Shown here: piece after piece, positions 1-64,000 of the stretch
Layout of the letters: every line of letters starts with the position of its first letter
Numbering within the stretch: position 1 is the first letter of the stretch
Assembly: GCA_030581615.1 (NCBI GenBank)
Contig: JAKTTT010000019.1
Span: forward strand, 186,001-250,000
Length of the DNA stretch: 64,000 nt
Direction of reading: 5' to 3'
From: Alloascoidea africana
Lineage: Eukaryota > Ascomycota > Alloascoideomycetes > Alloascoideales > Alloascoideaceae
Made by a program: the position numbers and the translations under genes
Notes under the pieces: model-generated
Told to the model about the DNA's origin: nothing
What the model saw: the letters and a program-made list of their open reading frames with translations, nothing else
The model's database searches: none

Positions 1-434
1 TATAAATGTGCTGGTCTTCTTCTATATGTTCGCCATTGATTCTTTTTATTTGATAATGCCCCAGGTAATGGTTATTATGTTGATTATGAATCATGAAATG
101 AATCCCTTCAAAGAAGTTATCAGCTATTCATTTGGCTTGGCACTTTTGGGTCACCCAAATCTCCGATTTTATTCTCTTTTAATATAGTCACCCTGGAGTA
201 ACATCAAGTAAGATATGTTTACTGAAACGGAGAAATTCTGTAAACTTACAGGTGTCCGTAGTTCCATTGAAATACAATTGAGACCCTCAACTTTTTGGTC
301 TGTTCATATTTGACCAACCACCACTTTTCCAAGTAGAGTTACACCCATACACCTTTCTTCATCACCTATTTTCCCGAGAGACGATTTGGGAATTGGACGA
401 GAGAAGATCTCTCTTTTGTTCAAATTGAGAAATC
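1..434. other. 5' flank and promoter of the YTA12-like gene
   Basis: AT-rich non-coding sequence running off the window edge. It holds one strong motif, a Rap1-type element at 341-353 (listed separately). The last 80 bases before the start codon are purine/pyrimidine mixed leader. No other gene is visible here. Confidence 0.6.
341..353 (+). promoter_or_regulatory. Rap1-type site
   Basis: ACACCCATACACC matches all 13 positions of the Saccharomyces Rap1 consensus ACACCCRYACAYM. It lies 82 bases upstream of the YTA12-like start codon, a plausible activator distance. Whether Rap1 acts as a promoter factor in this lineage is unknown; Tbf1 can take that role in other yeasts. Confidence 0.4.
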
Positions 435-3185
435 ATGTTCAATTTCATGGCAAGCCAGAGAAATGGCATACCCCGGCTGATAAGCCGCAATGTTCCAAGG
501 CCAATGTGGATAAGTACAGGAAGCTTAATGAAGTTGAGTAGTCCAAAGCAGCGCTTAAATCCAACAGAAGCAAGATGTTCTCCTCAAGGAGCTTTTACAA
601 GCATCCGGACACTGAGCACCACACGGGTCGTCTCATTTCAAACCGGAATCAAGAACTATAGACATGTGGATAAAGGCTTTAAGCAAGGAAGAAGGAAGAG
701 TGGCGGTAATAAACGACCCGAGAAGAGCGGTTTAAATGAAGAAGAAACACTAAAGGAAATCGATTCGCTCCCTCAACTATCTACGTTGAACGACAAACAG
801 CTCAAGGATAGCTTTCTCAAGTATACCATTCAAGCATTAGAGATGTCAACAGTTGAAGAGGATCACAAATTTGCAAAAGTTGTTCGGGAATTAATTGTGA
901 AAAATCCTGACGATTTTGCCTCCATTGAGAACGATATTCGAGAATACTATAAAAGTCGTGGAGGTCAGGATATTCCTCTTGGTATTTCTTCTGATAAATT
1001 TGGAATTGTAATCCATTATAAAGGTGTTTACGTTGTCCCGAATTTTACTTCTGCGATGCATTCGGCTGTATATGTTGAGAAAGTTAATGCTACACTACGG
1101 GGTCTTATATTCGAAGGATTGGACCGAGGCGCTGTTAAGCCATTATCTTATGACATGCATAACAAAAATAAAAGCAATGAAGAGCAACAGGGAGATAAAG
1201 AAGAAGACTCATCATCCAAATCCAAGGATAATTCAAAATCCTCAAAGAATGAGCCTAAGGTGGCAACTGTAAAGTTTGAGCCTTGGACATTTTACTTTGG
1301 ACTAGCAACATACTTTTACATTTCTTATTTGTTGTCTGGTGACAGTGCAAGGGAAGTTTCTTGGCAAGAATTCAGAACCTCGATGTTGGATAAGGGAATT
1401 GTAGAAAAGATTACTATCGTCAACAAGAGCATTGCTCGTGTTACATTGACTGATGGCAGTCAACAGCAAGGAGGCATTCCATTTTTCACTATTGGATCTG
1501 TGGAATCATTTGAGAGAAAATTGAAAGAAGCTCAAGATGAGAATGGTACCCCTTCGAGTTTCAGAGTTCCAGTTAGCTATGAACAAGAAGGAAGTATCAT
1601 TAGGATTGTATACCAGCTCTTACCAACAATCCTGCTTATTGGTGGTCTTTTGTATATCACAAGGCAATCTGTTGGAGGTGCAGGAGGGAATAGCATATTC
1701 AACGTTGGCAAAAGTCAAGCTAAAAAGTTCAATCAAGAAACTGATGTCAGCGTTGCCTTTAAGGATGTAGCAGGAATGCAAGAAGCAAAGGAAGAAGTCA
1801 TGGAATTTGTCAGTTTTTTGAAGAATCCTTCAAAGTATGAAAAGTTGGGTGCTAAGATCCCACGCGGCGCGATTCTTTCGGGTCCCCCAGGAACAGGAAA
1901 GACGCTTTTGGCCAAGGCTACAGCCGGTGAAGCCGGTGTGCCTTTCTACTCAGTTTCAGGATCGGAGTTTGTCGAAATGTTTGTTGGTGTAGGTGCAAGC
2001 CGAGTTCGTGATTTATTCAAGACAGCGAGAAAGAATGCACCGAGCATTGTGTTTGTCGATGAAATCGATGCAATTGGTAAAGCTAGAAGCAAAGGCAACT
2101 TTGGAGGTGGTGGAAATGACGAAAGGGAAACGACGTTAAATCAGCTTCTTGTTGAGATGGATGGATTTTCAACTACTGATCATGTTGTGGTTCTGGCAGG
2201 CACAAATCGACCGGACGTTTTGGATCAAGCGTTAATGAGACCGGGTAGATTTGACCGACACATTTCTATAGATAATCCAGATGTGGAAGGAAGGAAGGAG
2301 ATCTTTGCTGTTCATCTACGAAAGATCAAACTGAAGGGCCAAATTGAAGATTACGAAGGAAAGCTTGCAACATTAACACCAGGGTTTTCGGGAGCCGATA
2401 TTGCTAATTGTTGCAATGAAGCTGCTCTCATTGCCGCCCGAAATGAAAATGATTATGTGGAATTGCGACACTTTGAGCAGGCCATTGAGCGTGTTATTGG
2501 AGGATTGGAAAAGAAATCCAAGGTTTTATCACCTGAAGAGAAGAGAGTAGTTGCATACCACGAAGCAGGTCATGCTATATGTGGATGGTTTTTTCAGTAC
2601 GCTGATCCTTTGCTAAAAGTTTCAATTGTTCCTAGGGGACAGGGTGCGCTTGGCTACGCCCAATATCTACCTGCGGATATTTATCTGCTTAGTGTTCAAC
2701 AGTTGATGGACAGAATGGCAATGACATTGGGTGGTCGTGTTTCAGAAGAGATTCATTTTGAATCAGTTACAAGTGGGGCAAGCGATGACTTCAAGAAGGT
2801 GACGAAAATGGCTACGGCAATGGTTACAAACTTGGGCATGAGTGAAAAGATTGGACTCGTGAACTTTGACCAAAGTCAGCAACAAACGCTAACAAAGCCT
2901 TTTAGCGAGGAAACTGCAGAACAAATCGACGAGGAAGTGAAAAAGATTGTTGATGCGGCTTATGAAAGATGTAAGAACTTACTGGTGGAGAAGAAAATAG
3001 AAGTTGGGTTAGTTGCAGAAGAACTTTTATCAAAGGAGGTCATCACGAGGGAGGACATGATCCGCATATTGGGAAAGCGCCCGTTTACTGAAAGAAATGA
3101 TGCCTTTGAAAAGTATTTTACAAAACCCAATGGAGACGATGAGCTAGGGGACAATACTCAGGATGTTTCGCCTACAGCGTCTTAA
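435..3185 (+). CDS. YTA12: mitochondrial m-AAA protease subunit (YTA12/AFG3 family)
   Basis: Membrane-bound ATP-dependent zinc metalloprotease of the mitochondrial inner membrane. With its partner subunit it degrades misfolded inner-membrane proteins and matures mitochondrial proteins. Seen: 916 residues, intronless. An Arg/Ser-rich, acid-poor N-terminus fits a mitochondrial presequence. A hydrophobic segment lies near 285-302 and another near 389-409, flanking an intermembrane-space domain. The AAA module has Walker A GPPGTGKT (about 483), Walker B VFVDEIDA (about 540) and an arginine-finger region ([12 protein letters not shown]). The zinc-protease motif HEAGH is near 708. The linker ([19 protein letters not shown]), the LTKPFSEET stretch and the [12 protein letters not shown] tail resemble Yta12 more than Afg3 as I remember them, so paralogue assignment is moderately sure and family assignment is certain. 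Somewhat longer than Yta12 (825), through a hydrophilic N-terminal insert. The second Met (447) is an alternative start. Confidence 0.93.
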
Positions 3186-4465
3186 TTGTTCAGCAGTTCG
3201 TTAAACATGAGAGCGATAATGCCCATATTACTTTCGAAAAGTGTAAATACAGAATAGTTTTAAACCTTCCATGCTTTCTGTTGTTTATAGATAGGAAGGG
3301 AAAAAGATATTGATAGCAATTTAGCTATATTCATAAAATCTCAGTTTTTTATACCTGCTTCTGAAGAAGTGTGTATTGGTTATCATGTGGATCAAACCGA
3401 CACACAAAAACTAGATTCCAGAGAAATATAACAGTCAACGTGGTTTGCTTAGGATATCAAAAAAAACGAGCTAGGATCATGTTTCACAAAGTTTGGTGAT
3501 GACATGGAAGTATTCGGAACTGAATTTTTTTCTTGTCTTCCGAGGCTAGAGAAAAGAACCTCCAGAGGTTACAGATGGGCTATGTGCCTCAAATAGATTC
3601 ATTCTCTCATGAAGGATAGTGACTCAGTAATTGCTCAATCTATCTAAAAGTTGTAATGAAACAACAACACTTGGAATCTTAGGGTGAGCACATACTGAGT
3701 CATTTGGTGGGTGGTCAGTGCAGTATTAGACTTTGAGACCTTAAAAATGGTTGATGAAGCCATACTGGCTTCATTGCGGCCCTGCCGCTACCACCACCAT
3801 TAACTTGTCCATGTCTCAGTCTTGGAAATGCTTTACAATTGAGTCATTGTCTTGTTTTGGTTTGCAATAGGATCGGTGAAAAGTCAGAAGAGCTTTGCTC
3901 CAGCGGTGTCTTTGTGGAGGTCATCGGAGTGATCACACTAGTAAAAGCAAGTTACATTCTCTACTAAGGATAATTTTATTTAAATCCTAGAGAACCTGAC
4001 ATACAGTAAATCATTGGTGTTCCGACAATCACTAGGAACAAACAATCATCCCAATATCGAGCATTTGGACAGATTTTTCAGATGATGTGTTCCTGGTCTG
4101 TTAAGCTTTTTCGTTATGCTCTTTAAAAGTGCGTGTGTCATTTTAATACATGATGACTCCTCTTCTTCGGGAATCCTATTCTTATTTTCTACTCAGAGCG
4201 ATTTTTCTAGCGACAGCTGCAACCGATCGACGATAGCGATATTTTACGACTGATATACACTGGAATAGAAAATTCACACATTATCAATCTCCGATCTACA
4301 CAGGGACGGAAGAGAAAAAGTCGGAATCCCGGAGAATTGAGCCTTCGGGACCTGCTTCATCCGCGGAGCATGTGACTCGGGCCCGCGACCCCTCGTGGGC
4401 GCAACGAGCGCTGTAATTATATAATCAATTATCTAAGATTAAATAAAGTGGGTTGATCGGACGCA

Positions 4466-4540
4466 GCACCCGGTGCGAAGCCCGTTTTGGTCAAATGCCG
4501 CGCACCGGGTAAGACCACTAGTAGGAAAGAGCCGGGTGCG
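4466..4540. promoter_or_regulatory. triple CACCCGG/CCGGGTG element in the AAT1 promoter
   Basis: Three related elements lie within 75 bases: a near-perfect palindrome GCACC-C-GGTGC at 4466-4476, CGCACCGGG at 4501-4509 and GCCGGGTGCG at 4531-4540. They sit 120-200 bases before the AAT1 start. The spacing and GC contrast suggest a protein-binding cluster; the factor is unknown. Confidence 0.4.
4505..4512 (-). promoter_or_regulatory. Reb1-type octamer (CCGGGTAA) upstream of AAT1
   Basis: Complement of TTACCCGG, the Reb1 general regulatory factor core. It lies 150 bases upstream of the AAT1 ATG. It is one of five such octamers in the window, all intergenic and near starts. Confidence 0.5.
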
Positions 4541-4573
4541 TATAGTCCAGAAAAAGACCCATCCACCACTTTT

Positions 4574-4579
4574 TATAAA
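4574..4579 (+). promoter_or_regulatory. TATA box of AAT1
   Basis: TATAAA within TTTTATAAATG, 84 bases upstream of the AAT1 start codon. This is a normal TATA-to-ATG distance for yeast. AAT1 also shows strongly biased codons, in line with high expression. Confidence 0.55.
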
Positions 4580-4662
4580 TGTCTGGATTTCCGCCCACAA
4601 TCATTGATCTCCTCCCACCTTCTTCTCTTGTTTCCAACTAGACATTTGGTTTCTGTTTCGCT

Positions 4663-5934
4663 ATGCTCCGCACACTTACCACCAAGAACGTTCGATCGTC
4701 CTCTCGACTCCTCAGTTTACTGGCTAGACATGAGTCAACCTGGGCCGGTGTCAAATTAGGTCCCCCAGATGCAATTCTTGGAATCACTGAAAACTTCAAG
4801 AAGGACACATTTGCCCAGAAAATTAACCTAGGTGTTGGTGCTTACAGAGACGACCAAGGAAAGCCTTACGTTCTTGCTTCTGTTAAGCAGGCAGAGAAGA
4901 ATCTCCTTGCAAAGGACTTGGATAAGGAGTACGCAGGAATCACCGGTATTCCTTCCTTCACAAAAAAGGCTGCAGAGCTGGCTTACGGTGCTGAGTCCAC
5001 CCCCCTGTTGGAAAACAGAATCGCCATTACCCAGACCATCTCTGGAACTGGTGCTCTTAGAGTCGGTGCTGAGTTTTTGAACAAGTTCCTCCCTTCAAAG
5101 ACAATTCTCTTGCCCACTCCTTCATGGGCCAACCACAATGCCGTTTTCAAGGCTGCTGGTCTGGAACCTGCTTCTTACAGATACTACGATAAGAAGACCA
5201 TCTCCTTGGACTTTGAGGGCCTGGTCGAGGACTTGCAGAAGGCTGCCGACGGAACTGCTGTCTTGCTCCATGCATGTGCCCATAACCCAACCGGCGTTGA
5301 TCCAACTCCAGAGCAATGGCGCAAGCTGAGCGAAGTCATCAAGGCCAAGAAGCACTTCCCATTCTTCGATATGGCTTACCAGGGCTTTGCTTCCGGTGAC
5401 GCAGCAAGAGACGCCTATGCTGTCAGATACTTTGTCGAGCAGGGACATCAGGTTGCCCTTTGCCAGTCCTTTGCCAAGAACATGGGATTGTATGGTGAAC
5501 GTGTTGGCGCATTTTCTCTGGTTGCCCAGGACCCAGAAGAAAAGGCCAGAATCGAGTCTCAGTTGAAGATTGTCATTCGACCAATGTACTCCAACCCACC
5601 TATTCACGGTGCTCGTATCGCCTCTGAGATTTTGAACGATCCTGCTCTCAACCAGCAGTGGCTTGATGATGTCAAGGGTATGGCCGACAGAATGAACGGT
5701 GCACGAAGCTTGCTCAAGCAGAACCTTGAGGCTCTTGGTTCTAAGAAGGATTGGTCCCACATTACCAGCCAAATTGGTATGTTCTGCTACACCGGATTGT
5801 CTCCTGAGCAGGTTGACACTTTGGCCAAGGACTACTCTATCTACTTTACCAGAGATGGCAGAGTTTCCATTGCTGGAATCACCACCGGTAACGTTGAGTA
5901 CCTTGCCAAGTCCATACACGCTGTTACCCAGTAA
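4663..5934 (+). CDS. AAT1: aspartate aminotransferase, mitochondrial
   Basis: PLP-dependent transaminase that interconverts aspartate + 2-oxoglutarate with oxaloacetate + glutamate; part of the malate-aspartate shuttle. Seen: 423 residues, intronless. The N-terminus ([20 protein letters not shown]) is basic and acid-free like a mitochondrial presequence. The substrate loop [16 protein letters not shown], the conserved [16 protein letters not shown] segment and the Schiff-base lysine in [14 protein letters not shown] (about residue 270) are intact, as is the C-terminal RVSIAGI region. Full length for the mitochondrial family. Codons are strongly biased (GGT, GTT, AAG, TTG). The first ATG is taken; the presequence would be lost with any later Met. 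A long antisense reading frame across this gene is a by-product of the codon bias. Confidence 0.95.
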
Positions 5935-8900
5935 ATAGCAGATAATTAATGAATTTAACTGTTAAAATGAATTGAATTGACGTTTCAAAATGATACAAGT
6001 TCTTTTTTTCAGTAGTTGACTTTCATCTTTGTAGGTTTTGATTCAAGATGATTGAATACGTATTCCGAGTATTTCCGTTTATGGAATTAGGAAATTTACC
6101 GCGTGCTGCAGATGCTATTAAAAAAGCTATGCTGAATTGAATTGGCACATTTCCTGTCCTGTCTGATGGAAGGAGTGTCTGTAACCTGCGCTCTTACATT
6201 TGAATGCCTGGGCGAATCTGTGTGAGCATTCAGTGGAAGAATGTGCATAGGACAGGAATCAAAAAAGTGAAGAAACCACTGAGAAGGAGAGGTTAGAGAA
6301 TTTGTTGTGGCCGTGGTCCTGGTGTACCCCTTGTATGCGGGCACCCTTCAGAATTAATAATTAGGGAAAGGAAGAAGGAAATGGTGGGGAAATGAGTGCA
6401 TAGAAGGAAAAAAGGGAAGTGAACTTGTTCCTCTTTTTTTGTTACGCATTTAATGCACCACAGTATTGTTTGTTGTCATCGTGTAACCGCATATTTTATA
6501 AGAATTGAGAATTCCCAACCCAATTAGCTGTGGTAGTTAAGGTCTGATCCAGGGAAGATTATTATGAATTGGGCGTTTAGAAATGCAGCATCGAATGTTT
6601 TTTGACAAGAGACATTTGGAAAACGAGATTCGGTATTTCCTAAATCGAAGAACCAGATTTGAAAGTACACCGAAAGTCGGTACTTTTCAATTGTGGTTTG
6701 TCCACTACAAAATAGAAGCATCTTCCGAACCTGATCGGGTCCCATACTTGTTATGAACGAGGTGAAAAATGCTTGCTCTCTCTTTTTAACATCTCGGTCA
6801 TGATATCAGGCGAGTGGGTGAATATTTAAATCTATACCCCCGCCTTTCTCAAGCAAGAGACGCAGTACCTGTAAAGAAATGTGAGTTGTGGTTAAAAAGT
6901 GAAGAATGGAGGAGTAACTCTTGGGGGTTGTTCAAAAAGTGTAAATTGACGGCTCTATATCTTTTGAATTGGGGAGTTGGAGACCTGAAAGTATGTTCCA
7001 AAGTGTCACCTAAACTTGAGGGCGGAATTAACTAATTTATCTACCTTATGATGACAACAAGAACAGGTTAGGAGCAACAAGCCTAATCAACTGGGTCGGT
7101 GAATATCTATAGGAGAAAGTCACAGAAAATTAAAATTGCAAGATGACATTGTTTCTAGCTTTTTATTTCGTTGACATTTCCCCATATAACCCGTTGATTT
7201 TGATTGAGGAAATCGCATTTGATGCTTGTGAATTTCTTGCAAAACCTGTACTCGTTCTTAATTCTTTTTCTTAGAGGTTACATTTAGGGTTAGACTAACC
7301 CTTCCCCTAGCAAGAGAGGAAACTGGGAAGCCAAAATCTATTTCATTGTAGTGTATAGTTGTCTTTAACACGTTAAATACAATGTATAATTCTTTTCCAC
7401 TGATGTGCTTATAATAGATGCCTTCCTTGGGGTTTCTTTGCTTTCGTCATTGTTCTAGAAAGTAGAGGAACTTGGGTATATTTTGTCAGTGAAACCCAGT
7501 TGTTTGGCCAGTTCAAACTCTGAAATGAACAAAATTGGATTAATTCTGGCATCATGTCTGAATAGTTACTTGAAGGGATTTACTCTTGGGAACTTGATTG
7601 TTTCTTCGGGCTCAAAAATCAGTTTACCATTTTAGTAAAGCTCCAAACTAAGAGATTGGATCTGAATAGGAGTAATACATTCAAGAAAATTCAGAGCATC
7701 TTCTCCCCCCACATAAGCCGTTCTGTTTGCTCAACTGATTACAAATGTAATGGGCTATCAAATGACAATCTTGAGAATAGATGGAAAACATTTCAGGGTA
7801 AAAACCAGAGACACGATACTATAAGCTAATGGATAAAATGTATATTCATATAATCAGTCTTGAAAAGGAGTTTGTCCATTTAACAGCAAGAAACTACTCA
7901 ATTAGAACCTAAACTGAGGTTCCAATCCACAAACTCTCGCATAAAACCCTTAAACTTTTATCTTAAAGAAATTGAATATAAATAAGTGATAAAGAAAATT
8001 ACCTCGAAGATGCTGTTTTTACTTCTTCCAAAGGAGATTTTGGTATTTCCCGATTCTGTGATAAAGCTTGCAGACAACAATTTGTATCGAGTGTAGTTTA
8101 AGAAACACAAAACGCTCTTATTGGGAAAAGTTAAAAGATGTAGAGGTTTTGAAAATTGGTGATAATAAAATTTCATTGGGCATTCCAATTAATCTCGTTA
8201 AATGGGCGATCCAAAGTGGAAAAGTACAACAAAAATGGCCATCATTTCACACAAGAAACTCCCATTATGATGAAGATCTAAAGTCTCAGGGGGATTTATA
8301 GAGACTCTTGAAGAGCGCTTTTAAAGGAGAAGTAGCTCTTATCCACGCTTTGGGTATAAATTCAGCCAAATCTGACCAGATAGCGATTATCTGAGAATGC
8401 TAAATTTGTAGTGTGTTGTAAGTAATTTGAGATTGCGGAAAGAGAACACTGAGTAGATAAGGAGGTTTAAGCTAGTACGAATTGAGAATTGTGATTGTTC
8501 TTGTTTTTATCTAAGGAATTCTAAGTGTGTTAAAGATCCATTATTCATGATGGGTAGAGCCATCTTGAATGGAGTTTTTTAAAGTTTAATTGTATAAAAC
8601 GGAAAAGAAGATGGATTTAAATAAAGAAAAGTAAATGGGATGTGATTTGTCAGTCACATATTAGTAATGGAAAAAGTTATAAGAAACAGGTTTGTGAGCT
8701 TTAGATTTTTGTTTGAGAGTTATCATGAACTCAGAAAGCAATAAGAAAACTCCAAAAAGTAAAACCTTCAATCGAAAAAGTATGAGCTTTTACAGAACCC
8801 AAAAATGTAAAAAAAACCCAAAACTAAGAATCATTTAGGGAATTACTTTTATAAGACTATTCGAACCTTCAATTTTACAAAGTTCAACCTGATAGAGGAC

Positions 8901-10499
8901 ATTTTAGTGACAAATGTCTGCATATCAAAGTGGAAAAAAACAGCCGAATAATAGCGTTTTAAATAACTAACTGGAAAGAAAGCACACCTATTATCAATAG
9001 TATGCTAGATAACGGTGAAACTACAAACTGCAAATGAAAAGCACGAATAATGACAGTTCGATATGGAGCTGGAACAATCTCGTAAAGACAAAGAGAGAAA
9101 GTTTCAAAGTCAACAATGAAAATCTTCATTTTTCCACAGATGCAAATATTTAAAAGGATTGTCTTTGCTAGATACGAAATGACACATTGTTATAACTCAA
9201 GTTGCAAGTGTGCTTTTCCTAATAGTAAGCGGTAATTGCGGAGATTTCTACTGGTAGTTCAATAATTATTCCATTGTCAAAATGACACACTGAACATGTC
9301 AACTAGCACTTATTTATTCCTCTCTCCTCAATTCTAAGACTCACATGATTTTTCATACATTCCGAGCCCTATTATGTTCAATCTAGAACCTCTGTAATTG
9401 ATGAAACTTTCGGTTTTTCGAATGTAAAAGCAACTACAAACCCATTCCCATAGCTTGTAACAACTCTAGAGAGTGCTGGATTTCATTTTACTTTAGCCTC
9501 CTCCCCAATTATATTGATGAATCTTACCACAGAACTGGACTTGTTGTCAGAGGGGTTTATAGTCCAACCCTGCCAATTGGGCGTTTCCCATCGATTCTTC
9601 GTACCATAGAACTGTTTTTTGAGATGCACTCCACACCAAGGGAAAAAATTAGGTGCAGATTTCATCGGTTATCGTTGTCCTGTTATTGGCCACTGGAGCT
9701 CTTCTCCACACCTATATTATAAGAATAGGGATGTGGAGAAAAGTGGAGTGCGAAACGTGCGAAAAAAGGGGCCAAAAACGAGCTTTTGGCCGCTTGAGAT
9801 TTATCCCTCAGTAACAGTATTTACTCATCTGTCCGTATCCGGTGTATTTGTTCATAATGCAATAAAAATTTCTCCGAATCTCCGCACCCGTACAGAAACG
9901 CATGGGGAATCCGAAAGATCCCTTGAAAAACGTAAGGATCGGCAAACGAAACAGTAACTAATTGGAGGAAACCAGGCGCTCTGGAAAACAATGCTGATGC
10001 AGATAGAGGAGAAACGCGGACGCAAAGGGCTTTGGCAATCGATAATGCATTTTTTATTTTTCATCTTCAACACATGTGAACACGTTCGTTCGATGCCGTT
10101 CGTTCGATGCCGTCCGTTCTCTTTGTAAATTTTTACTTCTCACACAGAATTTCAGTCTTATCAAACTGATAAAGATTTCCAACAATGAGTTATCCATTAT
10201 AGAAATGTATGTATGCCTATACTATGAAACCAGAAGAAAACATAAAAGCCAAAGACAAATAACTGGAGCTGAGAGGTTTGATCCTCCATAAAAAACAAAA
10301 CAAAAAAATGTACACCCAAAATGAAAGACCTTTAAAGATAGGTAATTTCTCCATCCCTTTACTTGCCAACGCAAAACCCCAAAAAAAGTCTCATAAAATC
10401 ACACCATTTCTCAACGGCCTGGCAATAATCAACTAATCAACAATAGAACCAGTAGATCTCTGTAAGTTCATACTAGCCAGCTTCAGCTTCAGCTTGAGC
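5935..10499. other. 4.5-kb region without supportable genes
   Basis: The largest gene-free stretch of the window, AT-rich throughout. The open frames present (up to about 112 codons, for example 9619-9957 and 6814-7035) show low-complexity or shadow-like translations, no domain motif and no biased codons. I found no tRNA fold, no inverted terminal repeats and no intron-split gene. It could hold a non-coding RNA, an origin, the remains of a lost gene or a centromere, but nothing seen favours one of these. Confidence 0.5.
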
Positions 10500-10829
10500 T
10501 TAAGCCTTATCTTCGTTATCCAGAGGCCATCTGTGTCTTTTAGCGGCCTGCGTAAAGACAGGATTATTAATGATGGTTTCCTGAGCCTTTGCTATTGGTC
10601 TCTTCTTGATTGCATTGAGGGGACCATGCTGTTGAGCGATCTTTCTATACTCAGCAAAGGTGGAGATGCCACTCGAACCCTGTTGGACTTCTTCAGTCTG
10701 AGCTGGAGAAATCGCAGAGTGTTCGGATTCAAAGCGGGAAACAGGAGAAGAAGTAGTGAACAAGCGGAAGCTGGTTCGTGAAAGCCTAAGGCTCTGCTTA
10801 GAGACTGTTGAAGAGACGATTGCAGACAT
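10500..10829 (-). CDS. small predicted mitochondrial protein, unknown function
   Basis: 109 residues. The N-terminus (MSAIVSSTVSKQSLRLSRTS, then FRLFTTSSPVSRF) is Ser/Arg-rich and acid-free, typical of a mitochondrial presequence. The likely mature part carries a Ser/Gln-rich linker and then STFAEYRKIAQQHGPL, KKRPIAKAQETIINNPVF and a basic, Trp-containing end (KRHRWPL). No transmembrane segment. Codon use is biased toward frequent yeast codons, and a TATATAAG box lies 114 bases upstream in a GC-rich promoter, so it is probably real and well expressed. I do not recognise the family; a subunit or assembly factor of a mitochondrial complex is only a guess. Confidence 0.7.
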   Translation of the reverse strand: MSAIVSSTVSKQSLRLSRTSFRLFTTSSPVSRFESEHSAISPAQTEEVQQGSSGISTFAEYRKIAQQHGPLNAIKKRPIAKAQETIINNPVFTQAAKRHRWPLDNEDKA

Positions 10830-13551
10830 ATGAACAAGCGATGAGAGTTTGTGTTGTGATGGTAAAGAGAAGAGCGGACAAGTTTTCTGAGGGAAGATGA
10901 GGAGGAAGAAAAAAAGTTTGTAATCTGGAGAAAAAAGGGCTTCTTATATAGCAGCCCCAGGCACTTTAATTCTGGCTGGGCGGGGCGAGTCGGGCTGGAC
11001 CTGCACGCGAGCCCAAAAGGGCTTATCTGCCCGATCTATTGCAGGTGCTAACGCTTTCCCCATCTTGCGAGTGCCAGGATCCTGAGAATTCTCAAAACAC
11101 ACCAGAATCCATCAGGAAAACGAGCTGGTTGGGCGACTGGCACGGGCAGACCCCGGGGTCGTAGCAGACTGTTGATCGGTGGCGTAGACCCCAGCGAGCG
11201 AGCGAACGAGCGATCGATCGAGCTCTGGCGTAATAAGCTTCCAGTATGATGACATGATCCGAATAATGGGTTGAAATTTCATCTTCATCTCGGTCTTCTT
11301 CTGCTGGTTAGCTATACGTAGATAGAGTTTGAAGCATCTGTGTGTTTATTTGGTTTGCCTATTGTCTCAAACCCAACTGTGAAACATTCAAATGGGATCC
11401 TCACTCACACTGGACCCTAATTTCCGGGCCCCCCTTACCAGAGAAATGAATAATAATAAAACAATTTCTCAAAGCGATTAAAACAGACAAACGTCGGATC
11501 TATTAGCTTCGGCACAAACAAAGCAAGCTTTCTTTTAAACATAGCTTTGGTAAGTATAGGCGCGATAATGCAAAATTACAGTAAGGCTAGGACATTTTAT
11601 TGATAACCTAATCGTTTTCTGTCAGGGGATCTTCTGGCAAAATCCTCAACAACAGGCATCTGGTCCTCAAGAACTCGAGCGCCAACACGATGATGGAGTT
11701 TTCTAGAAACCATTAAATATGTTGTTGTATCTGAGGAGACGTCGTTATGCTTTTTCACAACTGTCTCTACGTGCTATTTTGCCATAACCTTGCAGTTTTG
11801 CCCCCCAAAAAGAAAAGACAAAAAAAACAAAAACACGTTGAGTTGGATTTTCAAAATGCTCTACTGTATTCCTGCGGATATTTTTTTTTGTTCCTTTGTG
11901 AAAGCAGCTTGTTAAGTATTTTTTTTTGTTAAACAATTGAGTTCCTTTCCTCCGATGAATTGGTCTCGATACAGTTTAGTAATCTGCCAACTTTAACCAA
12001 TTAACCTATATCAAACCCTAATCTTGACAACCAACTGTGGACCATACCGCACTGACACTGATCTGGTTTGGTGTCGTCATGCAAAAACCTTGGCACCTGA
12101 AACTATCAAATTTTAGGAATAAGCAGAAAACAAGAGAAGAAAGACTGAACATGGGCTTAAATCAAGCAGAAACAATTATCACTCGTTAAAAACCCCGAGA
12201 AATGCAGATCATGTGACCTGAATTCCGTGATTGTGGGTGTGGCACTTTTTTCTCTTCTGATTGCTTTTCCGAGATTTAGCTCCTCCTTTTATTTCAGGTC
12301 TGGTTCTCTACTTTTCAAAGATATCAACCTCTTTCTCATCTTTTGTGTCTTAGATTGGACTATGGGGTCATATTTGAACAAGCGAGAAAAACTATAGATT
12401 ATCCATGGACGTGGTGGCACGATAGATATGGATGTTTTTTTGAGGGGGCGTTTCAGCACTAAGATACCAAAAACAGGATTTCGTGGATGTGTTGTGAGAT
12501 ATACACAGGAATAAGAATGGAGGCAAAGCAAGAGTTCCGGAGGTTTTATGAATCCGTGGAACGAGATTAAACTGAGTTAATCGATACACTCCTTCACAGA
12601 CTCTTGCTTCTTTTTTTTTTTTTTTTTGGATATCTACAATTCAATTCGAGCTATTGACAACCTGCAAAAAGCTTCTCAAACTTTTTTTATCAGATTTGAA
12701 TGCAAAGCACTGCGATACACCAAATTGCTGATTTCTATATCCTAAAACAGTGAATCTTTCGAGCTGAACAGAATCAAACATCAATCAATACAAAAAGCTA
12801 CGGCTACGTCTACAGCACCTCTGCATTTGAAATTCAAAAAATTCAATACATGTTTATCGGGGGGTGGGGGTGCTCTTATTCCCCTTTTCACGAGGTATTT
12901 TTGATTTGTGTTGGGAGCAAAACAGTGCAAAACAAACTTGGGATCTACGGTTATGTCTGACTCAACAGACATTTTTTTTTTTTCAAATAGTGTATGTGTA
13001 TGACCATTACGCATTGTTTTCTTGACTTGCGGACTCCGAAAATACATGTGGAAAATTCAGAGAATGAGAACAACATAGCCGTGAATAATACCTATTGTTG
13101 AGGCGGATTCAAAAAATGGATGATGAGCTTACAACCTACTATTGTTTGACAAAAAAACCAACGGGATGAGCAAGAAGAATGGAAAAGCTCTTACACAAAG
13201 ACTGTGTGTGTTCTTGTTTTTTCCTTTTTTTGGCTCGCATGGGTTGGTTAAAGAAAGAACAGCAAAGAGACTCAAACTGTGGCATGATTTCTCAACTTTA
13301 GACAAGATAATTAGATCACGCTACTTTTACAACCTTGGCCACGCCCTCGTAAACCCTAGATCTATCATCTGATTCCAGCCCACAGGAAACCTCTTTCATC
13401 TTCATCTTTTCATACCTTGACTGGTTCAACTACCGCTGGTTGGTTTTTGCATTTTGGTCTTTTCTTGGTTGGTCAAAAAGAAACGATTGAGAAGGAAAGA
13501 CAGACAGACAGACAGACACGAACACAAACACAAACACATATACAAACCACC
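10830..13551. other. divergent intergenic region, small mitochondrial gene to bHLH gene
   Basis: 2.7 kb between two divergent starts. The left 400 bases are GC-rich (small-gene promoter), ending in GCGA/ATCG tetramer repeats near 11197-11224. The middle is AT-rich with long A and T runs (for example 12609-12628). The right end has CAGACA-type simple repeats (13497-13518) in the probable bHLH leader. One 38-codon frame with coding-like codons lies at 11597-11713 (minus). No other gene is seen. Confidence 0.55.
10943..10950 (-). promoter_or_regulatory. TATA box of the small mitochondrial protein gene
   Basis: TATATAAG on the minus strand, 114 bases upstream of the ATG at 10829. It is followed upstream by a GC-rich block (about 10965-11060), giving a regulated-promoter look. 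Confidence 0.5.
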
Positions 13552-14640
13552 ATGTACTCACTACATTCTAACCAATACCCAGTCCAGCAAGGAGAGGCTG
13601 CAAATAGTCCAACCCCATTTACCATTGAAGACTGTGATGCCTTTTTGGCATCTTTGAGCAATGACAAGAACAATACGCAACCATTGACACAAGACCAGCG
13701 GAGACAACAACTCCAACAGGCCGCTGGAATTGGTCAAGGGGTTGTTTCTACACATCATATACAGAGGAAACACTCTGTAGAGGAATTTGTTGACCCTTGG
13801 AACCCACTTCAACCAGACACTGATTCTTTCAACAAGAGGAGCTCCATTGTTAACTCGCCGCTTTCAGATCCCCGGGGAATCTCCCAACAGATCCAACAAC
13901 AACAGCAGCAGCAACAGCAGCAGCAATCACAACAGCAAAAGGTCAGAATACCTGAAAATGAACGGAGCAAAAGCACAGGCAGCGTTTTGGACTCTGCTTA
14001 TAATAGAGGAGGTGGTGCTGGAACCATGACGCGAAATTCTATTGATGGAGGGATAGCAGAGTTTGGATACTATGGACCTGTTCCAAACACGACTGGTTCT
14101 GTTTCTTCTACAGGTGCTAGGCACAATGACGGGAACAGCATTGGTGTGAATAATAGTACTTCTGCTGTTGGTGTTGGTGGTGGTGGAGGTGGTATGCTTG
14201 GTGTTTCAAACATGACTGGCAAAACACGCGTTATCAAGCCCATGAGGAAAGGCAAAACGGCCCATAACATGATTGAAAAACGGTATCGAACGAACATCAA
14301 CGACCGGTTTATTTCTTTAAGAGACAGCGTTCCTTCACTTCGGTGTTTGGTGGAGAGTCTACAAAAAGGGTCTGGTTCAGAAAGTGGTGGTGGTGGCGTG
14401 ACAAGTCCCGATATAAAGTATGACCTGGACGGTTTACGGCCTGCAACGAAATTGAACAAGGCCACGGTTTTGACAAAGGCGACTGAGTATATCCAGCATT
14501 TACAAACGAGGAACAGGCAATTGGAGGAAGAAAACGAGGATTTGAGGAATAGATTGGCCAGTGATGATTCAACTCCAATGTCTCTTTCTGGGAACTCGGC
14601 GGTGGATCGCGATCCAGGTTCTACAACTCCCCATCAATAA
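13552..14640 (+). CDS. SREBP-type bHLH transcription factor (TYE7/HMS1/CPH2-like)
   Basis: DNA-binding regulator. Seen: 362 residues from the ATG at 13552, in an ACCACCATG context. Upstream in-frame codons are simple CAGACA repeat and are treated as leader. A poly-Gln tract near 115-130 and Gly/Ser-rich linkers precede the basic region at about 235-250 (HNMIEKRYRTNINDR). The Tyr in KRYR is the hallmark of the SREBP class, which can bind both E-box and SRE sites. The loop between helix 1 and helix 2 is long and Gly/Ser-rich. Helix 2 (KLNKATVLTKATEYIQHL) runs into a short Leu/Glu coiled coil (about 310-342). No C-terminal membrane segments, so it is not a membrane-tethered SREBP. Relatives in yeasts control glycolysis (Tye7) or filamentation (Hms1, Cph2); which one this matches is open. 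Confidence 0.88.
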   Translation: MYSLHSNQYPVQQGEAANSPTPFTIEDCDAFLASLSNDKNNTQPLTQDQRRQQLQQAAGIGQGVVSTHHIQRKHSVEEFVDPWNPLQPDTDSFNKRSSIVNSPLSDPRGISQQIQQQQQQQQQQQSQQQKVRIPENERSKSTGSVLDSAYNRGGGAGTMTRNSIDGGIAEFGYYGPVPNTTGSVSSTGARHNDGNSIGVNNSTSAVGVGGGGGGMLGVSNMTGKTRVIKPMRKGKTAHNMIEKRYRTNINDRFISLRDSVPSLRCLVESLQKGSGSESGGGGVTSPDIKYDLDGLRPATKLNKATVLTKATEYIQHLQTRNRQLEEENEDLRNRLASDDSTPMSLSGNSAVDRDPGSTTPHQ

Positions 14641-15854
14641 ACTTGACAAAGACAAAAACAAAAACTGCTAATTGAATTGTAAATGCAATGTGATATTGAT
14701 TTGATAAATTTTTTTTACACCGTTCCAACAGTGACGACAAGGAATATGGAATTGTGATGAGAATCCGTATACCTCTGTTGGACTGGTTTTTTGCTTTTAA
14801 ACAGAATAACAAAAACTGGACCTGGACCTGGACCTGGACCTGTTTCCCTTTACTCTAGCAAGGTACTATGAACTTATCCTCATTGATCTTTCAAATTTTC
14901 TTGATCAGCGAGATACAAAAAAAAAAAGAAAAAAGAAAGATAAAAAATCCCCCAAAAAAATTCAACAAAAAAGTTACTTTTTTTCATTTATTATTTATTT
15001 TAGTACTTTATGTAATTTTTTTTTTTTTTGGTTTAATAATGTTGTTCTTTCTTTATCTTTTAGTTTTATGACACGATCTGCTTTCCACCTTATTATTTTA
15101 TCTCCTTCTTAGTAACTGGAGTTTCTGTTTATTTGAGATACGGCACAACAGCAACAACAACAAACAATGATAAATGATATTAATTCGAATCGCTGGCTTA
15201 CTAGTTAGTTAGACCTATGAAGTCTTTCCCATTTCCCCAAAAAGATCTGTTCTAATTTCTGTCTTGTTTTGTCTCGTGTATTGCTTTTCTATCGATCGAT
15301 CGATCGATTCGACTTTTCAGTGTTTTGCCCTACAACCGATTTTTAGTGATGTACCAATAAGTACCAATATTAATACTGTGGTTTTCGATATGGTAGTACT
15401 TTAGAAAGGTACATCTGTGTTTGAAGAATCAAGAGCAATATGATATATTGTAGGTGCTATGTAATTCTGCTTATCATCAATCAAAAGTCATAATGCAGAA
15501 TAAAAACAAGAAAGAAAAAAATGAAAAAAAAATGAAAAAGTGAGTACGTTTTAATGAGAAACGATTCTTTTCATATACACTACTCATACAGAGAAATGAA
15601 CCAAAAAACAAGACAGTAAAAAGAAAAAATTGAGTATTAATTTTTGGATACCTTTATGATGGTGTATCCAAAGATGTCAAATGGTGATTGTAAAAATATA
15701 GTGTTTAGGTAATGCTGAGGATGCAAAAAAGATCGAAACAAACAAACCAAGAAAAAAATAAAAATAAAAAATAAAACAATTAAACAAGCCATATTGGAAA
15801 GGATAAACAGAATGAAAAGAACAAAATGGTATAAAAATCAATGCTGGGAATGGT
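14641..15854. other. convergent 3' intergenic region, bHLH to TEC1
   Basis: 1.2 kb between two convergent stop codons, therefore 3' UTRs and terminators. Very AT-rich with long A/T runs (14925-15035, 15500-15640, 15735-15785). Contains a CTGGAC hexamer repeat (14816-14842) and an ATCG tetramer repeat (about 15291-15309). No gene seen. Confidence 0.6.
14816..14842. repeat. CTGGAC hexanucleotide microsatellite
   Basis: About 4.5 perfect copies of CTGGAC in the 3' flank of the bHLH gene. Non-coding. Confidence 0.85.
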
Positions 15855-17533
15855 TTACCACCATCCACATGGGTTTGTATCAAACTGATCAAAGCTTTGA
15901 GCTTGAGCGGTTGTGGATGGTTGGGTAGAACCAGCTGTTTCATAAGACAACACTGGGAAAGTTGAAGAAGATGCAGAAGAAGTGGATGCAGATGAGGAAG
16001 GTTGATATTGTTGCATAAACCCCAGATTGGAGTTTGTAGTGGTGGGGGTTATTGATTGAGAAATTGGTGTGGTTGTCATTCCAATCAAACTGGTCAAGGG
16101 ACCATGACCATTCCCATCACACATTGTTGTAAACTTGGCATTCCCCAGGTCTGTGTTTACACAAGTACCAGTGGCAGGACTTGAAATGCTGGAGGTTGTG
16201 ACAGTTGGCATTTGAAACTGGAGATCTGAATATTGAACATCACCGGGTACTGTAGGATGAGTACCATTGTTGTTGAGATGAGAAATGGATGAGTTTAGTT
16301 GTAATGAAAAGTCTTCTAAAGAAAATATCGAAGACTTGCCCCTTTTGTGTCTGTATGTGTTGGAAGCAAAGTCTCTAACCAAGGGAGGAGGATATTGTAA
16401 AGGTTGATTTGTGGTTGATGATGACAGAACCAGACCAGAAGGGATAATCTGATTTTGGCCATCATCTAGTGTCTGTTGTTGTTGTTGTTGCTGTTGTGGC
16501 AACGAGTAAGGGAAACGATACAACTCTTGATTGCTAAGCGCAAAGGGCTGCTGCTGCTGCTGTAGCTGCTGCTGTAGCTGTAGCTGCTGTTGTCCAAAAG
16601 CATTGGTACATTCGGGAGCTGTAGCAGTCATTTGGTTCCTGCAGATCTTTGAGTCGAGTGAGGCTGAAACAGTGGAGCATGGCACAACAGAGGGAGAAGG
16701 ACTTTGACTCTCACTTTTCACCGGTTTGTTTTTCTGTTTTAGATGGGCTTCTTCAACCAATAGAGCCGGATCTTCGTTTGTAAGTAAGGATCCACGTTCT
16801 ATCAGGTGCAAGATTTCTTCGTATCTTTCTCTATTTCTTTTCAAGACCTGTAGTTTGCTGGAAACCTGGGCTCTTGTTCTTCGGATTCCGGTTTTGGCAA
16901 AAATGTAGTTGGAAACTATTATACTTCTGCTATTGTGTCTGTTTTTCTTGTAGCTACTGTAGACTTTCTTGTTGTGTTCTTTGTGGTATTGGAGAAGGCC
17001 TAACAAAGAATAGAGTTAGCATTTGGCATTTAAGCATAAGAACGGGCGCTTGGGCTTGGGTTTGGCATACCTTGAATGAGACAAACCTCGAGGTCCAGAG
17101 GCCACAGGTCGGGCTTTGAAGAGCTTTTAAACTTCTTTGAGCTTCTTGATGATGTGGAAGAGGCCACGTTCAATTTTCTGATCTTCTGTGGTGCATCTTT
17201 ATTGTTGTATTCGGCATCTTCGTCTTCATTTTCCGAGTCTTGGTTGTTTACGGAGCGTGGAGTGAGGGAATGCGGGTGTACGTTTGGGGTTTCATTTTCA
17301 TTTTCATTTTCATTTTCATTTTGGTCTTGTAACTGGTTTGCATTTCGCAAGGAGTTGGCAGCAGGTAGTTGCAACGAGTCCAGGTTTTCAAGCCAGTTTG
17401 AGACGGAAGAGATCGAAGCGTTTTTGGAGTGATAGTATTCCTTTGCCGGGATGGAGGACGAGGAAAGGTTGATGTCGACCAGGGAGTTTGGTGGAGAGAG
17501 CATTGCAGCTGGTTGTTGTAGGTGAGAAAACAT
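15855..17533 (-). CDS. TEC1: TEA/ATTS-domain transcription factor Tec1
   Basis: Regulator of filamentous growth and biofilm genes that binds CATTCY elements. Two exons: 17071-17533 and 15855-16999, with intron 17000-17070 (donor GTATGC, branch GCTAAC, acceptor TTAG). The splice joins VCLIQ to GLLQYH inside the TEA domain and restores it: WPLDLEVCLIQ, then GLLQYHKEHNKK, then IFAKTGIRRTRAQVSSKLQV at the recognition helix. The spliced protein is 535 residues (S. cerevisiae Tec1 486). The TEA domain lies at about 140-215. N-terminal Asn-Glu dipeptide repeats and C-terminal poly-Gln and Ser/Thr-rich regions are likely disordered activation segments. Preceded by 2.7 kb of non-coding DNA with a TATA box and CATTCC sites, which suggests heavy regulation and possibly autoregulation. 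Confidence 0.92.
17291..17323. repeat. TTTTCA hexamer repeat coding Asn-Glu dipeptides
   Basis: Five copies within the first exon of TEC1, read on the minus strand as alternating Asn-Glu. One of several hexamer-unit repeats in coding sequence of this window. Confidence 0.85.
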
Positions 17534-17730
17534 GGCAAGAGCTGGCGTTTCGATTGCAATTGGGTTGGATTATGGGCAGACTGGACGGGACTGGGATACG
17601 GGACGGCTCAGCACTAAAAGAGCGGATGGGTGGCGACAGACTCAAAAGAAGGACTAGTGGCGAGGTGAAGGTGAAGGTGAAGAGGAAGAGGAAGAGGAAG
17701 AGGAAGAGAAGAAGGAGAGTGCTGGGGGAA

Positions 17731-17736
17731 TATATA
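17731..17736 (-). promoter_or_regulatory. TATA box of TEC1
   Basis: TATATA about 200 bases upstream of the TEC1 start, in GC-rich surroundings. This is the only TATA-like element close to the gene. Confidence 0.4.
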
Positions 17737-18032
17737 CGCTGGGGCTGCGAAACCTCCGCGGCGGCGATCCTCGCTTCCGCGGCCACGCGCTTTACGGATT
17801 CGAATCTGTACGCGAAACGGGCGGAGCAGAGACCAAAAGGCAGAGAGCAGGGAGCAGAGAGCAGAGAGCAGTGCGACGGTTTGGCCCTGGTCATGGTCTC
17901 TGGCCTCTGCCTTGTGCTCCGTGCTTCGTGCTTCACGGGGCCGGTGCTTCTTCGCGCGAGTATCAGGCGCCCGCTGCTTTTGGCCAGCTGCCTCTTGCTT
18001 CGTGCTTTCTGCTTTCTGCTTCCTAGTGCCTG

Positions 18033-18059
18033 GGACCAGAAGGACCAGAAGGACCAGAA
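18033..18059. repeat. GGACCAGAA tandem repeat
   Basis: Three perfect 9-base copies in the TEC1 upstream region. Confidence 0.85.
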
Positions 18060-18340
18060 AAGCTGTCACCGTCCGGTGCGATTCGACACCGATTCGATCC
18101 CAGAGATGGGTCCATGCTGTAGGCGATTCAGAAATATTTTCCCTCGCTCCTCCTTCCGGTAGCCGTTAATTTCGAAAACTCTGCCAGACTTGGAAAATTT
18201 AATAGCAGGCTATTTCCGTGTAGACCAGGTCCCAAGCGAGAGGAGGTAGAACGTCGTTTCGTGTCCTACGCTTTCGAAAAGTGGCTCGACCTGCCTCTGT
18301 CTCTCCTGCCCAGTCCAAGCGGATCTCAGAGCTCTATTGT

Positions 18341-18379
18341 CCCGATGGACCTGTCCCGATGGACCTGTCCCGATGGACC
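18341..18379. repeat. 14-bp tandem repeat CCCGATGGACCTGT
   Basis: Two full copies and most of a third in the TEC1 upstream region, about 0.8 kb from the start codon. Confidence 0.85.
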
Positions 18380-18565
18380 CAAACAGGCTCTCCAAACCCG
18401 AAACCCTCCTGTCGATCCACCTGCTTCCTGTCCATTCCCAGTTTCCACCGCGCTGTCTTGGGGAATGCACCCTGGGATGCGACTCTGTTTTTTCTTCTTG
18501 GTGTGACTGGGACATAATTAATTAAAGGCAGGGGTAGGCGGAAACCATCAGGAACCGCTTTCTCC

Positions 18566-18654
18566 CACGTGAACACACTTCTTTTTTGATCGTTTTTCAG
18601 TATCAAAATGGAAAATGGAACGTTCGTAAGACGCTGTGCGTTCTATTCCACGTG
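18566..18654. promoter_or_regulatory. two CACGTG E-boxes upstream of TEC1
   Basis: CACGTG at 18566-18571 and again at 18649-18654 (inside CCACGTGTGG). E-boxes are bHLH targets; a bHLH gene lies on the other side of TEC1. About 1.03-1.12 kb upstream of the TEC1 ATG. Confidence 0.35.
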
Positions 18655-18765
18655 TGGTTTACATGAGAAGCATAGAGAATCGAAAAGCTCTCGCCAGACA
18701 TGCAGCTGATAGCTATAACCGAAGGAAACAAGAAGCAGGAAGCAAGAAGCAAGATTCAGATTAGA

Positions 18766-18812
18766 CATTCCACTTCCATTTCCATTTCCATTTCCATTCC
18801 CATTCCCATTCC
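18766..18812 (+). promoter_or_regulatory. cluster of four CATTCC (TEA-factor) sites
   Basis: CATTCC at 18766, 18795, 18801 and 18807. The first is in the form ACATTCCA, the full TEA-domain (M-CAT) consensus. The others are embedded in a CATTTCC/CATTCC simple repeat, so chance repeat expansion is an alternative. Located about 1.25 kb upstream of TEC1, whose product recognises this motif. Confidence 0.35.
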
Positions 18813-20134
18813 AATCCATCTGTCCATCTGTCTGTATCTTTCCAACAGGTAAAGAAGATTCTCATATTATTCTAGAAGTATACTTCCACAAATGCACTTT
18901 TGCACTTGTGACAAACGAAACCCATTTTAGCCGAAAATCTCGAATGACCAACCATTATCGGAATGCTATGCAAATAGAAAATTGTAACTAGACCATATAT
19001 ATTTTTCCTCTCCTAACTTGGCATTGTATATGAATACAAACCGAGGCAAGTCGACTCCGAAGGAAATGTCCTTCCATTTTTTTTGCGAGAACGTATTACT
19101 CTTACTCTTCTTTTTGCAAAACTTCTGTGACTTGTCTGCTTCATTTTGAATGTTACAATAATATATATTCCTAAATGCCACTTTTCCTTCCTTCCTTCTT
19201 ATTTTTCCCCCCAATCTCCACTCACCCACTTTAATCCTAGTCTACATCTAATTATTTTGTGAAACATTGCTGAACGGTCCATCCTCCCTAGGTTTCTTCT
19301 TCTGGCGTCTGCGCATAACGACCAAAAACATTACTCAAGATAATGCTTCCAATATGACCTTGCTCTGTGCTTCACATCCCCTTCATATGTAACAGAACCA
19401 ACCTCTTACTATACTGTTCCTGTTGATAGGAAACGTCTGATTACTTAAAAGAGCATGCACAGGTTAAATTTCCCCAAGCACATGGTCTTTTCAGAATCCT
19501 GCTTCTCCGTTGAGTACAAACAAATGATCAACATCTTCTAAAGTCTCCTTCTGTTTCATCTTTTTTTGTTTTGACGTTAAAAGGGACGAAATAAGATGCA
19601 TCCTCTGTTGCAATGGATCTACAAAGAAAACCCCAAATCCGTGTCCCATTACCATCACGGGACAACATTAACAATTTCGGAGGAATCTTCAAAATTGTGG
19701 CAAATGAGTAATGACCGATGAATATAGGTTCGCTCCGATAAACCCTTTCGTGACAAAGTGAAGAGACACACATTAAAGTTTGGTTTTCTATAAACATCAT
19801 TTTGAGATGAACTCAAGCTTCGATGTCCCCAGACCCTGTAAACCTACTCTTCCTTTTCCAAGATGATGTCATTCCCCGATGACCAAAATTTCCAAGTTTT
19901 TCCAATTGCTTATGGAGTATGGACTGTGTTGAGAGTCCATTATCCAAATCGGAAATCGGAAATCGGCAATCGGAAATAGTGTTCAACTATAGACGAGAAG
20001 GGGTTGGCTGGAATGTGCTTGTAATTGGTCCTTGCACTTCTCCTCGACTCATAATGACATTGAATGGGTGGGTATCACGGAGATTGATTAATGGTGGCAA
20101 GAAAAGCAGACTTGTTGAGTCAGCATCAGCAGAA

Positions 20135-20148
20135 TATATAATATAAAA
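20135..20148 (+). promoter_or_regulatory. TATA element of the 148-aa gene
   Basis: TATATAATATAAAA, 68 bases upstream of the ATG at 20216. Supports the rightward frame as a transcribed gene. Confidence 0.45.
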
Positions 20149-20215
20149 AGAAATACATTTTTTTCCAATGCTAGAAACATATCTTTGACCATCGAAAACA
20201 TTCTACTAGTTCACA

Positions 20216-20662
20216 ATGCCCAATTCTTCAAGCCAAGCTTCTGGTGCGTCGTCACCTTCAGCCTCTTCACCACCACAATACACTCAGAGTTGCAACCAAG
20301 AAGTCCACCAGTCTCAGTCTCAGTCTCAGTCTCAGACTCAGTCTCAGACTCAGTCGCCCCCATACTCCAAAACTCCAAACAGACACACTGACAAGGGCTA
20401 TTTTACGAAAACCGGCGAGTTCCACCAGAACCAAGAACAATCTCCAAGAAAGTTTTTTTATAGCTATGGACCGGATGAATACTGTGCTGTGAGCGTTGGT
20501 CCCAAACCAGCTCCCTCATATCGCATCCCCCTGAGGACAAGCGCTGAGCGAGAACGTGCAAATTTTGAAACAAAACTGGAAGAAGAAATTGGAGACAAGA
20601 AAGAAAATCACAATTCAACGAGGAAGAGTAAACATCAGAGGTTTTTCCCTTGGAAATCATAA
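20216..20662 (+). CDS. 148-residue low-complexity protein, unknown
   Basis: The N-terminal third is Ser/Gln-rich and contains a run of Ser-Gln and Thr-Gln dipeptides coded by a hexamer repeat (20310-20356). The middle has a more normal composition with FFYSYGPDEYCAVSVG, then a charged helix-like stretch (SAERERANFETKLEEEIGDK), and the C-terminus is basic and aromatic (KSKHQRFFPWKS). No signal peptide or membrane segment. A TATA element lies at the right distance upstream, and the next gene (TPA1) converges on it 320 bases downstream. I do not recognise the family. SQ/TQ clusters can be Mec1/Tel1-type kinase targets, but here they come from a repeat and may mean nothing. Confidence 0.6.
   Translation: MPNSSSQASGASSPSASSPPQYTQSCNQEVHQSQSQSQSQTQSQTQSPPYSKTPNRHTDKGYFTKTGEFHQNQEQSPRKFFYSYGPDEYCAVSVGPKPAPSYRIPLRTSAERERANFETKLEEEIGDKKENHNSTRKSKHQRFFPWKS
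20310..20356. repeat. TCAGTC/TCAGAC hexamer repeat coding Ser-Gln / Thr-Gln
   Basis: About seven hexamer units inside the 148-residue gene, alternating the two variants. Confidence 0.8.
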
Positions 20663-20982
20663 CCCATTTTATACAAATTTGTTTACTCACTCATGTATTG
20701 AAGGAAAAAATGACCTTAATTATGAAATCAAGGCCATATTTAGGGAAAATCATGTCTCATTCATGTCTTCTGGAAGACTTTATTCTGATAATCATCTTTA
20801 AAGGCATTTTCGTTTTCGTTTCGTTTTCGTTTTCATTTTCATCATTCGTTCATACGTACAAAAACCAAGATCACAACTCAAATGAAAACAGTTAGTAAAG
20901 AAATTGTAACTCATATATTTTGTTATTTTGCATAATTGTGTCTTCATCCTTTTCATAAAAAAATTTAAACATGTACTTCATT
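20663..20982. other. convergent 3' region, 148-aa gene to TPA1
   Basis: 320 bases between two stop codons. AT-rich, with a TTTTCG/TTTTCA hexamer run at about 20809-20845. Probably the two terminators; no gene seen. Confidence 0.6.
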
Positions 20983-23051
20983 TTAATCTTCCTCTTCCTC
21001 TTCCTCTTCCTCTTCATTACCATCATCGCCTGTACTCTTGACGTTCCATTGGCATGAAATATCCCATCTACTACCAGGAGCACTCCTACTAATATACTTG
21101 ACAAATTTCAAAACTCCAGAATCTCGTAGAACCAACGTCATTCTGTTCCATGAAGCTTGGGATGTCAACAACACTGGATCATCCTCTTCTTCTTCTTCTT
21201 CATCCTTGTCCTTTGTATCGTTATTTTGTCCTGCCGCTGCGGCGGACCTTTTGCTCAGTGAAGATCGGTAAACTGCTGGATCATCATTCTCATCCTCATT
21301 CATCGCCATACATAACTCATATCCGCCCAATTCACCAGTTTCCCAACCTTCACTCGGTGTAGCCAAGAAGGTAGCCTCCAAGATCGCATCCAACATGTCA
21401 TTGTCATCATGTTTACCCTCGCCAGTTTCCGTCGTTGTTGCGAGACTAAAATCAAGACCCGGTCTAAAACGTCGAATAAGAATTTTATCCGATACGGGGA
21501 TGAGACCACTCACCAGTACAAGCCATTTTCTAAAAGCTGGAGATTTGAAAAAACAGGCCACTTCAGAAAGCGCTTTAACAGTGACATCGTCCTGTTCATC
21601 AAGAGTAAGAGATTCCAAATCGGGGAGCTCCAAGTTACCATTTCCAGATGTCTTTTCTTGTTCCTTTAATTTTTCCAACGCTTCAACCGATCGATCCTCT
21701 TTCCCCAAACCATCGATATACATGTATCTATATTTATGGGGTGGCACTGCAAGTTTCCAAGGATATACGACTTCTTCCGATGTTTGTGGGGTTCTTTTCG
21801 ATTCTGCTTTAAGTATTGCTCTTTTCAACTGTTTTGCATAGTCTTTATTTAACAAATTGTCAAGTTCCAACATTGAGGTTTCGGAAAATATGTTATTCAA
21901 ATGTTTGATTTGTTGTGTTGAAATTAAAACTGGATTTAAAAATTTGGATAGAATTTCCAATTCATCTGGAGATAACAACGATTCCTCTGGTTTGGCAAGT
22001 TCCAGTTCAGACTCCAATTTTGAAACTTGATCTTGTGGAATTTTGTTCAAAAACGGTTTTGGAAAATCAAAATGTTGAAGTTCTTTCGATTGAAGTTGTT
22101 GTAATGAACTTCTAGCCTCTGTTTCCTCCTGCTCTCCTTCAATAAATCCATCTTCACCCGGTTGAGGAATATGAAACCATCCCTGTATAGACATTCTATT
22201 TGTGTCGATATAAACCTCCTCAACATCATGGAAACTCACACCAGGTTGAACTGTGAAAAAGGCCAATTGGTTGAATGCTGGTGGACACACCAAAGTCCAA
22301 TCCGGCTTGGGGACATTTGGAATCATATTTGGATATAGTCTTAATGCACCTCCCCATCTAGTCTTCCATGGTTTATCTGGAGGAGGTAAATAAAGAATAT
22401 AGGAAATTCTTCTTGATCCAATGACATCGTCATGTGTTAACAAATGACATCCTTTCGAATACGTATTGATACTCATATCTTGTTTAACACCACTTAATTT
22501 TCCCGCTCCTGTAACAAATGTCATAAAATCCCGAAATTCTTGTGAATATAATGCTTGTCTTAATTTATAAATGTTTGGTAACAATTTCAATTCGGATTCA
22601 TCCAATCCGGATAAATTTGCCAAATCTCCAGTTTGGAAAACTTTATAAATATCGGTTTCCTTTTTCGTGAAATGGATATTTGCAAGAATCTCCTCTCTTA
22701 CATTTCTCAATAATGTATCGTCCATCAACTTTGGAATAACTCCATGTGGATATCTAACCATCCCCTGAAGTGTTAGTTTACGTTTACCCCCATGAACCAA
22801 GAACTTTGTAAAACTTACGGCTTGGATTCATTAATCTGTTTTTTCAACTCATCTTTATACCCATCAAACAACCCAGGATGGAAACAGTTTTTGATATTGT
22901 CAGGAACATGTCCCGCAGAGTTCTTTTTGGACATTTCGGAAACAACAGGCTCCTCTGCTGGTCTTTTAGAATGAATTGCTTCAGTGTCTTTATTAGCCGC
23001 CGCCGCTGATGGTGATGATGATGTGGCTGGAATTTGCACATCCGTAGTCAT
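20983..23051 (-). CDS. TPA1: 2-oxoglutarate/Fe(II) oxygenase Tpa1 (Ofd1 family)
   Basis: Prolyl 3-hydroxylase-type enzyme acting on ribosomal protein uS12 (Rps23); linked to translation termination and poly(A)-bound mRNPs. Exons 22819-23051 and 20983-22753, intron 22754-22818 (donor GTAAGT, branch ACTAAC, acceptor TTAG). The junction gives NESKP-YPHGV, and the 667-residue product compares with 644 in S. cerevisiae. Seen: the iron ligands in LLTHDDVIGSRR (HxD) and the distal His in SFHDVEEV, with the 2-oxoglutarate-binding Arg in RMSIQGW, at about 150-285. A second, degenerate oxygenase-like domain follows, then an acidic poly-Glu tail. A CAG only a few bases after the branch site is skipped in favour of the later TAG, which alone keeps the frame. 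Confidence 0.93.
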
Positions 23052-23426
23052 CTTGTTCCGGTCTATTTATTCAAACTCTCTTTTCTTTTTTGTCTTGTCT
23101 TGTCCTGACTCAATTGAATTAATAAAATTGATAAAATATGGGAATCGCTTGGAAAGAACTAAAAAGGGGCTGAAACAGTGAAAAAATTTTGAAATCTCAA
23201 GTTCGAACTGATTTTTTTTTGCGTAGTCAAGTGGTCCGATGCTTTTTTTTTCAAAAGTACTGCCGATGCTGCACACCCCGTAACCTACAAGAACTACGTC
23301 ACCCGGCCACATGCTTAGTCTTTATACTTGCACACCCCCTTGAGAAAACTGGAGGGGGGCGACCATTCTGCTGACTATCTGTTCGAACATCGGGTCGTCT
23401 GCCAGCCTACGGGTTAGCGGGTTTGG

Positions 23427-23434
23427 TTACCCGG
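23427..23434 (+). promoter_or_regulatory. Reb1-type octamer TTACCCGG upstream of TPA1
   Basis: Exact TTACCCGG, 376 bases upstream of the TPA1 start and directly next to the first hairpin. Confidence 0.45.
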
Positions 23435-23456
23435 CAGAGTATTTTTTTATACTCTG
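23435..23456. repeat. short perfect inverted repeat with T-rich loop
   Basis: CAGAGTAT and ATACTCTG are perfect inverted copies separated by six T. First of three consecutive hairpins. Confidence 0.85.
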
Positions 23457-23457
23457 G

Positions 23458-23586
23458 AGCCTTGATCAGTTTTTTTTTTTCACACGTCCATTTCTTTTTG
23501 AACGTGGATCAGCGCTGGGCTTGGATCCACATTCAAAAAGAAATGCATGTGTTAAAAGACTTTGCGAAAAAGAACAGATCAAGGCT
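23458..23586. repeat. long imperfect inverted repeat 1
   Basis: Inner arms 23481-23510 and 23524-23553 (30 bases each, 26 matching) around a 13-base loop. Outer arms add AGCCTTGATC and a T/A-rich stretch pairing with the sequence up to about 23586, with an unpaired bulge of about 12 bases on the right side. Total stem of roughly 50 paired bases. Confidence 0.85.
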
Positions 23587-23731
23587 GCTAATATTTGGGC
23601 TGAACCTTTTTTTGATTTTGAGCCATTTCCTTCAGCAGGAAGATCCTCAGGCACAAGTCTTGTTATGGGCGTTATGTTGCGGATCATGTGTTTCACGCAC
23701 ATATAATGGCCTCAACCAGGAAATACTTCGG

Positions 23732-23850
23732 ACACCTTTGTCTTGATCAGACATGAACACCATTGATTTGACATCTTCCTCGCTCATGACATCCAAGAAC
23801 GAGGAAGATGTCAAATAAATGGTGTTAATGTCTGATTAAGACAAAGGTAT
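23732..23850. repeat. long imperfect inverted repeat 2
   Basis: Arms 23732-23782 and 23800-23850 (51 bases each) match at 47 of 51 positions after reverse-complementing, around a 17-base loop. One of the four differences would still pair as G-U in RNA. Unrelated in sequence to inverted repeat 1, which lies 146 bases away. Confidence 0.92.
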
Positions 23851-25587
23851 CATTATTCCTAAAAGAAATTCCAATTAGAAGCCATTAGGAAAGTAGTTTT
23901 AAACGGTTGAAACCTTCATACATACAATCGCCAAAATTTGATGTTTTATGTATATATATGTATATATATTCCCCAAATCAAGCAGCTGTTAATAGAAAAT
24001 GTTGATTATAAACATTTGGAAGTATACCTTATATTTTAAACAAGTTTAAATAGTGACTGTTCTGGTGTAATGGGGGGAAAACTACATCTTTGGTTGTTTT
24101 CTACCTTTTAGAGCTTTTCACGATAATATCTATTTGAATTCAAACTCAAAGAATACTAATAATTATATGGAAATGTTCAGCTCAAAACTCTCTTTCTATG
24201 GATAACTTATCGGAAAATTCAAAATCGGTTTGTGACAAATTTTGGAAGCTAAATATCATCCTAGATTATAGAACTAACACTTAAAGAACAACCTATTCTG
24301 AATAATTGTACAACCTACTATCCAAATTTGTACCATTATATATCATTTTAAAGTAAAAACTTTGAGAAATCTTTTAATCTAATCAGCTTTCTTTTTAAAA
24401 GTGATGGATTGCTTTTTTTGCTGTTGTGTTTCCGACTCAAGTCGGTACTTTAAACGTTTTGAGATAGCGCCTATCTATGTGATGAAGCTGGATCTTAACA
24501 CAAGTTGGCCTGCCCTTTTTTCCCAAAATCAACACAATTTGAACGGTTAAGGCTTAACTGGTATTAAACTACGTATACTTATTCTTGTTTGATGCTAAGC
24601 CATGTATTTCTGGTATATTTATTGGGATTCCATGTTTTAGTACTATATGCAACACCCAGATCTTGTTTAAAGTCCCCAAATCTCTACCCTAAAGCTTTAG
24701 TGATTACATTTCTATTCAAAATGATAAGCAAATTTTTGGATCTCATATCCACTCTTTGATTGCAGTTCACAGTGGCGTGAACCAGTGGAAAATCAAACAA
24801 ATCATTCAGGTACCGGTTGTAATATGGTGAGGTTGCCCGGTATTATTGAGCGAGGGGGCGCGACGACGGGACATGCAGGTTGGTACAAGTCACAGGCTTC
24901 CTTTCACTTTTTTGTTCCCGCTGAATTGTAAACATCCATACACCAACCCCCTCCCCTTATGCAAGAATTATGTATTGCGACTGACCTGTCTTTCTGTTTC
25001 TGATAACGATTATGATGTCCTTTTTGTTATGTAATTCGTTGAATAGTCTCTGACAATTGTGCTTTTATACATAGTCTTTGTGAAGAGCATACGCAGCTTG
25101 GGATTAGCCCATGATTCAGAACGTTCACATTGCTTAGACAATTGAGAATGGATACAGTTGGTCTCAATCAATTAACTGGAAAAACTCCTTTTGTACAAGT
25201 CTAGATTCAACCAGATCTACTCGAGAAAAAACTGAAATTAGTTAAAGCAAAGAAAATCAGAGATTCCTTTCTAATTTTTAATGCAAATAAAAGTATATAC
25301 GTGTACCGTCCATAGATATCAGACCAAAAAAATGGGATATGAGAATGAAGACGAAGTAGAAAGGAGTACTTTTTCAATTACCACAAAACAAAACAAAACA
25401 GAAGCAAATTCAATGAAAAAAATCAGATCAAATCAAATCAAAGCAAATCAGAGCAGACCAAATAAAACCATATTATTATTAATGCGAAAATTTTCCAAAT
25501 AAAAAGAAAAAGAAAAAGAAAAAAAAAGGGTAACAAAAGTAGTTCAGTTTTCTCCTCATTTTTTTTGATCAACTCTTGTTATCAGTG

Positions 25588-28500
25588 TCATAATATAGGA
25601 TACATTCCATATCCATGTCCAAATAGATTATATTTGGATTCATCATTTTCCAAACCGTTAGAACCATTGTTAACTCCTCTTGAATTTACACTTCCATGAA
25701 GTGAAACGTTAACAATACCATCATTTTTCGTATTTAAAAAGCTTGGATACCCCATTACCATTGATTTATCGTGATTACCAACCCCATTGAAATTAGTGTT
25801 CATCTTTGTCTCCCATAAATTATTATAACCATTGTGCCGATCCGAACCTGGTGGACAATCCGATGCCTGTTTCATATTCGGAACCAGAGTGTTATTCGCA
25901 TAGCTATAACTGAACGTATCCAAAGCTCTTGTCTCACCCTCGTTAACAAACCCATTACTCATGGACTGACCTAGATTGAATCCAGAAGTGTTTTCAAAAG
26001 ATGGGAAAAGCCAATGGTTGAACTCAAGCAAAGAATTGAGATTTGTGTTTGAACTGGAATTGGAGTTGGAGTTCAAGGGATACTCATTTGTCTTTATGCT
26101 TATAGAACCTCGTCCATTTCTATGCGACGTGTCTAACCTATTGGGAATAGGAACAGCATGTTGAATTTCTTTGCCTCTCCTTCTGTCGTTATTGTCGGCC
26201 CGAAACCCTTGTTGTGAACCTTGAACATCTCCCTTTTCCGTGAAATCATTCCCTATCTTTCGGGATGCATTTAGCCTATGTGCTTCTCCAGGATTCGATT
26301 TATTATTGGTGCCAGACACGTTTGATTTCAACCTCGTGCTCTCCTGATGAAGTTTACTGTACTCATGAGTTGTAACAACCGAAGCATGTTTTTGATTTTG
26401 AACAACTCCCATTGTACAAGCTTGTTGTGATGTTTTTTGATCACTTGTGTGTAGAAACTCCAAATACTCATCTGTAGTTATTATTGAACCATCTTCATAG
26501 TTAGAATTCTCAACCAATGTGTTAAAAGTGCAAAGTCCTTTACACCGTTCTTTCTCATTATTCAACCTTGTAAAATGTAGACTTGAATTTCGACAAGCTG
26601 ATTTTAACTCCAAACTCGAATCGACAACAGAGCAGGAGGCGCATATGGGGAAAAGCTCCTTTCTTCCATTATTCTCCTGATCTTGCTCCATGGCAATTCT
26701 TATATGGAAATGATGAGGTGATTGGGTGAAAAACTTTGCATCCAGAATGCTCTTAAACATATTGTTCAAAATATCGGAATACCTACCGGCAGTGGAATCA
26801 ACCGTTGAGTAAATTTCAAGAATCCGAATCGCCGTTTTCAAACTGTAGACCAGTAAATGGGACCTATCACCATAACTTTTTCTTCGAGTGCTACGACCCT
26901 CAGTCTTTAACTTTTCATTTCTTGTGCATTGGTCCAATAGTTGCATACCCAACACGAGCCCAGCATCAAAGATAAAATCATAAATCTCATATTGATTAAG
27001 GGGTTGCTCATCACACAACATGAATATCTCAACCAGTCTGATTGCGAGGATCGACGACTTGACGCAAGCCGTCACAAACTCATCGAATTTGATCCGATCG
27101 GATTTCTCTTCTGGATCATCCTCATCCTCATCCTCGATAGAATCGCTTTCCGTTGGCATTTCATCTTTTTCTTTTGGAACGATCGAAAGTGAAACAACAT
27201 GCATGAAAAATGGTCTGCATAGCAGAATTATGGCGTGAAGGTGGGTAAGGTGTAGGAATAACAATGATTGTTTCTGCTTCAAACTAAGATTCAAATCTGG
27301 TTCCTTCCTATCAGATCGGCCATTATTAAGATTAATATTATTGTTCACATGTTCGTCCTGGTCCTGGTGATCATCAGCATCCAGCTGCTCATCATCAAAG
27401 CTTCTGAATAAAACCACAATTTCAAGCTCTGCGGGTAGTTCCAAGATCCAGCTTTTCAATTTCGCAGCGAGCTCTTTAGCCTCTAGGCTTGTGATTCTTT
27501 CACTTGTGTAAACGACTTTCAGAATTTCCCCCAGAATTTGACATACTTTTACTGTATAGATCTGAACGAGATTTTCAAACTCATCACCAGGAGTTGTTGT
27601 TTCCAAATCTCTACTGGTGTGGACGCTAGCTGTGGTCGTTGTTGTCGCAGAGAATGGTGACATTGCATCATGATTGTTTGTGTTTGATTCTAGACAATCA
27701 CATACGCAAGAATAAGGTGAACATGAAGAGGTGGCGGAGCAAGGAGAAGAAGACCCACATTTGGGAGAAGGCATTGTTGTTTTGTCCTTAATGTCAAGAG
27801 TCAAACCTGCATTGGTATTGACTCTTCGTCTTTGGACATAATCGTCTATTCCTTGCTTATAATCATCCCAATCTTTGTCTTGAATTCCCAGTGATCGGCC
27901 CATATAGGACGAACAAATCCGATCGTTAACATATAGAGCATTCCACATCCGTCGTCGTAAAGTACGTTCCCGTGCACCAAAACTTTCATTGACGTATCTT
28001 CGGCTTAGGCCAAGAGCAAGAGCGTAACGGACGGCAATCCCAAGGTTTACCCACGAGGCATTTCGCCTTGTTGTCATTTGATAGTATACAAAGATGAGAA
28101 AGTATGCTTGGACTGTCCATAGTTCGCCATTCTCACATTCAGAATTCAGGATCTTCAATCCTTTTTGGAAAAATTCAACGTTTAGGACCTTTAACTCGGA
28201 TACCAGAAATTCACAATGGACAGGGTCTGAGAGTTGAAACACCTGTAACCTGTTCTGAGCCAATTGTGATTTTGCATAGGTAGCACCAATGGCCATTGCG
28301 AGATAGAGCAAACACAAGGAATTGTTGTTTGCAGCCATTGGGTTTCTGTATATAGAGCGGACCTGGTGATAGAAATCAGGCATGTCGAATATTCCGATGG
28401 AGGCCGAATTTAGATGTGTTCTGAATTCCGAGATTAAAAAGTCAGCAATTTCTTGAGAAGGTAATAGAGTATTTGGGATCCTTTGGCCCTTGGCATCCGT

Positions 28501-29318
28501 TCCCAGTTTGGTTAGACTCCTTGTTCTTGGTGAGCAATTTAAATTTCGGGATGAAGTTGAAGTTGGTAATGCATCAACAATGCAAAATTGCTGTGGATCC
28601 TGGGTGAAAGCACTCTTCCCAAGTTTTGCTGTGAAAATTCTTCGAGTTTGTGCCAGTAATGAGAGGGCACTGCTCTCTCCCAGATATCGTAAATGGCCAC
28701 CTTTATCATACAACAGTCTTGTATTTTCACCGGAACCTTGCTGCTGTACATTGTCGCTTTCACTTTTCCGCTTCTGCATTGTTGGCAAATTCTCTTGAGG
28801 AGCAAGATCGGACAGAGAATTGAGGGTTTTGGACTTTGTGGATATGGGGAAGGAAAGTAGAGGTTGTAGACTTGGGGGGATATAGCTCTCTCCAGCACCG
28901 CATCCAGCAGCAGTATTGCAAAGCTTTGAGTTTATATAAGACGAATCCAGGGGAGGATGTGCCAATCTTTTGTCGAACCCAGTGTAGACACACTCAAAGC
29001 CTTTATTCTCACAAAGTAGGCATGGGTGCTTTCCATCGCACTGGCAAGAGGGAGGAAAGGTTTTAAAGTTAGAAAATCTTGCAAATTCATTGTTCCAGTT
29101 TCAGGATACAATTAGCCTTATCTCACTTTTTGCTTCCGGCGCTTGCAAGTATCGCAGGCTCTGGCTATGCGCTTTCTCTTCTCGTCAGGCACCACCCGCC
29201 GCTTCTTGGGATAGACAGCCGCATCGGCAGTGCCAGCGGCAGGGCCAGCGGCAGCGGGCGGTCTCTTCACACAGGCCTGGGACTCCAGCTTCATCGTTCT
29301 GCTGAGGACCACCACCAC
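25588..29318 (-). CDS. Zn2Cys6 fungal transcription factor
   Basis: Fungal binuclear-zinc-cluster regulator. Exons 29127-29318 and 25588-29040, intron 29041-29126 (donor GTGAGA, branch TTCTAAC, acceptor CCAG). The intron cuts the zinc cluster between KRRKQK and CDGKHP; splicing yields exactly C-x2-C-x6-C-x5-C-x2-C-x6-C, so the splice is certain. Product 1214 residues. A fungal-specific TF domain follows (about 250-430; YFLIFVYYQMTTRRNASWVNLGIAVRYALALGLSRR and RRRMWNALYVNDR). The long C-terminal third is Asn/Ser-rich and probably disordered. Start: Met at 29318, or the in-frame Met at 29294 (MKLESQ). Exon 1 is markedly GC-rich, part of an island shared with the sirtuin gene. The target pathway cannot be named from sequence. 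Confidence 0.9.
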
Positions 29319-29930
29319 ATCGACAGAGTGGTGGTGTGGTGAGCGGCAAGAGAAAGAGTATTTATGAACCGAGGCGGCAGATCGCTGTCCGTGCGCTATC
29401 CGATCAAATCTGATAAGCTGCGGCCGGGTATCTGCTACCCGACATCCACCCGCGCACGCACCCCCTGTAAGGTGCGCCGGGGGCCGCGCGCACTTAGACT
29501 ACCAAGGTGCGCCGGGGGTGTGCGCGGCCCGCGGCACGAACGAGCGGCCAATCACAGGCTCCAGCGCCACCGGCAGCCACTGCGCCGCGTCGCCAGCAAA
29601 CACCCAGCCGCCCGCAGCCTCGATCTGCAGCCGCGCCTGCGGGCCCACGTCCGTGTTGAAGACCGCGACCCGCCCGCCGCGCGCACGGACCCGGTCCACG
29701 TACCCGGCCGCGGGCCACACCGAGCAGGATGTGCCGACGACCAGCACGAGGTCGACCGGCCCACGTGACTCGAGAAACGCGTCGGCGCGGTCCATCGTGC
29801 GCAGCGGCAGAGGCTCGCCGTACCACACGACGCCCGGCCGCAGCAGCCCGCCGCACTCGGGGCACCGGGGCAGGTCCGGGTCCGCGACCTGCTCCAGCGG
29901 GGCCTCTTCTTCTTCATCATCATCATCACC
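29150..29930. other. GC-rich island across two genes
   Basis: Composition rises to about 65-75% GC from exon 1 of the Zn2Cys6 gene, across the intergenic gap, through the 3' half of the sirtuin gene. On both sides it returns to the AT-rich background. Includes a CGGGTA-TCTGC-TACCCG hairpin near 29426-29442. Confidence 0.7.
29469..29518. repeat. 15-bp direct repeat around the sirtuin stop codon
   Basis: AAGGTGCGCCGGGGG occurs at 29469-29483 and 29504-29518. The second copy codes the last residues of the sirtuin, the first lies just past its stop. Looks like a local tandem duplication. Confidence 0.85.
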
Positions 29931-30794
29931 ATCTTGTTCTGGCTCTTGTTCTGCTGCTGGGCGGTGGATTCGCTCGTTCGCCAGCGCCGGCACCAGCGGC
30001 TCGGAAAAGTCGTTCTCAATCGTCGTGTTGCAAAAGAACTCGGTGCACTTCATGCTGAAGAGGTCCCCGTGGAGGTGCAACAACGCCTCCTCCGGGTGCC
30101 TGGCCCTCGTGCTCAGCCCATCCACGTTCTGCGTCAGGGTCAAAAAGCCCACGTCCTGGTCCTCTTCGGGTCTCGAGAACCGTTTTCGATCTTGATATCG
30201 TCTGGCCAATTCCGCTAGGGCGTAGTGTCCTACATTCGGCTGAGCCCTAAGAGCCTGCGTTCTCCTGTCGGCGTAAAACTGCCAGACAAGGCCCGGATTC
30301 AGCCTGAAGGCCTCTGGCGTGGCAATGTCCGCGGCGTCGTAGTTCTTCCACAATCCGTTTGATCCGCGAAACGTGGGCAGCCCTGAGGACGCAGACAGTC
30401 CAGCCCCTACAAGTGCAAGCACCTTCTTGCAAGAAAAAAGGTATGATTGAAAGCTTTCCAGGTCCGAAGAGTTCGATATCATCGTCTGTGTGGGATGGCG
30501 GGGTACACGAAGTCTCGTTATTCGTCGTCTACGTTTATATCCGTTCCGGCTGATTTCATCCTCATCCATACTGTTTGTACTATCATCATCGCTCGAGTCT
30601 TCATCTTCGGAAAAACTTTTAATAGAGATGCTATCATCACTGTCAATGTCATCCTCTTGTAAGATACTCCTCTGGGGTTGTGGGTGGCGATGGTTCTCTG
30701 CCAAGTCCTCCTCCTCCGAGATGGATTCACTGAGACAGCTTTGCATTTTCTCTTTGATCGAGAGAGTCGTGTGTGGTTGGTTGGTCTCCGACAT
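29499..30794 (-). CDS. class III (SIRT5-type) sirtuin
   Basis: NAD-dependent protein deacylase. Seen: 431 residues; NAD loop GAGLSASSGLPTFRG (about 130), TQNVDGL, catalytic His in LHGDLFSM, zinc Cys pairs in MKCTEFFC and PRCPECGG, then GVVWYGEPLP and VVGTSCSVWPAAG. WQFYADRR supplies the Tyr-x-x-Arg pair that in SIRT5 and CobB reads acidic acyl groups, so desuccinylase/demalonylase activity is likely. The S. cerevisiae sirtuins (Sir2, Hst1-4) belong to other classes. A 120-residue Asp/Glu/Ser-rich extension precedes the core and an acidic insert (DGDDDDEEEE) sits between the zinc pairs. No clear mitochondrial presequence. The 3' half is extremely GC-rich (about 75% in 29521-29580) against a 40% background, and a 15-base direct repeat brackets the stop. 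Lateral transfer is possible, but the GC island continues into the next gene. Confidence 0.9.
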   Translation of the reverse strand: MSETNQPHTTLSIKEKMQSCLSESISEEEDLAENHRHPQPQRSILQEDDIDSDDSISIKSFSEDEDSSDDDSTNSMDEDEISRNGYKRRRRITRLRVPRHPTQTMISNSSDLESFQSYLFSCKKVLALVGAGLSASSGLPTFRGSNGLWKNYDAADIATPEAFRLNPGLVWQFYADRRTQALRAQPNVGHYALAELARRYQDRKRFSRPEEDQDVGFLTLTQNVDGLSTRARHPEEALLHLHGDLFSMKCTEFFCNTTIENDFSEPLVPALANERIHRPAAEQEPEQDGDDDDEEEEAPLEQVADPDLPRCPECGGLLRPGVVWYGEPLPLRTMDRADAFLESRGPVDLVLVVGTSCSVWPAAGYVDRVRARGGRVAVFNTDVGPQARLQIEAAGGWVFAGDAAQWLPVALEPVIGRSFVPRAAHTPGAPW

Positions 30795-31553
30795 TTTGCG
30801 ATAATAACCGTTATCAAAAGTAGGAAAGTTATCTTCTTTTCTTTATGTAGATAAAAAAACTGGCTTAATGTAAGAATGTGGGTAAATAGAGGTACGGTCC
30901 TGGAGTTACTTAGACACACTATTCTTGCCTTATACGTACACCACCACCAGATAAGAGATAGCAGCACCACACGTCAAAGAAGAGCTAATTTCAAAAATTC
31001 ATAGATTTGTCAAAGGCTTTCCATACAATAAATAATTGAAAAGTTTTATATCTTATCTACCATTATCCAAAAATATAAACAAAAATCTTATTCACCACCA
31101 GTAGATACTTTTTCAAACCAATTCGAGATTTCCCAATCTATAGATTATAATAGCTTGACTCACTTTTTGACAAGGACGTAGTAGATACCCGAAACATGTG
31201 AATTCAACAAAGTGGGCTTTAAACAAATTCTTTTCTCATTCATTCATCCGTATGATCATCCTGGTTACCATTGGAAGGGGACTTTTTCTTCTAAAATAGC
31301 CTGAGAGTTTTTGCCTTTTTTGAAGGAAAAACAAAAGAAAAAAAATAATTATCCTACATGATTGTGGTTCTGAGACTCTGAAAACGCAATACTTGTCTAT
31401 TTTCACATCTTGGCTTTCATTCCATTAGGAACAAAGTTGCTATACCAACACACAATATTTTTTTTTTCTTTTTTGGTTTCCGTTGTCGGTTGTTCCTGAA
31501 TGGCTTGATTTCTCACTGTTCTTTTATTTCATTAACGAGATACTGTGTACTAA
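30795..31553. other. intergenic region, sirtuin promoter to RRP7 3' end
   Basis: 760 bases of AT-rich DNA between two minus-strand genes. Holds T runs near 31460 and no recognised motif. No gene seen. Confidence 0.6.
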
Positions 31554-32624
31554 TTAGAATGGCTTAAATCTCCTCTTCTCTTTCAACTGTTGAACCTTTT
31601 CTTGATCCTCTTTAAACTTCATCATCAGTTCGTTCATCTGCTGCTTCTTAGCCTCTCTAATCTGGAATCGGTAAAAATCAGACTTTTCTTTGGTCTTTTT
31701 CTTTTTCCGTTTCCTTTCATCATCTTCCTGTCCTTGATCTCCAGAACCGCCGGCTCCGGCTCTCGCCTTACCCAGTCCAGCCTGTGATTTCCGCTTGTTT
31801 GATACAACCAATGTGAAACCATCGTCGTCAACCATGTTCTTCAATGACTGAATTTGCTCTTTTTGTTCTTCTTCCATCTGTGCAAACTTGGTCATATAGT
31901 CACTAACATCTACAGAAAGCTCCTCGGGTGAAGGGAATCGACTCCTATAGCGCTCTAGATAATACTGTGTTCCCACATCTTGTTCCTTGTCAGTGGGCCA
32001 TATTGGCATTTTTTTACCAGACGCATATAATTTTTTAACCTGTGATAAAGTCAGATTGCAGGCTGTTTTATCCACAAGAACAATTAGAGCAGAGTCTTTT
32101 GGTAAACCAGGTCTGTTATTTTGATTCATCATTCCATTTGTTGATTTTTGCTTCAATTTCTGTTCATTGGCTGCAAGAATCGTCTTGGGCATCGTATCTG
32201 AAAAGTCACTTTGACTCAACTGTCCCAAATCCGCAATGTCTATCGTAGATGGGGCAAAAATAATCTTTTCAACAAGTCCTGCTCCCAGTTGATGAAACAC
32301 ATTTTTAATAGCGTCCACACTTGTAAACTTTGGTAAATTCACAGCGAAAAGTGATCTTTCAGATTCTTCTTTCGCAGCTGTGCTCACAGAACCACTATTT
32401 TTCGGTACTTGGTGTTTCCGCAGATAGATATAATGTATTGGGTCATGTTTCTCTGTAACATCTTCTTCCTCATCTTGTTCGTCTTCTCGTTTTGACTTGC
32501 TTTTATTCTTCTTTACCCAAGCCTGCTGCTTGGCTCTTTTGGATAGATGTAAAGGAGGTGGTGGGAATCGCACTGGAAGAATAGTATATCCATTTATCTG
32601 GTCAATCACGTTTACATCTGGCAT
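31554..32624 (-). CDS. RRP7: ribosomal RNA-processing protein 7
   Basis: Component of the 90S pre-ribosome needed for small-subunit assembly and pre-18S processing. Seen: 356 residues from the Met at 32624 (MPDVNVIDQINGYTILPVRF). The open frame runs upstream to 32807, but that part has no family resemblance and crosses an A/T run, so it is taken as leader. An RRM-like region around 105-150 (LFAVNLPKFTSVDAIKNVF) is followed by the conserved DDDGFTLVV segment. The C-terminal signature FYRFQIREAKKQQMNELMMK followed by FKEDQEKVQQLKEKRRFKPF closely follows S. cerevisiae Rrp7. Longer than that protein (297) through charged inserts. Divergent from TEF1, with the shared region holding a PAC-like element. 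Confidence 0.93.
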   Translation of the reverse strand: MPDVNVIDQINGYTILPVRFPPPPLHLSKRAKQQAWVKKNKSKSKREDEQDEEEDVTEKHDPIHYIYLRKHQVPKNSGSVSTAAKEESERSLFAVNLPKFTSVDAIKNVFHQLGAGLVEKIIFAPSTIDIADLGQLSQSDFSDTMPKTILAANEQKLKQKSTNGMMNQNNRPGLPKDSALIVLVDKTACNLTLSQVKKLYASGKKMPIWPTDKEQDVGTQYYLERYRSRFPSPEELSVDVSDYMTKFAQMEEEQKEQIQSLKNMVDDDGFTLVVSNKRKSQAGLGKARAGAGGSGDQGQEDDERKRKKKKTKEKSDFYRFQIREAKKQQMNELMMKFKEDQEKVQQLKEKRRFKPF

Positions 32625-33259
32625 TTTTTTTTTTGCACAATCCCGCAACTCGTGGGATCTCTCAAATTTACATCTTTTTTGCTCAGACAAGAAAAAAAAA
32701 ATGAACGGATTATTGGACGTGTATATTTCAGAACGACCAGCGAGTAAATCTGGGACTCGACCTTTTTTAACGACTATAAATTGTGAGGGACATCCTTTCT
32801 TCTTCAAGATTTCCCAAAAGTTGAAATCTCAAATTTAAAATATGAACTACTGGGACAAGGCGTATTGAAGCGATCAATTATAAAAAGCTAAAGCATTAGC
32901 TGTTAAATTCCTCGGCGAATGCAAAAAACCCAAAGAAACCCATTAGTAAATGCCTCCCCCCGTCACCCGACTGATCCGACTTGTCCCAACCAGAACTCAC
33001 TCTTTTGGACCTGAATAGTGACCGATGAGCCATAATCTATCGTATTTTTTCATATTCCTGGCCCCTGAGTCATAGTGGGACCCGTCTACAGAACGATTAG
33101 ATAGGAAGAGCAAAGTGGCGAGACGACCGCCTTCTTGATTGTTTAAATTCCTACATATCTCCTTTTTTTTTTCTTTCTTGTTGATCTTTCTTTAAACATC
33201 TATTATTATTGCAGTATTGTAAAAGAACAGATTAAAAAAGGTAGAAAAAAGATAGAAAT
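32625..33259. other. divergent promoter region, RRP7 and TEF1
   Basis: 635 bases between two divergent starts of translation-related genes. Contains a PAC-like CGATGAGC at 33023 and a T-rich tract (33163-33180) close to TEF1. No other gene seen. Confidence 0.6.
33023..33030 (+). promoter_or_regulatory. PAC-like element
   Basis: CGATGAGC resembles the PAC core GCGATGAG(C/A)T found upstream of yeast ribosome-biogenesis genes. It lies about 400 bases from RRP7 and 230 from TEF1; the first base of the consensus does not match. Confidence 0.25.
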
Positions 33260-34714
33260 ATGGTATGCTTTGTTATAGTTTTGGAACATTCTTACAAACA
33301 ATTCTATTAACAAAACAATTTTTTTGTGAATTGTTAAAAGGGAAAAGAAAAGACACATGTGAATGTCGTTGTTATTGGTCATGTTGACTCTGGCAAATCC
33401 ACAACTACAGGTCATTTGATCTACAAGTGTGGAGGAATTGATAAAAGAACCATTGAAAAGTTTGAAAAAGAAGCTGCAGAATTGGGCAAAGGATCTTTCA
33501 AATATGCCTGGGTATTGGATAAACTGAAGGCTGAACGTGAGCGTGGAATTACAATTGATATTGCACTTTGGAAATTTGAAACTCCAAAGTACTACATCAC
33601 TGTTATTGATGCTCCTGGTCATCGTGATTTTATCAAGAATATGATCACAGGTACTTCTCAAGCAGACTGTGCCATTCTGATTATTGCTGCCGGTGTGGGT
33701 GAATTTGAAGCTGGTATTTCAAAAGATGGACAAACTCGTGAACATGCACTTTTGGCTTTCACTCTTGGTGTAAGACAATTGATCGTGGCAGTGAACAAAA
33801 TGGATTCTGTTAAATGGTCCGAGTCCCGGTTTAATGAAATCCATAAGGAGGTTGCAAACTTTATCAAAAAAGTGGGATATAATCCAAAGACTGTTCCGTT
33901 TGTACCAATATCTGGTTGGAATGGTGATAACATGATTGAGGCATCCACCAATTGCCCCTGGTACAAGGGCTGGACCAAGGAGACTAAGATTGGTTCTTAT
34001 AAAGGTAAAACATTGTTGGAGGCAATCGACTCTATTGAGCCTCCTTCTCGTCCTGTTGACAAGCCTCTCCGTCTGCCTTTACAAGATGTCTACAAGATTG
34101 GCGGGATTGGAACTGTTCCTGTTGGTCGTGTTGAAACAGGATCAATCAAAGCCGGCCAAATTGTAACATTTGCTCCCCCTGGTGTGACCACTGAAGTCAA
34201 GTCTGTCGAAATGCATCATGAACAATTGATCCAGGGCGTCCCAGGCGACAATGTGGGATTCAACGTGAAGAACGTGTCTGTTAAAGAGATTAGACGAGGG
34301 AACGTTTGTGGTGATGCGAAGAACGACCCACCAAAGGGTTGCCAATCGTTCAACGCGCAGGTTATCGTGCTAAATCATCCGAGTCATATCTCTCCTGGGT
34401 ATGCACCTGTCCTTGATTGTCATACTGCGCATGTTGCCTGTCGGTTTGATACTCTTTTGGAAAAAATCGACCGTAGAACAGGCAAGAAGATTGAGGACAA
34501 TCCAAAGTTTGTAAAATCAGGAGACGCTGCTATTGTGAAGATGATTCCATCCAAGCCAATGTGTGTTGAAACTTTTGCCCAATACCCGCCTCTGGGGAGA
34601 TTTGCTGTTCGTGATATGAGACAAACTGTAGCTGTTGGCGTTATCAAGAAGGTTGAAAAAGTTGAAAAGGCTGGTAAAGTTACCAAAGCTGCACAAAAGG
34701 CTGGCAAGAAATAG
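33260..34714 (+). CDS. TEF1: translation elongation factor EF-1alpha (eEF1A)
   Basis: GTPase that brings aminoacyl-tRNA to the ribosome. The open frame lacks its usual first residues; they are restored by an intron directly after the start codon. Exon 1 is only ATG (33260-33262), intron 33263-33340 (donor GTATGC, branch TATTAAC, acceptor AAAAG), exon 2 begins GGAAAAGAAAAGACACAT = GKEKTH. The spliced protein is 458 residues, exactly the S. cerevisiae length. G motifs: [21 protein letters not shown]; all three domains are present (domain [22 protein letters not shown], domain [15 protein letters not shown]). CTG codons stand at conserved Leu positions (ILIIA; RLPLQ), evidence for the standard code. 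It ends in a typical Lys-rich tail. Confidence 0.97.
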
Positions 34715-35004
34715 AAACCTTTTTGTTTATTGAAATGGTATGAATGTTTTAGTTTATAACCTGAAAAAAAATGTAGTTGGTAAAAGGCTAGCCTCCTTGG
34801 TTTCTAAATTTTAATGATAATGCTAACTCATACTATTACAGTAAACCAATCTCGGAATTAACTTTGAGATGAAGAGACTATTAGGGAAGGTGCCTAACTC
34901 CAACCTCGGTTTTTTTGAACCAGAAGCAAACAAATTTCCTGATGATAGACATAAAGGTAAAATACAATCTTCGAAATATTCTTTATAAACGGATTGGGGT
35001 TTCA

Positions 35005-36753
35005 CTAGTTGTACTCTTGATCAAGCTTGAAATACATGTCCTGAAACAATCCACCAGTTGACGAATGCTCCAGTATATATACCTGATAGATATGGGCCAA
35101 ATCTTTCTTATACTTTTTATCCAGCGTTTGACTTTGAGAAATTTCATCAAACACAGCTTTAACACGTGCATCCTGTTCCTCATCATTTGCTTGAATCTCA
35201 AGCTCCAAAAGACCTTTCCAGAAATAGAAATTGTCTTCGAACTTGGGTCTATAAGCTGCTAGGAATTGTCTTGCTTCTGATACTGAACTTCTCAACCCCG
35301 TGTACACCTTGATTATCTCTTGTAAAATGATACTTTTCGCAGTGGAGTCGTAATATTCCGACTCAAGAGCTTGAACATATAAACCTAGAGCTGTAACGGC
35401 ACCAGTATTAACACTCTCATCGGTAGAATTGACAGCCTGTATATCAGACAGTTTCCTTTCCAAATTCACATAGAGTAGAAAAGTCTCCACATTCCCTGGT
35501 AAGCTTTCTAACACTGCACTATAAATATCCCGCGCCAACAGTACGTTCCCCAGTGATTCTTCAAAAAGACCATACTGGTTACGTATTTCGGGCCTTCCTG
35601 TTGGCACGAAAAAGCAAGCTCGTTTATACACAATTCTTGCCTCTTCTATTCTCCCCTTTCCAATCAGCCATTTTGTATATCTTATCCAAAACTCTTCGTA
35701 TAATGCTGCTGAGATTAAAACACGTTCGTATAAAAGTCGAGTCCTCTGAAAGTCTCCTTCAGACTCCTCAAAAGTGATATATCTACGCCAGTTTGATAGC
35801 GAGTTCTCGGAAAGATAGGTGATGTGGAAATATTGTCTTTTGACCGCAGATTCAAACTCATACCTCGTGTATACTGCTCTCTGTGTCTTGGTGTACTGAT
35901 CTGTGTATAGAGACTCCAATCTTTGCCGGATTTCTGATTCCAGTTCTTCATTGTTCAGACTTATTTCGAGGTTGAGGGGCTTGCTTTCTCCATTAGATTC
36001 ACCTTCCTTTGCCGCGTCCTCATTCATGTTTAGCTGTTGCTGTTGATGCAGTTGTTGCTGCTGTATCAATGTTTGTTTTCTTTCGCTTAGAACGTCCAGT
36101 TCAAACTTTTTTGTTTCTTCTTCATCTATTAAACTTCTCAACGATTCCTTTTTTATCAATCCAAATAACTTTTCAAAATACTTTGCATAGTGATAAATGG
36201 GAACTTCAACACACCGTCTCAGTAGTGTAACAATTCTTCTTCGGTCATCGTCTCCATCTCCTGCTCGACTCTCTTCAAACGAAATGAATGAGTCCCATAG
36301 TGGATGTGCAAAATAGTGGGACCCCACATAGGATAAAGCTCTCTCAAACAACGCTCGTACAACATCGTCATTATGGCAAATAGCAATTTTGAATTTGCAG
36401 TATTCAGTCCAAATGTCGATGGAAAATGGCATCGCTGATAAAGCGCGTTCGTATACCAACTCCGAGTTCTCCGTGTGGCCAATGTAAAACTCTTTCTTTG
36501 CGTAGCGTATCCAGTACGCTGACAGTAATGGGAACTTTCCAAGGAAGCTATCAAATGTGAGTCTGTACAACGATAGATCCGCTTTACTGGATGTCTTGTT
36601 TATTCCACCATTTAACTCCTCTGCAGTATGTACAAGCTTTTCCCAAAGCTCAAAGTTGTCTGGATCGGACGCCAGTGAGGCATTACATGCAAGCCATTTC
36701 TCATCGAGAATCGGCTGCCCGTTGGCACCGAAGGAGGGCGCAGATGCGTTCAT
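35005..36753 (-). CDS. PRP39: U1 snRNP protein Prp39
   Basis: Component of the U1 snRNP involved in 5' splice-site recognition. Seen: 582 residues, intronless (S. cerevisiae 629). It is built of HAT/TPR-like helical repeats whose Trp and Tyr signatures recur: FELWEKLVHTAEEL, LLSAYWIRYAKKEF, IDIWTEYCKFKI, HPLWDSFISFE, SNWRRYITFEESEGDFQRTR, EEFWIRYTKWLIGKG. A Gln-rich insert lies near 235-245 (HQQQQL). Divergent from HEM3, only 154 bases from its likely start, with a Reb1-type octamer between them; convergent with TEF1 at the 3' side (290 bases). The unusual number of introns in this window fits a working U1 system. Confidence 0.92.
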   Translation of the reverse strand: MNASAPSFGANGQPILDEKWLACNASLASDPDNFELWEKLVHTAEELNGGINKTSSKADLSLYRLTFDSFLGKFPLLSAYWIRYAKKEFYIGHTENSELVYERALSAMPFSIDIWTEYCKFKIAICHNDDVVRALFERALSYVGSHYFAHPLWDSFISFEESRAGDGDDDRRRIVTLLRRCVEVPIYHYAKYFEKLFGLIKKESLRSLIDEEETKKFELDVLSERKQTLIQQQQLHQQQQLNMNEDAAKEGESNGESKPLNLEISLNNEELESEIRQRLESLYTDQYTKTQRAVYTRYEFESAVKRQYFHITYLSENSLSNWRRYITFEESEGDFQRTRLLYERVLISAALYEEFWIRYTKWLIGKGRIEEARIVYKRACFFVPTGRPEIRNQYGLFEESLGNVLLARDIYSAVLESLPGNVETFLLYVNLERKLSDIQAVNSTDESVNTGAVTALGLYVQALESEYYDSTAKSIILQEIIKVYTGLRSSVSEARQFLAAYRPKFEDNFYFWKGLLELEIQANDEEQDARVKAVFDEISQSQTLDKKYKKDLAHIYQVYILEHSSTGGLFQDMYFKLDQEYN

Positions 36754-36831
36754 TCGTTCAAGTTTTTGTCCTTCAGGTTTACAATAAGTGCTACTTTTCT
36801 TGTCAGCGCGGTGTTTCTCTTAATGCACAAT

Positions 36832-36839
36832 CCGGGTAA
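36832..36839 (-). promoter_or_regulatory. Reb1-type octamer between PRP39 and HEM3
   Basis: CCGGGTAA, complement of TTACCCGG. It ends two bases before the first HEM3-frame ATG (36842) and 68 bases before the second (36908). Reb1 sites lie in nucleosome-free regions upstream of transcription, so this argues for 36908 as the real start. Confidence 0.5.
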
Positions 36840-36907
36840 CCATGTCTGTTTTTTTCAACTTACGAATAAACCTATTTGACCGTTTTTGTTCCGATTCCAG
36901 TCTTAAA

Positions 36908-37921
36908 ATGAGTGCAACTGAAGTTGAAACCGCGGGAAAGGAGAAAAGCGTTATTCGAGTTGGGGGACGTAAATCACAATTGGCAGTGATACAAAGTGAA
37001 CAGGTTGCAAATCTGTTGGCAGCAGCTCACCCTGCTCATACTTTCCCCGTAACGGCACTTTCCACACTGGGCGATCATGTTCAGAACCGACCGCTTTATT
37101 CCTTTGGGGGTAAAGCGCTTTGGACGAAAGAGTTGGAGATTTTGTTGCTGGAACCTGTAGATGATTACGAACAACTTGATATTGTTGTTCATTCGTTAAA
37201 AGATATGCCTACTCAATTACCGGAGGAGTTTGAGCTGGGAGCAATCACAAAAAGAGAGGACCCAAGAGATGCCCTTGTCATGGCTCAAGGATCCAAATAT
37301 AAAGGGCTAGCCGACTTGCCCGATGGTTCTGTGGTTGGAACTTCCTCGATAAGGAGATCGGCACAGCTTAAAAGGATCTATCCGAGATTAAGATATGAGA
37401 GCGTCAGAGGGAATCTACAAACCAGACTGCGGAAGTTGGACGACCCCGAGTCCGAATATGAATGCATTATTTTGGCCACTGCTGGATTGGTAAGAAGCGG
37501 ACTTGGTGATCGCATTACTTCGTACCTGAGCAGCCCCGAGATGTACCATGCTGTTGGGCAAGGTGCTCTAGGGATAGAGATAAGAAAAGGCGATGAGAGG
37601 ATAAAAAGCTTTGTCTCGAAGATCGTGGATATTCCTACTACATATTGCTGTCTTGCTGAGCGGGCCCTAATGCGAAAGCTAGAAGGAGGGTGCTCTGTTC
37701 CTATTGGAGTCGAGACTAAATACGATGAAGAGAAGCAGTCGCTAAAGCTCTCCGGAATTGTTGTTAGCGTTGACGGTACAAAATCAGTTTTTGGGGAATT
37801 GGAGAAAGCCATTTCTGGACAGGAGGACGCAGATCTGTTGGGCCGGGAATTGGCAGCAAAGCTAATTGACGACGGTGCAAAAGAAATCCTGGATGAAATT
37901 AATCTAGATCAAATCAAATAA
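36908..37921 (+). CDS. HEM3: porphobilinogen deaminase (hydroxymethylbilane synthase)
   Basis: Third enzyme of haem synthesis; condenses four porphobilinogen units into hydroxymethylbilane in the cytosol. Seen from Met at 36908: 337 residues (S. cerevisiae 327). VIRVGGRKSQLAVIQ at the N-terminus, the VVHSLKDMPTQLP loop with the catalytic Asp, GTSSIRRSAQLKR substrate-binding arginines, and the dipyrromethane-cofactor cysteine in LEGGCSVPIGV. An in-frame ATG at 36842 would add 22 residues (MSVFFNLRINLF...), but it abuts a Reb1-type site and the extra part has no family counterpart. Intronless. Convergent with HRP1 (110 bases apart). Confidence 0.95.
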   Translation: MSATEVETAGKEKSVIRVGGRKSQLAVIQSEQVANLLAAAHPAHTFPVTALSTLGDHVQNRPLYSFGGKALWTKELEILLLEPVDDYEQLDIVVHSLKDMPTQLPEEFELGAITKREDPRDALVMAQGSKYKGLADLPDGSVVGTSSIRRSAQLKRIYPRLRYESVRGNLQTRLRKLDDPESEYECIILATAGLVRSGLGDRITSYLSSPEMYHAVGQGALGIEIRKGDERIKSFVSKIVDIPTTYCCLAERALMRKLEGGCSVPIGVETKYDEEKQSLKLSGIVVSVDGTKSVFGELEKAISGQEDADLLGRELAAKLIDDGAKEILDEINLDQIK

Positions 37922-38031
37922 ACAAAACTACTTATATAGATCACGAAGGAATATTATGTTAAAAACTATATGTCTATGAAGACAAGCTTGAAAGAGCCTT
38001 CTGTCTGCCATCTTTCATCCAGACATTAGAA

Positions 38032-39695
38032 TTAGTTTCGATATGGGTGATATCCTTTTCCATACATTCCTCTTCCCCTGTGTTGCCTTCCTCTGTGACC
38101 TCCACCGCCGCTACTACCGCCGCCAGATCTGGGACCTGTTGGAGCATTAGTAGGAGGCTGAAATTTGGGACCCTGTGGTACTTGATGCTGCCCATGTCCT
38201 CCTTCAGCGCTAGCAGAGGCAGGAGAACCGCCATTATAGTCGTTGCCATCGGCCTCACTGGAAGGACCACCGTAGCCATCTTGATATCCAGATTGGGATC
38301 CGCCGTCTCTACCGTCTTGACCTGCTCCATCTCCCTGTGGTGAGCCTTGGTTCATGCCCATGCCCATGTTGTTCATATTCATCATGTTCATATTCATTCC
38401 CATTCCTGGTGGAGCTTGTCCATAGCCAGAATATCCAGCAGGCGAGCCAGATCCTGAGCTTCCTGATGGCTGCTGCAATTGTTGTTGTTGTTGCTGCTGC
38501 TGTTGTTGATTCATCATCATCATTTGCATCTGACTGTAATACGCTTGCATCCTCTGCCAATACTGAGCCATCATCGCTGGGTTCATGTTTGAACCATAAG
38601 GATTGTAACCACCACCCATAGCATTATACTGTTGGTTATAGCCACTTCCACCTCCAGGAAAACCACCTCCGGATGCAGCATTCTGACTGTTCTGCTGCTG
38701 GATTCTGTGGTCACTTCTGGATGTCCTTGGCTCTGCTCGTTTAATTTCAATAGCTTTCCCCTTGAGAATCAAAAACTTTTCAGCAGTCACCTTCTCAACT
38801 GCAGCTTCACTATCGAACGTGATAAACCCAAAGCCTCGAGATCGGCCTGTATCCTTCTCCATCATGAGCTGTGCGTCGATAACCTTTCCATATGCTTCAA
38901 AAAAATCCCCAAATTCTTCTTGGTTCACATCGGGCGCAATTCCACCAACAAAGATCTTTCCTGTCTTGTCTTGCTCTTCTCTTGGTATTGCTCTTTTAGG
39001 ATCTATAATCTTACCATCCAGCACATGTTCCCTAACCATTACAGCGTTCACACATTTGGGGTCTTTAAACGTAAGAAATCCAAATCCCCGAGATCTTCCT
39101 GAAGCCGAATCTCGCATAATTGCACAATCTGCAATCTCTCCGAACTGGGAGAAGTAAGTGCGAAGGCTCTCGTCTGTGGTATCCCAGTTCAACCCCCCAA
39201 TAAACATTTTCCTATAGCCGTTTCAACATTAGTCAACTGTTCCTGCTAAATGAAACAGATAAAGAGACTTACCCCTCGTCTTTCATTTGTGCACGTTGAT
39301 ACTTTTTCTCCTGAGGTGGCTGATTGGAATTCTGTTCATTGTAATTGCTTGAGTATTGACCTTGTTGCACATTTCCAAACATCTGGTCAAAAGTAGGGGC
39401 TGGAATGGAGTTGGGTTCCGATGTTGAACGATCGACACTCTTTTGGACATTTTCCGTGTCCGTTTTACCACCAGAGGCATTGGACTCTTTCTCTGAAGAA
39501 GGTTCAGGTGCTGGCTTTTGATCAGTGCTTGTCTTAGATGTCTCGATAGTATTAGAGGTGTCTTCGTCTCCGCTATAGATACAAAGATACTCTTGTTAGC
39601 TTTTGTTACATGAATCGTTGTCAAGTTGCTTTTATATTGTTCCAAAAAGATAATTACTAGATATCACCAAATTCGTCATCATCAAACGTCGACAT
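38032..39695 (-). CDS. HRP1: cleavage factor / hnRNP-like protein Hrp1
   Basis: RNA-binding subunit of cleavage factor IB; binds UA-rich polyadenylation elements and shuttles with mRNA. Three exons: 39658-39695, 39273-39572, 38032-39211. Introns: 39573-39657 (donor GTAATT, acceptor TATAG) and 39212-39272 (donor GTAAGT, branch GACTAAT, acceptor TATAG). Exon 1 gives MSTFDDDEFGDIY, which together with the following GDED matches the start of Hrp1 (DIYGD). The second junction yields KDEG-KMFIGGLNW. Product 505 residues (S. cerevisiae 534): acidic/Gln-Asn N-terminus, RRM1 (about 113-190), RRM2 (GKIFVGGIAPDV; about 197-275), then Met/Gln/Gly-rich sequence with a Gln run and a C-terminal RG-type tail. 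The unspliced frame starting at 39207 is only the last exon. Confidence 0.93.
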
Positions 39696-40357
39696 TTTGA
39701 GTAAAACTTCTTCTTGCTTGTACGACGGTTTTTTGTTAAAAATGTAGGAGTCTAAAATTGAACAATAGAAAAGTAGGCCTTGTAATTATCTGACAAACTG
39801 TTTGACGATTGATATATTGAAGCAATCTGGCTCTATGGTCCTATGGACTCCTATCTCTTTCTTATAGATGCTAACCTGTTTGAAACAACACTAGCCTATG
39901 ACTAGCTTAGCTAATGTGCAAGCCTATACCCAAAAACCTCTTAAAAAGTAAGGGAGATAGTAATTGTGAACCTAAGTATATTTCACGACAGTGTTTCTTG
40001 GATTAGTGTTGTCAGCGCAAGAGTTCACTCGGTTTCGTGCTGTGCTAACCACTGATGGAGTCCAAAATAGGAAGACGAGGGATAACGTAGAGGATCAAGC
40101 GAAAGCCTCAAGTTCTCTACTTTTGTTGTTCTTACCTCAAGGTGTTGTGGAAAAAAACACTGGGTTGTGGTGGAGGGTTGCAGAGTAGCAACATCAGCGT
40201 GCTCTGATATTCGCGTTGGGCTTTGATTACGGGGTAAATATCAGAACACACGGTACAGTATGCATGAATACAAGCTAATACTGTTCCTTGCGTGTAACCC
40301 ATGGTACTGTGTAACAATCAGAACATCAAGATGGATCTATGATGAAAGTTGAAAAAT
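39696..40357. other. divergent promoter region, HRP1 and TRM11
   Basis: 660 bases, AT-rich, between two divergent starts. Frames of up to 65 codons are shadow-like. I see no clear motif and no RNA gene. Confidence 0.55.
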
Positions 40358-41772
40358 ATGAACTTTGAGAGACAATCAGAGATGGATTTCTTAATATTGC
40401 TTTCTCAGAGCCATGAGCCCTTCAGAATTGCTGAAATTGAATCGCTTGCTGATTTGAATGGAATCGATATAAATTTATCTGACTACTCTTCAGAGGTATG
40501 GGGCTAACCTGTGTAGTTACTGGCTACATTGTGAGAAGAGCTGTTACTAAAATGACACAAAATTAGAGTCCATTTTTACGAGTCAAATTAAACTCCATAA
40601 AAGATGCCCAGAATCTGGTCAAAAGATCCATTCTTATGAAATCAATATATGAGTTATGGGGAACTGGGCCTGATCTCGACTCTCTTCATGAAGATGTCAA
40701 AAAGAGAACAGATAGGGATTCAACATGGTCCAAGTATAAAGACTCTTCGTTCAAATTTGATATAATTGGATATCAGGGATCTCGTACCAAGGAGGAACAG
40801 AGGGTCATAATAGAAACCTTTGAATATCTTGATTTCCAAGGAAAGATAAAAATGAAAAACCCAGAAGAGATTTTCGCTGTACTAGAGGAGTATAAGGTTT
40901 ATGGCCGGGAACCAGCACAAGAGCCTGAACGTATGTGGTTTGGGAGGCTAGTTCAGACGAGCGACAGAAGAGCCGTGGATAGGTACGATTTGAAGAGACG
41001 GAAGTACATTGGAACAACATCTTTTGAGGCAGAGTTATCGCTTATCTCTGCAAATATCGGCAAGGTTGGCCCAGGCACAATAATGTATGACCCCTTTGCT
41101 GGCACAGGCAGCTTTCTTGTCGTTGCTGGACACTATGGCGCTCTCACTATAGGATCGGATATCGATGTACGAATGATAAAGGGCAAAGGAAAGGCAACAA
41201 TACCTGCAAACTTTGAGCAATATGACATTTCAAACAAGTTTCTGGATGTTTTAACGATGGATTTTACACACAATGCACTAAGACCATCGCTGAAACTGGA
41301 CGCTATTCTCTGCGACCCACCCTATGGAGTTCGCGAAGGACTCAAGGTATTGGGATCCAAAGATCCTGAAAAGTACGCTGGCAAAGAAAAGTTGTTAATT
41401 GACGGTACGCTGGCACATTTACGAAGGGATTATATACCACCGAAGAAGCCATATGAACTGGATGCGCTTTTGGGCGACCTGGTGGAATTTGCTTCAGAGC
41501 ATTTACGAGTAGGCGGAAGGCTCTGTTTCTGGATGCCTACAGCGAATGCGGACTTTTTAGAGACAGATATCCCGCAACACAAGAATTTGGAGTTGCGATA
41601 TAACTGTGTCCAGCAGTTCAACAAGTGGTCTCGAAGGTTGCTGGTTTATGTCAGACGAGAACAGAGCTATGTAGATGCTCAGCTCAATTTACAAAAGCAA
41701 AAGGAGAAAGGTCATTCTCTCAATTTTAGAGAAAAGTACTTTAGAGGGTTTCATTCTGAGAAAGTCAAATGA
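40358..41772 (+). CDS. TRM11: tRNA (guanine-N2-) methyltransferase catalytic subunit Trm11
   Basis: With Trm112 it makes m2G at position 10 of tRNAs. Exons 40358-40495 and 40567-41772; intron 40496-40566 (donor GTATGG, branch TTACTAA, acceptor TTAG). The join gives DYSSE-SPFLRVKL, matching the Trm11 N-terminus, whose RIAEIESLADL is visible in exon 1. Product 447 residues (S. cerevisiae 433). An N-terminal THUMP-like region precedes the SAM-binding DPFAGTGSFLVVAGHYGA (about 200) and the amino-methyltransferase motif CDPPYGVREG (about 285). C-terminal RRLLVYVRR and KYFRGF fit the family. The internal Met at 40382 (MDFLILL) is a possible alternative start. Confidence 0.94.
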
Positions 41773-43446
41773 AAACTAGAATTTTTGCCAACATCATAAA
41801 TGATCGAGTCAAAACATTGGATTGGTTTCGTGTTGCAAGCAGGCTCACTGAAAAGCCAGATCACCAGTTAAGCAATTTACCTCTCTGACGAATTAATCTT
41901 CGGGGTTTAAAATTGTATCTTATTTGGATCTTGCAACCAACAGTTGAGCCAATCATAGAATGTACAAAAAGCCGACCCATATCTTTTTAGCATGCGCCGC
42001 TCCTCCATGGCATCACTTGATAGAATCCCTTCTTCTGACTTATATCTACATAGAGGAGGTTATTCAATCTATAAAATGGAAAATTAAATTCCAAAAGCTG
42101 TGCCATAAACATTTGACAGTAGAAAACTAAAAAAAAGAGTTGTTGACTCTCTCTCTTTGGCGTTTGAGGGCATAGGATACTTTTTTATCTCTACCTTTAG
42201 TTCATTTGTTCTTTTCAGTGTTCTTTTTATAGCAATTTTGAGATGGTAATGGTCCAAATAACAGGGATAAACCTTACTTGCAGTTTTTCTTGTCGTTTTT
42301 TGATTTATTTTCCCCTTTCGAAACATCTAGGAAAGTTTAGGCGGTTTTTTTTTTTGATAGCCATATATGACTCAAACGTTTAACCCTAAACCGCACACGG
42401 CTTCTGTCTTTGGCAGGATCCTGGGACATTTTCACAAATTTTTGCCTCACCAATTAAGTGGTTGGTAAGGCTAAAGAAAGTGCAGTATGAACGGCTTCGC
42501 TAATATCACGTTGCGAAAACAACACCTTTTTACAAAGCCTACCCTGCCAAGGGCATGCTACTGAATAGTGCGCTTCCATGGTACTTGGGAGCAATGAAAA
42601 TGGCATGAACAAACTCCTACAAATAGTTACAGTTTCCCAGCTCTTTTACGCTTTCTGCACCAAGAGCTTCTTGCTCTCCAAAGTAACATAACCCCCACTT
42701 TACCTTTTGGAATGTCTTAGTTTGCCGCATCCAACCAAGACTTTAAGCTTCCCATCCATGCCTTGTCCTATTTATTTGCAGTCAGACCAGAAAATTTGTG
42801 TAGAAAACTAGGTTTACAGAAGCTGGGAAGCCGCCATTGGTCAGGCTTTTGAGTTTGCCTCCTGGCATTATGTGCGCTTCAACACTCATTATTTGGAGGC
42901 TGATAAAGAACCAGTTTGATCATTTTTCGTCAAAGCATCGCGAGTAAATGCTCTTTTGTTGAGGGATTTGGCTTGTGGTTGTGGAATTGTCTACTTTCAT
43001 GTGCATAAACATTTTCAGCACGTGCCTGTTTTTTTGACTTTTCGACGTAACCCGGCCTCAATTTTTTTTCTATTCATGCTTTCTCTTCTTTGTGCGTCTT
43101 ACAAGGACAAAACCTAGACCAAAACCAAGAAGAGGTCAGAAAAAAAAAAGTTATAAAACAAACCCGCCCTCCGCGCTTTTCCGCATTTTTGTTCTCTACT
43201 CTGTCGCCCCGAGATATATTGGAAGAAATTTTGTAAATCTTTCTTAACCTATGGTTGCTTTTTGGCTCGTTGCTTTCCTACCACTTCTTCGTTTTTCAAG
43301 CTAAATGAAGCAGCGCTGAGGGCACAAGCCATCGATACCCGTATCCATATATCCATATTCATATTCATATTCATCTATCCGATTAGAACCCGATCAGAAA
43401 TTATCAATACTTTACTTTCTCCAAGTGAGCTAATACATAACGAACA
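41773..43446. other. intergenic region, TRM11 to the CorA-type transporter
   Basis: 1.7 kb. The right half is the transporter's promoter/leader with pyrimidine-rich stretches and a CATATT hexamer run near 43349-43372. One short frame (43262-43462) looks like leader sequence. No gene or RNA seen. Confidence 0.55.
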
Positions 43447-45342
43447 ATGTCATCGCATTTAGTATCTCCTACTCGGAGCAAGGACCTAAACTCGGAGCCT
43501 GGTGCAACCCCCGTGGCGTCAGTTGATGACCATAGCCAACGCGACGAAGCCCTTACTCCGTCCATCTCTGTGCCCAGCCGTACAAAACGACGTGGGTCTA
43601 GGGTGAGCGCAAAAAAACTCTTTGGTTCTTCTAGTGCTGAAGGGGGAAAGTCCTTGGAGGACTTTTCCTTTGGTAGGGGAGAATCCAGCAAGGAATCTGA
43701 AAAGGCCAAAAGAAAAGGATCCCAGTTTTTACCTATTCCTTCTCCAATGAGGAAGAAGAGTTCGTCATTTAGTGGGGACTTGAAGAGAAATGTCAAGAGT
43801 AGGTCTCATGACTCACTCGATTCAAACGTTTCGAAACTCAGTCTTGACAACGAAACAGAGGAGGATGTATGCTTTCCTGCGGTTAACTCCGACACAGTTG
43901 TTAATGGAATCGACTTTAGCGAGATTGAAAAATTTTGTTTGGAGGAAGATTTGGATGATGACCCTTTAAATGAGCAAAAAAGTCCAGGCTCTCTAAAAGA
44001 CTCTTCAGTCTCAAACTATGCTTTAAACCGAACAAAAAGTTGGGGCGAGAAGAAAATTCTTTTGGGCTTGAATAACAGACCTGAACCAATAATTCGCGGA
44101 GATGCTTCTAGCAGCAGTGGTGAGCAATTTGATGGTATTGCTTTTGGTGGAGCTTATGAAGCGGGAACCGTGGAAGAAGAACGATTCACATTTTTCAACA
44201 CGGAGGCGGAGGATACGATTCATGCTGTGGACTTCCCAGCTCTGGTGAGCGAGGGCCAATCTATCAAGGATTTGTTTGATAGCTCTGTTGACGGTACCTG
44301 GTGGCTTGACTGTCTCTGTCCAACAGACAATGAAATGAGAATGTTGTCGAAAGCGTTTGGAATTCATCCCCTGACCGCCGAGGATATTCGTATCGAAGAG
44401 TCTCGTGAGAAAGTGGAAATGTTCAAAACATATTATTTTGTCTGTTTTCATACTTTTGTTGACGATCCTGAATTGGAAGATTATCTTGAGCCGGTAAATG
44501 TCTACATGGTCGTCTTCAAAGAGGGCTTGTTAACATTCCACTACACTCCTATTCAACACCCGATAAACGTTCGACGACGAATTAGACAACTCCATGACCA
44601 TTTTTCAGTCAGCTCTGACTGGATTTGTTATGCATTGCTTGATGATATTACTGATAGCTTTGGCCCGGTAATTCACGAGATTGAAGCAAAAGCAGATGCT
44701 ATTGAGGATTCTGTATTTGTTATTCGTGAAATTGATTTCAGTTTTATGCTTCAACAAATTGGAGAGTCTAGGAGAAAGGCCATGACTCTTATTCGACTTT
44801 TGAGTGGCAAAGCAGATGTCATCAAGATGTTTGCTAAGCGTTGTAATGACCAATGGGGGATTGGACAAAGAAGCGATGTTGCGCTTTATTTGGGAGACAT
44901 TCAGGACCATATCCTAACAATGTTTCAAAATTTGCTTGCCTATGAAAAGATTTTCTCTAGATCACACGCCAACTACCTTGCACAACTTCAAGTGGAATCG
45001 TTTAATGCAAACAACCAAGTGACTGAAATGCTTAGCAAAGTGACGGTGATTGGTACAATCTTGGTCCCCTTGAACTTGGTCACCGGTCTGTTTGGAATGA
45101 ATGTTAAGGTCCCAGGACAAGACGGCTCCAATTTGAGGTGGTTTTTTGGAATTGTTGGCTTTTTGATTTGTATCATCCTTGTGTTTGGTCTAGTTGCTCG
45201 GTATTGGCTTCTCAGCAGGGGACCTAACCGGACCCGTAGTTATATGGATACTCTCAATGCCCAAGTTGAAGGTCGTACTGCTCGTTCTATTCGATCAGGT
45301 CGCTCTGCCACCTCGAGACCGGCAACAAATCGATTTGCATAG
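43447..45342 (+). CDS. CorA-family magnesium transporter (ALR1/MNR2-like)
   Basis: Pentameric Mg2+ channel/transporter. Seen: 631 residues, intronless. The first 230 residues are Ser/Lys-rich and probably cytosolic and disordered. The CorA domain starts near 265 (TWWLDCLCPTDNEMRMLSKAFGIHPLTAEDI) and continues through long helices to two transmembrane segments at about 535-555 and 570-590. The ion-selectivity motif GMN is in TGLFGMNVKVPG between them. The C-terminus is Arg/Ser-rich. IHPLTAEDI and REKVEMFKTYYFVCF recall Mnr2 (vacuolar) as much as Alr1 (plasma membrane); the protein is shorter than either (969 and 859), so the location is left open. Tandem with KEI1 280 bases downstream. Confidence 0.92.
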   Translation: MSSHLVSPTRSKDLNSEPGATPVASVDDHSQRDEALTPSISVPSRTKRRGSRVSAKKLFGSSSAEGGKSLEDFSFGRGESSKESEKAKRKGSQFLPIPSPMRKKSSSFSGDLKRNVKSRSHDSLDSNVSKLSLDNETEEDVCFPAVNSDTVVNGIDFSEIEKFCLEEDLDDDPLNEQKSPGSLKDSSVSNYALNRTKSWGEKKILLGLNNRPEPIIRGDASSSSGEQFDGIAFGGAYEAGTVEEERFTFFNTEAEDTIHAVDFPALVSEGQSIKDLFDSSVDGTWWLDCLCPTDNEMRMLSKAFGIHPLTAEDIRIEESREKVEMFKTYYFVCFHTFVDDPELEDYLEPVNVYMVVFKEGLLTFHYTPIQHPINVRRRIRQLHDHFSVSSDWICYALLDDITDSFGPVIHEIEAKADAIEDSVFVIREIDFSFMLQQIGESRRKAMTLIRLLSGKADVIKMFAKRCNDQWGIGQRSDVALYLGDIQDHILTMFQNLLAYEKIFSRSHANYLAQLQVESFNANNQVTEMLSKVTVIGTILVPLNLVTGLFGMNVKVPGQDGSNLRWFFGIVGFLICIILVFGLVARYWLLSRGPNRTRSYMDTLNAQVEGRTARSIRSGRSATSRPATNRFA

Positions 45343-45529
45343 AGTCCAGATTATTACCCTTGTAGGAATCCTATTTTTGTACAATTTAATGATCGTTTCT
45401 CACTTGACAAGTTTGGCTTTTTTTACACCTATATAGAATATATAATTACCTTAATGTTTAGTTGGTGTTTACAGTTCGCGAATCCCCAATTATCAAGCAA
45501 ATTCTTCAATCCACATGTACTTGGACAGG

Positions 45530-45537
45530 TTACCCGG
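45530..45537 (+). promoter_or_regulatory. Reb1-type octamer upstream of KEI1
   Basis: Exact TTACCCGG, 86 bases before the KEI1 start codon, in the short gap after the transporter gene. Typical Reb1 distance. Confidence 0.5.
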
Positions 45538-45622
45538 ACACAGATGATGTGAGGACGGAACTAACGGGAAGTACTAAAACATTCATCTCTTTCTGTTGAA
45601 GTCTACTAGTCGCTCCTCCATA

Positions 45623-46807
45623 ATGTTTTCAGTGTTACCAAGAGTATGTCGCTTGGAAGATGGGCATCCAGTATATTCAGATTAATACTAACTGACATAT
45701 TTGTTTAGAAATTTTTAGGCTGCCTTCCTCTTTATGTTGGCGCAGAGTTGGTTATTGCGTTTGGCATTCTCAACAAAATCAGTGGCCTATATGGAATACT
45801 TTCTATTTTCACAGGTACGATTCCGATACGTTTTGAGTTTTTCTTTTGTGAGTTTATGATTTGATTGCTCGTTACTAACTTGAAACCCCAATTTTACAGG
45901 CCATCCGATATCGGTAGCTCAATGGATCCTCCATATCACGTCTTTACTGACTGTGCCTCTCTACGTGTTGGCTTTTAAAAGCATCAGAACCCCGAAAACT
46001 GGGGTCATGGTTCTTTTCAGTTTCATCTACTTTATAGAGACGCTGTTGACCATTGCTTTCACGATCTACTTTTCGGTATTCTGGTTTCGGAATGCAGACA
46101 AAGCGACCTTTGGTGGCGCTGGAACTCTTCAGGTACGCGATATAGCCAAAGGAATGATGACCCCTGATCTCAAGCCCACTGCCATTGCCACTGCCACTGC
46201 CACTGCCACTATAGGAACAGGCAGCGAAGAGTTGCAAGGAAGTGCGGCCCAAATAGAATCGGCAGTTCCTACCATCGACGTCTCTGATATCGGCAGTTCG
46301 GAGACAGACGGGAGCAATGCTAATGGTCAGCCAGTCCCTTCTGTCACCACCGCGACTATAGCCTCGACCTCATCTGCGACCACTACGGCCTCGCCTCAGT
46401 CAGCAAGTCCTGAGCAGGAAATGGTATTCACAATAGCGTCCACAGCCGTCCTGTTGCTGCTTCGAATGTATTTCAACCTGGTGATCATTTCATACACGAG
46501 ATTTGTCCTGAGAATCGAAAATCGAAATACAAGCTCGCTCTCTCTCGACAAGTTTGCGGATCCAGAGTATTCCGAAACAGAGCCCCAAACTGCGTTTGAG
46601 AAGTTTGAAGCGTTTGTTGAAAAGCATGCGCTTTCTTTGTGCAGTGGATTCTGGCTAGGCAATGGCCTCAACAGCAACACCAGGAACAAGCATTTTGAAA
46701 CTGGCTATGAGTTCCATGTGCCTGGCCATGAATACTACTCAAGGTCGAGCTTGAGCTTGAATGTTTCTTCTATCACCAAGGACGATTTGGAGCGCGGAGA
46801 GTACTAA
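45623..46807 (+). CDS. KEI1: inositol phosphorylceramide synthase regulatory subunit Kei1
   Basis: Golgi membrane partner of Aur1 in complex-sphingolipid synthesis. Three exons: 45623-45643 (MFSVLPR), 45709-45814, 45900-46807. Introns: 45644-45708 (GTATGT, TACTAAC, TTAG) and 45815-45899 (GTACGA, TTACTAAC, ACAG). The joined N-terminus KFLGCLPLYVGAELVIAFGI, then NKISGLYGILSIFTG and HPISVAQW, follows Kei1 segment by segment. Product 344 residues against 221 in S. cerevisiae. Hydrophobic segments: about 8-30, 33-45, 50-75, 80-105 and 210-235. The extra length is a Ser/Thr/Ala-rich insert of about 85 residues before the last hydrophobic segment, with a Thr-Ala repeat coded by GCCACT hexamers. In S. 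cerevisiae Kei1 is cut by Kex2; I see no obvious Lys-Arg site in the insert. Confidence 0.92.
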
Positions 46808-47434
46808 GTGCTAAGTGAACACTACAACCTAATAATTTTCCCTTTCCACTGCTATTTCGTGCTTTAATTTTCTACTAACAAACTGCATGATTTGGAGCTT
46901 CTCATTCCATTTAATCTTTCTTAATTTATGCGCTTCATTGACGATAAACCTCTAGTACTGTTCTCATGTTTTCCCCATTTGCTTTTTTGTTTGTTCCCCG
47001 ATGATTTGAGCCGGCGGCCTCCCTAATTCCCATAGAGCTAATAAAACTCCTATAGTAGTTAATTCCAACATTCGCATGCGTAGATCTCAGCACGGTGCGT
47101 TAACCGCAGCACGTGCATCTGCAAAGATATATGCAACTAGAAATACAACACTCTCAGAAGTGAAGTGTTTCTTCTCTGTTGTCACCCCCCTTTCTCTTCT
47201 TCTTTCCCCGTTCTCCAGATCGAACGCCACCGAGATTCCTGCCCGAGCACGCTCACACGCACCAGACGAGAGAGCCGTGGATCTGTTCGCAGAAGACGTT
47301 GCAAAGGGCCCTGCTGTTCATGCAACTTCGAGATACACGTTAATCACACACCCAGCTAATATCTCAGTTTTCGGTTTTTCTTTTTCTTTTTGTTTGTGCT
47401 TTTTTGACGACAACTTTTGTAAAGCACTCCCAAA
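46808..47434. other. intergenic region, KEI1 to ISW2
   Basis: 627 bases between tandem genes: KEI1 terminator and ISW2 promoter/leader. An open frame at 47076-47480 ends inside ISW2 intron 1 and is in the wrong phase. No gene or clear motif seen. Confidence 0.55.
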
Positions 47435-50400
47435 ATGGCTCCCACGATCCGCTCGAGGGCAAGACGCGAGGTATGTTTAATCCGTTTTTTTAACAATTGT
47501 GCCAATATTTCAGCCCATCCAGGTTATCATAGCTCATCTCGCTTACCAAATGCCCTTTGATAGTCCACCCCACCACAATCACAGTCGGGCTCAGCTGTAA
47601 GCTCACCCGACACCGTAGAAGCACATCGCTATATCGACGAGACCTACGCCGAGAAGAAAAAGAGATACATCCTCGACAGCGATGCACGAGTCGCCAAGAA
47701 GAAGGCAGAATGGGAGAGCGCGAATAGACGATTTCGGTATTTATTAGGTTTAACCGACCTGTTTCGACATTTCATCGACCTTCGAGCTTCGAAAGATGTG
47801 AACTTGAAGAGGATTCTTGACGATATCGATTCTGGCAACGAGTCAAATGGTCAAGGAAAGGGTAAAGGAAGAGCTCTGAGAAAGCAAGCTGCAAATGGAC
47901 GCTCGAAGCGTAATTCGGGTGGTGCGAGTACCAGAAGAAGGAAAACTGAAAAGGAGGAGGATGCAGAGCTCATCCATGACGAAGAGGATAACTTTGAGAC
48001 GACAATTATCACAGAGTCTCCTAGCTGTAAGTACCGTTGTTTAAACATTGTGGTGTAATTTTACCTTGGTTATTGACCTATTATTTTCTTGGCTTCAGAT
48101 GTACATGGCAAACTGCGCGACTACCAACTGCAAGGTCTAAACTGGCTGATTTCGTTGCACGAAAATAGACTCTCCGGGATTTTAGCAGACGAAATGGGGT
48201 TGGGTAAAACACTACAAACTATTTCTTTCCTTGGGTATTTAAGGTACATGAGAGGAATCAATGGACCTTTTATAGTCATTGTCCCCAAATCAACTGTCGA
48301 CAACTGGAGAAGAGAGTTTGCGAAATGGACTCCTGAAGTGAACACTTTTGTTCTACAAGGTGATAAAGAAACAAGACAACAACTGATACAAGAGACACTA
48401 CTTACATGCGATTTTGATGTTTGTATCACTTCATACGAAATGGTGATTCGCGAAAAGGCAAATCTGAAAAAGTTTGCCTGGGAGTACATTGTAGTCGACG
48501 AAGCGCACAGAATTAAAAACGAGGAAAGCACTCTTTCCCAAATCATCCGTTTGTTTTACTCTCGTAACCGGCTTTTGATAACTGGCACGCCTTTACAAAA
48601 CAATCTGCATGAACTATGGGCTTTGCTCAACTTCCTACTACCCGACGTGTTTGGGGATTCAGAAGCTTTTGATCAGTGGTTCGAAAGCAATGAAGATGAT
48701 AGTGATCAAGACACAATGGTTCAACAATTGCACAAAGTCTTAAGTCCGTTCTTGCTGCGAAGAGTAAAATCCGATGTCGAGAAATCTTTGCTTCCAAAAA
48801 GAGAAGTTAATCTTTATGTCGACATGACAAGCATGCAAGTCAAATGGTATAGGCGGTTACTTGAAAAAGACATAGACGCAGTTAACGGAGCCATTGGAAA
48901 ACGAGAGGGGAAAACCCGTCTTTTAAACATTGTCATGCAACTTCGAAAATGCTGTAATCATCCTTATCTGTTTGAAGGTGCAGAGCCCGGACCGCCATAC
49001 ACAACAGATGAGCATTTGGTCTACAATTCCGGCAAGATGGTTATCCTAGATAAGCTTCTTAAAAGAGCAAAAGCGACAGGCTCAAGAGTGCTCATTTTTT
49101 CGCAAATGAGCCGCATGCTGGATATTTTAGAAGACTATTGCTATTTTAGAGAGTACGAGTATTGTCGAATAGACGGTTCCACAGATCATGAAGATCGAAT
49201 TTCGGCCATTGATGATTACAACAAGCCCGGGTCTGACAAATTCATCTTTTTGCTTACTACAAGAGCTGGCGGGTTAGGAATTAACTTGACAACTGCAGAC
49301 ACCGTTATCCTCTACGACTCTGACTGGAATCCTCAGGCAGATTTGCAAGCAATGGATCGTGCTCATAGAATTGGGCAGAAGAAACAGGTATACGTTTATC
49401 GTTTTGTAACGGAGAATGCTATTGAGGAAAAAGTGTTGGAGAGGGCTGCTCAAAAGCTACGTCTTGACCAGCTTGTTATTCAACAGGGAAGAACATCGCA
49501 GCAATCCAAGAATATTGGTAACTCAAAGGATGAACTTCTCAAGATGATTCAACATGGAGCACAAAAGGTGTTTGAGAAGAATGAAAACGGGGATGTTGAT
49601 GATAGTAAGAAAGGCGATGGCATTGACATTGATGCAATTTTAAAGAAGGGCGAACAGAGAACAGCCGCTCTAAACTCGCGTTTTGCGCAGCTTGGATTAG
49701 ACGATCTACAGAAATTCACCTCTGATTCTTCTGCATATGAATGGAATGGACAAGATTTTGCAAAGAAGAATAAGCAGAATACTTTCACTTGGATCAATCC
49801 CAGAAAGCGCGAAAGGAAAGAACAGACGTATTCCGTGGACAGTTATTACAAAGACATGCTCAGTTCGAAGCCCGCTCAGGGCACTCGCACACCCAGGCCA
49901 CCCAAGAATATTCATATGCAGGACCACCAGTTTTATCCTCCTGGGCTAAAAGAATTGCTGGACAAAGAACTGATGCATTATAGAAGATCCATCAATTACA
50001 AAATCACTTTGGCGGAGATTTCAGATGACGAAGACCTTGGGAATTCGCAACATGAAAGCAAAAATGGACGAACAATGTCTAAAGACCAAAAGAGGAAAGA
50101 ACTACAAAAAATGATTGAAGAAGCAGAGCCATTAACTGAAGAAGAAGAGGAGTTGAAAAAGGCCAAAATTAAGGAAGGCTTTGGGGACTGGTCAAGGCGA
50201 GATTTTACAAATTTTATTCACTTGTGTGCACGTTATGGACGAGATTCGTATTCTAATATTGCATCTGAGTATGAAGAAAAGACGGTTGAAGATATCATGA
50301 ACTATTCAAAAGTGTTTTGGCAAAGGTATAAGGAAATTGAAGGATGGGAAAAGTACATTTCGCAGATTGAGACTGGTGAGAAACGATCCAGTAAACTTTT

Positions 50401-50932
50401 ACACCAACAACACTTGTTGAGGCAAAAGGTGTCACAATACAAGGTGCCTATGAATGAATTCATAATACAATACCCTTTAAACAATTCCAAAAGAGTTTAT
50501 ACGGAAGAGGAAGATCGATTCTTACTGTTACAAGTGAACAAGTTTGGGCTTTTGGCTCCAAAGCTCTGGGAAAAAGTTAAGCTCGAGATATCGAGATCCT
50601 CGTTGTTCAAGTTTGATTGGTTTTTCACTTCTAGATCCCCAGTGGAGCTGTCTCGAAGGGCCACCACACTTTTGTTAGCGGTGACACGAGAGTTTGAAGG
50701 TCCCGATGCCATGAAACGCAAGTCTGGTCCCAAATACTCCAAAACAGGCAAAGCTGTTTCGGATGAGGACGAAGAAGAGCAGTTGAATGGAGATTTGGAA
50801 GGAACGTGTACACCAGGCTCAATGAGCGATGCTGGAGGCACGCCGAAACCTAGTGGTAAAAGAGGCCGTGCTGCGTTTGATACAGTTGTGAATAAAAATG
50901 TAGAAAAAGATAAAAAGCCAAGAGTTGTATAG
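47435..50932 (+). CDS. ISW2: ISWI-type chromatin remodeller ATPase Isw2
   Basis: SNF2-family ATPase that slides nucleosomes and represses transcription. Exons 47435-47470 ([12 protein letters not shown]), 47564-48026 and 48099-50932. Intron 1 is 47471-47563 (donor GTATGT, acceptor GATAG); CACAG at 47584 is an equally in-frame acceptor. Intron 2 is 48027-48098 (GTAAGT, TTCAG), joining [14 protein letters not shown]. Product about 1110 residues (S. cerevisiae Isw2 1120). Walker A DEMGLGKT near 198, DEAH box near 299, SFQMSR-type helicase C with RAGGLGINL and [15 protein letters not shown], then HAND, SANT and SLIDE regions ([23 protein letters not shown]). [13 protein letters not shown] and [16 protein letters not shown] follow Isw2 rather than Isw1. 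Acidic and basic patches at both ends. Confidence 0.93.
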
Positions 50933-51095
50933 TATTCGACACTAATGAAATTCTTTTCCGTTTTAAATGAAAATTAAATTTGTAAAAATGCAATTGATAT
51001 CGTAATTAGCTCTCTATCACAGAAAAAAGGTATGCTATATATCATCCTTCCGCAACTGTCTCTCGCGTAAATAATCGACATGTCCAAAGTGCATG

Positions 51096-51809
51096 CTAAG
51101 CGTTGAAAAATTTATCCTCTTTATATTTCAGATATTCTTTTCGTTGCAAGCTTGCGAGTGCAATTTCTATATCTGTTTTTATATCTTGTATCAATGCCTC
51201 TATAAGCAAGTGAGTTAGTACTCTTGACAATGAAAATCAAGTAACACAAAACATACCTTTGGAAACGTAGTTCAATTCGGGCCTTATGTATCCAAGAATA
51301 CAAAAGCGAATCTTTGCACCGTAGAAATCGGCACCAAAATCATGCATTATATGGACTTCTGCCGCTTTCTCTTTATTTCCATAAAACGGATTCCACCCCA
51401 CACTCGTAACCATTGGAAGAACAACTTTGCTGTCGATACCTGGTCTTAGTGCCTTACCGTAGTTGACTATCACCTTTCGTTTCGGGTGGTTGCCATTGAT
51501 TTGGGCATCCGAGTTGGTATTTTGTGTCTCTTTCTGGGTCTCGGACTCGGTCTGCACCTGATCATCGTTTGGCTCCAGAAGAGTCCACCCGAAATAGACG
51601 CCAACCGGCATCGAGTCCAGCTTCCCGCTGACGACCTCGTGTGGAATATTGGCGGTTGGTATGCCCAAGTCCGAAGAGCCCCGGCCAAAGCCAGCGATCA
51701 CCGTCGATGCAGGAACGTAGAGTGGAAATCCTTCCGCGGGCGAGTCTGGGATTGGGACATCTTCCTTACGCCGTCCGGAAACGGCTTCGGTTGGCACTTG
51801 TGAGGTCAT
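51096..51809 (-). CDS. FMN1: riboflavin kinase
   Basis: Phosphorylates riboflavin to FMN with ATP. Exons 51257-51809 and 51096-51199; intron 51200-51256 (57 bases, the shortest here; GTATGT, TACTAAC, ATAG). The splice joins LNYVSK to EALIQDIKTDIEIAL, the conserved C-terminal helix of the family. Motifs: GFGRGSSDLGIPTANIP (nucleotide/flavin loop), PVGVYFGW, SVGWNPFYGNKEKAAEVHIM with the catalytic Glu region. From the Met at 51809 the protein is 221 residues or so (S. cerevisiae 218); an in-frame Met at 51857 would add 16 residues (MIFHPSSCTVCKLILT) with no family counterpart. An acidic/Gln insert separates two strands. Tandem behind GLE1 on the minus strand. Confidence 0.93.
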
Positions 51810-51964
51810 GGTCAATATTAGTTTACAGACGGTACAGGACGAAGGGTGAAAAATCAAAGGCTGATTACAAATGATGAAGATAGGAAGGTGGAAATGATGG
51901 AAGGGTGTACTGTATTAGTATTGAATCTTGGCCCTTGCCAATAATGATAAGAAGCCTAATCTCA

Positions 51965-54071
51965 TTATCGCTCCATCTCCTTGATTCTCTCCAACTTGCC
52001 CGTTTTCGCCCAGTCTTCACCAAGAAGCCTGAGCCGAGCAGCGGCTGGGAAGCGTTGATCGGCCACGCTGGCCGTCCATTCATCGCAGACAATCTGGAGT
52101 AATTTGCTGCCCTGCTTCCCATAACCTTCGATAAACTGGGCAGCACACGCATCCCACCAGGCGCCAACAACGGCAAAGTTCCCAGAGCCGAGCAGTTGTG
52201 TCGGTGTGTTTGCTTGCCGGGCCAGAAACTGCCAGCTTAGACTCAGGGGCAGGGGATGTTTTTGCTCGGGCGAAGGGCTCGGTCTGATTTGGTACCTTGA
52301 ATCATTAATCCTCGTCCTCGTCATGATAGCCCATACTGAACAGATACCGCCCACCCGTTCACAATATTGTGCTTCGTCCTCCCATTTGTCATTTCTCTTC
52401 TTCCATCCCATCCGTATCCTCCCTTCCTCTGTATCAATGCTGCAAGAGTACCCGATAACATAGGGGCATTTCTTGACGATTCTGGGGATCAAAAAGTCCT
52501 TCAATCTGGGGTGGTACACAAGAAGTAAAACAGCAAGATATGCCAATGGGAGAGCAGCTCGTGGAGATACTGTTACTTCTGTCTCGGCCTGTGCCACAAT
52601 TGCCTTTGCAATGAAATTGAGAACCCACTCGTATGCCAGTTTATAGCTTTCTCCATTATTCTCGAAAGAAATGAGCAGTGCATCAATGTCTCTGGCGATT
52701 TGCACAAGTTTCTGGATGCTGTTAGTCAACTGCCCAAACTTGGGGTTTATCTGTCTCTTCAATTTGAAACAGGCGTTCTTTAACGGGAGTTGTTCACGAA
52801 TCTTGGCAACGATATTCGTCTTGATATCTTGGATTATTGCTTTGTGTTGGAGGAACTCTTTCTCAATTTCTTTAAAGTTTGAAAAGCCAATATTTGCCTG
52901 TTTCCTTTCAAGTTCCAGTGCTTTCGCTTTATCTGCTGCTGCCTTTGCCTCTTCTTCTTGTTTCTTTTTCAGTTCTTCCGCGGCCTTTCGCTTCGCCTCT
53001 TCCTCCTTTCTAAGTCTTTCCTCTTCTATCAATTTCTTTCGCTCGGCTTCTTCCCTCTCTTCTCTCTCTCGTCTCATTTTCTCTTCTTGTTCTTTTAATC
53101 GTCTTCTCTCGGCTTCTTCAGCTTCACGTTGTAGTCTTCTTCTTTCTGCCTCTTCTCTAACTGCAGTAATCGTGCTTCTCACGCTTTGATGTCTCTCAGA
53201 AACTCTCCTCTGTAGCCCGCGAAACGCATTATTTAGTTCATTTCTTTCGCGATTCTGCAATACGCCTTTCGCTTTTTGGACTTCCTCTGTTTCCTTTTCA
53301 ACTTCTTTTTGGAATTTTAACTCGAAATCATATTCCCATTTGCGTAACAGGTCATTAAAATCATCATCTCTAGATTCATGTATTTCACTTAATCTCTTGC
53401 GGGGCGTTCTGTATAATGCTAAGGGCGAATTTTTAGAACCCAGATTAAAACTGCGGCTGTATGAATGATGTCTGTCTTCCTTTGTAAGAGAGAAAGAATG
53501 TGATGGTGACGAATTGGCACTACTGGTGATGGGATATGTTATAGTCTTGGCCTCGTTGAGCAAAAGGCTATCGTCTGTGCCATCAAAAACCAGATCCAAT
53601 CGTTCCCGAATGTTCAAGTCTTGTAGCATGTTGGACAAACTTGCAGCAGTGTCATCTAAACAAAAAAAAAAGTCAATTCCAGTTAGAAGTGTCCCAATAT
53701 TATTCGTAAAATTGATTGTGTTTACCTCCTATGCCAGATACATCGCCAACGCTTGAAGCATTGCTTGACCTCTTTCTGTGTGTAAATCTGGGTTCAGAAA
53801 TGGACGGTCTATACTTGAATCTCGGACTTGAGAGAGCAGGCCTCTTATCCCCAGTATTATCTTTGGACTTGAGTTGACGTTTTCTATCCACTAGACCGCG
53901 AAACAACTCTTCGTCGTCATCTCCATCCACAAGCTCTTCATCGGATGAAAATGACGAGTCGAATACATTGCTATCTTCCCTGTAATCCACAAACCTCTGA
54001 GGGGAGGAGCGATACGGGCTAAACCTCATGGATTGAATGCGTTGATGTCTTTTAGGGCTTGCAGTTTCCAA
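51965..54071 (-). CDS. GLE1: mRNA export factor Gle1
   Basis: Nuclear-pore-associated activator of the DEAD-box ATPase Dbp5 (with InsP6) in mRNA export; also acts in translation. Exons 53726-54071 and 51965-53655; intron 53656-53725 (donor GTAAAC, branch TTCTAAC, acceptor TTTAG) joining VSGIGD to DTAASLSNM. Product 678 residues (S. cerevisiae 538). Disordered Ser/Arg-rich N-terminus, long charged coiled coil (about 210-345; runs of Arg/Glu/Lys), then the HEAT-like Gle1 domain (about 360-678): SYKLAYEWVLNFIAKAIVAQ, LAYLAVLLLVYHPRLKDFL, KCPYVIGYS and a conserved SVWAIMTR. The part of the frame starting at 53638 is exon 2 only. Confidence 0.93.
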
Positions 54072-54758
54072 CTACTTCTTGTTTTGTGAAAGTGTGTATC
54101 TACTTACCCGGATTAAGATTTTCCAGGGGACAATTTAAAGAGTTTTTTTTGCCCGCTTTTCCACTTTTCTTCTTTTCTCTCCTTATTCAGTCATCTGTAT
54201 AGACAGTACATCGACCTAGTTGATTCTTGTAAGGATTAAGAGTGCAAGCGGATATCATGTAATTGGGAATATTGTGGAGTTCTTTCACTATTTCCATATT
54301 GCTCTTTCGTTTTGCATTCTTTTGACTTTGAATCGTTATTGTGAGGTCTATGTGATTTGATGATGACAAGAAGAAAAGTTGTGTCTAATAAGAACTCATC
54401 TGGAATTGAAAGATTATGAAAGACGAGTGTCAGATAGGCCCCACATGTTTGAAGAATTAAAGATGGATGAATTATGTTGTCATGATAGTTAGCTATATAT
54501 GTTACTTAATAAAGAATCTATTGTCGATTCTTTCTCTAATTGAAATGTAGCAACTTCTAATCGATAATTGCAATGAAAAGATAGAAACGAGACAGCCCTA
54601 GTTTAGGGCTAGTCAAACATAATAAGAAAGACAATTTGATGCAATGATATCTAGAAAGAGAGATGGGAAATCATGTAAAACAGCCATAAGAAAAAAAGAA
54701 AACAAAAAACTTGAAACTAAAGCCAAAGTCAAACCCAGCTAATAAGCCCGTTACCTAC
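54072..54758. other. intergenic region, coiled-coil gene 3' end to GLE1 promoter
   Basis: About 690 bases between the end of the minus-strand coiled-coil gene and the GLE1 start; both are on the minus strand, so the right end of this stretch (toward 54758) is the terminator and the left end the GLE1 promoter, with a Reb1-type octamer at 54104. No gene seen. Confidence 0.55.
54104..54111 (+). promoter_or_regulatory. Reb1-type octamer upstream of GLE1
   Basis: Exact TTACCCGG, 33 bases upstream of the GLE1 ATG (54071). Confidence 0.45.
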
Positions 54759-57548
54759 TCATTCAAGATATTCAAATTCAAAATCTTCGCCAATGGCTCT
54801 ACTATAATTGCCTTCAAACGTCTGAAGAGTTGCAATCCTTGAGCTCCTTCTTCTTTTATCCATCCCAGATAAGAAATTTGCAGCTATTCCTGTGTCGAAC
54901 TGGTGTCCATCTCTAATAGATGTATTAACTGCAGCTGTACTATAGTCGGCAGCTTTGAGTTGAGGACTGGAATTCGAATTAGAAGGGCTCAATTTATTGT
55001 TGAACAATCCTGAAAAGTGCAAGGGATTGTTGAACTTTTGCTTCCTAAGTAGGTCAGCAGCGGCAGCAGAAGTACTGTTGGAACCTGTTCTTCCTTGATT
55101 GATATGATCTATTCCGTTGCCTAACAGCAACATTCCATTATTGGTATGCTTTGGCTCTTCAGAAAGGTTACTAGAAGAAGAGGTGGATTGGAAGAGATGG
55201 TTTTTGATTCGCGAAGCACCTCTTTCAACAATCAGTTCAAGACTTTCTTGTGGTTGCGAAGAACTCTTTCCTGGGCCTGTTTTGCGTTTGATCAAGCTCA
55301 AGGCATTTGACGGTTCAAAATCTGTATTGCTAGGTGTGTATCCAATAGCTTTGAGATTCTTTTTAACTGCTCCACCACTGCCTTGTTTTGCGATTTCTGA
55401 AGATATTAGTGTCCCCAGAACACTTGTTCTATTATTTTTTGATTCGAGTTGCTCAACCAGAGTCTCAACGTACTTGATCAAGTTCCCATTCTGAGATTCC
55501 AAAAACTTGTTCTTCTCTTCTAGATGCTTGGTTTTCAATCTTAGGTCTGATTTGGACGCAGATTTTGGTACTGCGGATTTCAGAGAGGCCTTGGACTTAG
55601 AAGGCTTGGGAACTAGGGTATCATTTCTAGGGTTCTGTTCAGTTTTGGTGTTTGATTCGTTATCAACGGGTGGTAAGTGATCAGTATTAGTGTTTTCAAT
55701 TTCAATGCTCGCTTCGAAGTTCGGATTAGAAGGTACCCCGATATTGGAATCCTTATACTCTGGCTCTTTCGCAGAATTCAGATTTTCTGATTGTGGTATG
55801 ATAGTCAGCTCGTCATCTACACGCGTCGGATTTGAAGCAAGAGGACTGAGAGGTTCTGATATTACATCTTTGAGAACTGGGTTCTGATTGCCAAGCTGCT
55901 TATTCGTTTCTGGCTGTTCCTCATCTTTTTGTGATGAAATGGCGTTCATGCTAGGAAGAGACTGTTTTCTACGAAGTCGCAAAGCAGGCGATAAAGATGA
56001 TAGTTCAGTGGAAAGGTCCATATTTTCCTCTCCATCAATGGTGTCTACATCCGAATCACGCACTGAAGCAAGCTCAAATTCACGTTCGAGCTCCTGGCTC
56101 AAGTCCATATTCTGGTTAATAATTGAAGGTGCAGGTGATCTGAAGATGCTTGGTTGCAAAACACACAGCAGATTCCCTGTTTCTTGTTTAATGCCATCGT
56201 TTCCTTTGTCCTTGTTGTCGTTACTACCACTGATACAATCCTCTCCATTCCTCTGGTCCTTGCGAATTCCAAGTTCCGCCTCCAGATCCAAATCGTGAAA
56301 TGAAGTGTCGCACTCTATTATTGTATCGTTAATATCGATCGTTGCCGATCTATCTCTCATCTCACGAAGCTGTTCCAGTTCTTCTGCAAGGTCTTCTTTT
56401 TCACGCTTTAGCAGTTCAGATTCCATCTCCACACCCGCTTTCTCTTCCAGCAACAAAGCCAAACTCTTCTTTGAACTTTGTAGCTCCTCTTCCAATTTTA
56501 GAATTCGCTCCGTTTGATCCTGGCCCTTGCCAGAGGAGCGATAGTCCCCGCCTGATGAAGTCTTGTTTCTTACTCTACCCAGTGTAGCTGAAACTACAAA
56601 CTGTCTTTTGGAGCCCGTGCTGGACGCTTTACTGCTTTGCCTTTGTACTTCCTCGCTATTCTGATACTCTATTGTAGCCCTTGCCTGTCGTAAATCCCAT
56701 TGCGAAACTTCTAATCTTCTCTTCAGTTGGCGAATAACCTTCTCCAAGCATTCTTTTTCCTCGAAAAAATGAATCTTTTGTTTTTCTATCAGATTGTTTA
56801 GTGAGAAGTTTTCGCTTGAAAGCTGATTGTTCAATTTCGTCAACTGCGTGAGTGTGAACTGTAGATTTAAAACAGAGCTTTCCTTTTCCAAAAGTTCATT
56901 CTCTAGAAATTCGGCCTCTGTAGAAAAGTTCTTTATGCGCTTTAAACTGCTCTTGAGCAAGATCTCAAGAGTCTTGTTTTGTTTTTTGGAAAGTTGCAGG
57001 TGATCCTTTAACTGCTCGATTTCCAGTCTGTATTCTTTGATCTTGTCCATTGTGTATCTTGGATTACGGTACGAGTAGTCTGCATGGGTTTGAATAATTC
57101 GTCGTGATTGGAACTCTGTATTTCTTTGGTCATTCTCTTTCTTGTACTGCAAGTATTCATCTTCGGAATCCAGCTCTTCATCTTCCGAGTCCTCATCATC
57201 ATCATCATCATCATCATCATCTTCCTCCTCTGCGGAATAGTACTCCACATCAGAAGCTTCTAAACCAAAAATGGGGGTCCTTTTCACTTCACCGTCGAGC
57301 CCGGTGTTGTCTCCAACAGCAGCGGCGTTCAGTTTTCGCAGTTGTGACAACTCCGTAAAGTCCATTTCGTATTTCGAAGGCACAAAATCCATCAAAACAG
57401 TTGTTTTGCGCGAGTACATTGGAGAATCTTCATATCCATTGTAGTTGGCTGGCGCGTTCGCAGATGGCGGAGTTCTATCTCGTGTCTCCATTGGCTCATA
57501 GTTTGGGCTACAACAGTACTGGAGAAGCAAGAAAAATTGTTGGAGCAC
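54759..57548 (-). CDS. large acidic coiled-coil protein, unknown
   Basis: 929 residues, or 910 from the in-frame Met at 57491 (METRDRTPP), which I think more likely because the preceding codons are hydrophobic and look like leader. Order: a conserved-looking N-terminal segment (KTTVLMDFVPSKYEMDFTEL), a poly-Asp/Glu stretch near 108-130, a long coiled coil from about 160 to 410 (leucine heptads such as LRLEIEQLKDHLQLSKKQNKTLEILL), a long disordered Ser/Asn/Pro/acidic region, a second short coiled coil (about 665-715, LKTKHLEEKNKFLESQNGNLIKYVETLVEQLESK), and a basic/Ser-rich tail ending in SRAIGEDFEFEYLE. No membrane segment. The build suggests a cytoskeletal, spindle-pole or polarity scaffold, but I cannot name the family. 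Intronless. Divergent from NOP53. Confidence 0.8.
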   Translation of the reverse strand: MLQQFFLLLQYCCSPNYEPMETRDRTPPSANAPANYNGYEDSPMYSRKTTVLMDFVPSKYEMDFTELSQLRKLNAAAVGDNTGLDGEVKRTPIFGLEASDVEYYSAEEEDDDDDDDDDEDSEDEELDSEDEYLQYKKENDQRNTEFQSRRIIQTHADYSYRNPRYTMDKIKEYRLEIEQLKDHLQLSKKQNKTLEILLKSSLKRIKNFSTEAEFLENELLEKESSVLNLQFTLTQLTKLNNQLSSENFSLNNLIEKQKIHFFEEKECLEKVIRQLKRRLEVSQWDLRQARATIEYQNSEEVQRQSSKASSTGSKRQFVVSATLGRVRNKTSSGGDYRSSGKGQDQTERILKLEEELQSSKKSLALLLEEKAGVEMESELLKREKEDLAEELEQLREMRDRSATIDINDTIIECDTSFHDLDLEAELGIRKDQRNGEDCISGSNDNKDKGNDGIKQETGNLLCVLQPSIFRSPAPSIINQNMDLSQELEREFELASVRDSDVDTIDGEENMDLSTELSSLSPALRLRRKQSLPSMNAISSQKDEEQPETNKQLGNQNPVLKDVISEPLSPLASNPTRVDDELTIIPQSENLNSAKEPEYKDSNIGVPSNPNFEASIEIENTNTDHLPPVDNESNTKTEQNPRNDTLVPKPSKSKASLKSAVPKSASKSDLRLKTKHLEEKNKFLESQNGNLIKYVETLVEQLESKNNRTSVLGTLISSEIAKQGSGGAVKKNLKAIGYTPSNTDFEPSNALSLIKRKTGPGKSSSQPQESLELIVERGASRIKNHLFQSTSSSSNLSEEPKHTNNGMLLLGNGIDHINQGRTGSNSTSAAAADLLRKQKFNNPLHFSGLFNNKLSPSNSNSSPQLKAADYSTAAVNTSIRDGHQFDTGIAANFLSGMDKRRRSSRIATLQTFEGNYSRAIGEDFEFEYLE

Positions 57549-57770
57549 AAGTAATAAAGAAGAGAGAAAAAAAGATGTGATTTATTTTTCACAAACAGCA
57601 CCCCGGATGCGATATTATATGCACTGATGGACTGATCTCGGAAACCACAGACTGGAGATCGGCCAACTCGGCGAGAACAGGAGAAGCCAGGGCAGAAAGA
57701 GAAGAGAAAAGTCTATGCCGTTCTCATCGAGTTAAGCACTTTCTCGCGAGATCAGGCCTTTTTCGTGATT

Positions 57771-57779
57771 GATGAGATG
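57771..57779 (+). promoter_or_regulatory. PAC-like element upstream of NOP53
   Basis: GATGAGATG matches the 3' part of the PAC motif typical of ribosome-biogenesis genes, 137 bases before the NOP53 start; the leading GC is missing. Confidence 0.3.
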
Positions 57780-57845
57780 GCCCAGGGGTCCAAATTGAGA
57801 TGACCATTGCTGACTAAGGAATGGGGTAAGCGAAAGATGTTTGGT

Positions 57846-57853
57846 GTCACGTG
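57846..57853 (+). promoter_or_regulatory. Cbf1/E-box octamer GTCACGTG
   Basis: Exact RTCACRTG (Cbf1) octamer, 63 bases before the NOP53 ATG. A canonical E-box in a promoter. Confidence 0.4.
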
Positions 57854-57915
57854 CAACTGAGTTTATCGTTCAGAATTTTTTTTACTCTCATCTCGTAACA
57901 TTAATAGAGGCAGAA

Positions 57916-59229
57916 ATGGCAGAATTACACAGGCCAGCAACCTTGAAGCAGTCGTCGAGGAAGTCCAAAAGAAGCTGGAGGAAAAACATCGACCTGAGCG
58001 ATGTTGACTCCGGTATTGCAGCGGCAAGGGAATATGAGATTGAATTTGGTGAAAAACTAGGAGCATCTGATGAGAAAGATGGTGAATCGCAGGAGTTGTT
58101 CACAATGGATACACAAGGAGATCTTGAAGTGAAAGAAACAATAGGCAAAAAGGAGAAAGTTTTAAAAGCTGATGAGATTTTGAGGAAAAGAAGCGCTGTT
58201 CCTGGTTTGGAAGAGTCCAAAAAGAGGAGTAAGAAACGGAAAGATAGGGATGGTGTTTCAGGGGCCGAGTTGAACCGGTTGATGGAGCTTTCTGGCAGAA
58301 AAACTAGAAGCAAAGCTGTGGAGAGTTCAGTGGCCAAGATTGCGAACAAGGACCTTTATGATATGTGGGGAGAAGACGAGGTTGAAAAGAGCAAGGAAAC
58401 GACGAGCCTGGCCAAAAAGCCAAAGAAGAAAAGGGGCAAAAATTTTATTACTGGAACGACAAGTGTTCAGAAATCCAAGGCGAGACCTAAAACTATGGAA
58501 CACAAGCCTATATCATTTAGGGCCAATCCATCCGACTCTTCCAACGTGACTATTCCAGATGCTGGAAAATCTTTCAACCCAAGCATGGAATCTTGGACTG
58601 CGTTAGTGAGTGGAGAGCACACATCAGAAAAGGCAAGGCAAGATGAGTACGATGCGTTAGCAGCAAATCAGAAAGTAATCCAGCATCTGATTGCCACATT
58701 GGATGATGTTGAGGAGGGAGACGATATAGCGAGCGAAGATGAAAACGAAGAGACAGAAGAAGGAGATGGCTTAAATCTTTCAGCAAACCAGCCTGTTGTT
58801 AGAAAGGAAAAGACCAGGGCACAACGAAACAAAGAAAAAAGACATTTGGAAAAGTTGGAGATTCAAAGAGAACTCAAAGAGTTCAATCAACGGATTTCCC
58901 AACTTACCAATGTCAAACAGCTGGAGAAGGAACTAGATGAATCTGAGAAAGAGAAAATGGCACTTACCAAAGAACAAGAAGCCGCTGGTCCAAAGCAGCG
59001 TAAACGACGGTTAGGTAAACATAGGTTGCCGCGTGCCCAACTTGAAGTGAAACTGAGCGATGAACTTTCCGATTCTCTAAGAGTATTGAAACCCGAGGGA
59101 AATCTGGCGAAGGACAGGTTTAGAAATTTACAAGAGATGGGGAAAATCGAAGCAAGGGTTCCTATTGCTAAGAAGGTGAGATACAAACCCAAGATTACTG
59201 AAAAATGGAGTTATAAAGATTTCAAATGA
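57916..59229 (+). CDS. NOP53: ribosome biogenesis factor Nop53
   Basis: Nucleolar protein of late pre-60S particles; docks the exosome helicase Mtr4 for 7S pre-rRNA trimming. Seen from Met at 57916: 437 residues (S. cerevisiae 455). The start MAELHRPATLKQSSRKSKRS followed by WRKNIDL carries the family's N-terminal signature; upstream in-frame codons from 57841 begin with no ATG and are leader. Middle: Lys-rich with YDMWG (NKDLYDMWGED), which is conserved, and NPSMESWTALV. C-terminal coiled coil (TRAQRNKEKRHLEKLEIQREL) and a basic end (RLGKHRLPRAQLEVKLSDEL; KYKPKITEKWSYKDFK-type tail). A short arch-interacting motif should lie near residues 50-65; I cannot identify it with certainty. Intronless. 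Confidence 0.92.
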   Translation: MAELHRPATLKQSSRKSKRSWRKNIDLSDVDSGIAAAREYEIEFGEKLGASDEKDGESQELFTMDTQGDLEVKETIGKKEKVLKADEILRKRSAVPGLEESKKRSKKRKDRDGVSGAELNRLMELSGRKTRSKAVESSVAKIANKDLYDMWGEDEVEKSKETTSLAKKPKKKRGKNFITGTTSVQKSKARPKTMEHKPISFRANPSDSSNVTIPDAGKSFNPSMESWTALVSGEHTSEKARQDEYDALAANQKVIQHLIATLDDVEEGDDIASEDENEETEEGDGLNLSANQPVVRKEKTRAQRNKEKRHLEKLEIQRELKEFNQRISQLTNVKQLEKELDESEKEKMALTKEQEAAGPKQRKRRLGKHRLPRAQLEVKLSDELSDSLRVLKPEGNLAKDRFRNLQEMGKIEARVPIAKKVRYKPKITEKWSYKDFK

Positions 59230-59992
59230 TTATTTTTTCTCTTTTTGTATAATGTAGATTTAAACCTGGGCCGTTGTTAAAGACTTGAGTAGTTCATTAG
59301 CAGCATCTTTTAACATATCTCATTCAATTCAATTCAATTCAATTCAATTCAATTTTCGGTTAAAAATCAGTTAATAATAATAGTAAGTTAAATAAATATA
59401 GAAGCAAATTTGCAAGCATATCGGGTACATAGTTGTTGTTGTCAAAAAAAAAAGGCATATAGAAATGTATAAAAGAAAAGGCCGAACAAAAGTATTTGTA
59501 TAATTCCGTCCAATTCAATCCAAATCCAAAAAGTATATAAAAAAAATCCCTTCCAAAACAATTATTTTTGTTATAAACCGCTTCGTTTCTGTATAAATTT
59601 TTGAAAACGAATCCAATCCAAGAGAATATAATAAATCAGCTCAAGAATAACACAACACAGCAACTAAAATGAGAAATCACAATAGCATTATTGTTTTCAT
59701 TCTTTCATCCATCCATTGAATTATATGTTTTTTGCTAAGCTTGCTTCTTGTAAACGTGGAATGAAAAAAAAAAAAAAAAAAATAGTGAACGGTTTGTTGA
59801 AATTCACAAAAATAAAAAAAAATATAGCAATGCTTTATTCGTCATAATCATCAATCATCAATCAAATCAAATCAAAAAACAGAGGGTTCAAAAAGACCTA
59901 AAAAGAGGTGAAATAAAAATGTATATATATATATCAATGCATGTATAGAAATTTGTGTTTCCTATACATTCAAGTCTCTTTCGCATAGTCTC
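59230..59992. other. convergent 3' intergenic region, NOP53 to C2H2 factor
   Basis: 760 bases between two stop codons. Strongly AT-rich, with a CAATT pentamer repeat (59332-59355), A runs (59765-59781) and TATATA near 59922. Terminators of both genes; no gene seen. Confidence 0.6.
59332..59355. repeat. CAATT pentamer microsatellite
   Basis: About five perfect copies of TTCAA/CAATT in the NOP53 3' flank. Confidence 0.8.
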
Positions 59993-62900
59993 TCAATTTG
60001 AAATATAATCCAGTCGTTCTTTCAGACCTCTTGCCAAAGGTATACTACAAGGCCAAATATGGGATCTTGAAAGGGCTTTGATACAAAGTTGAAGTGTAAT
60101 CTTTGACAATTTACAACTTGAAAATACCTCAATCAAATGGGATCTGTCGTACTCGTTCTCCAAAGACATGGCTTCCAACTCCTCTGAAATCAAAGTTGTA
60201 GAATCAATTCCTTCCTCATCAAAAACAGAACCCGAATCAACTGTGGTGGTCTGTTGCTGTTGCTGTTGTCCGCCAGCAGAAGTGAACATGGAATCGACCC
60301 GTCTTAACAATTTTTCAATCCGGATCCATAACTCTTTATCCTTCTGCGTGATAGGCTCACACATGAGGTCGGAGACAGAATGGCCATAATCAAAGCACTT
60401 CTTTTCCAATCGGAGCAAGTACTCACTCAGAATAATTCCAGAATCAAACAGAAATTGAACAAAATGGACAAACAAACCTTGGAAAGCGGTTCCTATATCC
60501 TGACCACATGAAACAACAGTCTTTTCCCAAAGTGACAAAATGTTTGCAGATTGGGTAGCAGCCTCTCTTAGACCAACAAAATCACGATTAATGTTTGTGT
60601 TAGGCGTTGTTGGAGAGACCACATTTTTCAAGTTAAATTCATCCACTTCATTCAATGCCAGATTCATTTGCTCGTAATTTCTATCCCAAACGTGTGTTTT
60701 AACTTTTGAAATGTCGCAATCCAGTCTGATATGGGAAAGTGAAGCAAGCGGAATCAAATTCTTTAACAAAAACTGTTGAGCTGAATTCTCACGATACTCT
60801 TCTCCAGCAGCACCAGAGTCAACAAACGAGGAAATCACTTTTGCACTTCGACTATAGGACCACATTGCTTCCCAAGATAGAATCTCTTTTTCCAATTTTT
60901 GCTTCACGGTAATATTCCAATCAAAATTTTTCGCGTTTGAATTCAAAGGAGATTGTTCTTTGTTCACCCGCTCGGTATAAATTCTCTCGAGAATCCCATA
61001 CATTAGAGAAAGATGGGAGTAAGGTGAGTGCATTGACAAAACTGCAGTCATCATTTCACGATCCGTGATTGCAGTTGGATCCGCAAGATATCTCATTTTC
61101 GCTCTGAAATCGCCACCGTTATAAATCTGTAAAAGAGAACCTTCGAGTCGCTGGTCTATAATCGATTTCCACCATTTGGAACCAGATGTACAATTCCACA
61201 AAGTTTCATCACTTGGACTCCCACATGTAATATCGTTGTAACTGATAGAAGGAGCAATGTTGAAAAAAGTAGTCAGCATTGAAGAAGTGATGTAAACAGC
61301 GTGGAGGGTTCTGATTCTGGACTGGGCATAGACAAAGTATCCCCATAGATCATCACTACTGGAGTTGTGCAACACTGGAGGTTGTAGAGATTGGCTAGGT
61401 GCCAAGAGCAAACCGGCAGATTTTGACAAGGAGACTAGGGCTACCGATTGGCGGACAGCAATGTTTGAAGTCATTGGGTCATTTGAAAACAGACCAAATG
61501 TAACTGAGAGTACCAAACATTGCACTAACCACAATGGAGTAACCTCGTGTAAACCAGTCTGATCAATTCTTTTTTTCCTCATTTCCAAATAAACATGAAC
61601 ACATCTTCTAGAAAGCTCAAACAGTGTCATTGCTGATTGCATATCCATGGCATATAGAGCACCAATAGCACTAATAGACAATGCCAAGGGAGCATTCTCC
61701 TCGTTGAATGATAGACTGGGGTAATGAATAAAAGGAAGATGTTTATCAAAATGGACAAAGTAGAAAGATATAAATCTATCGAGTTCCTCCGAGGACAACA
61801 ACTTGACATCCGAATTGAACGAGGGATAATTATCAAGTGTTTTCATAATTGTTTCTCTTAACATTGGCGTAATCATCCGTCGAAAATGATGATGTTGTTG
61901 TTGTTGTTGTGTGGTGGTGAATGGGGTAACAGAACGAGGATTTGGAGATGTGAATGAGAGAGGAGAGGGAACCATAGAGGTGTCTCTTGCATTATCAGGA
62001 GTAGCCATTGACTGGATCCCAATTCTTTGATTTGTATGACTTCTTGTTGCATCCTCAATGCTACCATTTTTTGGCACCATTCCATCAAAAGTGTTGGTGG
62101 TGCTGTGATCAATTTGGACATCCAACATGGACTGTGGAGAGATTGGGGTATCACCTTGTATCGAACCATCAAAACAGCTTGAAACAATCGACTCCGAGGT
62201 TTGGGGCTCGCGGCGATAATCTGGAAGTGGACCAACGGAAGGGTTTGAATTTTGGGTAGTTGTTTGTGGTTGTGCTTGTGCTTGTGATTGTGGTGCGTGA
62301 GCAATACCTTCCTCGGTTCCATTCAGCAGAGCAGGATTGATAAACATTGAATTTGTAAGAGTCGGCATGCCCAAACCAGAAGAAGTATTGTTATTACTAT
62401 TATGATTATTGTTACTATTCTGGTTGTTTTGGTTATTGTCATTTCCAAATTGAGGAGGACTTAGATCAAATCCAGCGCCTCCTCCACCATTAAAGCTTGC
62501 CAATTCTTTGAAAAGATCCTGTTCCATAGTACCGTCATCCACCACCAGCAGTCTATCTTGTAGACTTGTGCCTTCCAACATGGAGAGGTCAATGTTTTCA
62601 AAGTTCATATCATGCTCGAGGATCGCTGGATGGAGTTGAGGGGTCGAAAAGCCAATCTGATGAGGCACAGACAACCGTTGTTGATGGATGCTGAGTGCTT
62701 CTTTGTTGTTTACATACGAAGAAGCAGAAGCGGCAGAAAACGAAGCGTGTCTGCTGTGTGCCAATACAGGCAATTGTCTGTGAAGTTGGTGTACTCTTTG
62801 GTTCTCGTTATGGCTGTGCACTTGTGCCTGTGCTTGCGCTTGTGCTTGTGTCTGTGTCTGTGTCTGTGCTTGGAGATGGGGTGCATGTTGGTATGGCATA

Positions 62901-63841
62901 GCGATAGTGGGAGGAACGTGTTGGATAGGAATTTGGGAAAAGATTTGGTTTGGTCTCGAGTCGCCATTGCTATACAGCGTTGCCGGTATAATTGCTCTAT
63001 CATGATCTTCAGGCAGGTTATTTGAGTGGTCGGGACCAACCACGCTTAGACCATTCGGAATTTGGTTATTGGAGTTGAGGCAGATTGAGGATTGGAAAGT
63101 CTTTTCATTCCCATTTTGGTCAAACCCCAATTGGAAATCATTATCCGGGAACAAGGCGGAAAACAGAGCAATATGGTTCTTATCAACCTGGCTCATTGAA
63201 ATCCCATCTGGGGCAGGCATGGAGGTCTGTGGTGGTGGGAGTTGGGTAATGTTGCTATTGTTTGCAATAAGTTGTTGTTGTTGTTGATTCTGAAATTGGT
63301 CTGAAATGGACACCTGGGGTTGAAGACGGTCTGTATCGGCTTGTCTGTTGATATGGGCAACAGCAGTAGAAGGTTTAGAATTTTGTAACAGGTTCTCGCT
63401 TAAATTTTGACTCTGACTCTGACTCTGGGTTTTGTCCAGATCCATGTTCACCTCCTGGTTGCTTGAGGTTTGACGTGCGGCATCAACGGAACAAGAATCA
63501 TCATCAGAGGCCGACGACGACGACTTTTTCTTCTTTAACCTTCGTCTTGCAATTGGGAAAGTTGCATGTAGTTTCTGTTGATGTCGCAGTAGCAAGTCTC
63601 TCCGGGCGAAACATCTCCCACAGGTGGGACATTGGAAAGGCTTTTCATTTGTGTGGGATCTCACGTGTCGTTTCAAATGTTCCAAGCGGGCAAAGCCACG
63701 GGTACATACTTTACATTTGTGGGGGCGAGGTTTGTCTGTTTTTATCTGGGCTGCTTTTTTAGGAATTGGTTGGGTTGCACCAGGGAGGAGAACTTGATTT
63801 TCCGAAGTTGTTGTTGATGATGAAGATGATGGGATTGTCAT
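59993..63841 (-). CDS. ADR1/RSF2-type C2H2 transcription factor
   Basis: 1282 residues, intronless. Two C2H2 fingers at about 42-95: [21 protein letters not shown] and [22 protein letters not shown]-type. The finger positions that contact DNA (R-H-R in finger 1, R-L-R in finger 2) are the same as in S. cerevisiae Adr1, so a GGRG-type half-site is expected. A long Gln/Asn/Ser-rich middle follows, with Gln-Thr and Gln-Ala dipeptide repeats, then a fungal-specific TF domain (about 665-850; [33 protein letters not shown] with spacing like Rsf2/Tda9). That second domain favours the Rsf2/Tda9/Klf1 branch over Adr1 itself. Such factors govern respiratory, glycerol or alcohol growth genes. First ATG at 63841 is used; the fingers begin soon after it. 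Confidence 0.9.
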
Positions 63842-64000
63842 TGTGAGAGTAATAAATAGGTGAGGGTAGGTCTATAATCAATAAATATATGGTATAAGGT
63901 ATAAATAAATAGGAAATAAATAAATAGGGATGTCGAGTCCGCCCGTTTGTGACGTAACAAGCAGCAGTTGTTTGTCAATTCTCCAAATGGTATATGTAGG
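63842..64000. other. promoter-proximal flank of the C2H2 factor gene
   Basis: 159 bases of upstream sequence running off the window; AT-rich with repeated AAATAAATA and no clear TATA choice. Confidence 0.5.

What the first reader, a model, noticed from the sequence alone, without database searches (positions are those of the whole stretch)
23435..23850. Run of three hairpins, including a 51-bp stem, upstream of TPA1
Three inverted repeats lie within 416 bases: an 8-bp perfect one, a stem of about 50 paired bases (23458-23586) and a 51-bp stem with 47 matches and a 17-base loop (23732-23850). The two long stems are unrelated in sequence, so this is not one duplicated element. No transposon-like ends or coding remnant is seen. 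Some budding yeasts that keep Dicer (for example Naumovozyma castellii) make siRNAs from long palindromic transcripts; a locus of this shape is a candidate source. Alternatives: palindrome growth by template switching during replication, MITE-like insertions, or a structured 5' UTR/ncRNA.
Basis: partly seen in the sequence, partly recalled or inferred. Interest (0 to 1): 0.75.

Follow-up and report, generated by a model that had tools for sequence, protein, structure and literature searches.

The report
Folded-back jumping-gene remnant in RNAi yeast
The two long hairpins are pieces of a broken Mutator-type jumping gene copied back on themselves, in a yeast that also carries an Argonaute gene and possible Dicer genes, so such scars could make small RNAs against a surviving copy of the jumping gene, though this has not been shown.

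Summary
The hairpins are real (23458-23586 and 23731-23851) and far above shuffled controls. Its 5,528-bp relative on contig C14 has 33-bp terminal repeats, a perfect 9-bp target duplication and a 531-aa MULE transposase frame. Both stems hold inverted duplications of transposase-gene pieces. Of five remnant loci found besides C14, three (window, C11, C15) carry long fold-backs; C15 has perfect 96-bp arms and a 34-nt exact match to the C14 element. The genome encodes an Argonaute with a complete D-E-D-D set and three Rnt1/Dcr1-family RNase III proteins with two dsRBD matches each, two with intact active-site motifs; which of them dices is unresolved. The build resembles maize Mu killer and N. 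castellii palindromic siRNA loci. Origin as fold-back MULE scars is close to certain; silencing RNAs are plausible but untested, and a neutral repair scar explains the sequence at least as well.

The parts
23280..24922 (-). Whole MULE derivative, reversed relative to the C14 element (el 1-5528 = C14:28785-34312). The outermost 20-45 bases on each side are degenerate traces of the ends; no clean terminal repeat or target duplication was found.
   Evidence: Outer limits read by eye from the sequences printed (GTAACCTAC at 23280; AGCGGGAACAAAA down from about 24922).
23326..23478 (-). MULE right end (el 5419-5268), 92% identical to C14; 23326-23422 is 96% identical to the C15 copy
23435..23456 (.). 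8-bp perfect inverted repeat inside the MULE right end; incidental
   Evidence: imperfect in C14 (alignment)
23458..23586 (.). Hairpin 1: inverted duplication carrying el 5288-5248 joined to el 3739-~3718 (the left side runs on to el 3700 through the loop), within the transposase codons DPSSALIYIQKEM. Arm-to-arm alignment shows the el 5248|3739 junction in both arms, so that deletion came before the inversion
23594..23802 (-). Transposase-gene fragment (el 3433-3217), 79% identical to C14, sense on the minus strand. The protein search also marks window 23586-23747 (C19:209586-209747; 69% identity, one TGA inside) and 23728-23811
23731..23851 (.). Hairpin 2: arms 23732-23782 and 23800-23850, 47/51 paired, 17-base loop; the right arm is an inverted copy of el 3231-3285, the transposase segment around VFMSDQDKG
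23843..24902 (-). MULE left end / region before the transposase frame (el 1171 to el 41): 84% identical to C14 over 966 columns (23866-24824), 76% over 74 columns (24838-24902), weaker at 23843-23865; joined to hairpin 2 at the shared AAAGGT
20983..23051 (-). Neighbouring gene TPA1 (uS12 prolyl 3,4-dihydroxylase): 592-aa frame 20983-22761 plus an apparent N-terminal exon starting at 23051 and ending at a GTAAGT donor-like sequence. The MULE remnant begins about 230 bp upstream of 23051
   Evidence: the joining of the exons is inferred

Best explanation
The locus is a fold-back scar of a Mutator-like transposon. Shown: a MULE copy related to the 5.5-kb C14 element lost most of its middle, and at two places a stretch of what remained exists again in inverted orientation, giving two hairpins that hold transposase-gene pieces, between the kept MULE left region and right end, upstream of TPA1. 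Inferred for origin: template switching during replication or gap repair of the element. Inferred for function: when transcribed (from the kept MULE left region, or by read-through), the RNA folds into duplexes of about 50 bp that an Rnt1/Dcr1-family RNase III can cut and Argonaute can load, so that this locus and its C11 and C15 counterparts act, or acted, as Mu-killer-like silencers of the MULE transposase mRNA.
For: Transposon origin: piecewise matches of window 23326-24902 to the C14 element in one orientation, with the second arms matching in the opposite orientation. C14 has a 531-aa frame with MULE (E 1.7e-12) and Transposase_mut (E 2e-12) domains, terminal repeats matching at 28 of 33, and a perfect 9-bp duplication TTAAATAAA. 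Recurrence: of the five loci other than C14 that the transposase search found (C19 = window, C11, C15, C8, C7, a lower bound), three carry long fold-backs; C15 was found by protein search, not by a hairpin query, and has perfect 96-bp arms with a 14-base loop. In the 12 sequences scanned (142,011 bases, 2,501 of them counted twice) all four inverted self-matches of 50 bits or more within 800 bp lie in these three loci. Machinery: Argonaute with D736, E776, D808, D960, each column identical in 120 of 120 homologues aligned; two RNase III proteins with RNase_3_N, NERLEFLGDS intact and two dsRBD matches. Targets: 22-mers of the element matched with at most 1 mismatch: C15 35, C11 18, hairpin 2 8, hairpin 1 4; exact: C15 13, C11 2, window 0. 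In N. castellii palindromic loci gave 74.1% of siRNA reads (PMC7528652, passages).
Against: No RNA data of any kind. The window stems have no exact 22-mer match to the C14 element (longest 17 and 16 nt), so today they would be weak guides against it. No sign of selection: three of the four stem-2 mismatches are changes in the right arm without compensation, the fourth is ambiguous; the C11 arms have decayed to 67% identity. The C2 RNase III matches RNase III / Ribonuclease 3 structures (7dey, 5t16, 4oog; E 6e-43 to 2e-40) better than K. polysporus Dcr1 (3rv0, E 1.1e-26), so it may be the Rnt1 counterpart; C35 and C6 were not put through that search. Two of five remnant loci (C8, C7) have no fold-back, though they are fragments. 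The hairpin background was sampled in about 140 kb, part of it chosen for this family. The element-wide DNA search did not complete, so the number of MULE copies without fold-backs is unknown. In C. albicans, loss of AGO1 did not raise transposon transcripts (PMC11047096, passages).
Confidence: 0.4

Rival explanations
1. Neutral scar: the fold-backs are by-products of faulty repair or replication of a transposon (template switching at short shared sequences after excision or at a stalled fork). They are not transcribed or diced to any effect and are decaying.
For: Both return junctions lie at short shared sequences: AAAGGT in the window, AAGCT in C11. Hairpin 1 carries an older deletion junction in both arms. 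Arm identities of about 90%, 67% and 100% look like different ages of unconstrained decay; changes in stem 2 are not compensated. The sequence needs no function.
Against: Does not by itself predict that the hairpins involve the transposase gene in three of three fold-back loci, or that the genome keeps an Argonaute with complete active-site residues; neither excludes it.
Confidence: 0.5
2. Mobile fold-back element: one fold-back MULE derivative arose once and was itself mobilised by the C14-type transposase; window and C11 copies are sisters.
For: Window and C11 share the order left region, antisense arm, loop, sense arm of the same transposase segment, with the left region resuming at el 1171 and el 1129, and share substitutions against C14.
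Against: Junctions and loops differ; over 50 shared columns some differences group arms within a locus and some across loci: unresolved. No clean terminal repeat or target duplication in the window copy.
Confidence: 0.06
3. Structured 5' leader or ncRNA of TPA1, selected as an RNA element.
For: The stems lie about 400-800 bp upstream of the apparent TPA1 start, on its strand.
Against: No Rfam match at gathering threshold in the window; nearly the whole stretch is accounted for by transposon segments; no compensatory change seen in stem 2.
Confidence: 0.04

Closest known systems
Mu killer (Muk) of maize
   Same: A rearranged, internally deleted Mutator-family element with an inverted duplication of part of the transposase gene, proposed to give hairpin RNA and small RNAs against the master element (PMC3440606, start of abstract and passages).
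   Different: Muk has ~1.3-kb halves and two copies of the same terminal repeat; here the arms run from 51 bp to about 280 bases at three loci, with right-end and left-end sequence at the window locus, in a yeast. Silencing is shown genetically for Muk, nothing is shown here. The same paper ties silencing to short antisense transcripts and disputes the read-through model, so the long-hairpin step is a proposal even for Muk.
Palindromic siRNA loci of Naumovozyma castellii
   Same: Inverted-repeat loci giving hairpin transcripts in a budding yeast with Argonaute and Dcr1 (PMC7528652, passages).
   Different: siRNAs are sequenced there, not here. The passages seen do not say that those palindromes derive from a transposase gene.
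Mutyl, the MULE of Yarrowia lipolytica, and Hop of Fusarium
   Same: MULEs of ascomycetes; Mutyl has imperfect 22-bp terminal repeats and both have 9-bp target duplications (PMC5014426, passages; PMC6446971, passages).
   Different: The C14 transposase had four homologues at E <= 0.001 among 7,995 scored candidates, all from Acer (plants), best 32% identity over 24% of the query; Mutyl itself was not compared. The passages seen describe no fold-back derivatives of Mutyl.
RNAi of Candida albicans (Ago1, Dcr1, inactive Cdl1)
   Same: One Argonaute plus active and inactive Rnt1/Dcr1-family RNase III paralogues (PMC11047096, passages); here two active-looking and one degenerate.
   Different: In the passages seen, sRNA clusters there are mainly at subtelomeric TLO genes, with much smaller peaks at transposons, and transposon transcripts did not rise without AGO1.

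Membership tests
MULE (C14 element) | MULE/Mutator transposase domain | tested here: met
   PF10551 48.1 bits (cut-off 27.6), PF00872 47.1 (cut-off 21); SWIM 18.6, below its cut-off 19.6
MULE (C14 element) | Terminal inverted repeats and 8-11-bp target duplication | tested here: met
   33-bp ends, 28/33 identical; 9-bp TTAAATAAA on both sides
MULE (window copy) | Own terminal repeats and target duplication | tested here: not met
   Only degenerate end traces; the 22-base probe with up to 6 mismatches hit the window twice, at 902 and 41771, not at this locus. Filed as a remnant by homology to C14
Mu killer-type silencer | Inverted duplication of transposase-gene sequence in a deleted Mutator derivative | tested here: met
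Mu killer-type silencer | Both ends derived from the same terminal repeat | tested here: not met
   Window has right-end and left-end sequence
Mu killer-type silencer | Hairpin or antisense transcripts, small RNAs, silencing in trans | not testable with these tools
   No RNA data
Budding-yeast palindromic siRNA locus | Long inverted repeat above chance | tested here: met
Budding-yeast palindromic siRNA locus | Argonaute in the genome | tested here: met
   One Piwi-domain gene, PAZ and Piwi over their cut-offs, D-E-D-D present
Budding-yeast palindromic siRNA locus | Non-canonical Dicer (Dcr1) in the genome | tested here: inconclusive
   Three RNase_3_N + RNase III + two-dsRBD proteins, two with intact motifs; C2 fits RNase III / Ribonuclease 3 structures better than K. 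polysporus Dcr1. Dcr1 versus Rnt1 role not resolved
Budding-yeast palindromic siRNA locus | 22-23-nt Dicer-dependent siRNAs | not testable with these tools
   No small-RNA data
MITE | Short element, many similar copies, intact terminal repeats | tested here: not met
   A query of window 23430-23860 matched only C19, C14 and C11 in the own genome (which skips very common words); no clean terminal repeat in the window copy. The end-to-end element query did not complete

The most novel reading that the evidence does not exclude
A natural Mu-killer-like defence outside plants: in this budding yeast, fold-back derivatives of a MULE arise repeatedly by template switching, and those that duplicate the transposase gene feed the RNAi machinery and hold the one intact-looking MULE found in check, with C15 as the current trigger and the window and C11 loci as ageing ones.
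Probability: 0.28. Interest if true: 0.82.

Novelty: new variant of a known kind. Interest (0 to 1): 0.62.

Why it matters
How a cell first recognises a transposon as foreign is an old question. Mu killer in maize is the example I know for this superfamily (recalled) of an accidental inverted copy acting as the trigger. Three loci of similar make in one yeast with an Argonaute gene would let that be tested in a single-celled organism, and would suggest one possible source for the palindromic siRNA loci of budding yeasts.

Tried and rejected
Rfam scan of the window: no match at gathering threshold. tRNA scan: none. The 9-base motif CTTGATCAG shared by the outer ends of both stems: three matches in the window, 7 of 100 shuffles reach that, so not telling. 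The 8-bp repeat as a part of the feature: rejected, it lies in the MULE right end. Whether window and C11 fold-backs share one origin: 50 shared columns, conflicting signals, left open. Naming the species: TPA1's best hit is an unnamed contig at 76%, listed named yeasts lie near 50-56%; the Argonaute's best hit is unnamed and its closest named relatives are two yeasts at 41%; CTG aligns with leucine as the commonest residue at 3 of 6 CTG positions, the other 3 being mostly gaps. A budding yeast, species unnamed.

Literature on fold-back transposase loci in RNAi yeasts: none seen, judged from listed titles and abstract starts only: 15 listed of 1,098 holding at least four terms; 13 of 13; 10 of 54; 15 of 59; 1 of 1; 10 of 20. 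The library is open-licence papers only, and passages were read in six papers.

A broad random sample of the genome for background hairpins was planned and could not be drawn; the background is the 142,011 bases scanned (window and 11 of 40 loci; L001-L008 and L011-L031 were not scanned).

Full report
WHAT IS THERE. The stems are real and at the stated places. Stem 2 is 51 bp with 47 matches and a 17-base loop; the stem-1 region folds with 51-53 pairs by strand. Folding z-scores are -14.9 and -9.3. As inverted self-matches within 800 bp they score 142 and 83.3 bits, against a maximum of 63.5 in 100 block shuffles of the window and 36.5 for the next best real match.

WHAT IT IS. The own genome (G000, 23.18 Mb in 138 contigs, window = C19:186001-250000) has relatives of the hairpin region on C14 and C11. 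On C14 lies a 5,528-bp element, C14:28785-34312, with 33-bp terminal repeats matching at 28 of 33 positions and a perfect 9-bp duplication TTAAATAAA. It holds a 531-aa frame with MULE and Transposase_mut domains over their cut-offs and a SWIM match just under its cut-off. Below, el means a base of this element; the frame is el 2806-4401.

The window carries the same kind of element in reverse, rearranged. From 23326 upward: el 5419-5268 (92%), hairpin 1, el 3433-3217 (79%), hairpin 2, then el 1171 to el 41 (84% over the main 966 columns, 76% over the outer 74). Hairpin 1 holds el 5288-5248 joined to el 3739-~3718 in both arms, by arm-to-arm alignment, so that deletion came first and the inversion afterwards; the left arm has since lost nine bases that the right arm and C14 keep. 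Hairpin 2's right arm is an inverted copy of el 3231-3285, the codons around VFMSDQDKG. By eye this looks like the second catalytic aspartate motif of MULE transposases; that reading is recalled, not computed. After hairpin 2 the sequence resumes at el 1171 through the shared letters AAAGGT; in C11 the matching return is at el 1129 through AAGCT. That is what template switching would leave (inference).

NOT A SINGLE CASE. The transposase search gave 15 matches on six contigs: C14 itself, and C19 (window), C11, C15, C8 and C7 (the tool calls such counts lower bounds). Three of the five remnant loci carry long fold-backs. C11:324038-324602 folds el 3177-3475 with arms 67% alike (218 pairs). C15:261423-261628 has perfect 96-bp arms and a 14-base loop; one arm matches el 4340-4403, the end of the frame, the other lies in a stretch matching el 4443-3996. 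C8 and C7 are fragments without fold-backs. In the 12 sequences scanned (142,011 bases, 2,501 counted twice) the only inverted self-matches of 50 bits or more within 800 bp are the four in these three loci. C11 was found with a query containing the hairpins, so it is not independent; C15 was found by protein similarity, without a hairpin query.

MACHINERY. One Piwi-domain gene, C28 (1002 aa), with PAZ and Piwi over their cut-offs, best PDB match KpAGO (E 8.3e-98). D736, E776, D808 and D960 are each identical in 120 of 120 homologues aligned; that they form the slicer tetrad is recalled knowledge. RNase III: five genome matches. Three of the five were examined (C2 745 aa, C35 599 aa, C6 634 aa): each has an RNase_3_N domain and two dsRBD matches, which I recall as the layout of budding-yeast Dcr1. 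C2 and C35 keep NERLEFLGDS and the later FEAY; C6 does not and looks inactive, like Cdl1 of C. albicans (PMC11047096, passages). Against a clean Dicer call: C2, the only one compared with the PDB, fits 7dey, 5t16 and 4oog (RNase III / Ribonuclease 3, E 6.2e-43 to 2.3e-40) better than K. polysporus Dcr1 (E 1.1e-26). Which of C2 and C35 acts as Rnt1, and which dices, is not resolved; in C. albicans one protein does both (PMC11047096, passage).

HOW IT MOST LIKELY WORKS. Shown: fold-back MULE derivatives with transposase arms; an intact-looking MULE; an Argonaute and Rnt1/Dcr1-family genes. Inferred: transcription on the minus strand from the kept left region, folding, dicing, loading, cutting of MULE mRNA. 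Guide strength differs: 22-mers of the element matched with at most one mismatch are 35 for C15 (13 exact), 18 for C11 (2 exact), 8 and 4 for the window stems (none exact). So C15 would be the strong present-day trigger and the window locus a weak or former one. Against function: no RNA data; three of four changes in stem 2 fall in one arm without compensation; C11 has decayed; in C. albicans transposon transcripts did not rise without AGO1 (PMC11047096, passages). A neutral scar fits the sequence at least as well, and I rate it somewhat higher.

COMPARISON. Mu killer of maize is a deleted MuDR with an inverted duplication of mudrA (PMC3440606, start of abstract and passages). The likeness of build is close, but the ends differ and silencing is untested here, so this is 'works like', not 'is a'; the same paper links Mu killer's silencing to short antisense transcripts rather than read-through hairpins. 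N. castellii palindromic loci gave 74.1% of siRNA reads in the wild type (PMC7528652, passages). I saw no description of fold-back transposase loci in RNAi-bearing yeasts in the listings or the passages read.

LIMITS. The element-wide DNA search was sent 19 times and never answered, so the copy number of this MULE, with or without fold-backs, is unknown. C14's transposase gene may have further exons upstream (frames at L009 1408-1863 and 1898-2314); whether it is active is unknown.

Noticed in passing
L039 1746-3650 (C6:123245-125149): Third Rnt1/Dcr1-family RNase III paralogue (634 aa, RNase_3_N, two dsRBD matches) with a degenerate active site (GLVFFGRS where the others have ERLEFLGDS), like the inactive Cdl1 of C. 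albicans.
   Followed up: partly
L009 2591-4186 (C14:31590-33185): Very divergent MULE transposase: four homologues at E <= 0.001 among 7,995 scored candidates, all from Acer, best 32% identity over 24% of the query.
   Followed up: partly
L010 1514-1705 and 4231-4467 (C11): Small frames with weak transposase-type helix-turn-helix matches, all under the Pfam cut-offs: perhaps other transposon debris at the C11 locus.
   Followed up: partly
window 20983-23051: TPA1 seems to have an N-terminal exon starting at 23051 and an intron with a GTAAGT donor near 22818; the plain ORF list misses this exon.
   Followed up: partly
window 29300-30300: The SIR2-family gene at 29499-30794 lies partly in a G+C-rich island: 62-69% G+C at 29300-30299 against 33-39% just beyond 30550, with several long overlapping frames on both strands.
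   Followed up: partly
C14:33769-33808 and 33839-33878: Two direct 40-bp repeats, 92.5% alike, in the C14 MULE after the transposase frame.
   Followed up: no
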